Shown here: positions 1 through 64,000 of the stretch, in pieces
How the letters are laid out: every line of letters begins with the position of its first letter
Position numbering within the stretch: position 1 is the first letter of the stretch
NCBI RefSeq assembly: GCF_011058215.1
Contig: NZ_JAALFG010000001.1
Coordinates: forward strand, 687,001-751,000
Length of the DNA stretch: 64,000 nucleotides
DNA from: Devosia aurantiaca
Lineage (GTDB): Bacteria > Pseudomonadota > Alphaproteobacteria > Rhizobiales > Devosiaceae
Direction: 5' to 3'
Notes under the pieces: model-generated
Seen by the model: the letters and a program-made list of their open reading frames with translations, nothing else
Databases searched by the model: none
What the model was told of the DNA's origin: nothing
Position numbers and translations under genes: made by a program

Positions 1-59
1 CGGGCCCCAGGCACGGCGTGTTTGGCAGGCGGCACAATGCGCCACCTGCCGGAGTGAGA

Positions 60-1451
60 TCAGTTGTAGGCGCGTTCGCCGTGGGTCGAGAGATCGAGGC
101 CGTCCGATTCGGAGGCTTCCGAAACCTTGGCGCCGCCAAAGATGGCCTTCACGATCAACATGGCGACGAACGCCACGACGCCGGACCAGACGATGGCAAT
201 CGCGACACCGGTCAGCTGCACCATGAACTGGCCGCCGATCGAGTAGGCAGCCGCGTCGCCCAGCGGGTAACCGCCGAGGCCGGGTGCTGCGACGATTGCA
301 GTGCCGAGCGCACCGACAATGCCGCCCACGCCGTGGATGCCGAAGACGTCGAGCGAGTCGTCATACTTGAGCATCGGCTTGAGGTTGACCACGGCCCAGA
401 GGCAGACGACGCCAGCAATGGCGCCGAGGACGATGGCGCCACCGACACCGGCAAAGCCGGCAGCGGGGGTGATGGCGACGAGGCCGGCAACGGCGCCGGA
501 AACGGCACCAAGGGCGGAGGCATGACCACGGGTGATCTTTTCGCCGATGACCCAGGCCAGTGCCGCAGCGGCCGGGGCCAGGACGGTGTTTATGAGGGCG
601 ACGGCGGTCAGGGCGTTGGCTTCGAGGTTGGAGCCGGCATTGAAGCCGAACCAGCCGAACCACAGAAGGCCGGTACCGGCATAAGTCCAGACGAGGTTAT
701 GGGGAGCGATCGGCTCCTTCATATAGCCAAGGCGCGGCCCGAGAACGATGGCAGCGACAAGGGCTGCAACGCCCGAATTGATGTGAACAACGGTACCGCC
801 GGCAAAGTCATAGGCGCCCATGCCGAAGAGGAGACCCGGACCCGACCACACCATGTGGGCCATGGGGATATAGGAGAAGGTGAACCAGATGGCGAGGAAG
901 GCCAGGAGCGCGCCCAGCTTCATGCGCTCTGCAATACCGCCGACGATCAGCGTCGAGGTGATGCAGGCAAAGGTCAGCTGGAAGGTCACGAAGACCAGCT
1001 CAGGTAGTTCGAAACCGGCCGAGAAAGTCGCCGCGGTGGATTCGAGCGTCACGCCATTGAGGAAGAATTTGGAGAAGTCGCCGACAAAGGCCGAAAGGCC
1101 GCCTTCGGTCGGGCCGGCAAAGGCCAGCGAATAGCCGTACGCTACCCAAAGGATCGAGATCATCGAGAAGCCGAGGAACACCTGGGTCAGGACCGAGAGG
1201 ATGTTCTTGGCGCGGACTAGGCCGCCGTAGAAGAGCGCAAGGCCTGGAATGGTCATGACGATGACGACCATGGTGGAAACCAGCATCCAGGCGACGTCGC
1301 CCTTGTCGACGACGGCTGCGGCTTCGGTCGTGGCTTCAGCAACCGATGCGCCGGCTTCGGCCAGCGGCTGGGCCGCGTCCTGGGCAAAGGCTGGCAGGGC
1401 CAGCAGAAGGGAGGCCAGTGCAGCGCCCCCGAGAATTTTTTCTATCTTCAT
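60..1451 (-). CDS. amtB: Ammonium transporter AmtB
   Basis: Inner-membrane ammonium channel of 463 residues. A cleavable-looking N-terminal segment ending at a PAFAQ site precedes an Ala-rich linker, then about eleven membrane helices begin near residue 53 (DVAWMLVSTMVV). Family hallmarks are visible: GLALFYGGLVRAKN, the HINSG motif near the pore histidine, FGWFGFNAGS, and FGIHGVGGIVGALGT. The C-terminal tail ends in GLDLSTHGERAY, the cytosolic segment that docks PII proteins. It lies 23 nt downstream of glnK on the same strand, the classical glnK-amtB pair, so the PII protein probably gates this channel and both are expressed under nitrogen limitation. Confidence 0.97.
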   Translation of the reverse strand: MKIEKILGGAALASLLLALPAFAQDAAQPLAEAGASVAEATTEAAAVVDKGDVAWMLVSTMVVIVMTIPGLALFYGGLVRAKNILSVLTQVFLGFSMISILWVAYGYSLAFAGPTEGGLSAFVGDFSKFFLNGVTLESTAATFSAGFELPELVFVTFQLTFACITSTLIVGGIAERMKLGALLAFLAIWFTFSYIPMAHMVWSGPGLLFGMGAYDFAGGTVVHINSGVAALVAAIVLGPRLGYMKEPIAPHNLVWTYAGTGLLWFGWFGFNAGSNLEANALTAVALINTVLAPAAAALAWVIGEKITRGHASALGAVSGAVAGLVAITPAAGFAGVGGAIVLGAIAGVVCLWAVVNLKPMLKYDDSLDVFGIHGVGGIVGALGTAIVAAPGLGGYPLGDAAAYSIGGQFMVQLTGVAIAIVWSGVVAFVAMLIVKAIFGGAKVSEASESDGLDLSTHGERAYN

Positions 1452-1474
1452 CTGATTGTTTCTCCCGAAGACGC

Positions 1475-1813
1475 TTAAAGGGCTGCTGCGCCGGTTTCGC
1501 CGGTGCGGATGCGGGTGACGGCCAGAAGGTCGAGCACGAAAATCTTGCCGTCGCCGATGCGGCCGGTCTGGGCGGCATCGCGGATGGCGGTGCTCACTGC
1601 GTCGGCCAGCGCGTCATCGACGGCGATCTCGACCTTGAGCTTGGGCAGGAAGTGCACGGCATATTCGGTGCCGCGATAGATTTCCGAATGGCCCTTCTGC
1701 CGGCCGTATCCTTTGACCTCGGTCACGGTCATGCCATGGACATCGAGGGAGTTCAGCGCCTGACGCACTTCCTCGAGCCGCGATGGCTTGATGATGGCTA
1801 CCACAAGTTTCAT
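1475..1813 (-). CDS. glnK: Nitrogen regulatory protein P-II (GlnK)
   Basis: PII signal protein of 112 residues. The open frame extends further upstream, but the ATG at 1813 gives the canonical MKLVVAIIKP start and is preceded by a GGGGGA ribosome site. The T-loop is intact, with the uridylylation residue Tyr51 in RGTEYAVHFLPK, and the C-terminal signature GRIGDGKIFVLDL is present. It should bind 2-oxoglutarate and ATP/ADP and block AmtB when nitrogen is plentiful. Upstream lie a sigma-54-type promoter and an NtrC-type site, which explains nitrogen control of this gene and amtB. Confidence 0.96.
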   Translation of the reverse strand: MKLVVAIIKPSRLEEVRQALNSLDVHGMTVTEVKGYGRQKGHSEIYRGTEYAVHFLPKLKVEIAVDDALADAVSTAIRDAAQTGRIGDGKIFVLDLLAVTRIRTGETGAAAL

Positions 1814-1862
1814 GTGTCCCCCTTGGCGCCAGGACGGCGCATTCTGGTATGGCCAAAAAGGA

Positions 1863-1878
1863 GTCAAGCGCCGTGCCA
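1863..1878 (-). promoter_or_regulatory. Sigma-54 (RpoN) -24/-12 promoter of glnK-amtB
   Basis: On the minus strand the sequence reads TGGCACG-GCGC-TTGAC, against the RpoN consensus TGGCACG-N4-TTGC. The -24 element is perfect; the -12 element has A where C is usual. Transcription would start about 40 nt upstream of the glnK ATG. Inference from motif only. Confidence 0.7.
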
Positions 1879-1960
1879 AACTGGAAAAGAAGAATTAGGG
1901 TAAAGAAATCAGTTGGTTAGAAAATATGAAAACTGGTGGCGGCACTGTGATGCAATTTTG

Positions 1961-1978
1961 TGCACACGCATTGTGCTG
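1961..1978. promoter_or_regulatory. NtrC enhancer site upstream of glnK
   Basis: TGCACACGCATTGTGCTG contains GCAC-N7-GTGC, the same spacing as the known enterobacterial NtrC sites at glnA. It sits about 100 bp upstream of the -24 element of the sigma-54 promoter, a normal enhancer distance. An overlapping perfect inverted repeat (GTGCTGG-T-CCAGCAC, 1973-1987) may form a second site. Confidence 0.65.
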
Positions 1979-2081
1979 GTCCAGCACGGATTGCCTAAAT
2001 TACGGGCAGGGTGACTGAGGCACTCCGCGCCCTTGCATTGTCGCGGCTCAGTTGTGAAATGAACGGAGCAAGGAGTAGCCC

Positions 2082-3296
2082 ATGTCCGCAGCGCAGCAGC
2101 GATACGACGTCCTCATCGTCGGAGCCGGTCCGGTCGGCCTTACCATGGCGCTGGCGCTGGCCAAATCGGCACCGGGCATCCGTGTGGCATTGGTGGATCG
2201 AAGGCCGCTGAGCGTGCCGCGCGACAATCGCGCATCGGCCATTGCCGCCGGGGTCCGCCGCGTTTTCGAAGCGCTAGGGGTTTGGGGCGAGATGGTGGAT
2301 CAGAGCCAGCCGATCCTTGCCATGAACATTACCGATTCGGGCAAGGGCGACCTCGCCCGGCCGCTGTTTTTGCAGTTCGACGGCGAAGTCGCGCCCGGCG
2401 AACCTTTTGCCCATATGGTGCCCAATGCGGCCAGCGGTTCAGCGCTCCTGGCTGCGGCGCAGGATCTGATCACCGTCATTGCGCCGGCGGAGATCGCTGC
2501 CTGGTCCGGAACGGGCACTTTGACCCTGAGCGATGGACGTCTGCTTTCGGCGCCGCTGATCATCGCCGCCGATGGCGGGCACTCCGCGCTGCGGCAACGG
2601 GCCGGCATCGAAACCTTCGGCCACGACTATGGCCAGACCGGCCTTGTTGCCACAATCGCCCACGAACTTCCGCATGCGGGCGTCGCCTACGAGCATTTCC
2701 GCCCCAACGGACCTTTTGCCAGCCTGCCGCTAACGGGGAACAGGTCATCGCTGGTCTGGACCGAGAGCTCCCAGGAAGCTCCGCGCTTCCTGGCCATGGA
2801 CACCGAAACTGTTGAGGCTGAAATCGAAGCGGTGATGGGCTCGACCCTTGGGACCGTCACGCTCGAGGACAAGCTGATGGGCTTTCCCTTGCGGCTGCAG
2901 ATCGCCAAAAGCTTTGTCGGGCCGCGTCTTGCCCTGATCGGCGACGCGGCCCATGTCGTTCACCCCATTGCCGGGCAGGGCCTTAATCTCGGGCTCAAGG
3001 ATGTGGCCGCGCTTGCCGAGGTCATCGTGGATTCCATGCGGCTCGGCCTCGATCACGGCGGCGATGATGTTCTGGCCCGCTATCAGAGCTGGCGCCAGTT
3101 CGACACTGCCTCTATGGCCGTGGTGACTGATGGAATGAACCGGCTGTTCTCCAACGACATCGCCCCGGTGCGGGCCATTCGCGATTTCGGTCTCGGGCTC
3201 GTCGATCGCACGGGGCCGGTCAAGAACCTCCTTATTCGAACGGCATCCGGGGTCGGCGGCAGGGGACCGAAGCTGCTGAGTGGGCTGCCGATCTAA
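2082..3296 (+). CDS. UbiH/UbiF/COQ6-family FAD-dependent hydroxylase
   Basis: Flavoprotein monooxygenase of 404 residues, probably a ubiquinone ring hydroxylase. The N-terminal dinucleotide-binding motif is VLIVGAGPVGLTMALALAK (residues 10-28). The second FAD motif ADGGHSALRQ is mid-protein, and the third motif LIGDAAHVVHPIAGQGLNLG contains the family-typical Gly-Asp. A strong AAGGAG ribosome site lies six bases before the ATG. It is monocistronic and divergent from glnK. Which ring position it hydroxylates cannot be told from sequence, so I give no symbol (UbiH, UbiF, UbiI and UbiL are all possible). Confidence 0.9.
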   Translation: MSAAQQRYDVLIVGAGPVGLTMALALAKSAPGIRVALVDRRPLSVPRDNRASAIAAGVRRVFEALGVWGEMVDQSQPILAMNITDSGKGDLARPLFLQFDGEVAPGEPFAHMVPNAASGSALLAAAQDLITVIAPAEIAAWSGTGTLTLSDGRLLSAPLIIAADGGHSALRQRAGIETFGHDYGQTGLVATIAHELPHAGVAYEHFRPNGPFASLPLTGNRSSLVWTESSQEAPRFLAMDTETVEAEIEAVMGSTLGTVTLEDKLMGFPLRLQIAKSFVGPRLALIGDAAHVVHPIAGQGLNLGLKDVAALAEVIVDSMRLGLDHGGDDVLARYQSWRQFDTASMAVVTDGMNRLFSNDIAPVRAIRDFGLGLVDRTGPVKNLLIRTASGVGGRGPKLLSGLPI

Positions 3297-3305
3297 CGAA
3301 GCGCA

Positions 3306-3421
3306 GCCCCCACCCCCTCCCTCGTCAGGCGGGGGAGGAGTTTGTGCGGTGCTAGCCGAAAATTCGAGACATGCACTGCCACTCCTCTCCCGACTTACGG
3401 GTGAGGTCGGGTGGGGGACGT
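3306..3421. repeat. Intergenic palindromic repeat
   Basis: The gap between the hydroxylase and the trm112-like gene is bounded by CCCCCACCCC and GGGTGGGGG, with an internal hairpin CTCCCTCGTCAGGCGGGGGAG. It resembles the C/G-rich elements at 12208-12307, 35184-35306 and 59022-59121. It may also terminate the convergent transcripts. Confidence 0.6.
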
Positions 3422-3431
3422 CTCACGACGT

Positions 3432-3668
3432 TCAGCTGCTCGGTGGATGAGACTGCTTTCGCAATTCCTCCGGCTCCACCACCCGTGCTTCGTCGAGGCT
3501 GAGAAGCGGCACGCCTTTCTGGATCGGGAAGGCGAGGCGGGCGGCGACCGAGATCAGTTCGGTCTTGTCGGCGCTCAGCGTCAGCCGCGTCTTGGTCAGC
3601 GGGCAGACCAGCATTTCGAGCGTTTGCGCATCGACGACATGGCGAAGCGCATTGGGCGCTTCGCTCAT
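3432..3668 (-). CDS. Trm112 family protein
   Basis: Small protein of 78 residues of the Trm112/YcaR (UPF0434) family. It shows LEMLVCPLTKTRL (residues 18-30), followed by ELISVAARLAFPIQKGVPLL, the usual 'israarLAyPIrdgiPvLl' core. Eukaryotic Trm112 activates methyltransferases; the bacterial role is not settled. Its ATG overlaps the stop of the Lon-domain gene by one base, so translation is probably coupled. Last gene of the cnoX-Lon domain-trm112 operon. Confidence 0.9.
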   Translation of the reverse strand: MSEAPNALRHVVDAQTLEMLVCPLTKTRLTLSADKTELISVAARLAFPIQKGVPLLSLDEARVVEPEELRKQSHPPSS

Positions 3669-4336
3669 CAGTTGAGCGTGCCCGAACCGCCGGCACCGCC
3701 GCGGGCGATCTCGTATTCGGTCATGGCAATCAAGGTTTCGGCGCGTGCTTCGAGCGTCGGTGCTTCCAGCAGGGCCTGCTTTTCGACTGCACCATAGGGC
3801 GAGACCATGCAGCAGAAATTGACGAGGTCGGCTGTGCCGGTCGATTCGATCTCTTCCCAGTTGAGCTCGATATTGGCAAATTCGGCATAGTCGCGCATCA
3901 TCTTGACGAAGCGGGCGCGGTCCACCGCCTCCTCGCCGAAGTCGCGCTTGAAGTCCTGGCCGAAGTCGTCGCCCGAAATGACGCCCTGGCGATAGGGCGT
4001 CTGCACGGTCAGCTCATGCATCAAGCGGAACCGCGTCACCCCTTCGAGGATGATGAAGTAGCGCCCGTCGCCGCTCTCCTCGAAATGCGTCAGCCGCCCG
4101 ATGCAGCCCACATCCTGGAGCGGCGCCCGGCCGGACGGGCTTTCCTCGCTCGTATCCTCGGGCTGGATCAGCCCGATCATCCGGTCGCCGCGCAGTGCCG
4201 CATCTACCATTTCGATATAGCGCGGCTCAAAGATATTGAGCGGCCGGTGCGAAAACGGCAGCAGCAGCGCGCCGCTCAGGGGAAAGAGCGGCACGGAACG
4301 CGGCAGGTCTTGCGGGCTGGTCGGACGTCTGGGCAT
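3668..4336 (-). CDS. LON peptidase substrate-binding domain protein
   Basis: Cytosolic protein of 222 residues consisting of the Lon N-terminal (PUA-like) substrate-binding domain without ATPase or protease parts. Visible features are VPLFPLSGALLLPFSHRPLN near the start and FEPRYIEMVDAALRGDRMIG. The ATG at 4336 was chosen because the longer frame would run into the preceding gene. It sits between the thioredoxin-like cnoX gene and trm112. The exact client is unknown. Confidence 0.92.
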   Translation of the reverse strand: MPRRPTSPQDLPRSVPLFPLSGALLLPFSHRPLNIFEPRYIEMVDAALRGDRMIGLIQPEDTSEESPSGRAPLQDVGCIGRLTHFEESGDGRYFIILEGVTRFRLMHELTVQTPYRQGVISGDDFGQDFKRDFGEEAVDRARFVKMMRDYAEFANIELNWEEIESTGTADLVNFCCMVSPYGAVEKQALLEAPTLEARAETLIAMTEYEIARGGAGGSGTLN

Positions 4337-4350
4337 CGGCGCCTCGATTG

Positions 4351-5307
4351 TTACGAAAAGAGCGCTGCGGACAACATCCGCCGGCCCTTGAGCGTTGCCG
4401 GGTCCTTGGGGCCCCAAGCGTCAAAAAATTCGATGAGCTTCTTGCGCGCCCCGTCCTCGTTCCAGGCGCGGTCGCGCTTGATGATGGCCACCAGAGCTTC
4501 GGCCGCTTCGAGGTGCTGCCCTTCCGCATTGCGCACCATGGCCAGATCGAAGCGCGCCTGGTGATCGTCCGGATTGGCGGCGATGGCGGCTTCAAGCGTT
4601 GCGGCTTCGGAAAGGCCGGATGCTTCGTCCTTGAGGCGGATGGCATTGGCGACGGCGTCATAAGGGGCGCCGCTGCGCTTGTCTTCCGGCACCATGTCGA
4701 GCGTCACCCGGGCCTGCTCGATCTGGCCGGCCTGAAGATAAACGCCGGCTAGGCCAACGAGGGCCTCGGCATGGTCGGGTACATGCTGGAGCACCATGCC
4801 GTAGATCTGTGCCGCCTGGCTGACATCGCCGCTGGCCACGGCCTTCGCCGCCACCTGCATGACCTCTTCAATCTGGGCTTCGAGCGACTGCTCCTGCCCT
4901 TGCCCGCCGCCGGCAGCGTCAGCGCCTGCTGCAGCGATGACGCGATCGGCGAATTTGCGCACTTCGCCTTCCGGCATCGCGCCCATGAAGCCGTCCACCG
5001 GCCGGCCGCCGGCAAAGGCGAAAACGGCAGGGATCGACTGCACGCCCAGCTGGCCGGCAAAGTGTGGATGCTCATCGATATTGATCTTGACCAGGCGGAT
5101 TGCGCCGGCCTTTTCCTTGACGACCTTTTCGATCGCCGGGGTCAGCTGCCGGCACGGGCCGCACCAGGGCGCCCAGAAATCCACCAGCACCGGCGCGTCC
5201 ATCGAGGCGTCGATCACGTCGGCCTTGAAGCCGGCATCGCTGCTCTCGCGAATAAGGTTGGCCGGGGCAGGGGAAGCGCTGGGGGCGCCATCGAGGGAAA
5301 AACTCAT
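4351..5307 (-). CDS. Thioredoxin-like co-chaperone CnoX/YbbN (thioredoxin plus TPR)
   Basis: Protein of 318 residues. Residues 20-130 form a thioredoxin domain with an active-site WCGPC (DFWAPWCGPCRQLTP), and the rest is a TPR-like helical region (MVLQHVPDHAEALVGLAGVYLQAGQ). This is the YbbN/CnoX layout, a holdase that delivers oxidised clients to GroEL or DnaK. In E. coli the active site is altered to SxxC, while here both cysteines are kept, as is usual in alphaproteobacteria, so it may also act as a reductase. The ATG at 5307 starts the conserved region. First gene of an operon with the Lon-domain and Trm112 proteins. Confidence 0.9.
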   Translation of the reverse strand: MSFSLDGAPSASPAPANLIRESSDAGFKADVIDASMDAPVLVDFWAPWCGPCRQLTPAIEKVVKEKAGAIRLVKINIDEHPHFAGQLGVQSIPAVFAFAGGRPVDGFMGAMPEGEVRKFADRVIAAAGADAAGGGQGQEQSLEAQIEEVMQVAAKAVASGDVSQAAQIYGMVLQHVPDHAEALVGLAGVYLQAGQIEQARVTLDMVPEDKRSGAPYDAVANAIRLKDEASGLSEAATLEAAIAANPDDHQARFDLAMVRNAEGQHLEAAEALVAIIKRDRAWNEDGARKKLIEFFDAWGPKDPATLKGRRMLSAALFS

Positions 5308-5506
5308 CGTGCTTGGCTCTTTGAATGGGCAAAGAAGGCGTTCCGGGCCTTTTTGCGCTTGGCACCGCTGCGCTGGCAAGCCCCCATTTCCACAAGGGTT
5401 TTGCCAAACTGTCACAAGGGCAAAAAACGCTGTTGCAATCGGTCCGGTGTTTAGGCATATAGGCCCGCGTCGCCGGACTTCCAAGGGAGCGCGGAGACAA
5501 CGGAGC

Positions 5507-5586
5507 GCGGGTGTAGCTCAGGGGTAGAGCATAGCATAACCTTGCCAAGGTTAGGGTCGTGGGTTCGAATCCCATCGCCCGCTCCA
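5507..5586 (+). tRNA. tRNA-Gly (GCC), with 5-nt insertion
   Basis: All arms can be drawn: acceptor GCGGGTG/CGCCCGC, D-stem GCTC/GAGC, anticodon stem TAACC/GGTTA around TTGCCAA (anticodon GCC), T-arm GTGGG/CCCAT around TTCGAAT, encoded CCA end. The gene is 80 nt rather than the usual 75. Five extra bases (TAGCA) separate the D-stem from the anticodon stem and look like a tandem copy of AGCAT. A terminator follows. Confidence 0.9.
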
Positions 5587-5612
5587 ATCTTCCTCCGGGA
5601 AGACAACGATCC

Positions 5613-5649
5613 AAGGGCCAGACGCCAAGTCTGGCCCTTCGTCGTTTTC
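5613..5649 (+). terminator. Rho-independent terminator after tRNA-Gly
   Basis: Perfect 11-bp stem AAGGGCCAGAC/GTCTGGCCCTT with a 5-nt loop, followed by CGTCGTTTTC. It lies 27 nt after the tRNA 3' end. Confidence 0.8.
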
Positions 5650-5668
5650 AAGGCCTTCGATTGCCCTT

Positions 5669-7326
5669 TCACTCCTCAGTTGGGGTTTTTTCTGAAGGCG
5701 TGGGGATTGCGGCAACCGGCTCCGCCGCAGAGGCCTTGGCGAACCGCACAAAAGCGTTGGCCAATTCTGCTTCCGGTCCTTCCGGTTGCATGACCAGAAA
5801 CTGCTCGTAGGTCGCAATCGCCTCGGCTTTTCGACCGAGCGAATCGAGGCTGCGTGCCCGTGCGTAGACGACCTTTGGATTGCTGGGATCGCGTTGTGCG
5901 GCAAGATCGATGTCGATCAGCGCATCTTCGTGACGCCCCAATGCCGTTAGCGCGTCGGCCCTGCTGAGGCGATAATCGACATTGCCTTCATTGACGAGCA
6001 GCGCCTGATCGAGCCGCGCCAAGGCGGCTTCGTAATTGCCGTTTATCATCAGAAGGTTGGCGTGTTGCGCTTGGAAGGTGTCGTTCTCGGGCGCAAATTC
6101 GGCCGCGTCGCGATAAAGCTTTTCGAGAGCCACGAAGTCACCCTGCCCGGCATAGTAGCCGGCTAGGAAACCCAGGGGGAGAGGATCGCTGGGGCTCAAT
6201 GCGAAGGCTGCAAGGGCCAGCTCCAGCGCTTCATCGGTTCGGTCCTCGCTCAAGAGCATGAACGCCGCCTTGGTCTTGTAACGAGCGTTGAGCGGATCGC
6301 GGTCCGAGGCGAGCAGCAGGAAATCGCGCGCTCCTTCGATATCTCCACGCGCGCGTGCAATGACGCTGCGGACCTCCGCTTCCAGCGGACTTTCCGGATC
6401 GACCGCCGCCAACCGCACGAGATAGGGCTCGGCTTCTTCGAACCGGTCGTTTTCGGCCAATGTGCTTGCCATATTGGCGAGTGCCGGTGGGAAGCGAGGA
6501 TCAATATCGAGAGCGGCCCGATATTCGGCCAGCGCATCCTCCGGCTCCTCGGCATTGCGGCGCACGTTTCCCAGCACATTGTGCGCCCATTTGGCGTCTT
6601 CGTGTCCCGATGCGATCAGTTGCCGTGCGATGGTTGCGGCATTGAGGGATGGGTGTCGACCTCGGCCGCGAGTGCGGTGAACGGATCGAGGTGGCGCATG
6701 ACTTCCAGCCCGGCGGTGCGGAAATATTCGGCTTCGGTGGATCGTCGCATCGGCGGCAGGTCGATGACATTGCGCTCCTTGCCCTTGATGCGCAGGCGCA
6801 GGGAGACTTTTGCGGGCGAGCATTCGGCGTCGCCGCAGCGGAATTCGCCGCCGATCACGGTTTCATGGAGGTTGAAGAACTGGCGCGCATAGCTCACCAG
6901 CGCGTCGACCGATATGCCGGACTCGGGGATGTCGAAGGTGGTCTGCTCGCCTTCGGGAATGGCATTGATGCTGGATTTGTCGCTATCTGCCTCGGCGATG
7001 ATCTGCAGCAAGCCGTCATTAAGGCGCGCGGAGGCGACTTCCGGCGTAAGGCCGGTGACCTGGAGGCCGCCGGGGACGCTGATGGGCTCAAGGAGGATCT
7101 GGTCGCGCGCCGCCTGGCTCGCGATCAGTGGCGCGGCCATGAGGATGATGGCAAGCAGCACGAGGTTGACCACCACGGCGCGCATCGAGTTCGAGGTGGA
7201 TTCGACAGTGGGCAGCGTGAGCCAGGCCGGTCGCTGTAAACGCCTTGTGCCCGCCACCTTCTCCTTTGGCGGCGCCGCTTCTGCCGGTGCTGGAGCGCCC
7301 GTTTCCGCCTGCTTGTCGTCGCTCAT
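5669..7326 (-). CDS. Membrane-anchored TPR protein (frameshifted)
   Basis: Read as one protein of about 552 residues split by a frame break near 6646-6648. The N-terminal part has a Pro/Ala-rich cytosolic start, one membrane helix (VVVNLVLLAIILMAAPLIA) and a periplasmic domain with a Cys pair (RCGDAEC). The frame then runs into EVDTHP; restoring one C gives a smooth continuation LNAATIARQLIASGHEDAKW and a series of TPR units. The second half has no good start of its own, which supports a single gene. The ATG at 7326 overlaps the stop of the DUF2235 gene (ATGA), so the two are co-translated. Probably a scaffold; partner unknown. Confidence 0.7.
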
Positions 7327-8684
7327 GCCACTCTCTCCGGCAGCCACAAGGCCTGCCCCGCGTAAATTGCATCCATCCGCGCCAGCTTGTTGGCATTGGC
7401 GCGAAAAATCAGTGTCTCGGACTCGGCTGAGCCATAGGTCGCCAAGGCAATGCTGCGGAGGGTTTCGCCCTCACGCACGATATGGATCGAGGCGCCGGTC
7501 AGCGCTTCGTCTGCCGGCTCAGGGAGTGCGTCGAGTTCTGCTGCGAGCGGTTCCAGTGTCGGGGGCCGGTAGGGCGCGCCTTCGGGGAGGTTCTCGGGCT
7601 TTTCGCGCCAACGCCGCCAGACGCTTGGGCTGATCTCGTGCAGCCTGGCCGGGCCCGGATTGCGATCCGCTTTGGGCAAGCGGTTCATGACGAAGCGCAG
7701 CGCCGAAAAGCCGGCATTGTCGGCTTGATTGCTGAGGCTTTCGCGGTGCGACATGGCCATGCTCTGAAGGGGCGAGCCCGGGCCGGTGTCGAGATCGAGG
7801 CCGGCATGCCGAGCGCCGTCCCAGATCCAGTCCAACGCCGCGTCCGAAAGGCCGCGCTTGGCGCCACCGCCGCCGACCGATCCATGCGTGCCGCAAAACC
7901 ACACCTGTTGATAGGGCGCGTCAACCGCTGCCGGATCGGCGTCGCGCGCCTCGTTGAGGGCATCGAGGTTCTGCCAGAGCGTCGGCTCGAAATCGATCCG
8001 GTGCTCGTCGATCGCGACCGCGTGGCGCGCATGCTGCACCATGGGCGACAGGCTCACATCATGAAATTGATGCTGGCGATTGATGGTGTCCGCCATGATC
8101 ACGTAGCGCGGAATGCCGAGCGACCCCACCGTGTCCCAGACGGCAAGATACTTGACCGTCAGGAGCGGTAGCGTGCCGGGTGAATAATCTTTTGTGGCCT
8201 GGGCGCGCCATTCGTCCTCTTCAGCCGAGACGCATAGCTGGGGTACGCATTCGCTGCGAAACTCGAGCATTGACTGGAGATAGGCCTCGTCCTTGCTGCG
8301 CCGTTTGTAGCGGTTCACCGCCTCGTCGGCGCGCCGCGCGTGACGGCGATCGAGAATGCCGCAGGTGCCCAGAAGACCGACGAACGAGCGCGCCGTATAG
8401 GCGCCTCGGGAAAAGCCGAAGACGTAGATTTCGTCGCCGGGCGCGTAGTTGAAGATCAGGAAGCGGTAGCCATCGCTCAAATTCTTGACGAGGCCGGCGC
8501 CGAATACGCCGCCGGCAAGGCCTTCGCCCGGTTCGCTGCCCACGCCTTCGTCGTAAAAGGTGATCTGCGTCACCCCGTCTGCGGCCATCGGCAGCACACT
8601 TTCGGCGGTCAGCAGCACATTGGTCGGATGCGGCGCATCCAGCCGGTTCCAACTGCCATCAAAACAGAAGACCAGCCGTTTCAC
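7323..8684 (-). CDS. DUF2235 (Tle1-like) alpha/beta hydrolase with C-terminal LysM
   Basis: Residues 1-380 match the DUF2235 family: KRLVFCFDGSWNRLD at the start, FYDEGVGS, and the nucleophile elbow GFSRGAYTAR. Members include the type VI secretion phospholipases Tle1. The last 55 residues (IHIVREGETLRSIALATYG...AGQALWLPE) form a LysM module, which normally binds peptidoglycan. No type VI secretion gene is nearby and no signal peptide is visible. I prefer the GTG at 8684, ten bases after the upstream stop, with an AGGCGG-like site; an ATG at 8726 would overlap the SEL1 gene. Enzymatic activity on lipids is an inference. Confidence 0.82.
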   Translation of the reverse strand: MKRLVFCFDGSWNRLDAPHPTNVLLTAESVLPMAADGVTQITFYDEGVGSEPGEGLAGGVFGAGLVKNLSDGYRFLIFNYAPGDEIYVFGFSRGAYTARSFVGLLGTCGILDRRHARRADEAVNRYKRRSKDEAYLQSMLEFRSECVPQLCVSAEEDEWRAQATKDYSPGTLPLLTVKYLAVWDTVGSLGIPRYVIMADTINRQHQFHDVSLSPMVQHARHAVAIDEHRIDFEPTLWQNLDALNEARDADPAAVDAPYQQVWFCGTHGSVGGGGAKRGLSDAALDWIWDGARHAGLDLDTGPGSPLQSMAMSHRESLSNQADNAGFSALRFVMNRLPKADRNPGPARLHEISPSVWRRWREKPENLPEGAPYRPPTLEPLAAELDALPEPADEALTGASIHIVREGETLRSIALATYGSAESETLIFRANANKLARMDAIYAGQALWLPERVA

Positions 8685-8694
8685 GTCAGCCGCC

Positions 8695-9795
8695 TCAGCC
8701 TGCGATCGCGGCCTCGATGGCCTCAAGATGCTCGGTGAAGGTTTCGTCCGCTGGATCGAGCTCGATCGCCTTCTTGATCACGGGAAGCGCTTCCTTGCTG
8801 CGCCCATCCTTGTGCAACACCCAGGCCAGCGTATCGTGATAGGTCGCCTTGTCCGGCTCGGCGGCGACGGCGGCGCGGGACAGCGCCTCGGCATCCTTGA
8901 GGTCATCGCCCTCGGTCGCAAACATCCAGGCCAGGTTGTTTTGCGCGCTGGCGACATCGGCGGGTTGGCCCTCGCTGATGGCCTTGCGGAAATAGTCCTC
9001 GGCTTTCGCGAGGTCCCGTTCGACCCCGGTGCCCTGGATATAGTGCTGCGCCAGGTTGTTGGAGGCCAGCGCCATGCCCTGGTCCGACGCCAGGGCGTAA
9101 AGGCGGACGGCTTCCTCGGGGTCTTTTGCGAGCCCGCCCCGACCATTTTCGTAATAAGTCGCCAGATTATTCTGCGCGAAGTCGATGCCCGCATCGGCCG
9201 CGATCTGGTAGAGGCGCACGGCTTCGACGTCATCCTGCGCAACGCCCCAGCCATTTTCGGTGAGCCACCCCAGCGAAGCCGTCGCCCAATCCGAGCCATC
9301 CTCGGAAGCCTGTCGGTAAAGCTCAGCCGCGCGGGCATAATCCTGCTTCACGCCGTTGCCAGTCTCGTAGAGCTTGCCCATGCCTTCGATGGCAATGCGC
9401 ACGCCGCCCTCAAGCGCCGGCTGATAGAGTTCTGCCGCACGCTCGTAGTCGATGTCGACGCCAAGGCCAAATTCATAGAGCTGCCCCAGCGCTGCCCGTG
9501 CCTTGAGGCTGCCACCATCCATGGCGGCGGTATAGTGGATATGGGCTTTTTCGTAGTCTTCCGCAGCGTCATAGGCGCGCGCGAGGCCATATCGGAAGTC
9601 GATATTGTCCGGTTCCGCCTTGGCCGCATCGAGACAGGCTTCGATGGCGCCGATCGGTTCGATATCGTCGAACTCGACGCCTTCCCCGACGCGCTCAGAG
9701 CAGAGCTCGGCCGCCGACTGCTCCTGTGCCAAGGCAGGCACCGACATGGCTCCAACAACAAATGTCGCTGCAAGCATCGTGCGCACAAACGTCAT
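8695..9795 (-). CDS. Secreted SEL1-repeat protein
   Basis: Protein of 366 residues with a signal peptide (MTFVRTMLAATFVVGAMSVP, cleavage after ALA). Many SEL1-like units of about 36 residues follow (YGLARAYDAAEDYEKAHIHY, LGQLYEFGLGVDIDYERAAE, NNLAQHYIQGTGVERDLAKA), with TPR-like helices at the C-terminus. Such solenoids bind proteins, often in the periplasm. It is the first gene of a three-gene operon with the DUF2235-LysM hydrolase and the membrane TPR protein, so it could be an inhibitor or adaptor for the hydrolase. Confidence 0.9.
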   Translation of the reverse strand: MTFVRTMLAATFVVGAMSVPALAQEQSAAELCSERVGEGVEFDDIEPIGAIEACLDAAKAEPDNIDFRYGLARAYDAAEDYEKAHIHYTAAMDGGSLKARAALGQLYEFGLGVDIDYERAAELYQPALEGGVRIAIEGMGKLYETGNGVKQDYARAAELYRQASEDGSDWATASLGWLTENGWGVAQDDVEAVRLYQIAADAGIDFAQNNLATYYENGRGGLAKDPEEAVRLYALASDQGMALASNNLAQHYIQGTGVERDLAKAEDYFRKAISEGQPADVASAQNNLAWMFATEGDDLKDAEALSRAAVAAEPDKATYHDTLAWVLHKDGRSKEALPVIKKAIELDPADETFTEHLEAIEAAIAG

Positions 9796-9896
9796 CGCTT
9801 CTTCCCCGGGGAGCATAAAGCTCCGCCTTGACTTAAACGCGCCCGGTTTTACTTGGCAAGCGGCCTAAAGGGGTAGTCGATGCGAAATTGATCGTT

Positions 9897-11203
9897 CTAC
9901 TGGCCGATCAGGCGTTGGCGAATGGCGGTGCTGATATTGTCGAAGAGAAAAACGACGAGGAGGATCAGTAGCACCATATAGGCGACCTTATCCCAATCGG
10001 AATTTGTGCCCATGGCTTCGAGCAACTTGAGGCCGATGCCGCCGGCCCCCACCGCGCCGATCACCGTGGCCGAGCGGGTGTTGGATTCCCAGAAGTAGAG
10101 CGATTGCGAGACAAAGACCGGCAGCACCTGCGGCACGACGCCGAAGCGGTTGACGGCCATGGGGCTTGCGCCCACCGATTTCATGCCCTCGCGCTGCTTG
10201 TCGTCGACATTTTCGAGCGCCTCGGCATAGACCTTTCCGAGCGCGCCGGTATCGGTAAAGAAGATTGCGGCAATGCCAGGGATCGGGCCGGGGCCGAAGC
10301 CGCGGGTGAAGAACAGCGCCCAGATCAGCATGTCGACCGAGCGGATGACGTCGAAGAAGCGCTTCATCAGCCAGTTGGCGGCGCGGTTGGGGGTGATGGT
10401 GCGCGCGGCAAAAACGCGAGCGGGAAGGCAAAGAGCGTCGCCAGCAGCGTGCCGACGAAAGCCATGACCAGCGTCTGCATCAGCTTGGTGAGGATGTCGC
10501 CATGCTGCCAGGCCTTGTTGCCCAGCCATTCCTTGAGCACGAGCGGGCCTTGGCCAGTGGCGATCAGGCCGATCGTGTCGAAGAGGTCGTTGCCCCACAG
10601 CGGCGAGGTCGGGTCGTAAAGAAAATTGGCCCAGCCAAAAAAGCGGCGCTGCACATAGACTTGGTTGTCGCGGATCTCGGCCTGGCCTGCAAAGCCATAG
10701 TCGACCAGTACCTTGCTGCCATCCTGGACGATCTGGGGCGGCGTATTTTCCGGCGCCAGCGCCGCATCGGCCGTGATGGTAACGGGGTAAACCTCACCGC
10801 CTAAATAGACGTCGACCTGACTCGTGGTGATATCCAGCCGGTCGGCGTCGCTGCCGAAGCTGGCCGTCAGGCCATTGTCGTTAGGCACCAGCCAGTCGAT
10901 GGCGTGATCGGTCGGATATTGCCCGCGGCTCGACCATTGCGGGGTGATGGTGCCGTCCTCGCCAAAGCGCAAGCGAGGGGTGGCGCGCCAGCTATACCAG
11001 TCCTGGACGTAGATCGCAGCGCGATCCCATTTGCCGTTTTGGAGCGCCGGGCCGACATTGAAGAAGAACCAGCAAAATACGAGGTAGAGCACTGCCGTTC
11101 CGACGCCGAGCGCAAGGCCGTGGCGCTTGACGAAGCTGGTTTGGAAGACCTCGGGGTATTTCCGGAGGAGGCGGCTGCGTTCGGCTTGGCTGATCGTGCT
11201 CAT
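9897..11203 (-). CDS. phnE: Phosphonate ABC transporter permease PhnE2 (frameshifted)
   Basis: Second permease of the phosphonate importer, about 435 residues when a frame break at the A-run 10410-10414 is repaired (LFAFPLAF joined to AARTITPNRAANW). After membrane helix 1 (ALGVGTAVLYLVFCWFFFNV) there is a soluble insertion of roughly 150 residues, then the normal permease core with the ATPase-contact loop EALENVDDKQREGMKSVGA and IGAVGAGGIGLKLLEAMG. Its ATG overlaps the phnE1 stop by one base. The large extra-membrane insertion distinguishes it from the phnE1 product. Confidence 0.88.
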
Positions 11204-12173
11204 CAAACGCTGGCCTTTCCGAGATTAAAGCTCACATCGCCCACGAGCTTGCGCCGCAGCGCGCCCGACATCTGGTCGATGGCGATGATGGTGACGAGCA
11301 GGAGAATGATGATGGCGTAGGTCTGGGCGGCATAGTCGCGGCCGATGGAGAGACGGAACACTTCGCCGATGCCGCCGCCGCCCACGGCGCCGATAATGGT
11401 GGAGGCGCGCACGTTCACTTCGAGCCGCAGGAGGCCATAGGACACGAAATTGGGCAGCACCTGCGGCACGATGGCATAGCGCACCCGCTCGGCCCAGCTG
11501 GCGCCGACAGACTTGAGGCCTTCGTCCGGCTTCATGTCGGAATTTTCGACCACTTCGAAGAAGAGTTTTCCCAAGGCGCCGATAGTGTGCAGCGAGACGG
11601 CGACGATGGCTGCGATCGGTCCGATCGAGAGCACCGCCGTTAGCAGCCCGGCGATGACGATCTCTGGAAAAGCGCGCAAAACTTCCATGATGCGGCGCAC
11701 GAACCAGCGCACGGCGCCTGCGCCGACGAGGTTGGTGGCGGCGAAAAAGCAGAGGAAAAAGGCGATGGTGCCGCCGATCAGCGTCGAGACGACGGCGATA
11801 TTGACCGTGACGATCAGCTGATAAATGAAGTTGGGGATGTAGAGGCTGTCGGTGAGATACACGCGGCTGGACGTATAGTCATACTTCGCCGAGCCGTCGA
11901 AATAGGGAGACTCCAGGGCAAACATGGCGCGAAAGATCTCGAGCGGATCGCGCGGCACGAAGTTCTTGATGAAGTCGAACATATAGGGGAGGCGTTCGAT
12001 GAACTTGCCCGAATTGGCGGCATTGGCATAGTTCATGGCCAGCGCCAGAGCGACCAGCACGCCCACGACCCCGATGATCGTATAGACCCGCCGCGTCATC
12101 ACCTGGCTGCGATAATGGCGCAGCAGCGTTTCGCCGGCTGGCGAGAGCGAGGGGGCAGGGCGATGTCGGTCAT
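11203..12173 (-). CDS. phnE: Phosphonate ABC transporter permease PhnE1 (N-terminal frameshift)
   Basis: Permease with the PhnE core: LRAFPEIVIAGLLTAVLSIG, the EAA loop VVENSDMKPDEGLKSVGAS and IIGAVGGGGIGEVFRLSIG. As read, the frame opens at an internal ATG at 12102. Adding one G to the run at 12151-12155 extends it to the ATG at 12173 with a normal cytosolic tail (MTDIALPPSLSPAGETLLRH), about 323 residues, and an AGG ribosome site. I therefore place the start at 12173. It partners PhnE2, PhnC (ATPase) and PhnD (binding protein). Confidence 0.88.
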
Positions 12174-12207
12174 GATTTGCCTAATTCCCTATAGGCCACG
12201 AAACTGT

Positions 12208-12307
12208 GGCTCCCCTCCCCTTGAGGGGAGGGGTTGGGGGCGGGGGTCCATCAGTGACGAACCGCACCACCCCCACCCTCATTCCCTCCCCTCAAGGGGG
12301 AGGGAGG
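12208..12307. repeat. 100-bp dispersed palindromic element, copy A
   Basis: Two palindromes, CTCCCCTTGAGGGGAGG near the left end and CCCTCCCCTCAAGGGGGAGGG at the right end, flank a middle containing GGGGGTCCATCAGTG and CACCACCCCCACCC. The reverse complement of 59022-59121 matches almost base for base over the whole length. It lies between phnD and phnE1 and may reduce expression of the permeases relative to PhnD. Confidence 0.85.
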
Positions 12308-12328
12308 CGATGGAACCGCGCTGCCTGC

Positions 12329-13231
12329 TTAGCTGCCGATCACCGAGCGGCGGGCATCGATGATGGTCTGGTACATGGTCTGGTCGGCATCGACGAAGTT
12401 GGTGTAGCCGCCGGCGGTGAAGGCGTCGAAGCACTCGAAATCGGCTTCCGGCAGGCCCTTGAAGAAGGCGGTGACCTTTTCCTTCATGTCGGCGGGCAGC
12501 TTGTTGGAAACCATCAGCGGGCCGTTCGGGATTATCGGGCTCTGCCAGACTTCGACGAGGTCATCCATGTCGAGGAGGCCCTTGTCGACCATGATGCGAA
12601 GATTGCCGGAAGTGTAGCCTTCCGAAAATTCGCCCTGGCCCGAACCAAAGGTCGTGCCCACGTCGAACTGGCCGTCGAGAACGCCGAGGACGAGGTTTTC
12701 ATGGCCGCCGCCGAAGCCGGTTTCGGCGTAGAACTCGTCGATCGGCTTGCCCAATTCGGTGGGAAGCGCAACCGAGGGGATCAAATAGCCCGAGGTGGAG
12801 TCCGGATCGGCAAAGCCGAGCGTCTTGCCTTCGGTGGAAGGGAGATCGGTGATGCCCGAGTCGGCACGGGCGACCATGATCGTGTGGTAGCCGGTCGAGC
12901 CGTCTTCCTGCTGGGTGGTCAGCACGGGGTCGACGGCGTTTTCGTCCTGGAGGTAGATCGCGGCATAGGACGATGCGCCCATGATGGCGATGTCGATGGT
13001 GCCGCCGAGAAGGCCCTGGATCACGCCGTTATAGTCGGGCGAGGGGAAGAACTGGACTTCCGAAACGCCGGTCGCGGCCTTGAGCGGCTCGGCGACGCAT
13101 TCGGAACGGCGCAGCTGGTCGGCTTCGTTTTCGCCGCCATCAAGGCCGATGCGGAGCACGGATACGTCCTGCGCGAAGGCAGCGGAAGACATCGACAGGG
13201 CCACGGAGGCCAGAAGCAGAGTGCGGATCAC
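12329..13231 (-). CDS. phnD: Phosphonate ABC transporter substrate-binding protein PhnD
   Basis: Periplasmic protein of 300 residues with a signal peptide cleaved after SAAFA. Typical PhnD signatures are [48 protein letters not shown], and [14 protein letters not shown]. It captures phosphonates for PhnCE. Its ATG overlaps the end of phnC by four bases. Confidence 0.96.
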
Positions 13232-14103
13232 GGAGGATCTCCTTTGGTGACGCGAAGGGTCCGGTTCTGTGCCGGATCAGGAGCCTGCTGGGCGTTGGTG
13301 GGGGTGCGCGGCAGGAATTGGACGGGCGCGATGGCGGTCGAGGTCATGGCCTCCGAAAAGGCCTCCTTCAAACCGTCGGCGCCATAGATGGAGCGCGCCA
13401 CATAGGTGGTGAGCTCGCCGGGCGTGCCGTCGAAAACCACCTTGCCCTGCGCCATGCCGATGATGCGCTCGCAGTAAGCGCGCGCCGTATCAAGCGTATG
13501 GAGGTTGGTGATGACGGTGATGCCCTCGGCATTGATGTCGCGGAGGCTGTCCATGACGATCTGCGCATTGCGCGGATCGAGCGAGGCGATGGGCTCGTCG
13601 GCAAGGATCATCTTGGGCTGCTGCATCAAGGCGCGGGCGATGGCGACGCGCTGCTGCTGACCGCCGGAAAGGGTCTGCGCCCATTGCATCGCGGTCGGCG
13701 CGATATCGAGACGCTCGAGTGCCTTGAGCGCTTCGAGCTGCTCGTCGGCGGAAAAGACCTGGAGGAGGTTCAGCAGCGGATTGCGGCCATTGAGGCGGCC
13801 CAGCATGACATTGGTAATGACGTCGAGGCGCGGCACGAGGTTGAACTGCTGAAAGATCATCGCGCAGTCGCGCTGCCAGTTTCGCAGGGCCTGGCCCTTG
13901 AGGGCGCTGACCTTGGAGCCGTCGAACTCGATATAGCCCGAAGACACGTCGTTGAGCCGGTTGATCATGCGCAGAAGCGTCGACTTGCCGGCGCCGGAGC
14001 GGCCGATGATGCCGACCATCTGGCCCTGCGGGATGTCGAGCGTCACATCGTTGACGGCGATCTTGTCACCGAACCGTCGTGTCACGTGCGAAATCTTGAG
14101 CAT
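13228..14103 (-). CDS. phnC: Phosphonate ABC transporter ATP-binding protein PhnC
   Basis: ABC ATPase of 291 residues: Walker [11 protein letters not shown]-loop [13 protein letters not shown], signature [15 protein letters not shown], Walker B MILADEP. A C-terminal tail of about 30 residues (rich in Pro/Thr/Gln) extends beyond the usual PhnC length and has no evident function. It begins a second transcription unit phnCDE1E2 preceded by a PHO box. Confidence 0.96.
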
Positions 14104-14170
14104 CAGGGTCGCCCCGCCTTATTGGTGGGAGTGACCTATGGGGATCACGCAACGGTCCGATTACGAAGCA

Positions 14171-14188
14171 GTGACGGTTCCATGACAT
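14171..14188 (-). promoter_or_regulatory. PHO box (PhoB site) upstream of phnC
   Basis: Minus strand ATGTCAT-GGAA-CCGTCAC: two 7-bp direct repeats separated by four bases, as in the PhoB consensus CTGTCAT-N4-CTGTCAT. It lies about 70 bp upstream of the phnC ATG. A further TTGTCAC half-site appears at 14213-14219. Confidence 0.7.
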
Positions 14189-14236
14189 TGCACAGCGCGT
14201 GTGCGGTCGGTTGTCACAGAAGGGGGTGCCTACCCG

Positions 14237-14851
14237 CTACTCGTACTTTTCCAGAAATGCCTCGATCCCCAACGACCGGAAATCCGGCAGCGCCAGGCGC
14301 AGCTTGTCGTGGGTCCAGTCCCACCACGCCAGCCGGTCGAGCCGGCTCGTGATGTCATCGGAAAAGCGCTGCTTGATGGTTCGGGCCGGGACGCCCACGG
14401 CGATGGCGAAGTCGGCGACATCCTTGGTCACGACGGCATTGGAGCCGATGATCGCGCCATTGCCGATGCGGACGCCAGGCATGACCACGGCGCCATGACC
14501 GATCCAGGTGTCGTGTCCGATGGTGATGCCGTTGCCGGCACGCCAATCGAAAAACTCCTGGTCGTCCTCGGCGTCTTCAAAATACCAGGCGGAGCGGTAG
14601 GTGAAGTGATGGAGCGAAGCGCGTTCCATCGGGTGCATCGAGGCATAGATGCGGACGTGGCTCGCGATATTGGCGAACTTGCCGATCCGGGCATAGGCGA
14701 TCTGCGTGTTCTCGACGCAATAGGAATAGTCGCCGATGCTGGACTTGGACACGGTCGAGCCCTCGCCGATCTCGGTATAGCGGCCGAGCGTGGAGTCGAT
14801 CACCGTTGCGGTCGGGTGAACCAGCGGCTGTTTGGAAAGACGCGTGCTCAT
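14237..14851 (-). CDS. Phosphonate-cluster hexapeptide-repeat acyltransferase
   Basis: Protein of 204 residues with a left-handed beta-helix: hexapeptide runs HPTATVIDSTLGRYTEIGEG and ITIGHDTWIGHGAVVMPGVR, then IGNGAIIGSNAVVTKDV, with the CAT-like IYASMHPMERASLHH loop. This is the 'phosphonate metabolism protein, transferase hexapeptide repeat family' seen in rhizobial phn clusters. Acyl acceptor unknown; N-acetylation of an aminoalkylphosphonate, as done by unrelated PhnO, is a reasonable guess. Its ATG overlaps phnL by four bases, so it belongs to the phnG-L operon. Confidence 0.88.
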   Translation of the reverse strand: MSTRLSKQPLVHPTATVIDSTLGRYTEIGEGSTVSKSSIGDYSYCVENTQIAYARIGKFANIASHVRIYASMHPMERASLHHFTYRSAWYFEDAEDDQEFFDWRAGNGITIGHDTWIGHGAVVMPGVRIGNGAIIGSNAVVTKDVADFAIAVGVPARTIKQRFSDDITSRLDRLAWWDWTHDKLRLALPDFRSLGIEAFLEKYE

Positions 14852-15537
14852 GCCGCCACCTTGGGGGCAAAGCCGGTGACGTCGATGATGCGGTCGGCGA
14901 CCTGGGTGCGGACATCCTCGTCGTGGAAGATGCCCAGCATGGCAACGCCTGCCGCTTTCTTTTCGGCGATCATTCCGACCACAACCTGGCGGTTGGCCGC
15001 GTCGAGCGAGGCGGTGGGTTCATCGAGCATCAGAATCGGATGGTGGGTGATAAAGCCGCGGGCGATGTTCACGCGTTGCTGTTCGCCACCCGAGAAGGTT
15101 GCCGGCGGCAGGGCCCAGAGGCGCTCCGGCAGGTTTAGTCGCGCGAGCAATTCGCCAGCCTTGGCCTGCGCTTCGGCCTTGTCGACGCCGCGGATCACCA
15201 GCGGCTCGGCCACCACATCGAGCGCCGACACGCGCGGCACCGCGCGCAAAAATTGCGACACATAGCCTATGGCGTCGCGGCGCAGGGTCAGGACGGTGCG
15301 TGGATCGGCACTGACGAGGTTGATGCCGTCGATCAGGACCGAACCGCTGTCGACGCCGTAATTGCCGTAGACCATCTTGAGGATCGAACTCTTACCCGCC
15401 CCGGAAGGCCCGCCGAGCACGACGCATTCGCCCGCCTCGATGGCAAAGCTGACGTTTTCCACCACCGGCAGCACCACGCCGCCGCGCAGGTGCATGGTGA
15501 AACTCTTGCGCAAATCGCGCACCTGAAGGGCTGTCAT
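14848..15537 (-). CDS. phnL: C-P lyase system protein PhnL
   Basis: ABC-type ATPase-like subunit: Walker A GGPSGAGKSS, signature FSGGEQQRVNIARGF, Walker B ILMLDEPTASLD, with the PhnL-specific VSQFLRAVPRVSALDVVAEP. I start at the ATG 15537 with an AGGTG ribosome site; a GTG at 15543 overlapping the phnK stop is the alternative. PhnL acts with PhnG, PhnH, PhnI in forming ribose-1-phosphonate triphosphate rather than in transport. Confidence 0.94.
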   Translation of the reverse strand: MTALQVRDLRKSFTMHLRGGVVLPVVENVSFAIEAGECVVLGGPSGAGKSSILKMVYGNYGVDSGSVLIDGINLVSADPRTVLTLRRDAIGYVSQFLRAVPRVSALDVVAEPLVIRGVDKAEAQAKAGELLARLNLPERLWALPPATFSGGEQQRVNIARGFITHHPILMLDEPTASLDAANRQVVVGMIAEKKAAGVAMLGIFHDEDVRTQVADRIIDVTGFAPKVAA

Positions 15538-15539
15538 CG

Positions 15540-16314
15540 TCACACCTGCAAAATCGAGGAGACCAGAAGCTGGGTATAGGGTTCGCGCGGATCGTCGAGC
15601 ACGCGGTCGGTCAGGCCCGCTTCGATCACGCGACCGCCTTTCATCACCATCATGCGGTGGCTGAGGAGCCGGGCGACGGCGAGGTCGTGGGTGACGACGA
15701 TGGCGGCAAGGCCCAGTTCACCGACGAGCTGACGCAGGAGATCGAGGAGCCGCGCCTGCACCGAAACGTCGAGCCCCCGTGGGCTCGTCCATGAAGACCA
15801 GCCGCGGGCCGGTGACGAGATTGCGCGCGATCTGCAGCCGCTGCCGCATGCCGCCTGAAAAGGAGCGCGGCTGATCGTCGATGCGGTCGGCCGCAATTTC
15901 GACGCGGCCGAGCCAGTCGAGCGCGGTGTCGCGGATGCGGCCATAGTGCCGATCGCCCACTGCCATCAACCGCTCGCCGACATTGGCACCGGCCGAAACG
16001 GTCATGCGCAACCCATCGGCCGGGTTTTGATGCACGAAGCCCCAGTCGGTGCGCGTCAGGAAGCGGCGCTCGGCTTCCGAGAGGTCGTAGATGTTGCGGA
16101 AATTGCCGTCCCGAATGCGGTAAAGCGCCTGGCCTGAACTCGGCTCGAGTTGCGCCGAGAGCGTGTTGAGCAGGGTTGTCTTGCCCGATCCCGATTCCCC
16201 GACAATGGCGAGGACTTCACCTGGCCAAAGTTCGAAGCTGACATCGGCGCAGCCGATACGCGTGCCGTAATTCTTGGCAAGGTTTTCGACGCGAAGAAGA
16301 GGCTGATCGCTCAT
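15540..16314 (-). CDS. phnK: C-P lyase ATPase subunit PhnK (frameshifted)
   Basis: ABC-like subunit that docks on the PhnGHIJ core. Walker A VGESGSGKTTLLN, RSFSGGMRQRLQIARNL and Walker B LVFMDEPTG are in the first frame. After the C-run at 15774-15778 the protein continues in another frame with GLDVSVQARLLDLLRQL and THDLAVARLLSHRMMVM, ending REPYTQLLVSSILQV exactly as E. coli PhnK does. The break follows DEPTG; two G lost from a run would restore DEPTGGLDVS. Repaired length about 258. ATGA overlap with phnJ. Confidence 0.92.
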
Positions 16315-17186
16315 TCTGCGGCCTCCCGCATTCCTTGGTCGCCGACATGCCCGGCTTGGCGCCGTTCTTCGCAGTGGTCGGTGTCGGAGCAGACGAACAT
16401 GTGCCCGCCCCGGTCATCGAGGATCACCTCATCGAGATAGACCCCTTCGGCGCCGCAAAGCGCGCAGGGCGCCTCGAAATGCTGGATTTCGAAGGGGTGG
16501 TCCTCGAAATCGAGACTGACCACGTCGGTGAAGGGCGGCACGGCATAGATGCGGTGTTCGCGGCCGGCGCCGAAGAGCTGCAGCGCTTGGGAGCGGTGCA
16601 TCTTGGGATTGTCGAATTTGGGTGTCGGCGAGGGGTCCATGACATAGCGCCCCTCGACCTTGACCGGATAGGCATAGGTCGTGGCGATGCGGCCATGGCG
16701 GGCAATGTCTTCGTAGAGTTTGACATGCATCAGGCCATATTCCTCGAGCGCGTGCATTTTGCGCGTCTCGGTTTCGCGCGGCTCGAGAAAGCGCAGCGGT
16801 TCGGGGATCGGCACCTGGTAGACGAGAATCTGGCCGGCTTCGAGCTTACGCTCGGGGATACGGTGACGGGTCTGGATGATGGTGGCGTCGGCCGTATGCG
16901 TCGTGGTTGCGACATTGGCGACCTTGGCGAAGAAGGCCCGGATCGAGACGGCGTTGGTGGTGTCGTCGGCCCCCTGGTCGATGACCTTGAGCACGTCGTT
17001 TTGCCCGATGATCGAAGCCGTCACCTGCACGCCGCCGGTGCCCCAGCCATAGGGCATGGGCATTTCGCGAGAGGAGAAGGGGACCTGGTAGCCGGGAATA
17101 GCCACGGCCTTGAGGATGGCGCGGCGGATCATCCGCTTGGTCTGTTCGTCGAGATAGGCGAAGTTGTAGCTGGCGACGCCGTTCAT
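16311..17186 (-). CDS. phnJ: Carbon-phosphorus lyase, radical SAM enzyme PhnJ
   Basis: Catalytic subunit of C-P lyase, 291 residues. It cleaves the C-P bond of ribose-1-phosphonate-5-phosphate to give an alkane and a cyclic phosphate. The family signatures YGWGTGGVQVTASIIG and TTTHTADATIIQTRHRIPE are present. The iron-sulfur/catalytic Cys set is near the C-terminus: CALCG, then CSDTDHC, consistent with three cluster ligands plus the active-site thiyl Cys. ATGA overlaps on both sides with phnI and phnK. Confidence 0.97.
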   Translation of the reverse strand: MNGVASYNFAYLDEQTKRMIRRAILKAVAIPGYQVPFSSREMPMPYGWGTGGVQVTASIIGQNDVLKVIDQGADDTTNAVSIRAFFAKVANVATTTHTADATIIQTRHRIPERKLEAGQILVYQVPIPEPLRFLEPRETETRKMHALEEYGLMHVKLYEDIARHGRIATTYAYPVKVEGRYVMDPSPTPKFDNPKMHRSQALQLFGAGREHRIYAVPPFTDVVSLDFEDHPFEIQHFEAPCALCGAEGVYLDEVILDDRGGHMFVCSDTDHCEERRQAGHVGDQGMREAAE

Positions 17187-18265
17187 TCCGCTGCCTCCTG
17201 GATGCCGTCGTGTTCGGCGCGCATGCGCCGGATGAGGTCGAGCTCGGCCTGGAAATCCACATAATGCGGAAGTTTAAGGTGCTCGACGAAGCCCGTGGCC
17301 TGAACGTTATCGGAGTGCGAGATGACGAATTCCTCGTCCTGCGCCGGCGCGACCACGTCTTCGCCGAACTCCTTTGCCCGCAGGGCCCGATCGACCAGCG
17401 ACATGGACATGGCCTTGCGCTCGGCCTGGCCGAACACCAGCCCGTAGCCGCGGGTGAACTGCGGCGGCACCTTGGCCGAACCCTTAAACTGGTTGACCAT
17501 CTGGCATTCGGTGACGCGGATGCGGCCGAGGCTGACGGCAAAACCGAGTTCTGTAATGTCGAACTCGACATCCACCTCGCCGATGCGGATTTCGCCGACA
17601 AAGGGATGGGTGCGGCCATAGCCGCGCTGGGTGGAATAGCCCAGCGCGAGCAAGAACCCTTCGTCGCCACGGGCAAGGGCCTGCAGCCGCAGGTCACGAT
17701 CGAGCGGAAAGTCGAGCGGCTCGCGCGTCAGGTCGCCGACCGGGCGATGCGGGTCGGTCTCGCCATCGGGCTCCATCAGCCCCTGCCGGCCGAGAAGGTC
17801 GGTAACGCGCAGCGCCTGTACGGCATCGGCTTCGCGCAGCACCGGCGCCTCGGCATCTTCACCGACAATGCTCGGATCCAGCAGGCGGTGGGTGTAGTCG
17901 AAGGTCGGCCCCAGCATTTGTCCGCTGGGCAGGTCCTTGAAGGTTGCCGAGACGCGGCGCTCGATCCGCATCGTGCCGGTATCGATGGGTTCGGAATAGC
18001 CGAAGCGCGGCAGCGTGGTGCGGTAGGCGCGGACGAGAAAGATGGCCTCGATCAGGTCGCCGCGCGCCTGGAGGATGGCGAGCGCCGCCAGCTCCCGATC
18101 ATAGAGCGAGCCCTCGCCCATGGCGCGATCGACGGCGAGGCCGAGCTGCTCGACGATCTGGTCGAGCCGCAGCGCCGGCACCGAGCGGTCGCCGCGGCGA
18201 CGGTCGGCCAGGAGACGATGGGCATTGGCAATGGCGGCTTCACCGCCCTTTACGGCAACATACAT
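17183..18265 (-). CDS. phnI: C-P lyase core subunit PhnI
   Basis: Core subunit of 360 residues; in E. coli it has nucleosidase activity and with PhnGHL attaches phosphonate to ribose. It begins MYVAVKGGEAAIANAHRLL and carries RRGDRSVPALRLDQIVEQLG and GYSEPIDTGTMRIERRVSAT. The C-terminal LKLPHYVDFQAELDLIRRMR matches the family. Start overlaps phnH stop by one base (TAATG). Confidence 0.97.
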   Translation of the reverse strand: MYVAVKGGEAAIANAHRLLADRRRGDRSVPALRLDQIVEQLGLAVDRAMGEGSLYDRELAALAILQARGDLIEAIFLVRAYRTTLPRFGYSEPIDTGTMRIERRVSATFKDLPSGQMLGPTFDYTHRLLDPSIVGEDAEAPVLREADAVQALRVTDLLGRQGLMEPDGETDPHRPVGDLTREPLDFPLDRDLRLQALARGDEGFLLALGYSTQRGYGRTHPFVGEIRIGEVDVEFDITELGFAVSLGRIRVTECQMVNQFKGSAKVPPQFTRGYGLVFGQAERKAMSMSLVDRALRAKEFGEDVVAPAQDEEFVISHSDNVQATGFVEHLKLPHYVDFQAELDLIRRMRAEHDGIQEAAE

Positions 18266-18846
18266 TAGTGCGCCTCCCCAATCCGGACCGTGCGCGGCAG
18301 GCCCATGACCTTGCCGCCGCTAACCAGCAGCATGTCGACGCCGCGCGGAAAAAGATCGCGGTTGGCCGACCATTGCGTGACGAAGTCGTCCGGCAGACCT
18401 TGTGGCGAAATATGCCAGTGATCCTCGATGCCGGGGCCACGCAGGATCAATTCGGATCCGCCTTCGAGGGCTGGCAGGGCGACGACCAGCGTGGTCGAGC
18501 GATCGGGATAGTCCTGCGTGCCGAGATTGAACTGGTCGAGGCTTGGCAGCGCGCCCTCGATGAAGGCGAACATGGCCTGAGCCGGGTCGCTGGTGATCGG
18601 CGCGCCGGCATGAAAGCCGATGGCCTGCCTCGTGATGTCGTTTAAGAGGTTGGGCGACAGCCAGATCGGCGTATCATGGTCGGTCACGGTCAACATGACG
18701 CTGGAAAGATCGGCCGAAATGGTGCCGATCTTTTCCTGGGCGCTCGCCAGGGCATGCGTCGTCCCGGGGCGAGCCAGCGCATCGAGAATGGCCCGAAATG
18801 CCTGCTGCGCGTCATGCACGGGGTCGGCAAAGCCGGCATTGAACAT
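18265..18846 (-). CDS. phnH: C-P lyase core subunit PhnH
   Basis: Subunit of 193 residues of the PhnGHIJ complex. The start FADPVHDAQQAFRAILDALARPG is typical, as is ERSTTLVVALP-like YPDRSTTLVVALPAL and LRGPGI. I use ATG 18846, which overlaps the phnG stop by one base, rather than the TTG three bases upstream. Confidence 0.95.
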   Translation of the reverse strand: MFNAGFADPVHDAQQAFRAILDALARPGTTHALASAQEKIGTISADLSSVMLTVTDHDTPIWLSPNLLNDITRQAIGFHAGAPITSDPAQAMFAFIEGALPSLDQFNLGTQDYPDRSTTLVVALPALEGGSELILRGPGIEDHWHISPQGLPDDFVTQWSANRDLFPRGVDMLLVSGGKVMGLPRTVRIGEAH

Positions 18847-19283
18847 CAATTGTCTCCCCGCACCATGGTGAAGAAGTCGACGCGCGTCGCCGCCGCTTCC
18901 TCGCGGCGCGTGGTATCGGTTTCAGCGATAAGCGCGGCGAGCGGGTCGATGATTTCCCCGTCGACACGGGCCGCGTCGCGTTGGCGCAGAGCATCGATCA
19001 CGGCGATGACCTCTGCCTTGGCGTGGTCACGGCCCAGATGATAGCCGTGCCCCACTTCCCCGGTGCCGATGCGCACCGAGGCGCGGCTGACTGTTGCTTC
19101 GCCGAGGTTGAACGGCGCGCCGCCACCACCGGCGCGGCCGCGCACCATGACGAGGCCGGTTTCGGGTCCACGGATGCGCTGGTGCTCGGGCTTCGGCTCG
19201 AAGGCCTCCCAGCATTCGGCCAGCGCCTTGGCCGGCGCTACCGCCAGCACGTCCAATGCGCGTTTTCGGAGAGGATCAGTCAT
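18846..19283 (-). CDS. phnG: C-P lyase core subunit PhnG
   Basis: First gene of the C-P lyase operon, 145 residues. Signatures ETGLVMVRGRAGGGGAPFNLGEATVSR-like (ETGLVMVRGR, GGGGAPFNLGE) and VGHGYHLGRDHAKAEVIAVIDAL are diagnostic of PhnG. It is divergent from phnF, and the 79-bp gap holds the probable PhnF operator. Confidence 0.96.
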   Translation of the reverse strand: MTDPLRKRALDVLAVAPAKALAECWEAFEPKPEHQRIRGPETGLVMVRGRAGGGGAPFNLGEATVSRASVRIGTGEVGHGYHLGRDHAKAEVIAVIDALRQRDAARVDGEIIDPLAALIAETDTTRREEAAATRVDFFTMVRGDN

Positions 19284-19298
19284 GACGCTTGCCCTAAC

Positions 19299-19318
19299 TT
19301 GTCTACTAAATTAGACAA
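19299..19318. promoter_or_regulatory. Palindromic operator, probable PhnF site
   Basis: TTGTCTA-N6-TAGACAA, a perfect inverted repeat between divergent phnG and phnF. GntR/HutC-type regulators bind such TGTCTA/TAGACA arms, so PhnF probably represses both directions here. Confidence 0.65.
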
Positions 19319-19362
19319 CTAATGTCGCTGTTCCGGCTCTACGCCCCTCATGTGAATTTGCA

Positions 19363-20086
19363 ATGACAAAAACCACATCCCTGCAGGGCGGCGTCGCGCT
19401 TTGGCGCCAGATCGCCGATGCCATCCGGCTCGATATCGTCGGCGGCAAGCTCGTGACGGGAGACCGGCTCCCGACGGAGGCTGTTCTGGCGGAGCGGTTT
19501 TCCGCCAACCGTCACACGGTGCGCCGCGCCTTGGCCACCTTGGCGGAGGAGGGCGTGGTGCATGCGGAGCAGGGGCGTGGCACTTTTGTTCGCTCCGCCC
19601 GCCGGCTCAGCTACCCGATCGGCAAGCGCACGCGCTTTCGCGAGGGGCTTCGGGGACAGGCCGCAAACCTTTTATCCACCAGCCTCGGCGATCGGCTCGA
19701 GAGTGCCAATGCTCGTGTCGCCGATGCGCTGGACCTGAGGATCGGCGCAAAAGTGGTGCGGACCGAAGGGCTGTCGCTGGCGGACGCCGTACCGATTTCC
19801 CGGTCCACAACCTGGCTCGACTACCGGCGCTTTCCCGACTTTGCCGGCCGCATGGCGGAGATGCAGTCGATCACCGCGGTTTTTGAAAGCTATGGCATCG
19901 CCGATTATGCCCGCGCCTCGACCCGCATTTCGGCCCGCCATGCAGATGCCGAGGAGGCCAAGGTGCTCCATCTGGCGCCGGGCGCCATCGTTCTGGTGTC
20001 GGAAGCGGTGGACGTCGACCCGGAGGGTCGGCCTTTCCTATGCGCTCAGCCGGTTCCCTGCCGAGCGGATGGAACTGGTCGTCTGA
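19363..20086 (+). CDS. phnF: GntR/HutC-family regulator PhnF (C-terminal frameshift)
   Basis: Repressor of the phosphonate genes. The N-terminal winged helix is clear (WRQIADAIRLDIVGGKLVTG, RLPTEAVLAERFSANRHTVR, EQGRGTFVR), followed by a UTRA ligand-binding domain. At about 20037 an extra C (or loss of two bases) breaks the frame; dropping it gives GRPFYALSRFPAERMELVV and a stop at 20086, the normal UTRA ending. About 240 residues. Its 3' end overlaps that of the convergent phnN by 41 bp. Confidence 0.9.
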
Positions 20087-20624
20087 CCAGGTCCTGCAAC
20101 AGGCCGAGAAACCGCTCGCCAGCCTGCGCCAGATCGCCGGAATTGTCGATCTGCACGGTGCTGGTGGGCAGGCGGGCGGAAACATTGCGGCTCATCCGCT
20201 CGCCGATCGATTGCGCGGTTTCCCGGCCTCGTCCGGCGAGGCGCTGTGCAATGACGTCGGGGTCGGCCACGACCTCGATGACCACAGCGTTCGGATAGCG
20301 CTGCATCAGCTGCGGAATGACGGCGCGCGACAGGTTGGCGATGACGACCTTGCCGTCCGCGAGGTCGTCGTCGAGCGACTGCGGCAGGCCGTAGCAAAGG
20401 CCATGGGCTTCCCAGTCGAGCGCGAATTGTCCGGCTTCGGCGGCCTTGGCGAAGGCGGCGCGGTCCATTGTGTCATGGTCTTCGCTTTGGGCGTCGGCCT
20501 CGCGCGTGACGACGCGGCGCACGAAGGTTGCCTCGTCTGGAGTGAGCCGTTCGCGCGCATAGTCGATGAGGCTGTCCTTGCCGGCGCCGCTGCGTCCGAC
20601 AACGGCAACGAAAGTGCCGCTCAT
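20046..20624 (-). CDS. phnN: Ribose 1,5-bisphosphate phosphokinase PhnN
   Basis: Guanylate-kinase-like enzyme of 192 residues that makes PRPP from ribose 1,5-bisphosphate, closing the C-P lyase pathway. P-loop VVGRSGAGKDSLIDYAR at residues 8-24, RRVVTREADAQSEDHDTM, and LCYGLPQSL are typical. Its ATG overlaps the phnM stop (ATGA). The 3' end runs into phnF on the other strand. Confidence 0.94.
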   Translation of the reverse strand: MSGTFVAVVGRSGAGKDSLIDYARERLTPDEATFVRRVVTREADAQSEDHDTMDRAAFAKAAEAGQFALDWEAHGLCYGLPQSLDDDLADGKVVIANLSRAVIPQLMQRYPNAVVIEVVADPDVIAQRLAGRGRETAQSIGERMSRNVSARLPTSTVQIDNSGDLAQAGERFLGLLQDLVRRPVPSARQGTG

Positions 20625-21768
20625 ATCACCCGCCGTCCCTCACGCCACACCGTCTGCACGATCGGAATACCGTCTTCAATGCGCAGGTGCACGAGGTCGG
20701 CCCGCTTGCCCACGGCAATTTCACCGCGGTCATCAAGGCCAGCGGCCTGGGCGGGACGCCTGGTCACGAAGCTGATGGCTTCGGGCAAGGTGATGCCGGC
20801 CACTTCATCGACAAGGCAGAAGGCCGATTGCAGCATTGAGAAGGGGATATAGTCGGAGGAAAGGATGTCGAGGAGCCCCGCCGCTGCAAGATCCCGGGCC
20901 GAAACATTGCCCGAATGGGAGCCGCCGCGCACGACATTGGGTCCGCCCATGAGGATGGCGAGGCCCGCGTCGCGCGAAGCTTTGGCGGCTTCAAGCGTTG
21001 TCGGGAATTCGGCGATGCGGATGCCGAGCGCGATGGCTTCCTCGACATGGGCAATGGTGGCGTCGTCGTGGCTGGCAAGAACGATGCCGCGCTCGTGGCT
21101 GAGCGTAGCCAAGGCCTTGCGGTGCTTGTCGGAATAGGCCTGGGACTCGGCATTGCGGCGGGTGGTGAACTCGGCAAGGGCCGCGTCGCTCATCTTGAGC
21201 TTGCCCTGGTAATAGGTCTTGTAGGCGTCAAAGCTCGCAAACTGCCGCTGGCCGGGGGCATGGTCCATGAGCGAGGCAAGCCGCACCAGCTTGTAATCCA
21301 TGATCGCCTCGAAGCTTTCGAGGCAATCGGGCGCCGAGACTTCGCAGCGCAGGTGGATCAGGTGATCGGCGCGCAGGCGTCCGGCCTCGACCCCGGCGGT
21401 GATGGCGTCGGCGAGGATGCGCAGCTCGGCGGCACCCATATCGGCGTGTTCGTCGATGCCGACGCGAATGGCGTCAAAGACTGTGGTGATGCCGGACGCA
21501 GCGATCTGCGCGTCATGGGCCTGTACGGCGGCAATCGGATGCCAGCGCACCCGGGGGCGGGGGCGTAGTGGGTTTCGAGATGATCGGTGTGCAGCTCGAC
21601 AAGGCCTGGAATGAGGTAGTCGCCATCAAGATTTTGGCCGCGCGCGCTGGTGGGGCCGATATCGGTGATTACCCCGCCATTGATCGCGACGCTGCCGAGG
21701 AGAACCTGGTCGGCAAGGACGATCCGGGCATTGTTGAGGACGGTTTCGCCGAGGCCGAGGGCGTTCAT
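20621..21768 (-). CDS. phnM: Triphosphate diphosphohydrolase PhnM (frameshifted)
   Basis: Amidohydrolase-fold enzyme that removes diphosphate from ribose-1-phosphonate triphosphate. Residues up to the first metal motif (VELHTDHLETHYAP) lie in one frame. A one-base loss in the run 21559-21563 shifts the rest, which continues RVRWHPIAAVQAHDAQIAAS, ITTVFDAIRVG, GIVLASHDDAT, and GGPNVVRGGSHSGN. Repaired length about 382, close to E. coli PhnM. It forms an operon with phnN, separate from phnG-L. Confidence 0.92.
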
Positions 21769-21832
21769 GAGCGGGCTGCCTTTATAACAATTCGGGGCTG
21801 CCCTAGCTCACTTCCGTGACACAAAGACGACG

Positions 21833-24088
21833 TTATCGCGCCGCCAGATGCTGACCGGTTAGCGTTGTGTTAGCCTTTGCCAGATCTGCCGGCAGTCCTT
21901 CGAACTGCACCGTGCCACCCTCATTGCCGGCACCGGGTCCGAGATCGATGACCCAGTCGGCGCGCGACACCACATCGAGATTGTGCTCGATGACGATCAC
22001 GGTTGAACCGGCGTCGACCAGACGGTCGAAAAGACCGATCAGGGTATCGACATCGTTCATGTGAAGGCCGGTGGTGGGCTCGTCGAGAACGTAGATATTG
22101 CCCTTCTTGCCGAGCTCGGCGGCAAGCTTCAGGCGCTGCCGCTCGCCACCGGAGAGCGTCGACAGCGGCTGGCCGAGCGTCAGGTAGCCGAGCCCGACAT
22201 CGACGAGGCCACCAAGGATCTTGGCGATGGCGGGTTCGGTAAAGAAGGGCGCCGCTTCCTCGATGCTCATTTCGTAGACATCGCTGATCGACTTGCCGCG
22301 CAGCGTATGTTCGAGCACTTCGGGCAGGAAGCGCTTGCCCTCGCAGGTCTCGCAGGTGGTCACCGTGGGATCGAGATGCGCGAGGTCGGTATAGATGACG
22401 CCTAAGCCATTGCAGTCCGGGCAGGCGCCCTTGGAATTGGCTGAAAACAGCGACGCCTCGACATCGTTGGCCTTGGCGAAAGCCTTACGGACATTGTCGA
22501 GGATGCCGGTATAGGTCGCGGTGTTGGAGCGGCGCGAGCCGCGGGCGAGGTTCTGGTCGATGATGATCGTGTCGGGATAGGCCGAAGGAAGGCAGGTCTG
22601 GATCAGGCTCGATTTGCCGGAACCGGCGACACCGGTGACCGCGGTCAGCACGCCGCGCGGGATCGAGACCGAGATGTCCTTGAGGTTGTTGACCCTGGCA
22701 TGCTCGATGCGGAGCGCCTCGCCCTTGGGCTGGCGCACCTTGTCCTTGATCGGCTGGTGCCGCGTCATATGCTTGCCGGTGAGCGTGTCTGCTGCGAGGA
22801 GGCCCTTGTAGTCGCCCTGATAGACGACGACCCCGCCCTTGGAGCCGGCAAAGGGGCCCATGTCGACGACGTGGTCGGCAATGGCGATCATGTCCGGCTT
22901 GTGCTCGACGATCAGCACCGTATTGCCCTTGTCGCGCAACTGCTGCATCAGTCCGGCGAGGCGCCCGACATCGTGCGGGTGGAGGCCGACCGAAGGCTCG
23001 TCGAAGACATAGGTAATGTCGGTGAGCGAGGAACCGAGATGGCGGACCATCTTGACACGCTGGCTCTCACCACCGGAAAGGGTCGAGCTTTCGCGATCGA
23101 GGCTCAGATAGCCAAGCCCGATGGTGACGAGGTTTTCGAGCCGCAGTGCCAGGGCATGGAGCATGGGCCCGACCTGCCTGGCCTCGATGGAGCGGATGAA
23201 TAGTGCAAGGTCGGAAACCTGCATGGCCGAAAGATCGGCGATCGACTTGCCGTTGATAAGGCTCGTCCGCGCCGCCTGGTTGAGGCGCGTGCCATGGCAA
23301 GCCGGGCAGATGGCGCGGGTGAAGACGCGCTCATATTCGGCCCGAACATGAGGCTGCACGGTTTCCGGGTCCTTGCTGCCCAATGAGCGCTTGAGCTTGG
23401 GGACGAGGCCTTCATAGGTCAGGTTCATCTTGTCGACCTTGACCTTGCGGCCATCGTCGAGATCGAAAAAGTTGGCGCGTTCCTCGGGCGAGTATTGATT
23501 GATTGGCTTGTTGGGGTCGAAGAGGCCCGAGCGCGCGTAGATCGACCACCACCAGCTGTCGACCTCAAAGCCTTTGGAGAGGATTGCGCCCTCGTTCAGC
23601 GACTTGCTCTCGTCGACCACCGCCGACATGTCCATCGACGCGACCTGGCCAATGCCCTCGCAGTCCGGGCACATGCCGCGCGGGTCGTTGTAGGAATAAA
23701 GCGATGGCGCACCGAGCCTCGGTTCGGCCAGGCGCGAAAACAGCACCCGCAGCATCTGCGCGGTGTCCGTCACCGTGGCGACGGTGGAGCGCGAATTGCC
23801 GCCGAGCCGCTGCTGATCGACGATGATGGCGGCCGAAATGTTTTCCAGTTGATCGGCATCGGGCTGGCCATAGCGCGGCATGAACTGCTGCACGAAGGCG
23901 GGATAGGTCTCGTTGATCAGCCGCTGCGATTCTGCCGCGATAGTGCCGAAGACGAGCGAGGACTTGCCCGAGCCCGAAACGCCGGTGAAGACGGTGATCT
24001 TGCGCTTGGGAATATCGAGCGAGACATTCCTGAGGTTGTTCTCGCGCGCCCCACGAATGGTGATGGCGCCATAAAGGTCGTCCTGCAT
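21833..24088 (-). CDS. UvrA-like ABC ATPase (short UvrA2/DrrC type)
   Basis: Protein of 751 residues with two UvrA-type ABC modules: Walker A TGVSGSGKSSLVFG and TGVAGSGKSSLIQT, signatures LSGGESQRVKM and LSGGERQRLKL, and zinc-finger cysteines (CPDCEG/CPACHG; CPDCNG/CETCEG). UvrA proper is about 950 residues; the UvrB-binding region is missing, as in UvrA2 and the daunorubicin-resistance protein DrrC. Likely a DNA-binding ATPase for damage or drug tolerance, not the main excinuclease. No UvrB or UvrC gene nearby. Confidence 0.88.
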   Translation of the reverse strand: MQDDLYGAITIRGARENNLRNVSLDIPKRKITVFTGVSGSGKSSLVFGTIAAESQRLINETYPAFVQQFMPRYGQPDADQLENISAAIIVDQQRLGGNSRSTVATVTDTAQMLRVLFSRLAEPRLGAPSLYSYNDPRGMCPDCEGIGQVASMDMSAVVDESKSLNEGAILSKGFEVDSWWWSIYARSGLFDPNKPINQYSPEERANFFDLDDGRKVKVDKMNLTYEGLVPKLKRSLGSKDPETVQPHVRAEYERVFTRAICPACHGTRLNQAARTSLINGKSIADLSAMQVSDLALFIRSIEARQVGPMLHALALRLENLVTIGLGYLSLDRESSTLSGGESQRVKMVRHLGSSLTDITYVFDEPSVGLHPHDVGRLAGLMQQLRDKGNTVLIVEHKPDMIAIADHVVDMGPFAGSKGGVVVYQGDYKGLLAADTLTGKHMTRHQPIKDKVRQPKGEALRIEHARVNNLKDISVSIPRGVLTAVTGVAGSGKSSLIQTCLPSAYPDTIIIDQNLARGSRRSNTATYTGILDNVRKAFAKANDVEASLFSANSKGACPDCNGLGVIYTDLAHLDPTVTTCETCEGKRFLPEVLEHTLRGKSISDVYEMSIEEAAPFFTEPAIAKILGGLVDVGLGYLTLGQPLSTLSGGERQRLKLAAELGKKGNIYVLDEPTTGLHMNDVDTLIGLFDRLVDAGSTVIVIEHNLDVVSRADWVIDLGPGAGNEGGTVQFEGLPADLAKANTTLTGQHLAAR

Positions 24089-24227
24089 CTTCCGCTCCCA
24101 AAACCGTCCTGCATCCTATGCCGGCGCAACGAATATGGCAGAGCGATTTCGACGGGGTGTGTCAGGAGTGCTGCTCGGATCACTCGTCATGTAGGGCGGC
24201 TCATGGTTGTGACTTCATGAAGCCGCG

Positions 24228-24239
24228 CTAACATGTTAG
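24228..24239. promoter_or_regulatory. Palindrome CTAACATGTTAG upstream of the dehydrogenase
   Basis: Perfect 12-bp palindrome ending 11 bases before the ATG of the FAD/Fe-S dehydrogenase. Could be an operator; no regulator is identified. The same start codon lacks a clear ribosome site. Confidence 0.35.
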
Positions 24240-24249
24240 TACTGCCCGC

Positions 24250-27162
24250 ATGCAGCAAGCCGTCCTCTCCTCTGTCCAGCCCAAAGTCCAAAATCCCGAT
24301 CTCCTCGCCGCAGGCGAGCGCGTTGCCGCGCGCCTGCGCGACACGGTTCGGGGCAATATCTATACCGATCCCTTGATGACCTATGCCTGGAGCGGCGATG
24401 CCAGCTCCTATCGGCTGCTGCCAGCCGTCGTGGTCTTCGTCAATTCCGAGGACGACGTGCGCGCCGTGTTCAAGGCAGCGCGGGCCGAAGGACTGCCGGT
24501 GACGTTTCGCGCCGCGGGCACCTCGCTTTCGGGACAGGCCGTTACCGATGGCGTGCTGGCGGTTTTGGGCGATGGCTGGCGCAAGCTTGCGATCCAGCCT
24601 GGTGCCGAGCAGATCACGCTAGGGCCGGCGATCATCGTTGCGGAAGCCAACCGTTCGCTGAAGCCATTCAACAAGAAGATCGGGCCGGACCCGGCTTCGC
24701 AGGCCACCTGCAAGATCGGTGGCGTGGTCAACAACAATTCGTCAGGCATGTGCTGTGGCGTGGCGCAGAACACCTATCATACCATGGCGCGGCTGCGGAT
24801 CGTTCTGACCGACGGGACCATGCTCGATTCCGGCGACCCGGCCAGCGTCGATGCCTTCCGCGTGACGCATGCGCCCATGCTCGAGGCCATCCACCAGCTG
24901 CATCACGACGTCGTGGCCGATGCTGACCTCGTAGCGCTGATCCGCAAGAAATACCGGATCAAGAACACGGTCGGCTATTCGCTCAACGCCCTGGTCGACT
25001 ACCACGACCCGCTCGATATCCTGATCCACCTGATGGTGGGCTCGGAGGGCACGCTCGGCTTTGTGTCGGAGGTGACCTACAACACCGTGCCCGAGCATCC
25101 GTTCAAGGCAACGGCCCTGGTGCCGTTTCCCGATCCGCAATCTGCAGGGCGAGCCATTATCGAGATGGCCAATGGCGGCGTGCAGGTAACGACCGGGGTC
25201 ACCGCAGCCGAATATATAGAACGCCGGGCGCTGGCGACGGTAGAACATCTGCCGCCGATGGCGCCGCTCCTTCCCTGGCTCACCAACAATTCCCCGGCCG
25301 TTCTGATCGACGTCACCGCCCCCGATGCGCGAACGCTGGCGGTGGAGACGGAAAAAGCCGTTGCGCTCCTGGCGCGGCACGGCGCCACGCATATCGATTT
25401 TTCCACCAATGAAGCGCGGAGCCATGCGCTCTGGGATATCCGCAAGGGCTTCTTCACCTCGGGCGGTGCGGCGCGGCCCAAGGGCACGAGCATGCTGACC
25501 GAGGACGTGGCGGCGCCGATTGAGCGGCTGGCCGAATTCGTGCTCGACATGCGCGACCTGCTCGACCGGCACGGCTACGAAGACGCCATCATCTTCGGAC
25601 ATGCCCTGGCCGGAAACCTTCATTTCCAGATGAGCGACAATTTTGCCGAACACGGCGCGGCGGAAAAATTCGATGCGCTCAACCAGGAACTCTCCGAGCT
25701 GGTCTCGGTGCGTTACGGCGGATCGCTCAAGGCCGAGCATGGCACCGGCCGCGCCATCGCGCCCTTTGTCGAGCGGGAATGGGGCGAAAAAGCCTATGCG
25801 ATCATGCACCGCATCAAGGCGATCTTCGACCCCGAGCGCCTGCTCAATCCGGGCGTGCTGCTCAATGACGACGCCAAGGTCCATATCAAGAATCTAAAGG
25901 TCATGCCGCCGGCCGACGAACTGGTCGACCTTTGCATCGAATGCGGCTTCTGCGAACCGGCCTGCCCCAGCCACCACATGACGCTGACCCCGCGCCAGCG
26001 CATTGCCGTGACCCGCGAGCGCGAGCGCCTGCGCGCAACCGGCGAAGATCCGGAGCGCCTCAAGCACTTCGATGCCGATTTCCAATATGCCGGGCTCGAC
26101 ACCTGCGCCGCGTGCAATCTGTGCTCGCTGCGCTGCCCGGTCGGCATCGAAACCGGCACCATGATCATGGGCGAACGCGCTCGTCGTCGGGGCGGCACGG
26201 CGCGGGCAGTGGCGGGCGTAGTGGCCGATCACCGCGGCGCCGTCGAAACCATGATGCGCGGCGGCGTAGCGATTGCCGATGCGGCGCGCACCGTTATCCC
26301 GGCCCCGGCGGTGGAGGCGATCACCGAGGCGGCGCGTCGCCTGACCAACAAGCGCGTGCCGCGCGTTTCCCGCGCCCTTCATCATGGGCCGGGTGCGCCG
26401 CATCCGCGCGAAACACGGCAGGATCCGCTCAAGACCGGCTTTCCTGTGCCCATCGCCCAGACGGAACGGCCACCGGTTGTTTATTTTCCTGCCTGCCCAA
26501 GCCGCATGTTCGGCGCGCCCACGACCCGGCACGGCTTGCTGTCGGCGACCGAGGCGATGACTAAGCTGCTGGAACGCGCGGGCTACGACGTCGTCATTCC
26601 CGAAACGCTCAACGGGCAATGTTGCGGCCAGCCATTCCAGTCCAAGGGTTTTCCTGAGCAGGCCGCAACGGTTGGCGGCGCGCTGCGGCGTGAATTGTCT
26701 TCGCTGTCCTACGCCGGCCGCCTTCCGGTCGTCACCGACGCCTCGACCTGCGCCAAGCATCTGCGCGAGTTTCCGGGCGATGCCGTGGTGGCGGATTCAG
26801 CTCAGTTTTTGGCCGAGCTCCTGCCTAAGCTGACCGTCACCCAGAAGCTGCCGGTCGTTGCCGTGCACCACAATTGCTCGGCGCAAAGGCTGGCGGAGCA
26901 ACCGGCCACCGAGGCGATCGCCCGTGCCTGCGCCGACAGCATTGCGGTGCTGAGTTCGGTGACCTGCTGTGGCTATGCCGGTGACAAGGGGCTGTTCATT
27001 CCCGAGCTCAACGCGCATGCGACGCGCCGGGTCGGCAATGACATCCCTGAAGGCTGCGAGCTTGGTGTTTCGACGGTTTCGACCTGTGCCTCGGGGCTGA
27101 CCGAACACGCTGCGATCCCGTTTGTGGGGCTGGCGAGCTTGCTTGAGTGGGCGACAAGGTAG
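24250..27162 (+). CDS. FAD/4Fe-4S D-lactate dehydrogenase-type protein
   Basis: Membrane-associated quinone-linked dehydrogenase of 970 residues joining GlcD-like and GlpC-like parts. N-terminal FAD domain: FRAAGTSLSGQAV, GPDPASQATCKIGGVVNNNS-like segment and HLMVGSEGTLGFVSEV. C-terminal oxidase domain ends LNPGVLLN. Then two ferredoxin clusters, CIECGFCEPACP and CAACNLCSLRCP, and two CCG domains (CCGQPFQSKGF, CCGYAGDKG). This is the architecture of the Shewanella-type D-lactate dehydrogenase; other D-2-hydroxyacids are possible substrates. Monocistronic. Confidence 0.9.
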   Translation: MQQAVLSSVQPKVQNPDLLAAGERVAARLRDTVRGNIYTDPLMTYAWSGDASSYRLLPAVVVFVNSEDDVRAVFKAARAEGLPVTFRAAGTSLSGQAVTDGVLAVLGDGWRKLAIQPGAEQITLGPAIIVAEANRSLKPFNKKIGPDPASQATCKIGGVVNNNSSGMCCGVAQNTYHTMARLRIVLTDGTMLDSGDPASVDAFRVTHAPMLEAIHQLHHDVVADADLVALIRKKYRIKNTVGYSLNALVDYHDPLDILIHLMVGSEGTLGFVSEVTYNTVPEHPFKATALVPFPDPQSAGRAIIEMANGGVQVTTGVTAAEYIERRALATVEHLPPMAPLLPWLTNNSPAVLIDVTAPDARTLAVETEKAVALLARHGATHIDFSTNEARSHALWDIRKGFFTSGGAARPKGTSMLTEDVAAPIERLAEFVLDMRDLLDRHGYEDAIIFGHALAGNLHFQMSDNFAEHGAAEKFDALNQELSELVSVRYGGSLKAEHGTGRAIAPFVEREWGEKAYAIMHRIKAIFDPERLLNPGVLLNDDAKVHIKNLKVMPPADELVDLCIECGFCEPACPSHHMTLTPRQRIAVTRERERLRATGEDPERLKHFDADFQYAGLDTCAACNLCSLRCPVGIETGTMIMGERARRRGGTARAVAGVVADHRGAVETMMRGGVAIADAARTVIPAPAVEAITEAARRLTNKRVPRVSRALHHGPGAPHPRETRQDPLKTGFPVPIAQTERPPVVYFPACPSRMFGAPTTRHGLLSATEAMTKLLERAGYDVVIPETLNGQCCGQPFQSKGFPEQAATVGGALRRELSSLSYAGRLPVVTDASTCAKHLREFPGDAVVADSAQFLAELLPKLTVTQKLPVVAVHHNCSAQRLAEQPATEAIARACADSIAVLSSVTCCGYAGDKGLFIPELNAHATRRVGNDIPEGCELGVSTVSTCASGLTEHAAIPFVGLASLLEWATR

Positions 27163-27170
27163 TTTGTGCC

Positions 27171-27292
27171 ACGCCCTCGTCCTTCGAGGCTACGCTGCGC
27201 TTCGCGCCTCAGGATGAGGGCTACTCACAATACTCAGGACTCCAGTAGCCCTCATGGTGAGGTGCGAAGCGAAGCGCAGCCTCGAACCACGG
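27171..27292. repeat. Palindromic REP-like element (TTCGAGGCT/AGCCTCGAA type)
   Basis: Arms CTTCGAGGCTACGCTGCGCT and its near inverse GAAGCGCAGCCTCGAA enclose CAGGATGAGGG / CCCTCATGGTGAGG. It is a large imperfect hairpin between convergent genes, of the kind common between alphaproteobacterial genes, and may act as a terminator. A fragment of the same family is at 49198-49228. Confidence 0.75.
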
Positions 27293-27315
27293 GGGCGGGC
27301 GAGTGGAGCCTGGTC

Positions 27316-27868
27316 TCAGTCGAACTCTTCTTCCGGATAAACGCCCCAAAGCTCTTCCTGGCGGATCCAGCCGGAAAAGCTGGCGCGTTCGCCGGGTGGG
27401 CCGGCAGCGACTTGGCACCAGCTGCCGTCGCATTCGCTGACGGCAACGCGCACGCCGGCGGCAAGGCGGGCACGGGCCGTGGCGTCCTCGGCGCGGCTCA
27501 CATGCATGGTGACCTCGCCATTGGCGAAAGCGGCGGTGACATAGCCGGCGCGGGCGCCGGCCAGAAGGCTCTGGTGCACCCAACCCTCATCGCCTTCCAT
27601 GTCGCGGATCTTGCGCCAGGTATCGAACTCCTGGACGATCTCGACCGGCACGCCGGAAACAAGGAAATTCCAGGCGATATTGTACTTGGTGCCGGGGCCG
27701 ACGCGCACATTGATCGGCGCCGAGCGCGTGGTGACGAAACGCGGCAGCGGCAGGCCGCTCGGATTGTCCTGCGCCATGACGGTTGCGGCCGGCAGCATGC
27801 TGGCAAGGGCAAGCAGCACGAGGGGAAAAAGCGCGGGAGCGGCTCCAAGACAGGGGCAAACGGAACAT
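27316..27868 (-). CDS. Secreted SH3-domain protein (signal-peptide frameshift)
   Basis: Periplasmic protein with bacterial SH3 modules: RSAPINVRVGPGTKYNIAWN followed by DTWRKIRDMEGDEGWVHQSL, and a second module (LAAGVRVAVSECDGSWCQVA...SGWIRQEELWGVYPEEEF). As read, the frame opens at a GTG at 27819 in mid signal peptide. Removing one T from a run near 27826-27830 links it to the ATG at 27868 and gives a full signal peptide (MFRLPLSWSRSRAFPLVLL...). Probably binds cell wall; about 183 residues. Confidence 0.8.
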
Positions 27869-27975
27869 CGCTTTGCAGTGTGGTTGGAATTGCCTTATCA
27901 CTAGCCCATGATCCTTAATGGTCGCTGAAGGGGGCACGGGGCGCCTCTTCACAAGTGGCCAACCGACCAGTGCGC

Positions 27976-28995
27976 ATGGCAGCAAGCAAACCCAAAATCC
28001 TGATCACGCGGCGGCTGCCCGAAAGCATCGAGGCCCGCATGGCCATGCTGTTCGAGACCGACGTCAACGAAGCCGATGCAGCGCTGACCAGCGACGATAT
28101 CTTGCACGGGCTTGCGGGCAAGGACGTGCTGGTTTCGACCATCACCGACCGCATCGATGCCGACCTGATCGGCCGGCTGCCACCCAGTGTGCGGCTGATC
28201 GCCCAATTCGGCAATGGCGTCGACAATATCGATCTCGAAGCAGCTTGGGCGGCGGGGCTGACGGTGACCAATACGCCATCGGTCTTGACCGAAGACACCG
28301 CCGACATGGCCATGGCGCTGATCCTGGCGCTGCCGCGGCGGCTGGTCGAAGGCACGCAGATGCTGCTCGAAGACCGGGCCTGGGCCGGCTGGTCGCCGAC
28401 CTCGATGCTGGGGCACCGGCTGCGCGGCAAGGCCCTTGGCATCGTCGGCATGGGCCGCATCGGCACGGCGGTGGCGCAGCGGGCGCGCGCCTTTGGGCTC
28501 AACATCCACTATTTCTCCCGCTCGCAGCGGCCGCTGGCGGTGGAGACACCCTTGGCGGCAACCTATTGGGACGATCTCGACGCCATGCTGGCCGAGGTGG
28601 ACATCGTCTCGCTTCACACGCCGCTGACCCGCGCCACGCGCCACATCCTTTCGGCCGAACGGCTCGACCGCATGAAGCCGGGGGCCTACGTGATCAATGT
28701 CAGCCGTCCGGAACTGCTCGATGAAGAAGCGCTGATCGATCGGCTGGAACAGGACAGGCTTTTCGGCGCGGCACTCGACGTCTTCGAGAACCGGCCCGGC
28801 ATCAATCCGCGCCTTCTGGCGCTGGCGGAGAGCAACCATGTCGTGCTGACGGCTCATATGGCTTCGGCGACGATGGAAGCGCGGATCGAGATGGGCGAAA
28901 CGGTGATCGTCAACATCCGAACCTTCATGGACGGGCACCAGCCGCCCCACCGCCTCCTGCCCGAAGCGCCGACGCCGCGCGCGGCCCGCACGTAA
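27976..28995 (+). CDS. D-isomer-specific 2-hydroxyacid dehydrogenase
   Basis: NAD(P)-dependent dehydrogenase of 339 residues resembling glyoxylate/hydroxypyruvate reductases. Rossmann motif ALGIVGMGRIGTAVAQRARAF is central. Catalytic residues fit the family: Arg in VINVSRPELLDEEAL and Glu in LDVFENRPGI, but the usual late His lies in VVLTAHMASATMEAR, where the common PHxGS is AHMAS. ATG 27976 begins the conserved sequence; a GTG at 27955 is possible. Divergent from the SH3 gene, with an 107-bp gap. Confidence 0.88.
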   Translation: MAASKPKILITRRLPESIEARMAMLFETDVNEADAALTSDDILHGLAGKDVLVSTITDRIDADLIGRLPPSVRLIAQFGNGVDNIDLEAAWAAGLTVTNTPSVLTEDTADMAMALILALPRRLVEGTQMLLEDRAWAGWSPTSMLGHRLRGKALGIVGMGRIGTAVAQRARAFGLNIHYFSRSQRPLAVETPLAATYWDDLDAMLAEVDIVSLHTPLTRATRHILSAERLDRMKPGAYVINVSRPELLDEEALIDRLEQDRLFGAALDVFENRPGINPRLLALAESNHVVLTAHMASATMEARIEMGETVIVNIRTFMDGHQPPHRLLPEAPTPRAART

Positions 28996-29153
28996 GTGTT
29001 GCCGGTTTTCCGCATCGCGGCAGCCATCGCGCGATAGGCGCTTTGCGCCCCTTGCACCGCTCTTAACAGAACCCTAATCGTCGCCTTGTCCGGCCTGCGC
29101 GGGGCTTCGCCTGCTGGACAGATTTTGGGAATTCGTGGGGTAGGAGAGCCCTT

Positions 29154-29793
29154 GTGCCGTTCGTAAAGTCCGTGCTGCCCGTCCTGGCTGCTATGGCTCT
29201 TGTCAGCCCCGCTCTCGCGCAAACCATGCCGGTCACGGTCGAGGGTAATAACCTCGTGCTCGAGGCGCAGGCGCAAAAGCTCTCCCTGCCCAAGCCGGAC
29301 TGGATCGACCAGGCGGCCGAAAACTGGACTGACCTCGTGTCGACGCGCTTCACCGAGATCGGCGACCAGGCGCATCTCGAGATTTATCCGCGCGGCGAAG
29401 GCGAAGCCTTCTGGACCACCCATTATGGGGCGCGGCTGACGCGCTCGGCCAATCCGGTACTGACCGAGTTCCGGTCCGCGGTGATGGACGTCTATGCCCG
29501 CTCCTGCCGGCCGGAAGCCACGGCGTTTTCCAGCTCGAACCCGACGACGGCGACAATCTTCCCCGCTCGGCTTTGTGTGCGGAGTCTATCTCGACCCGGC
29601 CGATGCCGAGCAGGGCGAGGTGATGATCATCAGCTTCTTCAAGTCGGAAAGCGGCGTGGCCATGGTCTACCAGGGCTGGCGCGGCGACGCCTTCGACGCA
29701 GCCGATACCAGCACATGGCCGGTGAGCCCGGGCGATGTCGAACAGCACGTTTCGCGCTTCAAGACCGAGGCGGCGCTCAGCCCTGCGGATTGA
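29154..29793 (+). CDS. Uncharacterised secreted protein (two frame breaks)
   Basis: Starts at GTG 29154 behind a GGAG site, with a signal peptide (MPFVKSVLPVLAAMALVSPALA). I do not recognise the family. Adding one T at 29526-29529 and one C at 29561-29564 joins two frames into about 213 residues: VYARSCRPEATAFFQLEPDD, GFVCGVYLDPADAEQGEVMI, ISFFKSESGVAMVYQGWRG. Two cysteines (in SCRP and FVCG) could form a disulfide. It lies just upstream of rbfA, on the same strand. Confidence 0.65.
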
Positions 29794-29826
29794 CGCGCGG
29801 GTCCTAAGGGCATACTCCGCTTGCCC

Positions 29827-30234
29827 ATGAAAAAGACCCATAGTTCCGCTGGCCCGAGCCAGCGCATGCTTCGCGTTGGGGAACTGGTGCGCCATGCTCT
29901 GGCAGCGATGTTCGCGCGCGGGGAAATCGAGGACGAAGCCCTGCGCGGCGCCGTGGTGACGGTGCCCGAAGTGCGCATGACCCCAGATCTCAAGATTGCC
30001 AATGCCTATGTGATGCCGCTCGGCGGCCAGCATGCCGAGGAAATCGTCGAGGCGCTGAACCGGCACAAGAAATATATTCGCGGTGCAATCGCGCCGCAGA
30101 TCAATCTGAAATACGCGCCCGAAGTGCGTTTCTTCGTCGACGACACCTTTGAGGAAGCTGGCAAGATCGATGCGCTGCTGCGCTCCGATCGCGTCCGCCG
30201 CGACCTCGACGAAGACGACAGCGAGCAAGACTGA
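29827..30234 (+). CDS. rbfA: 30S ribosome-binding factor RbfA
   Basis: Assembly factor for the small ribosomal subunit, 135 residues. KH-like core: RVGELVRHALAAMFARGEI, VVTVPEVRMTPDLKIANAYV, FFVDDTFEEAGKIDALL. ATG 29827 is preferred over an in-frame TTG six bases upstream. It is followed four bases later by truB. Normally rbfA follows infB; here a secreted protein gene lies upstream instead. Confidence 0.94.
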   Translation: MKKTHSSAGPSQRMLRVGELVRHALAAMFARGEIEDEALRGAVVTVPEVRMTPDLKIANAYVMPLGGQHAEEIVEALNRHKKYIRGAIAPQINLKYAPEVRFFVDDTFEEAGKIDALLRSDRVRRDLDEDDSEQD

Positions 30235-30238
30235 AGCC

Positions 30239-31144
30239 GTGAACCAGCTCAAAGCGAAAAAGCGCGCCATCTCTGGATGGGTCGTGCTCAATAAGCCATA
30301 TGACATGACCTCCACCCAGGCGGTAGGCAAGGTGCGCTGGCTGTTTTCCGCTGCCAAGGCCGGCCATGCGGGTACGCTCGACCCGCTGGCGACGGGAATT
30401 TTGCCCATTGCCTTGGGCGAAGCCACCAAGGCGGTGCCGCAAGTGCAGGACGGCACCAAGATTTACCGTTTCGCCATTGGCTGGGGTCGTGCCACTTCGA
30501 CCGACGATGCCGAAGGCGCAGTCGTCGCGACTTCCGATGTGCGGCCGGAAGGTTCGGCTCTCCAAGCCCTGCTGCCGCGGTTTACCGGCACGATCATGCA
30601 GCGCCCGCCCGCCTTTTCGGCGATCAAGGTGGATGGCGAGCGCGCCTATGACCTGGCACGCGCCGGGGAAACGGTCGAGCTGGCGGAGCGCCCCATCGAC
30701 ATCGATGCTATTGAGCTGGTCGAGCATGGCGCCGAGCAGAGCGTCCTGGAGGTCACCTGTGGCAAGGGCACCTATGTCCGTTCGCTGGCGCGCGACATCG
30801 CCTTGGCGCTGGGCACGGTGGGTCACGTCACGAGCCTGCATCGGGCGGCGGTCGGCCCATTCAACGATGCCAATTCGGTCACGATCGAAGAGCTTGAAGC
30901 CGTCGAGGGTGCCGGTCGCGATGCGCTGATCGCGCCGATCGCGCTGGGCTTTGCCGATCTGCCGGAACTGCGGCTCGATGCCGGCCAGGCCGGGGCGGTG
31001 AGCCATGGCAATGCCGTGCTGCTGACCGGGGCGGGCGCGCCCCTCGCGCTCGATGAGTGCTGGGCAAGTTTTAAGGGCAAGGTCCTGGCCACGGGCTCGG
31101 TGGAATACGGCCAGTTCAAGCCGCGCCGGGTGTTCAACCTTTAG
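30239..31144 (+). CDS. truB: tRNA pseudouridine(55) synthase TruB
   Basis: Makes pseudouridine 55 in the T-loop of tRNAs; 301 residues. Catalytic Asp in AGHAGTLDPLATGILPIALG; also GWVVLNKPYDMTSTQAV, QRPPAFSAIKVDGERAYDLAR and CGKGTYVRSLARDIA. The longer frame would overlap rbfA by 86 bases; GTG at 30239, four bases after its stop, fits better. The 3' end overlaps the convergent MFS gene by 11 bp. Confidence 0.94.
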   Translation: MNQLKAKKRAISGWVVLNKPYDMTSTQAVGKVRWLFSAAKAGHAGTLDPLATGILPIALGEATKAVPQVQDGTKIYRFAIGWGRATSTDDAEGAVVATSDVRPEGSALQALLPRFTGTIMQRPPAFSAIKVDGERAYDLARAGETVELAERPIDIDAIELVEHGAEQSVLEVTCGKGTYVRSLARDIALALGTVGHVTSLHRAAVGPFNDANSVTIEELEAVEGAGRDALIAPIALGFADLPELRLDAGQAGAVSHGNAVLLTGAGAPLALDECWASFKGKVLATGSVEYGQFKPRRVFNL

Positions 31145-32270
31145 GCTTGAGCTGACCGGCCATGGCGAAGGTCAGCACCAGGAGCGGGATTAGCATGGCA
31201 AAGGCGATGCGGACCCCAAAGCCCTGCGCGACCGCGCCGATCAGGCCGGGGGCCCCGAGATTGACCAGCTGGAAGATCAAGGTTGTCGCCGCCACGTTTT
31301 GCGAAGCCGGCCGATCGCCCAGCCGGGCCGCGGCAGAAAGCATCAGCGGATAGAGCACGCAGATGCCTAGGCCAACCAGGGCGAAGGCGAAGACAGCCAC
31401 CCAGGCGCCTGGCGCCAGGGCGACCAGCACCAGCCCGGCAATTGCCAGTGCCGACAGCGCTCGTGCGAAATGATCGGCACGGAACCGGTCGAGGAAGCGG
31501 TCTGCAAGCAGCCGGCCAAGCGCCATGGAAGCGACAAGCGCCGGAAGCGCCAGCGACTGGATCCAGGGCGCCACATCGAAATTGTCGCGCAGATAGATGA
31601 TCGACCAGGCGCGCGATGCGCCTTCGGTAATCCCGGCGCCAAGGCCAAAGGCGACGAGGCCCATGGTCGCGATGGTGGGCAGGGCCAGCTTTCGCACCTT
31701 GCCCTCGCCGGTATGGCTGCGTGCAATCGAGGCCGGCATGGGCATGACCAAGACCAGCAAGAGCCCGATCAGCACCGGCACCAGCACGCCAAGATGAACG
31801 GCAGGCGAGATGCCGAGGCCGCGCATCAGCACGCCGAGGAGCGCGGTCATCAGAAATCCGATGCTCCAGACGCCATGGCAGGTGTTCATGATCCGATCGC
31901 CGCTGGCCGCTTCGATGCGGTCGGCTTCCACATTGATGGCAATGTTGCTGAGCGAAAAGCCGACGCCATTGATGGCGAGCAGCGCGAACATGGCGAGAGG
32001 GTCGAGGAGGATCGGGATAAGCGCGGAGCTGACGATCACTACGGGCAGCATGGTGAGGACCACGAGGCGCGGACCGAAGCGCTCGATTAGGGCGCTCGAG
32101 AACAGGAACATCGGCAGCCCGCCGAGGGGCTGGCCCATGAGCACGAGGCCGAGTTGGGCTTCGCTGAGGCCCATCATCTGCTGCAGGTCGGGGAGACGGG
32201 TATGGACCGCGCCGATGGCGAGCGCATGCGTCAGGAAAAGCGTGATCACCCGCCAGTGCGTAAGGAGCAT
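31134..32270 (-). CDS. MFS transporter (YbjJ-like), paralogue 1
   Basis: Major facilitator of 378 residues and about twelve membrane helices. Signature loops: LSEAQLGLVLMGQPLGGLPM, INVEADRIEAASGDRIMNTC, CHGVWSIGFLMTALLG. These segments are repeated in the two MFS genes just upstream, so the three arose by duplication. Substrate unknown; the group is annotated as sugar-like or drug-like importers or exporters. Confidence 0.87.
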   Translation of the reverse strand: MLLTHWRVITLFLTHALAIGAVHTRLPDLQQMMGLSEAQLGLVLMGQPLGGLPMFLFSSALIERFGPRLVVLTMLPVVIVSSALIPILLDPLAMFALLAINGVGFSLSNIAINVEADRIEAASGDRIMNTCHGVWSIGFLMTALLGVLMRGLGISPAVHLGVLVPVLIGLLLVLVMPMPASIARSHTGEGKVRKLALPTIATMGLVAFGLGAGITEGASRAWSIIYLRDNFDVAPWIQSLALPALVASMALGRLLADRFLDRFRADHFARALSALAIAGLVLVALAPGAWVAVFAFALVGLGICVLYPLMLSAAARLGDRPASQNVAATTLIFQLVNLGAPGLIGAVAQGFGVRIAFAMLIPLLVLTFAMAGQLKPKG

Positions 32271-32273
32271 GGC

Positions 32274-32738
32274 CTATCGCGGTCCCGGGTCCATAAGGAC
32301 ATGGATGCGGTCGGCGCCCATGCGCGCAAGTTTTAGCATCAGCGTCTTGCGCCGCGCCGGAGCCAGGGGCGTGTCGGGACTGTCTCGCAGGATGGCCCCA
32401 TCATGTCCGTCGGCGACGATCAGGCCTTCGGTCTCGGGAAAAATCTCGGCATCGAGTTCGGGTGGCTTGGCGAAGAAGAACTTGTCGGAGAATTCGCGGT
32501 ATTCGGGCCATTTGCGATCGACCTGGAAGTCGATGAGGCTCGACTTGATCTCGATGATCCAGATCTCGCCCTTGGGGCCGACGGCAAGGACATCGGCACG
32601 GCGGCCATTGGCGAGCGGCACTTCGGCATAGCAGGCCATGTCGTGCCGCTCGCGCAGCATACGCATGACGCCGCGCTGGACGCGCAGCGCGGTCGCCGAC
32701 TGGCGCAGGTCGACGATAGGCGGCAGGTCGTCAGCCAT
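32274..32738 (-). CDS. mmcB: MmcB family DNA repair protein
   Basis: Protein of 154 residues of the MmcB (DUF1052) family, a putative endonuclease of the alphaproteobacterial damage response. The core RGVMRMLRERHDMACYAEVP, GRRADVLAVGPKGEIWIIEI and KSSLIDFQVDRKWPEYREFS contains the PD-(D/E)XK-like residues Asp (RADVLAV) and Glu-x-Lys (EIKSS). The ATG at 32738 overlaps the end of the upstream MFS gene by eight bases. No LexA box can be placed because the gene is inside an operon. Confidence 0.87.
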   Translation of the reverse strand: MADDLPPIVDLRQSATALRVQRGVMRMLRERHDMACYAEVPLANGRRADVLAVGPKGEIWIIEIKSSLIDFQVDRKWPEYREFSDKFFFAKPPELDAEIFPETEGLIVADGHDGAILRDSPDTPLAPARRKTLMLKLARMGADRIHVLMDPGPR

Positions 32739-33918
32739 TGGGCCCAAGCGGCTCGGGCGGCATGCCGTGCGGCGTCTCAACCTTCTTGCCGCCCAGCGCG
32801 AAGCTCGAGGCCCAGAGGCCGGCCAGCAGCAAGGGTAGGCAGACGAGATATGAGGCGCGGATGTGGATGAATTCGGCCACGAAGCCGAGCAGCGGCGGCG
32901 CAAGGAAGAAGACCACGAAGCTCACCTGCCCAAGCGCCGCAACATTGACCGCCGCCGGGCGATCGGTGCGCTGCGCCGCTGCCGACACGGCCAGCGGGTA
33001 GACGGCCGAGCAGCCCGCGCCCATGAGCGCAAAGCCAATCAGGGCCAGTTCGGGCGAGGGAGCCACGCCCACGAGCAGCGCGCCGAGGCTGGCAAAACCG
33101 AGCATCACCATGGCGACATTGCGCGGTCCGAAGCGGGTAACGATCGGATCGGCAGAAAGGCGCATCACCGCCATGAAGAAGGCAAAAAGCGTGAGGCCCA
33201 TGCCGCCGACAAACGGTTCGACCGAAAAGACATCCTGCATGTAGATCGCCGACCAATCGATCCCGGCGCCTTCGACGAGGAAGGCGGCAAAGCCGATAAG
33301 GCAAAGCGGCAGGAGACCGAGGTTGGGGAAGGCGATGCGGTGGCCCCCTTCGTCATGGCCGCGATTGGGCTTGGGCGCTTCGGTCGCGCCATAGATGAGG
33401 TAGCCGGCCACCAGCGTGACGATCAGCGCGATGGCACCGAGATGGACAGCGGTGGAGATGCCCGATTGGCGGACGACGGCGCCGGAGAGGGCCGTCACAA
33501 AGAAGCCGACGCTCCAAAAGCCATGCGCGCGGTTCATGAAGCGCTTGCCATGCTGGATTTCGAGCCGGTCGATCTCGACATTGAGATTGATCTCGAGCGC
33601 GCCGGCCAGAAGGCCGACCACGAAGAGCACTGCAAACATGGCCGGAGCGGCGGGCAGCCACGGAATGGTGGCAAAGAGCACGGCCGGGCCCACGACTGTA
33701 AAGAATGCCGTGGTGCGGAAACCGAAGCGTTCGATCAGCGGCGCGCCAAAAGTCAGCGAGATCAGCGAGCCCAAGGACATGCCAATCATGGTGAGACCGA
33801 GCTGTCCTTCGCTTAACAAGAGCTGCGCCTGGATGTCCGGCAGGCGCGACATCAGGGCGCCGGTGGTCACGGCGAAAAAGAAGAAGGAGGCGTAGATGCG
33901 GTGCTGAGGCTGGATCAT
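32731..33918 (-). CDS. MFS transporter (YbjJ-like), paralogue 2
   Basis: Twelve-helix transporter of 395 residues. Family loops LSEGQLGLTMIGMSLGSLIS, LNVEIDRLEIQHGKRFMNRA and HGFWSVGFFVTALSG align with its neighbours. VEGAGIDWSAIYMQDVFSVE is nearly identical to the equivalent loop of paralogue 3. The ATG at 33918 overlaps the stop of paralogue 3 (ATGA). Confidence 0.87.
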   Translation of the reverse strand: MIQPQHRIYASFFFFAVTTGALMSRLPDIQAQLLLSEGQLGLTMIGMSLGSLISLTFGAPLIERFGFRTTAFFTVVGPAVLFATIPWLPAAPAMFAVLFVVGLLAGALEINLNVEIDRLEIQHGKRFMNRAHGFWSVGFFVTALSGAVVRQSGISTAVHLGAIALIVTLVAGYLIYGATEAPKPNRGHDEGGHRIAFPNLGLLPLCLIGFAAFLVEGAGIDWSAIYMQDVFSVEPFVGGMGLTLFAFFMAVMRLSADPIVTRFGPRNVAMVMLGFASLGALLVGVAPSPELALIGFALMGAGCSAVYPLAVSAAAQRTDRPAAVNVAALGQVSFVVFFLAPPLLGFVAEFIHIRASYLVCLPLLLAGLWASSFALGGKKVETPHGMPPEPLGPNG

Positions 33919-35086
33919 GCGGTAACCGTCTTGCCCAGGGGCCTGGGCGCGAGAACATGGGCAGTGGCAAAGCCGAGCAACACCAGCGGGAAGCCGACGC
34001 CGAACACCCACTGGATGCCGAAATGCTCGCCGATATAGCCCAGGAGCGGCGGTCCGAGGAGAAAGGCTGTAAAGAAAACTGCGCAAGCGCTGCAACATTG
34101 ACGGCGGCAGGGCGGTCGGTCTGCTGCGCGGCGGCAGACATGGCCAGCGGAAAGAGTGCGCTCGAGCCGATGCCGATCAAAGCAAAGCCCAGATAGGCGA
34201 CCCAGGCCGCGGGTGCGAAAAAGGCGAGCAGCACGCCGAGGCCCAGGATGCTGAGGAGCACCCTGGCGACGAGAACCGGACTATAGCGCTCGACGAAACC
34301 ATCGGCAAAGAAGCGCGCGACGCCCTGCGAACCGGCGACGGTTGCCACCGCCAGCCCAGCCCAGAAGGGCGTGGCGTCGAAGATATTGCGCATATAGATG
34401 GCCGACCAATCGATCCCGGCCCCTTCCATCAGCATGGCGGACAGGCAGACGGCAACCAACGCCATGATCATCGTCGTCGGCCGGGCAAAGCGCGGCGCAT
34501 CGTCGGTGCTGCCGCCGGCGCGATGCGGAGCAGGCTGGAACTGGCCGAGGACAAGCAAGGTCGCAAGGATCACGAAGGGGATCATGATCATGAGGTGGAC
34601 ATGCACCTCGATGCCGGCTTGCGCGACAAAGGATCCGACAATGCCAGCGGTGAAAAAACCGAGGCTCCAGAAGGCATGGGCCCGGCTCATGATGCGGCGG
34701 CCGATGGCGTGCTCGACCCGGTCTGCCTCGACATTGATGATGATCTCGATGCAGCCGATGGTGAGACCGACTGGCAGGAGCAGGAAGAAGAACATTAGCG
34801 GCGTCTGCGCCCAGCTCGCCAGCGCGTAGAACACGGAAAGAAGTGGAATGGCGGTAAGCAGCACGCGCCGATAGCCTATGGCTTCGACAAAATGGCCGGC
34901 AAAGGTCAGCGAGATCAGCGTGCCGATGGCCGAGCCGATCAGCGCCAGACCCAGCGCGCCTTCGCCCACGCCCATGGCCTCCTGGACCGCCGGAAGGCGC
35001 GGGAAAATGGAGCCCATGCAGAAGGAGTAAACGAAGAAGGCCCCAAAAACCTTGATCTGGGGCGGCAGTGCAAATCCGAATCGCAT
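33915..35086 (-). CDS. MFS transporter (YbjJ-like), paralogue 3 (frameshifted)
   Basis: First of three tandem MFS genes. The frame is correct through VNVAALAQFS and then breaks near 34075-34078. Adding one T restores FTAFLLGPPLLGYIGEHFG and an end ATAHVLAPRPLGKTVTA, with a stop overlapping the next ATG. Repaired length about 390. Loops INVEADRVEHAIGRRIMSRA and HAFWSLGFFTAGIVG match paralogues 1 and 2. ATG 35086 chosen over a TTG at 35095. Confidence 0.83.
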
Positions 35087-35183
35087 GGTGCTCAAAGGCT
35101 CGAAAGACAGTCGGGGCGCAGGCTATGCGATTTCAGTGCGGCTGAAAATGCCGGTCTAAATCGTTTCCGGACGCTCGACGCAA

Positions 35184-35306
35184 AGACCCCCACCCCGCCT
35201 CCCCCGTAAGGCGGGGGAAGAGTTCCATCGATTGCTTGGCTCGATGGTGGACAAGCACTGTCAGGGCTCCTCCCCTTTCTGCAGGGGAGGCTGAGTGGGA
35301 GTGTTC
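35184..35306. repeat. Intergenic palindromic repeat
   Basis: CCCCCACCCCGCCTCCCCCG...AAGGCGGGGG hairpin and a second CTCCCCTTTCTGCAGGGGAGG hairpin within the 300-bp gap between the MFS and rlpA genes. It belongs to the same C/G-rich family as 3306-3421 but has a different middle. Confidence 0.55.
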
Positions 35307-35331
35307 TTGGACGCAATGTGAGCGCAAAAGC

Positions 35332-35364
35332 AAAAACGGCCGCCCACGGTGTTCGTGGACGGCC
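35332..35364 (-). terminator. Rho-independent terminator of rlpA
   Basis: Minus strand GGCCGTCCACG-AACAC-CGTGGGCGGCC hairpin followed by GTTTTTGCTTTTG, about 30 nt after the rlpA stop. Confidence 0.8.
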
Positions 35365-35392
35365 AAAGCGGTTCGCTTTTGTTGAGCGATGC

Positions 35393-35749
35393 TTATTGCT
35401 CGGCGAGGCACACCGAAGTCGTGCCGCGGTTCTGGAAGCCGAGGGCCGCTGCGGCACCCTTGGACAGATCGATGATGCGCTTGCCGTGGAAGGGGCCGCG
35501 ATCGTTGATGGTGACGGTGACGGACTTGCCGGTATTCTGGTCGGTCACAGCGACCTTGGTGCCGAAGGGAAGCGAGCGATGCGCTGCCGTCATGGCATTT
35601 TCATTGAAGATCTCACCTGATGCGGCGCGTTTCCCGTTAAAACCGGGGCCGTACCAGGAAGCGCCGCCACACTGGGCATAGACTGCTGCGGGAGAGAAGG
35701 CGAGAAGCGCTGCAGCACATGCGGCGGCGAGAACAGCTTTATTGGTCAA
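35393..35749 (-). CDS. RlpA-family septal ring lytic transglycosylase-like protein
   Basis: Secreted double-psi beta-barrel protein of 118 residues with a signal peptide (AAALLAFSPAAVYAQ). Core: GGASWYGPGFNGKRAASGEI, NAMTAAHRSLPFGTKV, VTINDRGPFHGKRIIDLSKG, the Asp in NDRGPF being the expected catalytic or structural residue. It lacks the SPOR domain of full RlpA. Probably acts on peptidoglycan or binds it; monocistronic. Confidence 0.9.
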   Translation of the reverse strand: MTNKAVLAAACAAALLAFSPAAVYAQCGGASWYGPGFNGKRAASGEIFNENAMTAAHRSLPFGTKVAVTDQNTGKSVTVTINDRGPFHGKRIIDLSKGAAAALGFQNRGTTSVCLAEQ

Positions 35750-36214
35750 TGGTCCAAAGGCTCACTGATGTTGTCGATGAGCGAGGTCTATTGGTGGGCA
35801 GGGGCCAGAATGTGGGCGGAACGGTCAGATCGGCCCCAGACGGCAGCTGTGTTGCAGGTTTGTCGCAGAATTTCTGGGGGAAACCGACGTTTCGAAGCCG
35901 AAGCATCTATGCAGATCAAGAAAATGAATCTCGACGTGCAGCGGTTCGAGTGTTTCTTGGTGGTCTAACATAACGGTCTTTAGAACCGGTTTGCGTTAGC
36001 GGCACTTGCAATTACGACTGCGTGAAGAGAGGAACTTTACGCGGTTTTCTGCGTGCGTCTGTGGAAAAAACCGGAAGCAGAGATGCCTCAGCGGTGTTTT
36101 TGACCTGAATGTGGCGGGTTTTGGCACGGTGAGGATAAGCGGCGGGGCATGAAAGAGGGGCGATAGCCGCAACTACCGCCCCAGTCGTCAGGGAGAAAAC
36201 CGTGCCCACAGGGA
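35750..36214. other. Gene-free stretch, nothing recognised
   Basis: Short open frames occur (for example 36012-36218 minus) but have no ribosome site, domain or conserved look. Base composition is slightly more AT-rich near 35870-36000. It presumably holds the rlpA promoter. Confidence 0.5.
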
Positions 36215-36849
36215 TCAACCCTGCGGTTGAGGCACAATGCGAAGATAGGGCTTCAGTTCCTTCCAGCCTTCCGGGTACTTGGCCTTGGCGGCTTCATTGG
36301 ATACGGCGGGAACGATGATGACGTCCTCGCCTGACTTCCAGTTGACCGGTGTGGCGACCTGGTGCTTGGCTGTGAGCTGAAGGCTATCGATGACGCGTAG
36401 CACTTCATCGAAGTTGCGGCCGGTGGAGGCCGGATATTCGATCTTGAGCTTAACCTTCTTGTCCGGTCCGATGACGAAGACCGAGCGGACGGTCAGCGTG
36501 TTGTCGGCATTGGGATGGATCATGTCGTAAAACGCGCTACCTTGCCTTCGGTATCGGCAAGGAGCGGAAAGTTGAGGGCCGAGCCCTGCGTTTCCTCGAT
36601 GTCCCTGGCCCAGCCGCCATGATCTTCGAGCTTGTCGACGGAGAGGCCGAGAACCTTGACGCCGCGCTTTTCGAATTCCGGCTTGAGCTTGGCTGTATAG
36701 CCGAGCTCGGTGGTGCAGACCGGCGTGAAATTCTTGGGATGGCTGAACAGCACTGCCCAAGAGCCATCGATATAATCGTGGAAGTGGATCTCGCCCTCGG
36801 TCGAGTCGAGGGTGAAATCGGGGGCGGTATCGCCAATCAGGATTGCCAT
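36215..36849 (-). CDS. 1-Cys peroxiredoxin (Prx6 type, frameshifted)
   Basis: Thiol peroxidase of about 211 residues. The N-terminal frame has TAPDFTLDSTEGEIHFHDYI and the peroxidatic Cys in HPKNFTPVCTTELG. After EGKVA a base is missing near 36530-36536; the other frame continues AFYDMIHPNADNTLTVRSVF, FVIGPDKKVKLKIEYPASTG, and ends KELKPYLRIVP, the usual Prx6 C-terminal arm. Reduces hydrogen peroxide and organic peroxides in the cytosol. Confidence 0.9.
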
Positions 36850-37012
36850 TATCGTCCTTCCTCTGCCCGCCGATGCGGGTCCGCTTCTTTAAGAGAGAAT
36901 ATCGTGCTCTTCACCGCCGCTTGAAGCGGTCGGGCGCGAAACGCTTTTGCCTTGTTTGTGCCACAAGGGACAAAGCTTTGCCGTTCCTGCCGATCCGCTG
37001 CAATTGCGCAGC

Positions 37013-37538
37013 TTATTGCACCATGACCGAAGCCCTGCATGGGCTGCGCATTGGGCGCGCCGTTGGTCCAGGTGACATCGAGGCCGTTCAGCGGCACGAC
37101 CGAAAGGCTCATCTTGCCCGAACCCTGCTGAATTTCGCGGGCATGGGCGAGATAGATCAGCGAATTGTTGGCCGCATCGTAGATGCGGGTGACCCGGAGC
37201 GACTTCCAGATCAGCGAGCGACCCTGCTGGAAAATTTCTTCGCCGCCGGCACTGGTGCGGATGTCACCGACGGTGACGGGGCCGACCACGGAGCAATCCA
37301 AAGCCGAATAGGACGGGTCTTCGAACCAATTGCCCTGGCTCAGGCGGTCGATGAATGAGCGATTGAAGAAGGCGAGGTGGCAGACGACACCTTGGACATC
37401 GGCATCGGCGACAGCCTCGACGGAAATGTCGTTGCCGGTCCAGTCCACCCCAACTTGCCCGACCTCCTCGCGGTTTCCGCAGGCGGCAAGAGCGATGGCG
37501 GCTACGGCGACGGTGGCAAGGCGGGCGATGGGATGCAT
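37013..37538 (-). CDS. creA: CreA family lipoprotein
   Basis: Protein of unknown function conserved in proteobacteria. ATG 37538 starts a lipoprotein signal (MHPIARLATVAVAAIALAAC, lipobox Cys in LAAC). The CreA core CHLAFFNRSFIDRLSQGNWF, SCVVGPVT-like DCSVVGPVTVGDI, and DAANNSLIYLAHAREIQQGS-related residues are visible. As read, the frame runs on to 36849 through the promoter of the peroxiredoxin; dropping one T near 37034 gives an end at 37013 (QGSVMVQ), closer to family length. Confidence 0.82.
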
Positions 37539-37592
37539 TGGTGTCCTCCAGAGGGTGATGGAAAGATGGTGCGCGGCCATGGCCGGTGCAAG

Positions 37593-38411
37593 CTATCGGC
37601 TGGTTCTTGCGTCCATGACGCGTTCGAGCCAGCGCACCAAGAGCGACAGCGAAATGGTCATGGTGAGATAAAGGAACGCCACGACATTGTAGGTCTCGAA
37701 GAAGAGAAAGCTTGACGAGGCCGAAAGTTTGCCGAGCTGGGTAATGTCCTGCACGCCCAGCGCCGAAACGAGAGCGGAATCCTTGACCATAGAAACGAAG
37801 TCATTGCCGAGTGGGGGCAGGATGGTGCGCAAGGCCTGCGGGAAGACAACGAGCCGGAAGCAGTTCCAGCGTGAAAGGCCGAGCGAGCGCGCCGCCTCGA
37901 TCTGCCCGCGATCGACCGCTTCGATACCGGCCCGGAAGATCTCCGCAATGAAGGCCGAATAGCAGACAGTGAGCGCAAAGATGGCGCGCCAGACGAAGTC
38001 GAAGCCGCGCACCGTGGCGGGCTCGATCCAGCCTGACCCAATTAGTGGCGCCGCCAGCCAATTAAAGGCGGCGACCATGGCCGGCGCGGCGACAAAGGCG
38101 ATGTAGAAGAGGAAGACAAGTATCGGCACGCCGCGAATGATCTCGACGTAAAAGGTCGCGGCCTCGCGCAGGACCCGATGCCCGGATGTGCGCCCCAGGG
38201 CGATCAGAAGTCCAAGCAGCGTGGCAAAGAGGAAGGATAGCAGCGTCACCCAAAGCGTGGTGACGACGCCACCGGAAAGGGTGTTGAAGATGCTCGAATA
38301 GGTGTCGTTGGTCGTGATCGCCCAAAGGCCGATCACGAAAAGCAGCAGGATGGCGAGAAGCCAGTAGGGCAGGCGGGCAAGAAGAGACGGGTTGCGGTGG
38401 GGCCGTGGCAT
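37593..38411 (-). CDS. Polar amino-acid ABC transporter permease
   Basis: HisM/GlnP-type permease of about 272 residues: [36 protein letters not shown], and the EAA loop [20 protein letters not shown] followed by [18 protein letters not shown] 38411 has an AAGGA site; 38438 is an alternative. Preceded by its binding-protein gene. No ATPase gene adjoins, so one must be encoded elsewhere. Confidence 0.9.
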
Positions 38412-38451
38412 TGGTCGGGTTCTGTCCTTGGCCGGCATCGCGGTTCTTGAA

Positions 38452-38475
38452 CATCCCTCCCCTGGGGGAGGGATG
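38452..38475. repeat. Intercistronic hairpin between binding protein and permease genes
   Basis: CATCCCTCCCC/GGGGGAGGGATG inverted repeat in the 50-bp gap. It may stabilise the upstream message or attenuate the permease. Confidence 0.6.
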
Positions 38476-38487
38476 GGAAAAGCGGGT

Positions 38488-39276
38488 TTACTGCTCGCCG
38501 TATTCGAAGAACCAGTAGTTGATGCGCTCCTCGAGCCAGCCATCCGCCTTCATCTCGGCCAGGGCCGCATCGAAGGGTTCGACGAGATCGGAGCCGGGTG
38601 TGAGGATAAAGCCGAGCGGGTCGGCCTTGATCGGCTCGCCCACTTGCTTGAAGGCGCCCGGATCGGCGCCGATATAGCCGGCGGAAGCTGCCTGGTCGGC
38701 GATCACCGCGTCGACGTCGCCGGCCTTGAGCGCCTGCACCGATGCGCCGAACGTGTCGAAGGTCTTGATGCGCGGATTGGCCTCGTCGCCATCGAGGACA
38801 TCATAGACGGCCGTGTAGAAGGCCGACGTGCCGGCCTGGGCGCCGAACAGCAGATCGGTGTTTTCGGTGAAGCTTTCCGCCCCGGTGATGCGATCTTCGT
38901 CGCCGCGCACCAGGAAATACTGCTCGACGGTGATGAAGGGCTCGGTGAAGTCCACCTGCTCGGCCCGCTCGGCGCTGATGGTGATGCCGTCGGCGCCGAT
39001 GTCGAATTGCCCCGAGCGGACGCTTTCGATCATCACGTCCCAGGCTGTGAGATCCCATTCCACCGTGGCGTTCAGTCGCTTGGCCGCTTCATTGATCACG
39101 TCATATTCGAGCCCGATGCCCTGACCATCCGGCCCGGCAAAGTTGAGCGGGTAATAAGCGTTCTCGGTCACCGCATGAATGACGCGGCCATCGAGGTCGG
39201 GCAGTTCCTGCGCTGCAGCTGGTAGGGCGGCCAAGAAAAGGGCGGCGCCGGAAAGAAGGAGGGTTCTTGAAGTCAT
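38488..39276 (-). CDS. Amino-acid ABC transporter substrate-binding protein
   Basis: Periplasmic binding protein of 262 residues with signal peptide ([10 protein letters not shown]). Family-3 features: [60 protein letters not shown]. First gene of a two-gene importer operon with the permease. Confidence 0.92.
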
Positions 39277-39341
39277 GCTTGGACGTCTCCCAGGTCGGTT
39301 CAGGTCAAGACTAGACCAACCCGGTCGGCTTTGGAAATGGC

Positions 39342-39631
39342 TCAGCTATCGAGATTGACGCGGTCGACGTGACCGAGGTCGCGATCCGGGTCGATGCGGT
39401 CGCGCACCTTTTGCTTGAGCACCCGGCTATCGGGAAAACCGCCATCTCGCTTCCGCTCCCAGATCAGCTCGGCATCGAGGTGGATCTCGAAAATACCCCC
39501 GTTCCCGGCGCCAGGGTAAGTTCGCCCAATTCAGTGCCGAAGGTCGAGAGCAGTTCCTGCGCCATCCAGGCGGCGCGCAGCATCCAGTTGCATTGCGTGC
39601 AGTAGGCGATGCGGATGCTGGGTTTGCTCAT
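39342..39631 (-). CDS. SelT/SelW/SelH family protein (frameshifted)
   Basis: Rdx-family small redox protein of about 96 residues. It has RIAYCTQCNWMLRAAWMAQE with a CxxC motif (Cys, not selenocysteine), then LLSTFGTELGELTLAPGTG. Adding one G in the run 39496-39500 gives GGIFEIHLDAELIWERKRDG and GFPDSRVLKQKVRDRIDP, the expected family ending. Redox role inferred. Confidence 0.87.
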
Positions 39632-39660
39632 GCTGGCTCCTTGAGCCGATACCCTAGCGC

Positions 39661-39693
39661 AAACGAAAGCCGCCCGGAACATGTCCGGGCGGC
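39661..39693 (-). terminator. Rho-independent terminator of the DUF1236 gene
   Basis: GCCGCCCGGA/TCCGGGCGGC stem, followed on the minus strand by TTTCGTTTG, 23 nt after the stop. Confidence 0.75.
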
Positions 39694-39715
39694 ATAAGTC
39701 TAAAAGTGCCGAAGC

Positions 39716-40332
39716 TTACTGGTAGTAGACGACGGTGCGGCTCGATGTGTCGACCAAGGCCGGACGGCCATTGATGTAGACATAGCCATAATAGCTGTCG
39801 TTTGGCACCGGCGTGATGGTGGCGCCTTCCGGCAGCACATAGCCGACGACGACATCGCCCTGCGCTTCGATCGGGTCGATCGGGTTGGCAATGGCGAAAT
39901 CGGCAGAGCTCTGCGACACGAGGTAGCCCGGCGACTGAACCAGCGCGCGGGTGTTGTTGTCGACGATCCAGACGCGGCCATTGGCGTAGATATAGCCATA
40001 CTGGTCATCGCCTTCGACCGGGTAGATGGTTACGTCTTGCGGGACGACATAGCCGACGGCGACATCGCCAGAAATGGTCACGGGGTGACCGGGTTGGCAC
40101 CGGCATATTCGATGGTCGAAGCGGCAACGCCGGCTTCGGCACCAAGCACGGCACCGGCAAAGCCGCCGATCACGGCGCCGATCGGGCCGCCGAGTAGACC
40201 GCCGACTACGGCACCGGTGGCACCACCGCCCGTCGCGCCGACTGTAGCGCCGGCATCAGCGTCTTGGGCGAAAGCCGGAGCGGCAAGGCCCAGGGACATA
40301 ACGGCCACGGAGGCCAGAAGAAGCTTCTTCAT
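39716..40332 (-). CDS. DUF1236-containing envelope protein (frameshifted)
   Basis: Signal peptide MKKLLLASVAVMSLGLAAPA, then a Gly/Ala-rich segment (GATGAVVGGLLGGPIGAVIG, resembling glycine-zipper sequences), then DUF1236-type repeats DVAVGYVVPQDVTIYPVEGD and DVVVGYVLPEGATITPVPND with YGYVYINGRPALVD. The two halves are in different frames; one C missing near 40082-40086 (YAGANPVTP to VTISGDVAV) restores about 205 residues. Function unknown. Confidence 0.82.
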
Positions 40333-40453
40333 CGTCGTATTCCTTTGTTCGGCGGAAGCACTCTGGTGCTGCCCGCTTGCGGAGCGCGGCCTGTCGGCAG
40401 CGCTGTTTCCGCCCCTCGGGGACATGAACGGGAGGAAAGGCAATACGTTCCGG

Positions 40454-41339
40454 TCAGGGAGAAACGACGGTCTTGCGCGGCCAGCGCTCGAGGGCGACGA
40501 CGGCGATGCCGGAAAGGGCGATGACGGCAATGCCGAGGAGCGCCAAGGCATTGGGGAAGCTGCCGAAAATCAGCATGCCGGACAGGAGTGCCCAGACGGT
40601 GGCGGTGTAAAGGAAGGGGGCGACGGCGCTCATCGTGCCGGCGCGGTAGGCGCGGAGAAGGAGCACGTGGCCGGCGACGAGGAAGGCGCCGGAGCCCATT
40701 GTGTAGATGATCGTGCCCAGCGACGGCATGGTCAGCTGCTCGAAAATCAGGGCTGCGAGGCCTGCGCCGACCGTGGTTATGACTCCTGCGCCAACGGCGA
40801 TGACGAGGCCTGGAACCCCTGGATGAATGCCTCGGCCCACGAGATCGCGGACGGCGACGGCGAAGGCACTGCCAAGGCCCAGGAGCACATAAGGGGAAAA
40901 GTCACTGCCACCCGGTTGCGCCACCATAAGCGCTCCGGTGAAGGCGAGGATAATCAGCGCGATCTGGATGCCGGTGAGCTTTTCGCGAAAGATCACGGCG
41001 GCACCGAGCAGCAGCAGGAGCGGCGAGGTTTGCCGAGGGCGGTGAGATCGGCGAGGGGAACGAGGGCGAGGGCGACCACGAAGCAGAGGGCGCAGACGAG
41101 TTCGAGGAGGTTGCGCAGGGCAATGCGGCGCCCGAACATCTGGCTGGCCTGGCGGCCATAGCCGAGGGCGAACAGGAGGGGAGGCCTAAAATGGTCGAGC
41201 CGAGGCCGCGCATGGCGAGGGCCTGGAACGGCGGCACTTCTTCGGTCGCGAGTTTGAGAAAGCTGTCGTTGAGCGTGAACGAGGCGGTGGCGAGGATCAT
41301 CAAGGCGATCCCCAGGCCGTTGCCTTGGAGGCGGGGCAT
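40454..41339 (-). CDS. EamA/DMT-family transporter (two frame breaks)
   Basis: Ten-helix drug/metabolite transporter. Three frames join when one C is added near 41182 (LGLPLLFALGYGRQASQMFG) and one base near 41030 (ADLTALGQTSPLLLLLGAAV). The product then has ATASFTLNDSFLKLATEEVP at the start and YTATVWALLSGMLIFGSFPN in the second EamA domain, about 295 residues. Substrate unknown. Confidence 0.83.
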
Positions 41340-41698
41340 GGGCGGGAGGTCCGGAAGGAGGGCGGCTCTCCATACCGGGGCGCGCGCGATTACGCCAGAC
41401 GTGCCGACGCGCCGGACGGCCCGCGGCCTCCGGTTGGGAGAACGTAATGGTGCCCCGAGGCGGCGTCCGCCTCGTTTTTGTTTATAGGTGAGACAGAAAC
41501 TGCCTCGGGGCGCCGGGTTTTCTGGCAGGCAGCGTCTTAGGGGTGGGTTGCTCCAGCCCCGTCCGCGGACCCAGGATCCTTAACGATAAAGACCCCTCCC
41601 GACTGTCGCCGGGCGGTTGATCGTTGCAACCCCATCATCACCCGGCTGATAAAGATAAGACTATCGCAGTTTCGAACGACGGGGATAAATCGGGCAAG
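41340..41698. other. Gene-free stretch with strong RNA structure
   Basis: No coding gene is visible. It holds a terminator on the plus strand and an alternative 15-bp stem between 41449-41463 and 41500-41514, sharing the same left arm. GGGGTGGG/CCAGCCCC at 41542-41565 forms another hairpin. This could encode a small RNA. Confidence 0.45.
41456..41483 (+). terminator. Orphan rho-independent terminator on the plus strand
   Basis: Perfect CGAGGCGG-CGT-CCGCCTCG stem then TTTTTGTTT. No plus-strand gene precedes it in the window, so it would end an unannotated short transcript. Confidence 0.65.
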
Positions 41699-42229
41699 TC
41701 AGGGCCCATCCGTGCGCTGCGACTTGGTGAGACGGTCAACCAGGGCAGCGCGAATGCGCAGCATGCGGCCGGCCCGAAGCTCCTCTTCGAGCCTTGCCTG
41801 GGCATCTGCCCTGGCGGCCGCCTTGCTGCCGGGACGTGGCGTAAGGCGTTTGACCTTCATGATGCCGACCCGGCCATCCTTCTTGCCTGGCGCCAGGTTC
41901 CATTGCGGCTCTTCGGTTGCCGCATTCCATGCCACATGGCGCTGCTCAAAGGCGATCATCGCCGCCAGCGCTTCGGTCAACTGGCTGGCGAGGCCACGAT
42001 AATGAGGCGCCCCGACCGGCAGGGCAGGACGCTGACGCCGCTCGCGAAACACCTCTACCTCGAACAACATGGCCTCGGCCTGCGACCGGAGGTCATCGGG
42101 CACCGCCCGGTTCGGGCTGCGCGCAGCCATGCTTTGGAGCTTGCGGGCCAAGACCTGCAGCATTGGCAGGAGGTTTTCGTGCCGCTCGGCCATGCGGCGG
42201 CTGATGGTGGAACAAGGTTTTGCGCGCAT
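41699..42229 (-). CDS. Hypothetical protein
   Basis: About 176 residues, not recognised. It is Arg/Ala/Leu-rich and mostly helical (HENLLPMLQVLARKLQSMAA, LASQLTEALAAMIAFEQRHV, ARLEEELRAGRMLRIRAALV), with no signal or membrane segment. ATG 42229 has GGGAG six bases upstream. It is divergent from doxX. Could be a nucleic-acid-binding protein judged by charge only. Confidence 0.6.
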   Translation of the reverse strand: MRAKPCSTISRRMAERHENLLPMLQVLARKLQSMAARSPNRAVPDDLRSQAEAMLFEVEVFRERRQRPALPVGAPHYRGLASQLTEALAAMIAFEQRHVAWNAATEEPQWNLAPGKKDGRVGIMKVKRLTPRPGSKAAARADAQARLEEELRAGRMLRIRAALVDRLTKSQRTDGP

Positions 42230-42351
42230 GGGCATCTCCCGGGATCAAACCGGAAAGTGTAGGGGACGCGATGGGGAGCGGGATAAGCGGCATAGTTCGG
42301 CAACGAGGGCGCGGCGGCGGCGTTGTTTATCGGCTTTTCCCGGAGATTTTC

Positions 42352-42777
42352 ATGCCCGCCTGGCTCATCAGTCTGCCCGCCCTCGCCGACCTTGCCCTGC
42401 TGCTCCTTCGCCTCGTCATCGGACTGATGTTTGCCCTATCGGGCTGGTTCAAGCTCACCGATCCCGACCGGCGCGAGAAAATGGCGGGGTCGCTGAGCGA
42501 GGCCGGCGTGCCCAAGGCGCTGACGCCGGTCTTTTCCGCCGCCGAATTGGTGGGCGGCGTCCTCGTGGTGCTGGGTTTGCTTACGGTTCCTGGCGCCCTT
42601 ATGCTGCTGGTGATCACGCTCGGCGCGCTGGTGACCACGGCCATCCCCAAGGCCGAGGGCGAAGGCGTGCACAAGCTGGAATATGTGCTCTATGCGCCGG
42701 AGACGCTGCTGGCGGCGGGGATGCTGGTGTTGCTGGCAGTGGGGGCGGGGGAGTGGAGTTTGGATGGGGTGTTTTAG
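42352..42777 (+). CDS. DoxX family membrane protein
   Basis: Integral membrane protein of 141 residues with four helices. RLVIGLMFALSGWFKLTDPD, LVGGVLVVLGLLTVPGALML and LGALVTTAIPKAEGEGVHKL match DoxX. Role unclear in this family. Its stop is one base from the stop of the convergent restriction enzyme gene. Confidence 0.88.
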   Translation: MPAWLISLPALADLALLLLRLVIGLMFALSGWFKLTDPDRREKMAGSLSEAGVPKALTPVFSAAELVGGVLVVLGLLTVPGALMLLVITLGALVTTAIPKAEGEGVHKLEYVLYAPETLLAAGMLVLLAVGAGEWSLDGVF

Positions 42778-42778
42778 C

Positions 42779-45700
42779 CTATCGAGGGATAAAGTAACGA
42801 TCTTGGCCTTCCATGCGTCCGGAACGGGCAAGGCCGATAGTGGTCAGGGTTACGAGCAGCGAGGCGACGCGGTCCCGGCGCTTAGTCGTGTTGCGGCCAT
42901 CGAAAGTGGCGGCAAGTATTTCAGACGGGACAGGCGAGGGAGCCTTGCGGAGGAGGTCGACAAGGATGTTAATCTGTTCAGTATCGCTGGTGGGCCATCT
43001 GGGCTTGTCGCTGACCGGCAGAATGGCGATGTCGGCTTCCTGCTGGATGCCATCAAGTCGCGCAACTTTGTGGCCAAGCTTCGGAATTTGATAGTCGGGT
43101 CGCAGCCATCGGACCAAACCGCGCGCTTCCTCAGCGGCGCGTTCCTGATTGAGAGTGACGAGACGGGTGAGCAACTCTTCCTCGGCGGCGAGTTGGTCAT
43201 CGGTTTTATAAGGGCTGGGCGTTGTCGCGCCGGGGCGGCCTACAAGACGCGGAGCGAGATCGGACCAGCCGTAGGCAGCCAGAACTAGGGTGTCGATCTT
43301 GTCATGAATATCCTTGAGTATGGCGATGTGCCCAGCCTCATAGATATCGCGTTCCTTATCGGATAGCCGCTCGATCTGCGCAGCGCTGTCGCTGTGACGG
43401 CCGGCGCCGGCTTTCCAGTCAAGCTCGCGGACACGTTCGAGCACGTTGTAGAGCCCGGTCATGGTTAGAAAATCATGCGCAGCAAGGCGCTCCTTGCGGA
43501 ATGCGTCGAGACGTTCGCCGAGGTCGACTAAGTCAACGTTTCTGAGAAGCCACGGAAACGTAGTGAAGCATTCGCTGTGGTTATAATTAGAATCGTCACC
43601 CACACCTAGCCTTGCCCAATCTTCAGACCAGAGAAGATGAACTCTAGAGCTGAGGCTGGACAAGAAAGCGCCATCGGATGATGCAATGGCAATGATCTTC
43701 GCATCAGGCACAATGGAGTTCAGCTCAAAGTTGAACAGTCTATGTGTTGCCGTACGGCAAGTGGCAATGTACCGCTTGATGGTGGATATTTGATCCATTA
43801 GCTCTGGCCGCCGACGGCCCCAACGCCACCATTGCTCCTTGAAAACAGGGTCAGCGTTCTCGATTCTGGAAGGGCGAACATTGTCTGAAAGGTGCTGGTA
43901 TATCTTTGGATAATTGCTTGCCAATTCGGCTTCTGAGAACTTGTTCGCGTCGATAACGTACTTTTCGTCCCAGCCGTAAAGGAGATCGCTACCAATTTTG
44001 TAGGGGCGCACCAAGCCCTCTCTAACTTCATCATGGTAATTCGCTACTGCGACTGCGTTTAGGCGAAAGCCTGAGCCCACAGTGATTACACCCTGATGGG
44101 CAATTAAATCATTTTGAATGAGTGTCCCAGATGAAGTTACAGCTGCGCCTATTCGAAGGCCCGCAGATATGTGCCCCACTGACGCATGGGTTAGAACATC
44201 GAAGTATCCGTCCGAATTAGCGCGTTCCTGAAGAACTTTCTCCAGTGTTCCTACGCCGTCGCCGGGTGCGGCGACAGTCATAGCAACCCTGACTGCGGCT
44301 CCCTCGGTATCATCCACCCAAGGATGATTTGGCACGCAGTAAGTCAGGTGTATTCCACCTCTTTGAGCGCCGATGTACCTCGCCAAGACAGGGCGATTTA
44401 GAGACTGGTTGACGCTATTCGTCGTGACAAAACCTAAAGCTCTTGCTTTGCCGGCCCCAACGGCAGCCGCTGCTCTCGCCCACCAGTACAGTACAAAGTC
44501 TATCGAACCAGGCAGATCGCCATAGGCTTCGCGGACGGCATCAACGTAGCCGGTACCTAGCCTATCCCGCATCCGCTTATTGCCAATGAATGGAGGATTG
44601 GCGACGATAAACTCTGCTTCGGGCCATTGGGCTGGACGCGGATTGCGATATCTATAAATCTCGATGCGGGCTTCCGGATCTGGTACCTTCTGGAAGCTGA
44701 CCGGATGGATCATGTAGGTCACGCCGTCCCAACGGGTCACCGGGACGCCGTCCTCGTCACGCACCAATTCCTTGCTGTCATAGGCGAGAATTGCGTCTTG
44801 TTGGCGGATTGTGCCATAGGCGTGCAGGACCGGCTCCGAGATAGCGTTGGGCCCCGCCGTTCGCAGCTGCCATTTGAGATAGCCGATCCACAGCACCAAA
44901 TCGGCTATTGGCACAGCGCGAGGATTTAGTTCGAGACCGTAGAATTGGCGGGGCGAAACAGTTTCGCCCTCCATCATCAGGCGAGACTGATCTTCTCCTA
45001 ACGATTCGATTGCGGCGAGTACTTCGCCCTCTAGCTTCTTGAGCAGTTCGAGCGAGACATAAAGGAAATTGCCCGTGCCACACGCGGGATCAAGCACGCG
45101 GATCGTGCAAAGCTCGTGATGGAAAGCCTTGGCACGGGCCAGGGCGGTGGCTAGATCGGCGTTCTTGAGGGCTTCCTCGATTGTTGCTTGCACCTTATCC
45201 CAATTTGCGCGCAACGGCTCAATAATCGTCGGCACGACTAAGCGTTCGACATAAGCGCGGGGCGTGTAGTGCGCACCCAGCTTGGAGCGTTCGCGCGGAT
45301 CAAGGGCGCGTTCTAACAGAGTGCCAAAGATGGCGGGCTCAACATCACGCCAGTCCATGCGAGCGGCTACTAGAAGCTCGTGAATGTCTTCTGGCGCGAG
45401 CGGCAGCGCTTTGGGCCGAGCAAAAAGGCCGCCATTGAAATGCTTAAGGCTGGCCATGGAATGGGGCTCGAAGCCGCCGCTGTTCATGGTCCTCCAAAGA
45501 CTCTCCATAGCAGGAGGAAAGGCAGTGGGATTGTCGACCAGCTTTTCGAGCAGTTCGACCATTAGTTTTTTAGGTAAAAGGCCAACATCCTCGGCGAACA
45601 TGGTGAAAAGACACCGCATCAGGAATTCGGCAACATCCTTCGGGTCATGCTTGCCTTCGAGCCGCTTGGCAATAATTGAGAGGCGCCCGGCAATGTCGCG

Positions 45701-46342
45701 GGTGACTTCCGCAGATTTTTTCGCTGGGTCGAGGCTTTGCGGGTCGGTCCAGACGGCTTTCAAGCGCGCCTGAATGACAGGATCTCGCAGGTCTTCCATA
45801 AAGATGCGGAAGTTCTTAGCATCGGGAAACTGCGCGTAGTTTTTGCCCTGGCCGGAAAAATCCGCATAAAGCTCAATTACGTGGCCGACATCCACGAGGA
45901 TGACGAATGGTGGATAGCCATGTTCAATCGGCAGGTGACGGGTGTAGTCCACCGCTTGGGTGTAGGCAGCGCGCATGACGCGATCCCATCCGCGCGAGCC
46001 GCGACGGGCGTGGCCCATTCTTCGGCTGTTGGCTTCGGAACCGAACAAGCTTGTCTGGCGCTCGTCGTCGGCTTGGCGACGGGCCGATTGTTTGGCTTCG
46101 AGTACAAAACTACCACGTTTGTAACAGTCGACATAGAGCTTGGTGGTGGAGCCGTCAGGGTGGCGATAATCGAGGCTGCGCTCGAAAACGTAGTCATTGC
46201 GAGCGTTGATTTCTTGACTCATCGCCGGGCCCGGCACGCCTAGCACATCGCAAAGACCAGAGATGAAAAGCTGGTAGTTCGCTCGTTCTGAACCGCCTGA
46301 GGCCGCAGCTTCAGCGATGAGCTTATCAAGCAATGTCAACAC
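42779..46342 (-). CDS. MmeI-like type IIG restriction-modification enzyme
   Basis: Single-chain enzyme of 1187 residues. N-terminal nuclease motif D72-X9-E82-A-K84 ([14 protein letters not shown]) has the same spacing as MmeI. A helical linker ([31 protein letters not shown]) precedes the adenine methyltransferase: motif [14 protein letters not shown] at 416-428, motif IV ANPPF at 581-585. The following target-recognition part (about residues 650-950, 43500-44400) is visibly more AT-rich than the flanks. Such enzymes both methylate and cut. A methyltransferase-only role, as in some defence systems, is an alternative, but no partner genes are present. Confidence 0.85.
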
Positions 46343-46445
46343 TTTGCCCCAGCAGTCCTGCTGCTCAGAGTGAGTTCGCGCTGGTTAACATTATCCTAAA
46401 GTTTCGTAAGATTCGGGCAATCAGCTACGGATCGGTAACAACAGC

Positions 46446-48249
<1,804 letters not shown>

Positions 48250-48340
48250 GGGCTGCTCCTAGCAGAAGCGCGGTGTGCGAGAAAGATGGTTTCCGTGGGG
48301 TTAACGGGCAACAACGCCGTGTTTTGGCGCGTTAAGGGGC

Positions 48341-49192
48341 ATGCGCGTCCTCAGCCTGCCGATCGCTGCCCTCGTTCTTGCCGCCGTACCCGTCGCGGCG
48401 CAGGATTTTCTGAAGCCCCTGGGCGATTTCGTGGAGCAATTGGCGCCACGCGAACAGCCGAGGCCCGCGCCCCGCACGACGCCGCGCCCGCCCGAGGTCG
48501 CGCCACCGGCGGAAGAGCCACCGCCCTTGCCCCGGCCGAGGCCGGAGGAGGCGGATGCGGTGGAGGAGCCGGAGGAAGCGCCGGAAGTGGTGGCTGAAGA
48601 GCCGGAGCCGGAGGTTTTGGAGCCCGAGCCGGAGCGGGTGTATCAGACAGCGTGTCCGGCTTTGCTCAGTGGCATCGTGGTGGGCGAGATGCTGCCGCCG
48701 ATCGCCGAAGGCATTTGCGGGGAGCGGTCGCCGCTGTCGGTGACGGCGGTGCGGGTCAATGGGCGCGAGATCGGACTATCGAGCCCGATGACCACAAACT
48801 GCGAGATGGCCGGCGCCTTTGCCGATTGGGTCCGCGAGGTGGATAGCTATGCCACGGCGCTCGACAATCCCATCGAGACGGTCACGACCGGCACGTCGCT
48901 GATGTGCCGCGACCGGGTAGGCGGTGGCGAGGCATTTACGTCGGAACACGGCTTTGCCAACGCGCTCGACATCGTCGGCTTCACGCTGGCGGATGGATCG
49001 ACGGTGACAGTCGAGGGCGACTGGCCCGCGGATGGCGAATTTGCCGGACGGTTGCTGCGACAGGCGCATGGCGCAGCCTGCGGGCGCTTTACCACGGTGC
49101 TCGGACCGGAGGCCAATGCGGACCACCGCGATCATCTTCATCTCGATCTCGGCTGTCACGGCCAGACCTGCACGGCGCAGATCTGCGAATAG
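48341..49192 (+). CDS. Extensin-like family protein
   Basis: Secreted protein of 283 residues: signal peptide (LSLPIAALVLAAVPVAAQ), a Pro/Glu-rich linker (residues 35-95), then an extensin-like C-terminal domain with CPALLSGIVVGEMLPPIAEG, LSSPMTTNCEMAGAFADWV, SEHGFANALDIVGFTLADG and DHRDHLHLDLGCHG. The His/Asp set resembles D,D-peptidase-like metal sites of the VanY type, so a cell-wall role is plausible. Divergent from lepA. Confidence 0.88.
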   Translation: MRVLSLPIAALVLAAVPVAAQDFLKPLGDFVEQLAPREQPRPAPRTTPRPPEVAPPAEEPPPLPRPRPEEADAVEEPEEAPEVVAEEPEPEVLEPEPERVYQTACPALLSGIVVGEMLPPIAEGICGERSPLSVTAVRVNGREIGLSSPMTTNCEMAGAFADWVREVDSYATALDNPIETVTTGTSLMCRDRVGGGEAFTSEHGFANALDIVGFTLADGSTVTVEGDWPADGEFAGRLLRQAHGAACGRFTTVLGPEANADHRDHLHLDLGCHGQTCTAQICE

Positions 49193-49197
49193 CTGCC

Positions 49198-49228
49198 CGA
49201 CCTCGTGGTTCGACAGGCTCACCATGAG
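49198..49228. repeat. Partial REP-like element
   Basis: CCGACCTCGTGGTTCGACAGGCTCACCATGAGG carries the same GGTTCGA...CATGAGG sequence type as the element at 27171-27292, but only one arm. Confidence 0.45.
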
Positions 49229-49440
49229 GTCTCACTTTTAGTCGCAGCGCGGGTGGTAGGCGGGGAGGTCGGCCCAGTCGCGCAAGGGGAGGCAATCGGG
49301 CTGAAGGTCATGTGGCTTGCTGGCGAAAAGTCTGGCGATGATCCGGCTCAGGATAGACATTTTGTATGTCTCCAATAAGTGGGCCACTCAACTATGAGAG
49401 GCCAGTGCTGGCGCGCCAATAGACAAGGTCTGCGTCTCGT

Positions 49441-49455
49441 TATAGATAATCTATA
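49441..49455. promoter_or_regulatory. AT-rich palindrome at the LysR gene start
   Basis: TATAGAT-A-ATCTATA, a perfect palindrome overlapping the A of the start ATG (49455). It could be an autoregulatory operator. No ribosome site is evident before this ATG, so the mRNA may be leaderless. Confidence 0.45.
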
Positions 49456-50375
49456 TGGCTAGTCCGTTTCCCATTCCGCTCAATGCCCTGCGTGCGATCG
49501 AGATCGTGGCGCGGCGAGGCGCGCTGGCGCCGGCGGCGGAAGAGCTGGGTGTGACGGTTGGTGCGGTCAGCCAACATCTGCGCCGGGCCGAGGAGCGGCT
49601 GGGCGTCGAACTTTTCGAGCGCACGCCGTTGGGCCTGCGGCCGCTGCCCGCATTGCAGCAGGTGCTGCCGCAGCTGAGCTCGGGCTTTACGGCGCTTGCG
49701 GATGGGCTCAAGGCATTGCGGGCGGCCGATGAAAGCGTGCTCAATGTCACGGTGGGCAGCGTCTTTGCCTCGCGCTGGCTGATCTGGCGGGTGCACAAGT
49801 TTACGGCGCTTAGCGGCATCGAAGTGCGGCTCACGGTGACCGGCGCCATGCTGGACCTGGGTCGCGCCGACATCGACTGCGGCATCCGCTATGGCCATGG
49901 CGACTGGCCGGGGGTCGAGACGACGCTAATCGGCGGACGCGACTTCCAGCCAGTGGCGGCGCCGGACCTGCTCGCGAAGTTCGAGGGGGTCGATCTCGGC
50001 CGCATGCCGGTGATCGAGGACCGGACATCGATGCTCGACTGGCCGCTTTGGCTGAACGCGATGGAGCTCGATCCCCAAACCAAGTTCAGCGGGCCGGTCT
50101 ATTCGGATGCCTCGCTCGCCTTTGATGCCGCGATTTCCGGTCAAGGCCTGCTCTTGGCAGCCGACATGATGAGCGCCGATGCGGTGAGCGATGGCCGGCT
50201 CGTCCGCCCCTTTGAATATGCGGTGGAAGGCCCGAGCGGCTATTTTCTCGCGACAGCCAAGGGAAGGCGCGAGACCAGGGCGCTGCGAACGTTCCGCGAT
50301 TGGCTGGCTGCCGAAGTCCCTGCCAGTGCTAATGGCTATGTAGCGCAGCTGAACGCAAAAAAGCCGCCGCCCTGA
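49455..50375 (+). CDS. LysR-family transcriptional regulator (GcvA-like)
   Basis: Regulator of 306 residues: winged helix LNALRAIEIVARRGALAPAA, EELGVTVGAVSQHLRRAEER, ELFERTPLGLRPL, then a GcvA-type effector domain (FASRWLIWRVHKFTALSGIE, IDCGIRYGHGDWPGVETTLI, SGQGLLLAADMMSAD). Target unknown; neighbours give no clear hint. Its last codons overlap a bidirectional terminator. Confidence 0.9.
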   Translation: MASPFPIPLNALRAIEIVARRGALAPAAEELGVTVGAVSQHLRRAEERLGVELFERTPLGLRPLPALQQVLPQLSSGFTALADGLKALRAADESVLNVTVGSVFASRWLIWRVHKFTALSGIEVRLTVTGAMLDLGRADIDCGIRYGHGDWPGVETTLIGGRDFQPVAAPDLLAKFEGVDLGRMPVIEDRTSMLDWPLWLNAMELDPQTKFSGPVYSDASLAFDAAISGQGLLLAADMMSADAVSDGRLVRPFEYAVEGPSGYFLATAKGRRETRALRTFRDWLAAEVPASANGYVAQLNAKKPPP

Positions 50376-50385
50376 GGCGACGGCT
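50357..50385 (-). terminator. Rho-independent terminator of the giant repeat gene
   Basis: Minus strand AGCCGTCGCC-TCAG-GGCGGCGGCT followed by TTTTTT, 20 nt after the stop at 50405. The hairpin lies over the end of the convergent LysR gene. Confidence 0.75.
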
Positions 50386-50404
50386 GAGAGGCGGTGGTAG
50401 ACGA

Positions 50405-53183
50405 TTATGCGGCGTCTGCCTCGACTTCGAAATAAAGGGTCAGGTTTGACCCTTCGATAGCGCCGCCGATGATCTGGTCGAGGGCAAGTCCGGCTTCCAC
50501 GACGCCCTGACGCAGCGATGCACTCGCCGCGACTTTGCCGCGCGCAAGACTTCGACCTGTTCCTGGCTGAGCGTCTGGACGCAGTCGGCGATGCGAACAA
50601 GCTGGACCGTGCGGACGCGGTTGACGTCCTGGGGCTCGATCGGCGTACCGGCACCAAGTGCGGCAAGGCCGACATCGCAGCTGACTTCGGCGACGACGAG
50701 ATCGATGTCGATCAGGGCTGCCGGGAGAGGTGCGGTCAGGGCGCCGTTCGGATTGACCAGGTCGCCGGTGCTGCCGGTGATCCCCACGCCTGCAGAACCG
50801 CTTCCGCCACCATTGCCACCATTGCTGCCGGTGTTGCCACCGGTATTCCCGCCAGCATTGCCACCAGTGTTCCCGCCATTGCCGCCGGTGTTACCACCCG
50901 TGCTACCGCCGGTGTTGCCACCAGTATTCCCACCAGTGTTGCCACCCGTGCTACCACCGGTGTTGCCACCGGTATTTCCACCAGTGTTGCCGCCGGTGTT
51001 GCCACCCGTATTACCACCAGTGTTGCCACCACCAGTGTTCCCACCGGTATCGGTGCCATCGGTCGCGGTGCCGCCACCAAGATCGAGCGTGACGTCTGCA
51101 ACCTGGGTATTGCCCAGTCCGCCGTCGATGAAGACCTGGGTGCCGCCATTGGTGGTCGGGCGGATGCCGATCACCGCGTCGGGTGAAAGGCCCTGATCCT
51201 CGAGAAGATCGAGCACGTCAGCGGTAATCAGAAGATCGTCGCCCTGATCGGTGCCGAGCACGGCATCGAGTTCGGCAAGCGAGTCGTCGCCAAGCAGCGC
51301 ATCGACATCGATGATCTGGATCGGTCCCGTGCCGGATCCGGTGCCGCCAGTGCCCGTGCCAGGGTTATTGCCGAGAATGCGAATGATGGCATCGAGGCGC
51401 TGGTCCTCATCGGGCAGAAGGGCGAGATCGACTTCGGCCAATTCGTCATCGGTCAAAAGATCGATGTCGAGATCGGCCAGGTCTTGACCAAGAATGCTGT
51501 CGCCGGAGGGCGTATCGCCGCCCGGAGCAACATCGCCGAGGCCAAGATCGACAAAGAGCTGGGTATTGCCCTGCTCGTCATTGCGCACGGCGACCACGGC
51601 TTCGGGCGAGAGGCCCTGCTCGTCGAGGATGTCGAGGAGGTCCGCGCTCAAGACCGGATCGTCATTGCGCTCGCCCAGCACAATGTCGACTTCTGCCAGC
51701 GAAGTGTCGTCGAGAAGTGCATCGAGATCGATGATGTCGACCTGGCCGATGCTGCCGCCGCTCGGGGTGCCATTGCCGTTTTCGAGGAGACGAATAACCG
51801 CGTCGAGGCGCTGCTCCTGGTCGGGCAGAAGCGCCAGATCGATTTCGGCCAGTTCTTCATCGGTCAGCAGGTCGATGTCGACATTGGCGAGGTCCTCGTC
51901 GATGAGGCCGCCAGTGCCATTGCCGCCGCCGGTCGAAGCCGTCTCGCCAAGACCGAGGTCGACAAAGAGCTGCGTATTGCCCTCGTCGTCATTGCGGATG
52001 GCGACGACGGCTTCGGGCGAGAGGCCCCGTTCGTCGTGAGCACGTTGAGCAAATCGGCACTGAGAACAAGATCGCCCTCGTCATCCCCGAGCACGGCATT
52101 GACGTCCGCCAGGGATGCAGGGTCGAGCAGCGAGCCGAGGTCGATGACGTCGACCGAACCGATCGGGCTCGGCGTTGGCGTCGTATTGTCCTGACCAAGA
52201 ATGCGGATCACGGCATCGACGCGCTGCTCCTGGCCGGGCAGGAGGGCGAGGTCGATTTCGGCAAGCTCTTCATCGGTCAGGAGGTCGATGTCGAGATCGG
52301 CAAGGTCGCCATCGAGGAGGGTGCCGCCCGAGGTCGGCGTTTCGGCAAGATCAACCGCGGCATCGACGACCACGAGTTCGGCGTCACCGCCGGTGCCGAT
52401 ATAAAGGGCCAAGACGTCTTCGACGGCGACACCCTCGCGATCAAGGATGCTGCCCAGCTCCGCACTTGCATCGATCGCGGCCAGAAGTTCTCCACGGCCG
52501 GCGCCGCTGCTTTCGACGAGCGCATTGACCTCGGCGAGGTTGTCGTCGCCGAAAAGTTCGGCCGTGGTGACGATGCTTACGGCGCGGTCGTCGATGACCT
52601 CATCGAGGTCGATGCCGCCAAGATTGGGCGCTGCGACGAAATCGTTGAGCGCATCCAGCCGTCCAGTATCGCCAAGGGCAGAGATGCGCAGGCCGACCAG
52701 CGGTTCGGATGGCGCGGGGGCAGGCGCCGGGGCTGGCGCGGGCGCCGCTGCGCCGCCATCGCTGCGTGGCGCGCCAACGGTGACATTGGTGCCGACGGCA
52801 TTGACGTCGATGATCGGTTGCGTGGTGGGGAAAGCGTTGAGGTCAATGATGGGTGCGGTGTTGGAGCCCGACGACGAGCGTGGCGTGGAGACGCCGATAT
52901 TTGCATCAACGCCACTGCCGCCACCAATTGTGGCGCCGGCATTGACCGATGTGCCGCCACCGGTGCTGACGCTGGCACCAGCATCGACGACGCTGGAGCC
53001 GCCGACGCTAGCGCCGGCACCGACATTGGTGCTGCCGACGCCGACATCGACACCAACGCCGAGTCCGCCTCCGGATCCGCCGCCAACACTGACGCCGAGA
53101 TTAAGCTGGGCCTGGGCGGCCTGGGGAATGGAAATGAGTGCGGCAGCAAGGGCAACCGCAGAGATTTGGCACGATGTGCGCAT
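50405..53183 (-). CDS. Giant secreted Asp-rich repeat protein (frameshifted)
   Basis: Read as one protein of about 926 residues. ATG 53183 has an AAGGAGG site and a signal peptide (VALAAALISIPQAAQAQ). Then follow a Gly/Val/Ser-rich head, a Pro-Ala hinge, three acidic units of about 136 residues (DLADLDIDLLTDEELAEIDL, LLPGQEQRVDAVIRIL, GLSPEAVVAIRNDDEGNTQL, FVDLGLG), a (GGNT)n tract, and a C-terminal domain with CDVGLAALGAGTPI and VQLVRIADCVQTLS. Frame breaks near 52036 and 50546 are repaired by one base each; the corrected end reads EGSNLTLYFEVEADAA. I do not recognise the family; a surface or matrix protein is likely. Confidence 0.75.
50801..51050. repeat. Minisatellite coding (Gly-Gly-Asn-Thr)n
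   Basis: About twenty 12-bp units of the type CCACCGGTGTTG or CCACCAGTGTT(C/G), encoding GGNT with occasional GGST and GGNA. It lies within the giant repeat gene and is prone to length change by slippage in 12-bp steps, which keeps the frame. Confidence 0.85.
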
Positions 53184-53370
53184 GGCACGAGCCTCCTTTT
53201 GGTTTATCCGTGGGCTGCCAACGCAGGTCATTTAGCCGCGGGTCCAACACAGGTGGCTGCACGGCAAAGGGGTGGTTAACGCCTATGCACCAATTGCACG
53301 GGTTGAAGCTGTCGCAAGGAGTGGCGCATGCCGCCGATGTGCATTAGCTTCCCAGAAAAAGGCGGCGTTT

Positions 53371-54623
53371 ATGGACGATGTAGTTATTCTTGGGGCCGGT
53401 ATCGTTGGCATTGCCACCGGCATTTACCTTTGCGGCGCGGTCGCAGCGTGACGCTGGTGGACAAGAGCGAGCCCGGACGGGAAACCAGTTTCGGCAATGC
53501 CGGCATCATCCAGCGCGAAGGCGTCCGGCCGCACGCCTTTCCCCGCGATTTGCATACGCTGATGCAGGTGGGGCTGCATCTGTCCACAGCCGCCCGATAC
53601 GAGCCGCTCGCGCTTCCCAGGCTGGCGCCACCGCTATTGCGCTATTGGTGGGAGAGCTCGCCCGAGCATTATCGCCGCGTCGTCGAAAATTATGCGCCGC
53701 TGATCGGGCGCTCGATCATCACCCATTCCGACCTGATCATGGCCGTGGGGCCGGAGGCCGAGGCGTTGATTTCGCGCTATGGCTGGCACCTTGCCTTCCG
53801 CAGTCAGGACAAGCTCCAAGCCGAGGAGAAGAAGGCGCGCCAGGATCATGAACGCTTCGGCATCGGCTATGAACTCATGGACTGGGCAAAGCTCAAGGCG
53901 GCAGAGCCGGGCCTGATCGGCGGCCTGGCCGGTGCCATCCACTGGACCGATCCCTGGACGGTGCGCGATCCGGGGGCGCTGGTGGCGCTTTACTTCCGGC
54001 TGTTCGAAACGCTGGGCGGCACTTTCGTGCGCGGCGCCGCTGATGGGCTGAAACCCGAGGCGGATGGCTGGTCGACGCGGGTCGATGGCCAGCAAATCCG
54101 GGCCAAGCAGGCGGTGATCGCGCTCGGACCCTGGGCGCCGGATGTGCTCGAGCCGCTCGGCTATCGCCTGCCGCTTTTCGTCAAGCGCGGCTACCATATG
54201 CATTATGAGGCGCCTGAAGGCGTGGAGCTCAAGCAACTGCTGCTCGATCCCGAAGTGGGCTATGCCATGGCGCCGATGGCGCGCGGTATCCGCATCACGA
54301 CGGGCGCCGAGTTCGCCCTGCGCGACGCGGCACCGACGCCGATCCAGCTCGGCAAGGCGGAAAAAGCGGCGCGGGAACTGTTCCCGCTGGGCGAGCGGCT
54401 CGATCCGCAGCCTTGGAAGGGCGCGCGGCCCTGCACGCCCGACATGATGCCGATCATCGGCAAGGCACCGAAACATGCGGGGCTTTTCGTCGGCATCGGC
54501 CACGCCCACCATGGCTTCACGCTGGGGCCCGCAACGGGCGAACTCCTGGCGCAGCAGATGACGGGCGAGGCGACGGCGATCGACATCAAGCCGTTCCGCA
54601 TGGAGCGGTTCCTGGGGGCTTAA
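53371..54623 (+). CDS. DadA-like FAD-dependent amino-acid dehydrogenase (N-terminal frameshift)
   Basis: Flavoprotein of the DAO family, about 417 residues after repair. ATG 53371 begins MDDVVILGAGIVGIATGIYL, a textbook FAD motif; one C missing at about 53432 links it to RRGRSVTLVDKSEPGRETSF and GNAGIIQREGV. C-terminal RPCTPDMMPIIGKAPKHAGL and IGHAHHGFTLGPATGELLAQ are typical of D-amino-acid dehydrogenases. Probably oxidises a D-amino acid and feeds electrons to quinone. Substrate uncertain. Confidence 0.87.
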
Positions 54624-54630
54624 GGCCAAA

Positions 54631-54657
54631 CCCCTTCTCCCGCACGGGGAGAAGGGG
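54631..54657. terminator. Bidirectional hairpin between dadA-like and SCO genes
   Basis: CCCCTTCTCCC-GCAC-GGGGAGAAGGGG hairpin in the 40-bp gap of a convergent pair. It lacks a long T-run. Confidence 0.55.
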
Positions 54658-54663
54658 ATAAGC

Positions 54664-55251
54664 TTAGCTTTCGATCAGCTTTTTCAGCTTGGCGACGGCA
54701 GTGGCGCTGTCTTCGCGATAGGCGATGGTGCCTTCGAACTCGCCCTGGTCGTTGAGCAGAAACACCGAGGCCGTGTGGTCCATGGTGTAGTCACCGCCCT
54801 CGAGCGGAACCTTTTCGGCATAAACGGCCCAAGCTTTGGTGGCCTTCTCGATTTCCGCCACGTCACCGGTGATGCCGGTGACGTGGTTGGTCCAGGCGAC
54901 ATAGTCGCCGATCACGGCTTCGGTGTCGCGTTCGGGGTCGACGGTGATGAAATAGGCCTTGAGGTCCTTAGCTTCATCGCCGAGCGTTTCGTACCAGGCG
55001 GTCATTTCGGCGAGCGATGTCGGGCAGACTTCGGGGCAGTGGGTGAAGCCAAAAAACACCATGGACGGGCTGCCATTAAGGCTCGCACGGGTAAAAGGTT
55101 CGCCCGCGGCGGTGCGCAACTGGTAGTCGCCATCGCCAAGGCTTGCCTGCTGGGCCGGCCGCATCATGGTTGTGTAGGCATAAAGCCCGGTGGCGCCGAT
55201 GGCGGCAACCGCCACCAGCGTCCAGAGGACGATGCGAAGGTTTTTCAGCAT
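54664..55251 (-). CDS. SCO family copper chaperone
   Basis: SCO1/SenC/PrrC protein of 195 residues with one N-terminal membrane anchor (VLWTLVAVAAIGATGLYAY). Copper-binding FFGFTHCPEVCPTSLAEM (CxxxC) and the downstream His in DYTMDHTASVFLL are intact. It loads or reduces the CuA centre of cytochrome oxidase in the periplasm. It follows the PCu(A)C gene by one base pair, so they are co-transcribed. Confidence 0.93.
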   Translation of the reverse strand: MLKNLRIVLWTLVAVAAIGATGLYAYTTMMRPAQQASLGDGDYQLRTAAGEPFTRASLNGSPSMVFFGFTHCPEVCPTSLAEMTAWYETLGDEAKDLKAYFITVDPERDTEAVIGDYVAWTNHVTGITGDVAEIEKATKAWAVYAEKVPLEGGDYTMDHTASVFLLNDQGEFEGTIAYREDSATAVAKLKKLIES

Positions 55252-55252
55252 C

Positions 55253-55717
55253 TTAGTGCTCGTGCGCCGGAGCATCGGCTGCCGCAGCGCCTATATGAAG
55301 GTCGAGCGTCACCGTGCCGGCCTTTTCGAAGGTGAGGACGACAGGGACGGTTTCGCCTTCGACCAGCGGACCGGAGAGCCCCATCAGCATCAGATGATAG
55401 CCACCGGGCTCGAGCACGACGCTTTCGCCGGCGGGGATGACGATGCCATCGGCGAGCGGACGCATCTTCATGACATCGCCTTCCATCGCCATTTCATGGA
55501 TCTGGGTATCCTTGGCGATTTCAGCGGTGGCGGACACGAGGCGGTCATCCTCGCTGCCGGTATTGACGATGGTCACGAAACCACCAGCCACCGGAGCGTT
55601 GGGCAGGGTGGCGCGGGCGAAGGGGCCATTGAGTTGGAGGTCGCCAAACGTAATGTCATGGGCGAAGGCGGGGGCGGCGAAAGACAGGGCCAGAACGGCA
55701 AAAAGCGTGCGGATCAT
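55253..55717 (-). CDS. PCu(A)C periplasmic copper chaperone
   Basis: Periplasmic protein of 154 residues; the longer frame is trimmed to ATG 55717, which starts a signal peptide (MIRTLFAVLALSFAAPAFA). Copper ligands fit the H(M)-Xn-M-Xn-HxM pattern: QIHEMAMEGDVMKMRPL and GGYHLMLMGL. The C-terminal tail is His-rich (APAHEH). It passes Cu(I) to the oxidase together with SCO. Confidence 0.93.
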   Translation of the reverse strand: MIRTLFAVLALSFAAPAFAHDITFGDLQLNGPFARATLPNAPVAGGFVTIVNTGSEDDRLVSATAEIAKDTQIHEMAMEGDVMKMRPLADGIVIPAGESVVLEPGGYHLMLMGLSGPLVEGETVPVVLTFEKAGTVTLDLHIGAAAADAPAHEH

Positions 55718-55754
55718 GCGTGATCTCCAGTGTGAAAGGGTCTGAGAATGGGTG

Positions 55755-56144
55755 TCAGACCGAGGCTGGAGGCGCTCGCGATTGGCCGACATGGTCGGGT
55801 GGCGTCGATGTGAGGGACTGCGTCGGCGCCGCATATTGCACCAACGTGGTGGTGAGAGCCGGCGCGAAGCTGGGCGCAGGTGGGACTACGGCGGCCAGCT
55901 GATGCTTGGCAATGCCGAGCGCCGGGCAGGAAAGGGCTGCCGCCTCGCGCGGTGCGCCTTGTTCGTCCTGCGCCAGCTGGGCGCAGAAAGACCAGCTCGA
56001 AAGCGTCGCATAGCCGAGATCGGAAAGATCGCGCTGCTGCGCGGCAGCCTGATGGAGCGGCAGGAGCAGGGTCAGCACATAGATTGCCAGCACCGCCAGA
56101 GCAGTGCCGATCTCGCGCGTCATTTTGCGTGCCGAAGGAGCCAT
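55755..56144 (-). CDS. Hypothetical membrane-anchored protein of the copper cluster
   Basis: About 129 residues: short basic start, one hydrophobic helix (TALAVLAIYVLTLLLPLHQA), then a periplasmic region with two Cys (SFCAQLAQDEQ and LSCPALGIAKHQ) and a Pro/Thr tail. I do not recognise it confidently; it resembles the loosely defined DUF2946-type proteins found beside copper genes. It begins the unit that leads to PCu(A)C and SCO. The start is uncertain (GTG 56165 and ATG 56123 also possible). Confidence 0.6.
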   Translation of the reverse strand: MAPSARKMTREIGTALAVLAIYVLTLLLPLHQAAAQQRDLSDLGYATLSSWSFCAQLAQDEQGAPREAAALSCPALGIAKHQLAAVVPPAPSFAPALTTTLVQYAAPTQSLTSTPPDHVGQSRAPPASV

Positions 56145-56239
56145 GGGCGAGCCATAGCGCGACACGCCGTCCGGCTCAAGCGGGATGCTCGGGCGGAACG
56201 CCGCAGGCTTGCGCCAAGTTTGGAACAGTTCTAATCTGC

Positions 56240-56256
56240 TTTAGAATAATTCTAAT
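56240..56256. promoter_or_regulatory. Irr-type iron control element
   Basis: TTTAGAATAATTCTAAT, matching the Irr consensus TTTAGAA-N3-TTCTAAA. The core TTAGAAT-A-ATTCTAA is a perfect palindrome. A half-site TTCTAA lies at 56229-56235. It ends 15 bases before the preferred start of the ferritin-like gene, so Irr would repress that gene at low iron. Confidence 0.75.
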
Positions 56257-56270
56257 CTATGAGGCCTCCG

Positions 56271-56849
56271 ATGCTGTCCCTATGGCCTGATTTACGGCGG
56301 GAATTCGCCACCCTGTCGGACCGTGAAATCCTGTCGCTGGCTATTGCAGCTGAGGAAGAAGACGGGCGTCTCTATTCGGAGTTGGCGGCGCGGCTGGGTG
56401 ACGCGTTTCCCCAATGCGTTGCCCTGTTCGAGGGCATGGCAGCGGCGGAAGACGAGCAGCGACGGCGGCTGCTCGATCTTTATGTCAATCGCTTTGGCCG
56501 GCGCCTGGTGCCGATCCGGCGCGAGCATGTGCGGGGTTTTCTGCCGCGGAAGTCGATCTGGCTGATGCAGGATTTCGGCCTGGACCGGGCGAAGCAGGAA
56601 GTTCTCAAGTTGGAAGAAAGCGCCTCACGCTTCTATCTGGCGGCGGCGACGCAAGCGACCGAGGCAAGCGTCCAGAAGCTCTTCTGTGACCTTGCGGCAG
56701 AAGAAAAAGCTCACGCCATGTGGGCTAAGCAGCTAGGCGACACTGTGGGCAGCGCCGACGCCAAGAGGCGTCAGCGCTGGCTGTTGAACGTGGCGGCGCT
56801 CGGCGGCGCTCTGGTGTTCGCCGCCGGCATCTTGATTGGCTTGCTCTAG
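56271..56849 (+). CDS. Membrane-anchored ferritin-like protein (short MbfA-type)
   Basis: Protein of 192 residues: an erythrin/ferritin-like four-helix domain with diiron ligands (AIAAEEEDGRLYSELAARLG, MAAAEDEQRRRLL, LKLEESASRFYLA, LAAEEKAHAMWA) and one C-terminal membrane helix (NVAALGGALVFAAGILIGLL). MbfA of rhizobia has the same N-terminal domain but a complete VIT1/CCC1 transporter domain of five helices; here only one helix remains and the trhO gene follows after eight bases. ATG 56271 has GAGG six bases upstream. Regulated by the Irr box upstream. Confidence 0.82.
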   Translation: MLSLWPDLRREFATLSDREILSLAIAAEEEDGRLYSELAARLGDAFPQCVALFEGMAAAEDEQRRRLLDLYVNRFGRRLVPIRREHVRGFLPRKSIWLMQDFGLDRAKQEVLKLEESASRFYLAAATQATEASVQKLFCDLAAEEKAHAMWAKQLGDTVGSADAKRRQRWLLNVAALGGALVFAAGILIGLL

Positions 56850-56857
56850 GTTGTAGC

Positions 56858-57895
56858 CTAGCCCCGATTTCGCTCGCGCGATTGTTCGGCTTGCATGACT
56901 TTGCGGGCCTTGGCCTTTTTGGCAGCAGTGGCCGCTTCGTCGCCGAGGTGCATCGTGCCGCGCTGGCGGGCGAGGTCCATTTGGCGCTGGCGTTCCGCCG
57001 CAGCCTGGTGCTTGGCCTCGTCGCCGGCGCAGAAGGGGCAGGAGGTGCCTTCCTGGTAGTCGGGATGCTGGCGGTCGGCATCGGTCAAGGGGTGGCGGCA
57101 GGCGCGGCAGAGCGTGGCGTTTCCAAGCTCGAGCCCATGGCCGACCGAGACGCGTTCGTCGAAGACGAAGCATTCGCCCTGGAAACGGCTCTGCTCGGGC
57201 GGGACCACTTCGAGATATTTCAGAATGCCGCCCTTGAGGTGGAAGACTTCCTCAAACCCCTGGCTCAGAAGGTAGGACGAGGCCTTCTCGCAGCGGATGC
57301 CACCGGTGCAGAACATGGCGACTTTCTTGTCGCGCGCAGGATCGAGGTTCTGCGCAACATAGTCCTTGAACTCGGTAAAGTTCGCCGTTGCCGGATCGAG
57401 CGCCCGTTGGAAGGTGCCGAGGCCCACTTCATAATCGTTGCGCGTATCGACGAGAACAACGTCGTTCTGGTCGATGAGGCTGTTCCAGTCTCCCGGCTCG
57501 ACATAGGTGCCGACGGCCTTCGAGGGGTCCGCTTCCGGCGCGCGCAGGGTCACGATCTCGGGCTTGAGCCGAACCTTCATGCGCAAAAAGGGGGCCGTGT
57601 CGGCGAAGGAATATTTCACCTCGGCGCCCTGAAGGCGCGTGCCGAAAGGGCCGGTGGCGAAAAGGTAGTCGGCTAAGGCATCGATGGCCTCCGTCGAGCC
57701 TGCCACGGTGCCGTTGATGCCTTCGGGCGCCAGAATCAGCGTGCCCTTGATGCCGCGATTGCAGCAGAACTGCGCCAGCGGGGTCTTCAGCGCCTCCGCA
57801 TCCGGCAGGGACGCGAATTTGTAGAGCGCCATCACCTTGTATGGATGATTGGCCTGGGGCAGAGTGGCGGAAGCATTCGAGTGGATCGCAGTCAT
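56858..57895 (-). CDS. trhO: tRNA uridine(34) hydroxylase TrhO (rhodanese domain)
   Basis: YceA/UPF0176 protein of 345 residues that makes 5-hydroxyuridine at tRNA position 34. N-terminal acylphosphatase-like part (FCCNRGIKGTLILAPEGING), then rhodanese domain (VVLVDTRNDYEVGLGTFQRA) with the catalytic Cys in VAMFCTGGIRCEKASSYLL, and C-terminal CRACRHPL/CPFC zinc-like pairs. ATG 57895 starts the conserved sequence. Converges on the ferritin-like gene. Confidence 0.93.
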   Translation of the reverse strand: MTAIHSNASATLPQANHPYKVMALYKFASLPDAEALKTPLAQFCCNRGIKGTLILAPEGINGTVAGSTEAIDALADYLFATGPFGTRLQGAEVKYSFADTAPFLRMKVRLKPEIVTLRAPEADPSKAVGTYVEPGDWNSLIDQNDVVLVDTRNDYEVGLGTFQRALDPATANFTEFKDYVAQNLDPARDKKVAMFCTGGIRCEKASSYLLSQGFEEVFHLKGGILKYLEVVPPEQSRFQGECFVFDERVSVGHGLELGNATLCRACRHPLTDADRQHPDYQEGTSCPFCAGDEAKHQAAAERQRQMDLARQRGTMHLGDEAATAAKKAKARKVMQAEQSRERNRG

Positions 57896-57966
57896 TGCGC
57901 CGCTCTTATCACCTGGCCAGCCCGGCGTCACGAGCGGCCGCAGCCAAGATTTCGGGAGAGAGATTT

Positions 57967-59002
57967 ATGACCTATCGGGCCGATCCGGCACGCTATGACA
58001 CTATGCAATACCGTCGCTCCGGCCATTCCGGGCTAAAACTGCCCGTGGTGAGCCTTGGGCTCTGGCAGAATTTCGGCGGCACGCGAGACTATCCGAGCGC
58101 CATGGAAATCCTCGGCTATGCCTTCGACCAGGGCGTGACCCATTTCGATCTTGCCAACAATTACGGACCGCCGGCAGGCTCGTCGGAAGAGCTCTTCGGT
58201 CAGGTCATGGCTCGCGATTTCCGTCCCTATCGCGACGAGATGATCATTTCGACCAAGGCCGGCTACAATATGTGGCCGGGCCCCTATGGCGAGTGGGGGA
58301 GTCGCAAATATGTGCTGGCGAGCCTCGATCAGTCGCTGGGGCGCCTCGGCCTCGACTATGTCGACATCTTCTATTCGCACCGCTTCGACCCCGAAACGCC
58401 GATCGAGGAAACCATGGGCGCACTCGCCCATGCGGTCCGATCCGGCAAGGCGCTTTATGTCGGCATCTCTTCCTATCCCGAAAAGGAAACCCGCGAGGCC
58501 CATCGCCTGCTCAAGGAAATGGGCGTGGCGACGACCATTCCAGCCGAGCTATTCGATGATCAACCGCTGGATCGAGAACGACCACACCATCGATGCCTGT
58601 GGCGAACTCGGCATCGGCGTCATCGCCTTTTCGCCACTGGCGCAGGGCGTCCTTTCGGGCAAATACAATTCCGGCCGGACGGAAGGCACGCGGGGCGAAA
58701 ACCCCAACGGCTCGCTGCGCGCCAGCCATATCGAACCGCGTGTGCTCGCCGCAGTGGACAAGGTCGGTGAGATCGCCCGGTCGCGCGGTCAATCCATGGT
58801 GCAGCTGGCGCTCAGCTGGGTGCTGCGGCGCAAGGAAATGACCTCCGCGCTGATCGGCGTGCGCACGCTCGAGCAGCTAAAGGACAATCTTGGCGTGCTG
58901 AACAATCTCGATCTCAGCGACGAAGAGATCGCGGCAATCGACGCGGCGACGGCGGAAGGGCAGATGGAGCTTCATCCACGGCCGCAGGGGTGGTTGCGGT
59001 AG
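57967..59002 (+). CDS. Aldo/keto reductase (YghZ/Gpr-like, frameshifted)
   Basis: NADPH-dependent reductase, about 344 residues when an extra C near 58541 is removed (ATTIQPSYSMINRW). N-terminal: GLKLPVVSLGLWQNFGGTRD, FDLANNYGPPAGSSEELFG (catalytic Tyr), STKAGYNMWPGPYGEWGSRK, the last diagnostic of the YghZ branch acting on L-glyceraldehyde 3-phosphate and methylglyoxal. C-terminal SALIGVRTLEQLKDNLGVLN binds NADPH. Divergent from trhO. Confidence 0.9.
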
Positions 59003-59021
59003 CCACAAGGTTCCAAGTCGA

Positions 59022-59121
59022 CCTTCCCTCCCCTTGAGGGGAGGGATCGAGGGTGGGGGTGGTGCAGTGGTCTACTGATGGACCCCCACCCCCTGCCCCT
59101 CCCCTCAAGGGGAGGGGAGCC
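59022..59121. repeat. 100-bp dispersed palindromic element, copy B
   Basis: Its reverse complement matches 12208-12307, including the ends CTCCCCTTGAGGGGAGG and the middle GGGGGTCCATCAGT. It fills the gap between the convergent aldo/keto reductase and FAD oxidoreductase genes. Confidence 0.85.
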
Positions 59122-59135
59122 GAACGCCAGTTGCC

Positions 59136-60026
59136 TCAAACCATCATCGACTGCAGGGCGCCCATGGCGGCCAGGGAGCCGGAATTTGTAGCGAAGGTGA
59201 CCGAATGCATGGGCATGGAAAGGTCGCCGGCAGCAAAGATGCCGGGTTTGGACGTTGCCTGCATGTCGCCGACCACGATCATGCTGCCGGTGGGCGTCGA
59301 CTTGGTTTCGAGCCCGAGTTGCTCGTGAAGGCTCGCGGACGGGTGGTTTTGGGGATGGGCGTAGAGCGCGGCGAGCGCGACCTGCGTGCCGTCTTCCATG
59401 GTGACGCCGCGGACCTGGCCATTGTTCTGCTCGATCGATCGGAGCTTGCCGTCGAGGATGCGCACGTTGCGCTGTTCGAGCTTGTGGCGCTCGGCTTCGA
59501 TGATCTCATGGCCGTCGAGGATAAGCGTGATGTCGTCGGTCCAGTTGCTGTAGAGCACCGGGCCATGGAGCGACATGGGTGAGGAATAGAGGAGACCCCA
59601 GGGTTTCCCGGCCACTTCATAGCCGTGGCAGAAGGGGCAGTGGATCACTGTCTTGCCCCAGCTTTCGGCAAAGCCCGGGATCGGGGGAAACTCGTCCACG
59701 ATGCCATAGGCGAGGATCAGCCGCTTGGCGGAAAAGCTTTGGCCCTCGGCGGTCTGGACGGTGAATTCGTCGGGTTCGCCGGAGACGGTTTCGGCTCGGC
59801 CGTGGGCGAGCTTGACAGTCGGGTAAGTGGTCAGCTGCTGGCGCGCAGTGGCGAGGAGATCGCTGGGCGGCGTGCCGTCATGGCCGAAGATATTATGCGC
59901 CGACTGGGCGTAGCGATTACGATTGAGGCCGGTGTCGAGCACCGTAACCTGGCGGCGCGCGCGGCCCAGCTGCATGGCGGCGGTGAGGCCGGCAAAGCTG
60001 CCGCCAATAATGAGGACGTCGTCCAT
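59136..60026 (-). CDS. Thioredoxin-reductase-like NAD(P)/FAD oxidoreductase
   Basis: Pyridine nucleotide-disulfide oxidoreductase of 296 residues: VLIIGGSFAGLTAAMQLGRA at the start, redox pair in VIHCPFCHGYEV, and GIFAAGDLSMPMHSVTFATN for FAD. The CPFCHG form marks the TrxR-like group that often lies beside Rrf2 or Crp regulators. Its partner may not be thioredoxin. Probably controlled by the Rrf2 gene 72 bp upstream. Confidence 0.9.
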   Translation of the reverse strand: MDDVLIIGGSFAGLTAAMQLGRARRQVTVLDTGLNRNRYAQSAHNIFGHDGTPPSDLLATARQQLTTYPTVKLAHGRAETVSGEPDEFTVQTAEGQSFSAKRLILAYGIVDEFPPIPGFAESWGKTVIHCPFCHGYEVAGKPWGLLYSSPMSLHGPVLYSNWTDDITLILDGHEIIEAERHKLEQRNVRILDGKLRSIEQNNGQVRGVTMEDGTQVALAALYAHPQNHPSASLHEQLGLETKSTPTGSMIVVGDMQATSKPGIFAAGDLSMPMHSVTFATNSGSLAAMGALQSMMV

Positions 60027-60098
60027 TTTTCTCTCCTATGGGCGAGCGCAAGCGGTCGGGCGCCGGGCACAAGCCGAATGCACTCCGGTGTGATTGGT

Positions 60099-60536
60099 TC
60101 AGCCGAGGTGGGGAAAGCCGTGGCTGAGGGCTTCGCCGGCAATGTCGCTGAGCCGGGTTCGCGCAAGGCGGGCGGCGAGCAATGCCTCGGCGTCGTTCAA
60201 AAATTCGGTCATGACCCGATCGACATGGCGGACGATGGAACATGCCTTGTCGCCCGGATCGCTTTCGGTTCGGACAAGGAGGCGCTCGCCCATGGCTTCG
60301 TAAACTTGTCGCAAGGTAATCTCCTCGGCCGGACGGCTGAGGGTCCAGCCGCCATTAGGGCCTTTGCTGGCGTCCACAATATCGGCGTCGCGAAGCTCGC
60401 CCAGCACGCGTCGTACCACGACCGGATTGGTCATGAGGCAGGTGGCCAAGGCGGCCGAGGTCAGCGATTTGCCCGGTTGTGCCTGGAGGTGGACCAGGGC
60501 GTGCAGAGCTATGGAAAGGCGGCTCGAGCGTTTCAT
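60099..60536 (-). CDS. Rrf2 family transcriptional regulator
   Basis: Regulator of 145 residues with the Rrf2 winged helix: SIALHALVHLQAQPGKSLTS, VVRRVLGELRDADIVDASKG, PNGGWTLSRPAEEITLRQVY. Only one Cys (ACSIVRH) is present, so the three-Cys iron-sulfur site of IscR/NsrR is absent; it is probably a redox or ligand sensor without a cluster. Same strand as the FAD oxidoreductase. Confidence 0.92.
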   Translation of the reverse strand: MKRSSRLSIALHALVHLQAQPGKSLTSAALATCLMTNPVVVRRVLGELRDADIVDASKGPNGGWTLSRPAEEITLRQVYEAMGERLLVRTESDPGDKACSIVRHVDRVMTEFLNDAEALLAARLARTRLSDIAGEALSHGFPHLG

Positions 60537-60555
60537 GTAACTTTATGTGTTACAT
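60535..60555. promoter_or_regulatory. Operator palindrome over the Rrf2 start codon
   Basis: ATGTAAC-N7-GTTACAT, a perfect inverted repeat whose left arm includes the rrf2 start codon. The size and symmetry fit an Rrf2 dimer site, suggesting autorepression. Confidence 0.6.
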
Positions 60556-60630
60556 ATTAGCTCTCTCGTCAAGAGTGCGTTTCGCGAAACTCCTCTGCTG
60601 GGGTAGGATCGCACGTCCCGGGAGGTCCGC

Positions 60631-61236
60631 ATGATCCGCTTTGCTGCCGTTTTTGCCTTGAGCCTGCTCGGTGTGATGCCTGGATTAGCGTTCGATGACG
60701 CCAGCCAAGCCGCCATCGACGGCCTGAAGCGCGGCAAGGCGGTGCCGATTGCACAGGTGACCGAACTGATGCAGGGGGCAAAGATGTGGTGCTACAACCA
60801 GCGCGAAAACGAGTGTGCCTGGTCCGACATCTATCTTTCGATCGGCGGCAACGACGTCGAGTTCGAGATGTCGCATCCCTGGAACGATCTCATTGACATC
60901 AGCTACATCAATCGCGGCGCGCTCAAGGACAATCGCTTCATCTGCGGCACGGGTTATGACTGGATCCCCTCGGTACGCGCCTATGAGCGCGGCACCGGCT
61001 ATGTGATCGGCGGCCGTGAATTGGCGACGCTCAAGCTCGAGATCGAGCAGTTCACGACGGTGCAGCAGGAGTTCGACTGCTTCGATTATGTGTTCGAAGC
61101 AGTCGACGAGGAAGCGCAGACGGTGATGCTGCTGCAGCGCCAATATGAGGATGGGGAGACCGATCCGGCCAACGATGCCACCGTCACCCTCCATTTCGAC
61201 GAGGCGACGGCGGCGGATCTGGGCTGGTACTGGTAG
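60631..61236 (+). CDS. Uncharacterised secreted protein
   Basis: Protein of 201 residues with a GGGAGG ribosome site and signal peptide (FAVFALSLLGVMPGLAF-like). Family not recognised. Four Cys (MWCYNQRENECAWS, RFICGTGYDW, EFDCFDYVF) could form two disulfides. Acidic overall. It is convergent with the Gfo/Idh gene, the stops being adjacent. Confidence 0.7.
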   Translation: MIRFAAVFALSLLGVMPGLAFDDASQAAIDGLKRGKAVPIAQVTELMQGAKMWCYNQRENECAWSDIYLSIGGNDVEFEMSHPWNDLIDISYINRGALKDNRFICGTGYDWIPSVRAYERGTGYVIGGRELATLKLEIEQFTTVQQEFDCFDYVFEAVDEEAQTVMLLQRQYEDGETDPANDATVTLHFDEATAADLGWYW

Positions 61237-62349
61237 CTAGCTCAGCGATCCGTCGAGCGGTGCCGGGCGTTCGACCGGGGTCTTGATCTCGATCGTCCGG
61301 CCCTCGCGAGCGGCGTGTTCGAAGGCTTCCATGACCTCAAGGACGTGGAGCGCCAGATCGCCATTGGCGCGATGCGGACGGTTTTCGATGATGGCGCTGG
61401 CCATGTCGGCAACGCCGAGCGAACGGTAGTTGCCGTTGGCATAGGGCCGCGTGACCTCGACCGGCGTCCATTGTTCCTCGCGGCCGCGCTTGCGGGTTTC
61501 TACCACGCCGCCGAAGAAATTGGGATCGGGCACGATCAGCGTCTGCTCGGTGCCATAAAGTTCAAGCGGCACATGCTTGTGGGCGGCCACGTCAAAGCTC
61601 ATGCCGATCTGGACGATGGCGCCATTGGCAAAGCCGAGCGAGCCGGTGACATGGGTGTCGACCTTGACTTGCATGGTCTGACCGCGCTTGGGGTCGGAGG
61701 TAATGGTCCGTTCGCTCCTGAGCCGGGAGGCCATGGCCGAGACGCGGGCGACCGGGCCCAGGAGGTTGACGAGGTCGGTGATGTAGTACGGGCCCATGTC
61801 GAGCATGGGGCCGCCGCCGAGGTCGTAATAGAAGGCTGGATCGGGATGCCAGCTTTCATGGCCTGGGCACTGGAAGAATGCGGTGCCGCCAACGATCTGG
61901 CCAAGCACGCCGCTATCGACCACGGCGCGTGCCTCTTGGTGCGAGCCGCTGAGGAAAGTGTCGGGTGCCGAGCCGATGCGCAGGCCGGCTGCATTGGCAG
62001 CATCGAGCAGCTTGCGGCCTTCGGCGAAGGTTATGCCCAGCGGCTTTTCGGAATAAACATGCTTGCCGGCGGCCAAGGCGCGAAGGCCGACCTCCACATG
62101 GGCGCGCGGGATGGTGAGGTTGACCACGAGATCGATCTCGGGATCGGCCAGCATCTGCTCGACGGTCAGTGAACGCAGTCCGAACTCGGCGGCGCGGGCC
62201 GAAGCGGCTTCGTCGCGCATATCGGAAAGGGCCTTGATGTCGAGTACCGCAAAGCCCGGCATCCCGTCCTTGCCCAGAATGGCCTTCAAATAGGCCGAAG
62301 AAATATTGCCGGTGCCGATGAACCCGACACCCAGGCGCTTGCCGCTCAT
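61237..62349 (-). CDS. Gfo/Idh/MocA family oxidoreductase
   Basis: NAD(P)-dependent sugar-type dehydrogenase of 370 residues. Rossmann GVGFIGTGNISSAYLKAILG at the start, then the cofactor-site EKP motif in GKHVYSEKPLGITFAEGRKL and the His-containing DLGGGPMLDMGPYYITDLVN. Substrate unknown. GGGAGGAGT ribosome site. No sugar transporter adjoins, unlike many relatives. Confidence 0.92.
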   Translation of the reverse strand: MSGKRLGVGFIGTGNISSAYLKAILGKDGMPGFAVLDIKALSDMRDEAASARAAEFGLRSLTVEQMLADPEIDLVVNLTIPRAHVEVGLRALAAGKHVYSEKPLGITFAEGRKLLDAANAAGLRIGSAPDTFLSGSHQEARAVVDSGVLGQIVGGTAFFQCPGHESWHPDPAFYYDLGGGPMLDMGPYYITDLVNLLGPVARVSAMASRLRSERTITSDPKRGQTMQVKVDTHVTGSLGFANGAIVQIGMSFDVAAHKHVPLELYGTEQTLIVPDPNFFGGVVETRKRGREEQWTPVEVTRPYANGNYRSLGVADMASAIIENRPHRANGDLALHVLEVMEAFEHAAREGRTIEIKTPVERPAPLDGSLS

Positions 62350-62440
62350 GAAACACTCCTCCCAGAGGTACGTGCGTCAAACTAGCGGCACGATCCGAGT
62401 GGCGGAAGGGTCAAAGTGCAGGATCGCCATGGCATAAATG

Positions 62441-62464
62441 AAAAGCGGGGCTTTCGCCCCGCTT
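62441..62464 (-). terminator. Rho-independent terminator
   Basis: AAGCGGGGC/GCCCCGCTT stem followed on the minus strand by TTTTC, just after the 24-residue membrane peptide gene. Confidence 0.7.
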
Positions 62465-62471
62465 CGAGAAT

Positions 62472-62546
62472 TTAGAACACGATGGCCAGAATGATGATCA
62501 GCCAGATCGGAACGCCTAGGAGCCAGAGACCAAGACCTTTAAGCAT
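62472..62546 (-). CDS. Small membrane peptide (24 aa)
   Basis: MLKGLGLWLLGVPIWLIIIL plus AIVF: one hydrophobic helix with a Pro kink. A strong AGGAAAGG ribosome site and a terminator after the stop support expression. It follows the PhnA-like membrane gene by 22 bases, so likely same transcript. Function unknown; comparable small 'WLLGIPI' peptides occur in related bacteria by my recollection. Confidence 0.6.
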   Translation of the reverse strand: MLKGLGLWLLGVPIWLIIILAIVF

Positions 62547-62568
62547 AGGTTTTCCTTTCCTGGTTCGC

Positions 62569-63465
62569 TTAGAAGCGGCGGAACACGTCGGAGAAGACGG
62601 TTTCCTTGTCGCGGTGGTTGCCACCCTTCTGAGCAGCCCAATAGGCACCGACCGCAGCGGCCAGCGAAGAGGCGGCGAGGAGGAAGGCTGCGATGATTGC
62701 CGTGTTGCGGGCAATGCGGGCAGCTTCGATCGTGTCCTGACGGGCCTGTTCGATGCTGGTGCTGACCTGATCGACGCGGGCCTGTGCTTCTTCCGGCGAA
62801 AGACCGGTATTGGCGGCAACGACCTGAGCTAGATAGGTGCGGTCTGCTTCGGCAACGGTGCCGTCGCCAAGCGCGGCCTGGGCAAAGATGCGGCCGGCTT
62901 CAGCGCGCGAACCCTCGGCATCCGGAGCCGTGTTGCCACGGAACAAGGTGTCGATGAAGTAGGCGTTCGGATCAACGGCGTCGAGCGAACCCTCGGCAGC
63001 GTTGGACGCTGCATTGGTTGCGGTTGAAACCACATTACCCACGGTTGTCGCGGCAGCACCGATGCCGGAGACGGCAAGCACGGCACCAACGATCATCGAG
63101 CCGCCCCAGACCAGAAGGCCATGGGCGCCGTCGCGCACGTCGCTTTCGTCTTCCGATGCGTCGAAGTGACGGCGGCGGAGACGGCCGGCTAGGTAGCCAC
63201 CAGCCATGAAGCTCGAAATCTGAACCCAGAGGAACCAGCTGGCAGCGGCAATGGCAACCAGGATCGGCGATGCGCCTTCGCGGGCATCGAAATCAACGAG
63301 GTTGAGGCCGATGGCCGAGCCAAAAGTTATCAGAACGAGAGAGACCGCCGAGGCAAAGATTATGCCGGCGATGATCGACGCCCAATCGACATAGCTCGAT
63401 GTGTCGCGCTGGGAGCCAGTTGCGGTTTCGACGACAGCAATGCCGCCAGGTGCTTCAATAGTCAT
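62569..63465 (-). CDS. PhnA-like membrane protein
   Basis: Integral membrane protein of 298 residues, of the group annotated in rhizobia as 'PhnA-like' (no relation to phosphonoacetate hydrolase is shown). Helices at SIIAGIIFASAVSLVLITFG, ILVAIAAASWFLWVQISSFM with GGYLAGRLR, LVWGGSMIVGAVLAVSGIGA, and near the C-terminus TAIIAAFLLAASSLAAAVGA. A soluble helical loop lies between residues 150 and 255. Envelope or stress role is a guess. Confidence 0.82.
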   Translation of the reverse strand: MTIEAPGGIAVVETATGSQRDTSSYVDWASIIAGIIFASAVSLVLITFGSAIGLNLVDFDAREGASPILVAIAAASWFLWVQISSFMAGGYLAGRLRRRHFDASEDESDVRDGAHGLLVWGGSMIVGAVLAVSGIGAAATTVGNVVSTATNAASNAAEGSLDAVDPNAYFIDTLFRGNTAPDAEGSRAEAGRIFAQAALGDGTVAEADRTYLAQVVAANTGLSPEEAQARVDQVSTSIEQARQDTIEAARIARNTAIIAAFLLAASSLAAAVGAYWAAQKGGNHRDKETVFSDVFRRF

Positions 63466-63490
63466 GTCGTTATCCTCCTGGACTTGATGC

Positions 63491-63565
63491 TCAAGCGAGG
63501 CCGATGAAGGACAGGATTGCCATGACGATGACGATGAGACCGACGATATAGATGATGCTGTTCAT
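63491..63565 (-). CDS. Small membrane peptide (24 aa)
   Basis: MNSIIYIVGLIVIVMAILSF plus IGLA: a single hydrophobic helix with a GAGAGGG ribosome site. It is 25 bases upstream of the PhnA-like gene on the same strand. Too short for the open-frame list but clearly a gene by ribosome site and context. Function unknown. Confidence 0.6.
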   Translation of the reverse strand: MNSIIYIVGLIVIVMAILSFIGLA

Positions 63566-63650
63566 TGGAGAAGCCCTCTCAAGGTTGACGCAGAGACCGA
63601 TCAACTATGCGGGAGCGCGAATCGTTCCGATGGTCTGGGGACCGATGCGC

Positions 63651-63685
63651 AAAAAGCAGCAGGCCGGGATCGCTCCCGGCCTGCT
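63651..63685 (-). terminator. Rho-independent terminator of the ABC binding-protein gene
   Basis: Perfect 12-bp stem AGCAGGCCGGGA/TCCCGGCCTGCT with a 4-nt loop, followed on the minus strand by CTGCTTTTTG, 23 nt after the stop. Confidence 0.85.
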
Positions 63686-63708
63686 GTTAACCTATTGTAA
63701 GCTTTAGA

Positions 63709-64000
63709 TTAGTTTGTAGCGTCGGTGACGGCAGTGGTGAAGGCGCCTTCCGGCTCTGCCTTGATAATGGCCTGGTCCATCAGCGCCTTGACGGTGCGAT
63801 CATAGGTGGCCTCATCGAGTGCCGGATCGGACGGATCGACGAGCTTGGAGACTTCCTCGACCATGTAGCGCTGGTGCGCCAGTTCGGCTGCGCCGGTATC
63901 GTCCATGTCGACGACGATCTGCGCGGCTTCATCGGGATTGTCGAGCGCATACTGCCAGCCCTTCATCGAAGCGCGGACGAAGCGAGTATAGGCGTCGACC
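63709..64000 (-). CDS. ABC transporter substrate-binding protein, NMT1/SsuA-like (partial)
   Basis: C-terminal 97 residues only; the gene continues past the window edge. Before the apparent ATG the frame stays open (VDAYTRFVRASMKGWQYALD), so the true start lies outside. FVRASMKGWQYALDNPDEAA and YDRTVKALMDQAIIK match binding proteins of the nitrate/sulfonate/pyrimidine-precursor class. Its partner permease and ATPase would lie beyond or elsewhere. Confidence 0.8.
   Translation of the reverse strand, partial: VDAYTRFVRASMKGWQYALDNPDEAAQIVVDMDDTGAAELAHQRYMVEEVSKLVDPSDPALDEATYDRTVKALMDQAIIKAEPEGAFTTAVTDATN

Follow-up and report, generated by a model that had tools for sequence, protein, structure and literature searches.

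Results

The repeat protein gene and its surroundings

The window, that is, the whole stretch of 64,000 nucleotides analysed here, comes from Devosia aurantiaca (contig NZ_JAALFG010000001.1, positions 687,001 to 751,000). Between a LysR gene and a dadA-like oxidase gene, its minus strand carries a long gene with the following features, given in window coordinates.

53192..53197, minus: Shine-Dalgarno-like AGGAGG, 8 bases upstream of the ATG (from the sequence)
50405..53183, minus: the gene, from its ATG at 53183 to its stop (open reading frame and translation)
53109..53183, minus: signal peptide of 25 residues, Sec type by eye (kept in relatives)
52698..53108, minus: Gly-rich head and Pro/Ala stretch, the fastest evolving part, dN/dS 0.27 (translation)
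52344..52697, minus: ND, the N-terminal domain, a divergent copy of a small exported domain (profile comparison)
52182..52310, minus: helical spacer L1 (profile search)
51928..52154, minus: unit domain UD1, cut by the first frame break near 52035-52015
51769..51897, minus: helical spacer L2 (profile search)
51496..51744, minus: unit domain UD2 (profile search)
51358..51486, minus: helical spacer L3 (profile search)
51079..51324, minus: unit domain UD3 (profile search)
50831..51031, minus: Gly-Gly-Asn-Thr-like tract, a 12-base tandem repeat in 17 copies with 72% matches
50408..50721, minus: CD, the C-terminal domain, with two conserved Cys, cut by the second frame break near 50550-50536
50405..50407, minus: stop codon
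50362..50385, minus: terminator-like hairpin and T-run, between convergent genes

The signal peptide, MRTSCQISAVALAAALISIPQAAQA, is of typical Sec type as judged by eye and is conserved in the relatives; together with the AGGAGG 8 bases before the ATG, it bears out the signal peptide and strong ribosome site described in an earlier note on this sequence. The terminator named there is less clear. A hairpin with a T-run does follow the stop codon, and three of the five rows of terminator-like sites (five found versus 2.0 +/- 1.4 in shuffles) are this hairpin at 50385-50362, but the genes on its two sides converge, and it could equally well belong to the LysR gene, which ends at 50375.

Each unit consists of a 43-residue helical spacer L ("LTDEELAE") and a beta-alpha-alpha-beta-beta domain of about 75 residues. 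The three Asp/Glu-rich units of about 136 residues that had been described are present; units 2 and 3, of 137 and 126 residues as cut here, are 60% identical to each other, and unit 1, which is cut by a frame break, is 60-65% identical to both over 95 residues. The Gly-rich head, the (GGNT)n tract and the conserved C-terminal domain were likewise recovered by translation, by a tandem-repeat search and in the alignment of the relatives. The predicted Sec signal, the strongly negative net charge and the repeated units all support the exported acidic repeat protein that the note proposed. It had also been called giant, which holds as a relative term: the window pieces sum to about 925 residues, and a paralogue in another Devosia genome (G029) has 1857.

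Distribution of the repeat protein and variation in unit number

Spacer L was found in 10 of 75 Devosia genomes, with 32 occurrences, and in one of 297 genomes sampled from the order, which is the window's own. The ten genomes hold 11 genes for the repeat protein, nine of them intact and two broken (those of the window and of D. submarina); one more N-terminal piece, in genome G017, stops at a contig end and is excluded from the 11. All relatives with a species or strain name are Devosia: D. naphthalenivorans, D. submarina, D. sediminis and Devosia sp. YR412. In a scan of named genomes, a single window piece used as query gave no confirmed relative, and alignment A1 gave four Devosia loci. A plasmid search with the giant protein of G045 gave no match, and one small relative matched a single Bradyrhizobium plasmid gene named hypothetical protein. 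Literature listings on Devosia and Hyphomicrobiales, consisting of entries with the beginnings of abstracts, contained no entry on this protein. The repeat protein family is thus limited, in the samples searched, to part of the genus Devosia, and since 10 of 75 genomes carry the gene, the genus does not need it.

The small domain is more widespread than the spacer. It occurs in 48 of the 297 genomes of the order, mostly in short frames, and a narrower profile (A2) matches in 35 of these 297 and in 46 of the 75 Devosia genomes. In a sample of 385 genomes of the class, two had domain matches, namely the window's own genome and a second one from its order.

The middle of the protein is of two kinds, and ND, the Gly-rich linker and CD are constant across both. 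Spacers alternate with UDs in the window (three spacers), in G355 (two), in G045, D. sediminis and G356 (one each) and in the 1857-residue paralogue of G029 (eight); two to four spacers without UD are found in G029, G059, Devosia sp. YR412 (G361), D. naphthalenivorans and D. submarina. Units 2 and 3 of the window correspond to units 1 and 2 of G355, with 74% and 85% identity, and window unit 1 is extra in comparison, being 60-65% identical to every other unit over 95 residues, which indicates that closely related species have gained or lost units. The gene order LysR, repeat gene, dadA-like gene is common to four loci, those of the window, G355, G045 and D. sediminis. The gene list per locus was compiled greedily, and at locus L067 the giant gene was dropped from it in favour of an overlapping opposite frame.

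Frame breaks, assembly quality and selection

Not mentioned in the earlier note are two changes of reading frame within the gene, near 52035-52015 and near 50550-50536. The closest relative found, in G355, has an intact frame of 812 codons at the same site, between LysR and dadA-like oxidase genes. When G355 proteins were placed on the window, the repeat protein fell into three frames, and one frame sufficed for the extensin-like gene and for the LysR gene. The lepA gene (46449-48258, minus strand) is 98.7-100% identical to that of G355 but spread over three frames, and the dadA-like oxidase gene (53236-54617, plus strand) occupies two frames relative to the G355 protein; on two other Devosia loci, these G355 proteins each match within one frame. 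The lepA and dadA-like splits are likely due to assembly indels. In the window's genome, which is 90.6% complete and in 6 contigs, a POTRA protein, presumably BamA, is found in frames of 500 and 313 residues, versus 730-765 residues in eight other Devosia genomes. A gene for an MbfA-like iron exporter (56259-56849, plus strand) matches residues 42-200 of a 367-residue G355 frame and covers the first half of the NCBIfam profile, being either truncated here or affected by a further break.

Between the window and G355, dN/dS is 0.13 in ND, 0.10 in units 2-3, 0.17 in the first part of CD and 0.27 in the head, and 0.006-0.17 in four neighbouring genes. Synonymous divergence is 0.74-1.25 in the repeat gene and 0.22-0.55 in the neighbours. 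The values of 0.10-0.17 indicate that the domains are under purifying selection.

Two readings would deny the window a functional gene. In one, coding is on the plus strand, and base composition produces the minus-strand protein as a by-product. A plus-strand frame of 457 codons, from stop to stop at 51906-53276, could be read in this way, as could the long opposite frames of some relatives, but the signal peptide and the Shine-Dalgarno site are on the minus strand, orthologues in other genomes use the minus-strand frame, and it is in that frame that purifying selection acts, so that we find this reading hardly credible and take the opposite frame to be an effect of base composition. In the other, the window copy is a true pseudogene and both frame changes are present in the DNA of the organism. 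Two breaks do fall within one gene, and D. submarina likewise has a copy that is split close to the N terminus, with one in-frame stop, which suggests that some copies may truly decay. Against this, conserved genes of the same assembly are split alike (lepA, the dadA-like gene and presumably bamA), and the domains have a dN/dS of 0.10-0.17 against the intact G355 gene; we regard a pseudogene as quite unlikely. Because the lepA and dadA-like neighbours are also broken and the frame of G355 is intact at the same site, both breaks in the window copy are probably assembly indels. The feature is more than a product of chance, since eight other Devosia genomes have nine intact genes that share its terminal domains and its spacer, and judged from such sequence comparisons it is a real gene and a member of a real gene family.

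ND, UD and CD belong to one domain family

Aligned by profile (hhalign) with 28 domains taken from small exported proteins, ND, UD and CD gave probabilities of 97.7, 96.4 and 96.3 (E-values 1.8e-12, 1.3e-9 and 1.6e-9), and UD against CD gave 92.7. In controls against the related profile A6, the three reversed profiles scored 0.2, 7.9 and 0.5, column shuffles, 20 per profile for three profiles, did not exceed 1.2, and spacer L scored 2.7. UD hits were retained at an E threshold of 1e-5 if more than 60 residues lay outside ND, which left 15, and window unit 1 was excluded from the UD alignments, being cut by the frame break. Earlier comparisons with few sequences had given 95.3 for ND-UD and for ND against the small domain and weak values for the other pairs (ND-CD 44.7, UD-CD 58.5, CD-small 53.7, UD-small 23.1), and the homology of CD therefore rests on the larger profiles.

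A predicted model of ND-L-UD-L-UD (mean pLDDT 81.7) has the order strand-helix-helix-strand-strand in ND and in both UDs; its pTM of 0.38 neither fixes the relative placement of the domains nor shows an extended shape. The core of the CD model (pLDDT 80.9, pTM 0.71) has the same strand and helix order. The two Cys of CD are conserved in 10 of 10 sequences, and the pair fits a putative disulphide in an oxidising compartment. On the evidence of the profiles, the same beta-alpha-alpha-beta-beta domain, of about 75 residues, underlies ND, UD and CD, which have diverged from each other; small exported proteins of Hyphomicrobiales have one copy of it.

Both the profile homology and an N-terminal export signal, the latter by eye, place the repeat protein in this small exported domain family. 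The small proteins resemble it in having a signal peptide, the domain and, in many cases, a Gly/Ala/Asp-rich head; they differ in having one domain, neither spacer L nor the Gly-Asn-Thr linker, and a lysine content of 3.0%. The window's own genome encodes two of them, at G000:C1:1441164-1441478 (in a 195-codon frame) and G000:C2:653922-654158 (in a 233-codon frame). Such small proteins may adjoin each other, as do three in L101:2324-4436 (plus strand) and two in L105:1489-2973 (minus strand), and in each of these groups one protein has two Cys and a C-terminal end that by eye resembles CD.

Comparison with known families and folds

No Pfam or NCBIfam model reached its curated cut-off with the window pieces, as the earlier statement that the protein is of no recognised family would lead one to expect. 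Applied to the unit, that statement stands in so far as the libraries searched do not cover it and falls short in that the domain is homologous to the small exported Hyphomicrobiales proteins. A profile or Foldseek search of the unit had been suggested as a check: profile comparison relates it to those unnamed proteins, and in Foldseek the ND-L-UD-L-UD model had a best E-value of 1.6 and CD one of 0.23. A second look at the structural matches gave best Z values of 2.5 and 2.3. Searches of solved structures by sequence gave a best E-value of 0.23 for window piece P0001 and, for L, one match with an E-value of 0.35. With predicted models as queries, the structure searches establish neither a known nor a new fold. 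DUF6844 (PF20891) is absent from the matches of the window pieces; among the 10 relatives, only the 1857-residue paralogue exceeds its cut-off (27.6 versus 27 bits), with no stretch passing alone.

Two candidates were rejected. TAL-effector repeats appeared in a profile search of the PDB with E-values down to 1.6e-23, which derive from a 20-column motif summed over repeats. In TAL chains this motif sits in helix-loop repeats. Here it runs into a strand and no stretch passes alone, and we therefore take the match to be due to chance. The other candidate was membership in the POTRA family. The predicted models of ND, UD and CD have the beta-alpha-alpha-beta-beta topology described for POTRA in an excerpt of PMC4494059; POTRA (PF07244) matched weakly in 3 of 32 domains (best E 0.015), and two of the seven second-look structural rows are POTRA arms, 9ccg_D with Z 2.5 over 49 residues and 2qdf with Z 2.0 over 52 residues, both Z values at noise level. 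Pfam results for members of profiles A6 and A5 are best E-values rather than cut-offs, save for the first member. A profile comparison with 16 real POTRA domains gave probabilities of 0.1-2.1, no better than controls, and membership by sequence was rejected on this ground. What we keep is an analogy: POTRA domains such as those of BamA share the strand and helix order and stand in series, and the repeat protein differs from them in lacking any profile-level sequence relation and an outer-membrane barrel and in being acidic and lysine-free.

An RTX nonapeptide and a dockerin had been stated to be absent, in agreement with the pattern searches: the nonapeptide GGxGxDxUx was found in neither window piece, an RTX-like nonapeptide occurred once in each of 2 of 12 pieces, both from relatives, and the EF-hand-like (dockerin-like) loop pattern occurred in none of the 12.

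Lysine and tryptophan avoidance

The 12 pieces, from 11 genes, contain 0-4 Lys each, versus 9-42 expected, and no Trp in any of them. The reference consists of 49 neighbouring proteins (2.25% Lys, 0.98% Trp), taken as stop-to-stop frames common to the loci, and the expected numbers are rough because these frames may include opposite-strand ones. The 28 small domains are poor in Trp (0.11%) and not in Lys (3.0%). Net charge ranges from -72 to -114 in ten relatives and is -44 and -72 in the two window pieces. The Gly-rich linkers may account for part of the deficit.

Discussion

The reading that we prefer, and to which we give an even chance, is that of an exported modular protein, found in the samples searched only in Devosia, which would form an extended polyanionic element of the periplasm or surface, with its length set through its units and the frame breaks in the window as assembly indels. 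The protein, built from a signal peptide, a Gly-rich head, ND, L spacers with or without UD, a flexible Gly-rich linker and CD, would be exported by the Sec route and then stretch out, its folded domains strung like beads along the helical spacers and the linker. In the periplasm or on the cell surface, this polyanionic chain could act in structure, spacing or binding, its length being adjusted by duplication and loss of units, and the constant ends, ND and CD, may make the specific contacts. A Sec signal alone brings a Gram-negative protein only as far as the periplasm. The repeat protein has no recognised signal for passage through the outer membrane, and a surface location is therefore possible and not favoured over the periplasm.

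Two other functions deserve consideration. The protein might instead remain in the periplasm as a scaffold or chaperone arm, similar to a POTRA array, that binds clients or envelope partners. The Sec signal without a recognised outer-membrane export signal would suit such a role, as would the order of elements shared with POTRA (excerpt of PMC4494059), the POTRA arms among the structural rows and the weak Pfam matches; yet the real POTRA domains scored no better than controls, the structural Z values are at noise level and no beta-barrel or other envelope module is attached, and we judge this role unlikely, if still worth keeping in mind. The earlier note leaned towards calcium binding at the surface, and an RTX-like or dockerin-like calcium-dependent adhesin would have much in common with the repeat protein. 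Large RTX and other repeat adhesins are exported, repetitive and acidic and vary in unit number, as is the case here, and the linkers are rich in Gly and Asp, with the single RTX-like nonapeptides of two relatives as a further likeness. The window pieces, however, have neither nonapeptides nor EF-hand-like loops, their units are predicted alpha/beta domains with helical spacers, and RTX, dockerin and EF-hand families gave no Pfam match at E-values up to 1 for the window pieces and the 10 relatives. Type 1 secreted RTX proteins, moreover, do not use an N-terminal Sec signal such as the one predicted here. An adhesin of this kind appears highly improbable.

Beyond the extended polyanionic chain that we prefer, we put forward a wider idea tentatively, leaning somewhat against it: part of Devosia may have turned a small single-domain exported protein into a Lys- and Trp-free polyanionic chain of tunable length, as copies of the domain multiplied, a new helical spacer was added and Lys came to be avoided. 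The result would be a modular polymer of the envelope or matrix that represents a new class and is built on an undescribed domain family. Such a domain would give many hypothetical exported proteins of Hyphomicrobiales their first common name, and the path from a single-domain to a long repeat protein would lie inside one genus, with unit numbers differing between close species. That proteins of 578-1857 residues do almost entirely without lysine is unusual, and this property can be tested. The assembly of the window's genome appears to carry indels that break real genes, which calls for caution among its users.

Other genes in the window

A 1187-residue open reading frame at 42779-46342 (minus strand) has a weak, below-cut-off match to PglX-type DNA methyltransferases. 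The open reading frame at 7323-8726 (minus strand) contains a T6SS Tle1-like phospholipase catalytic domain (PF09994, E 2.9e-72).
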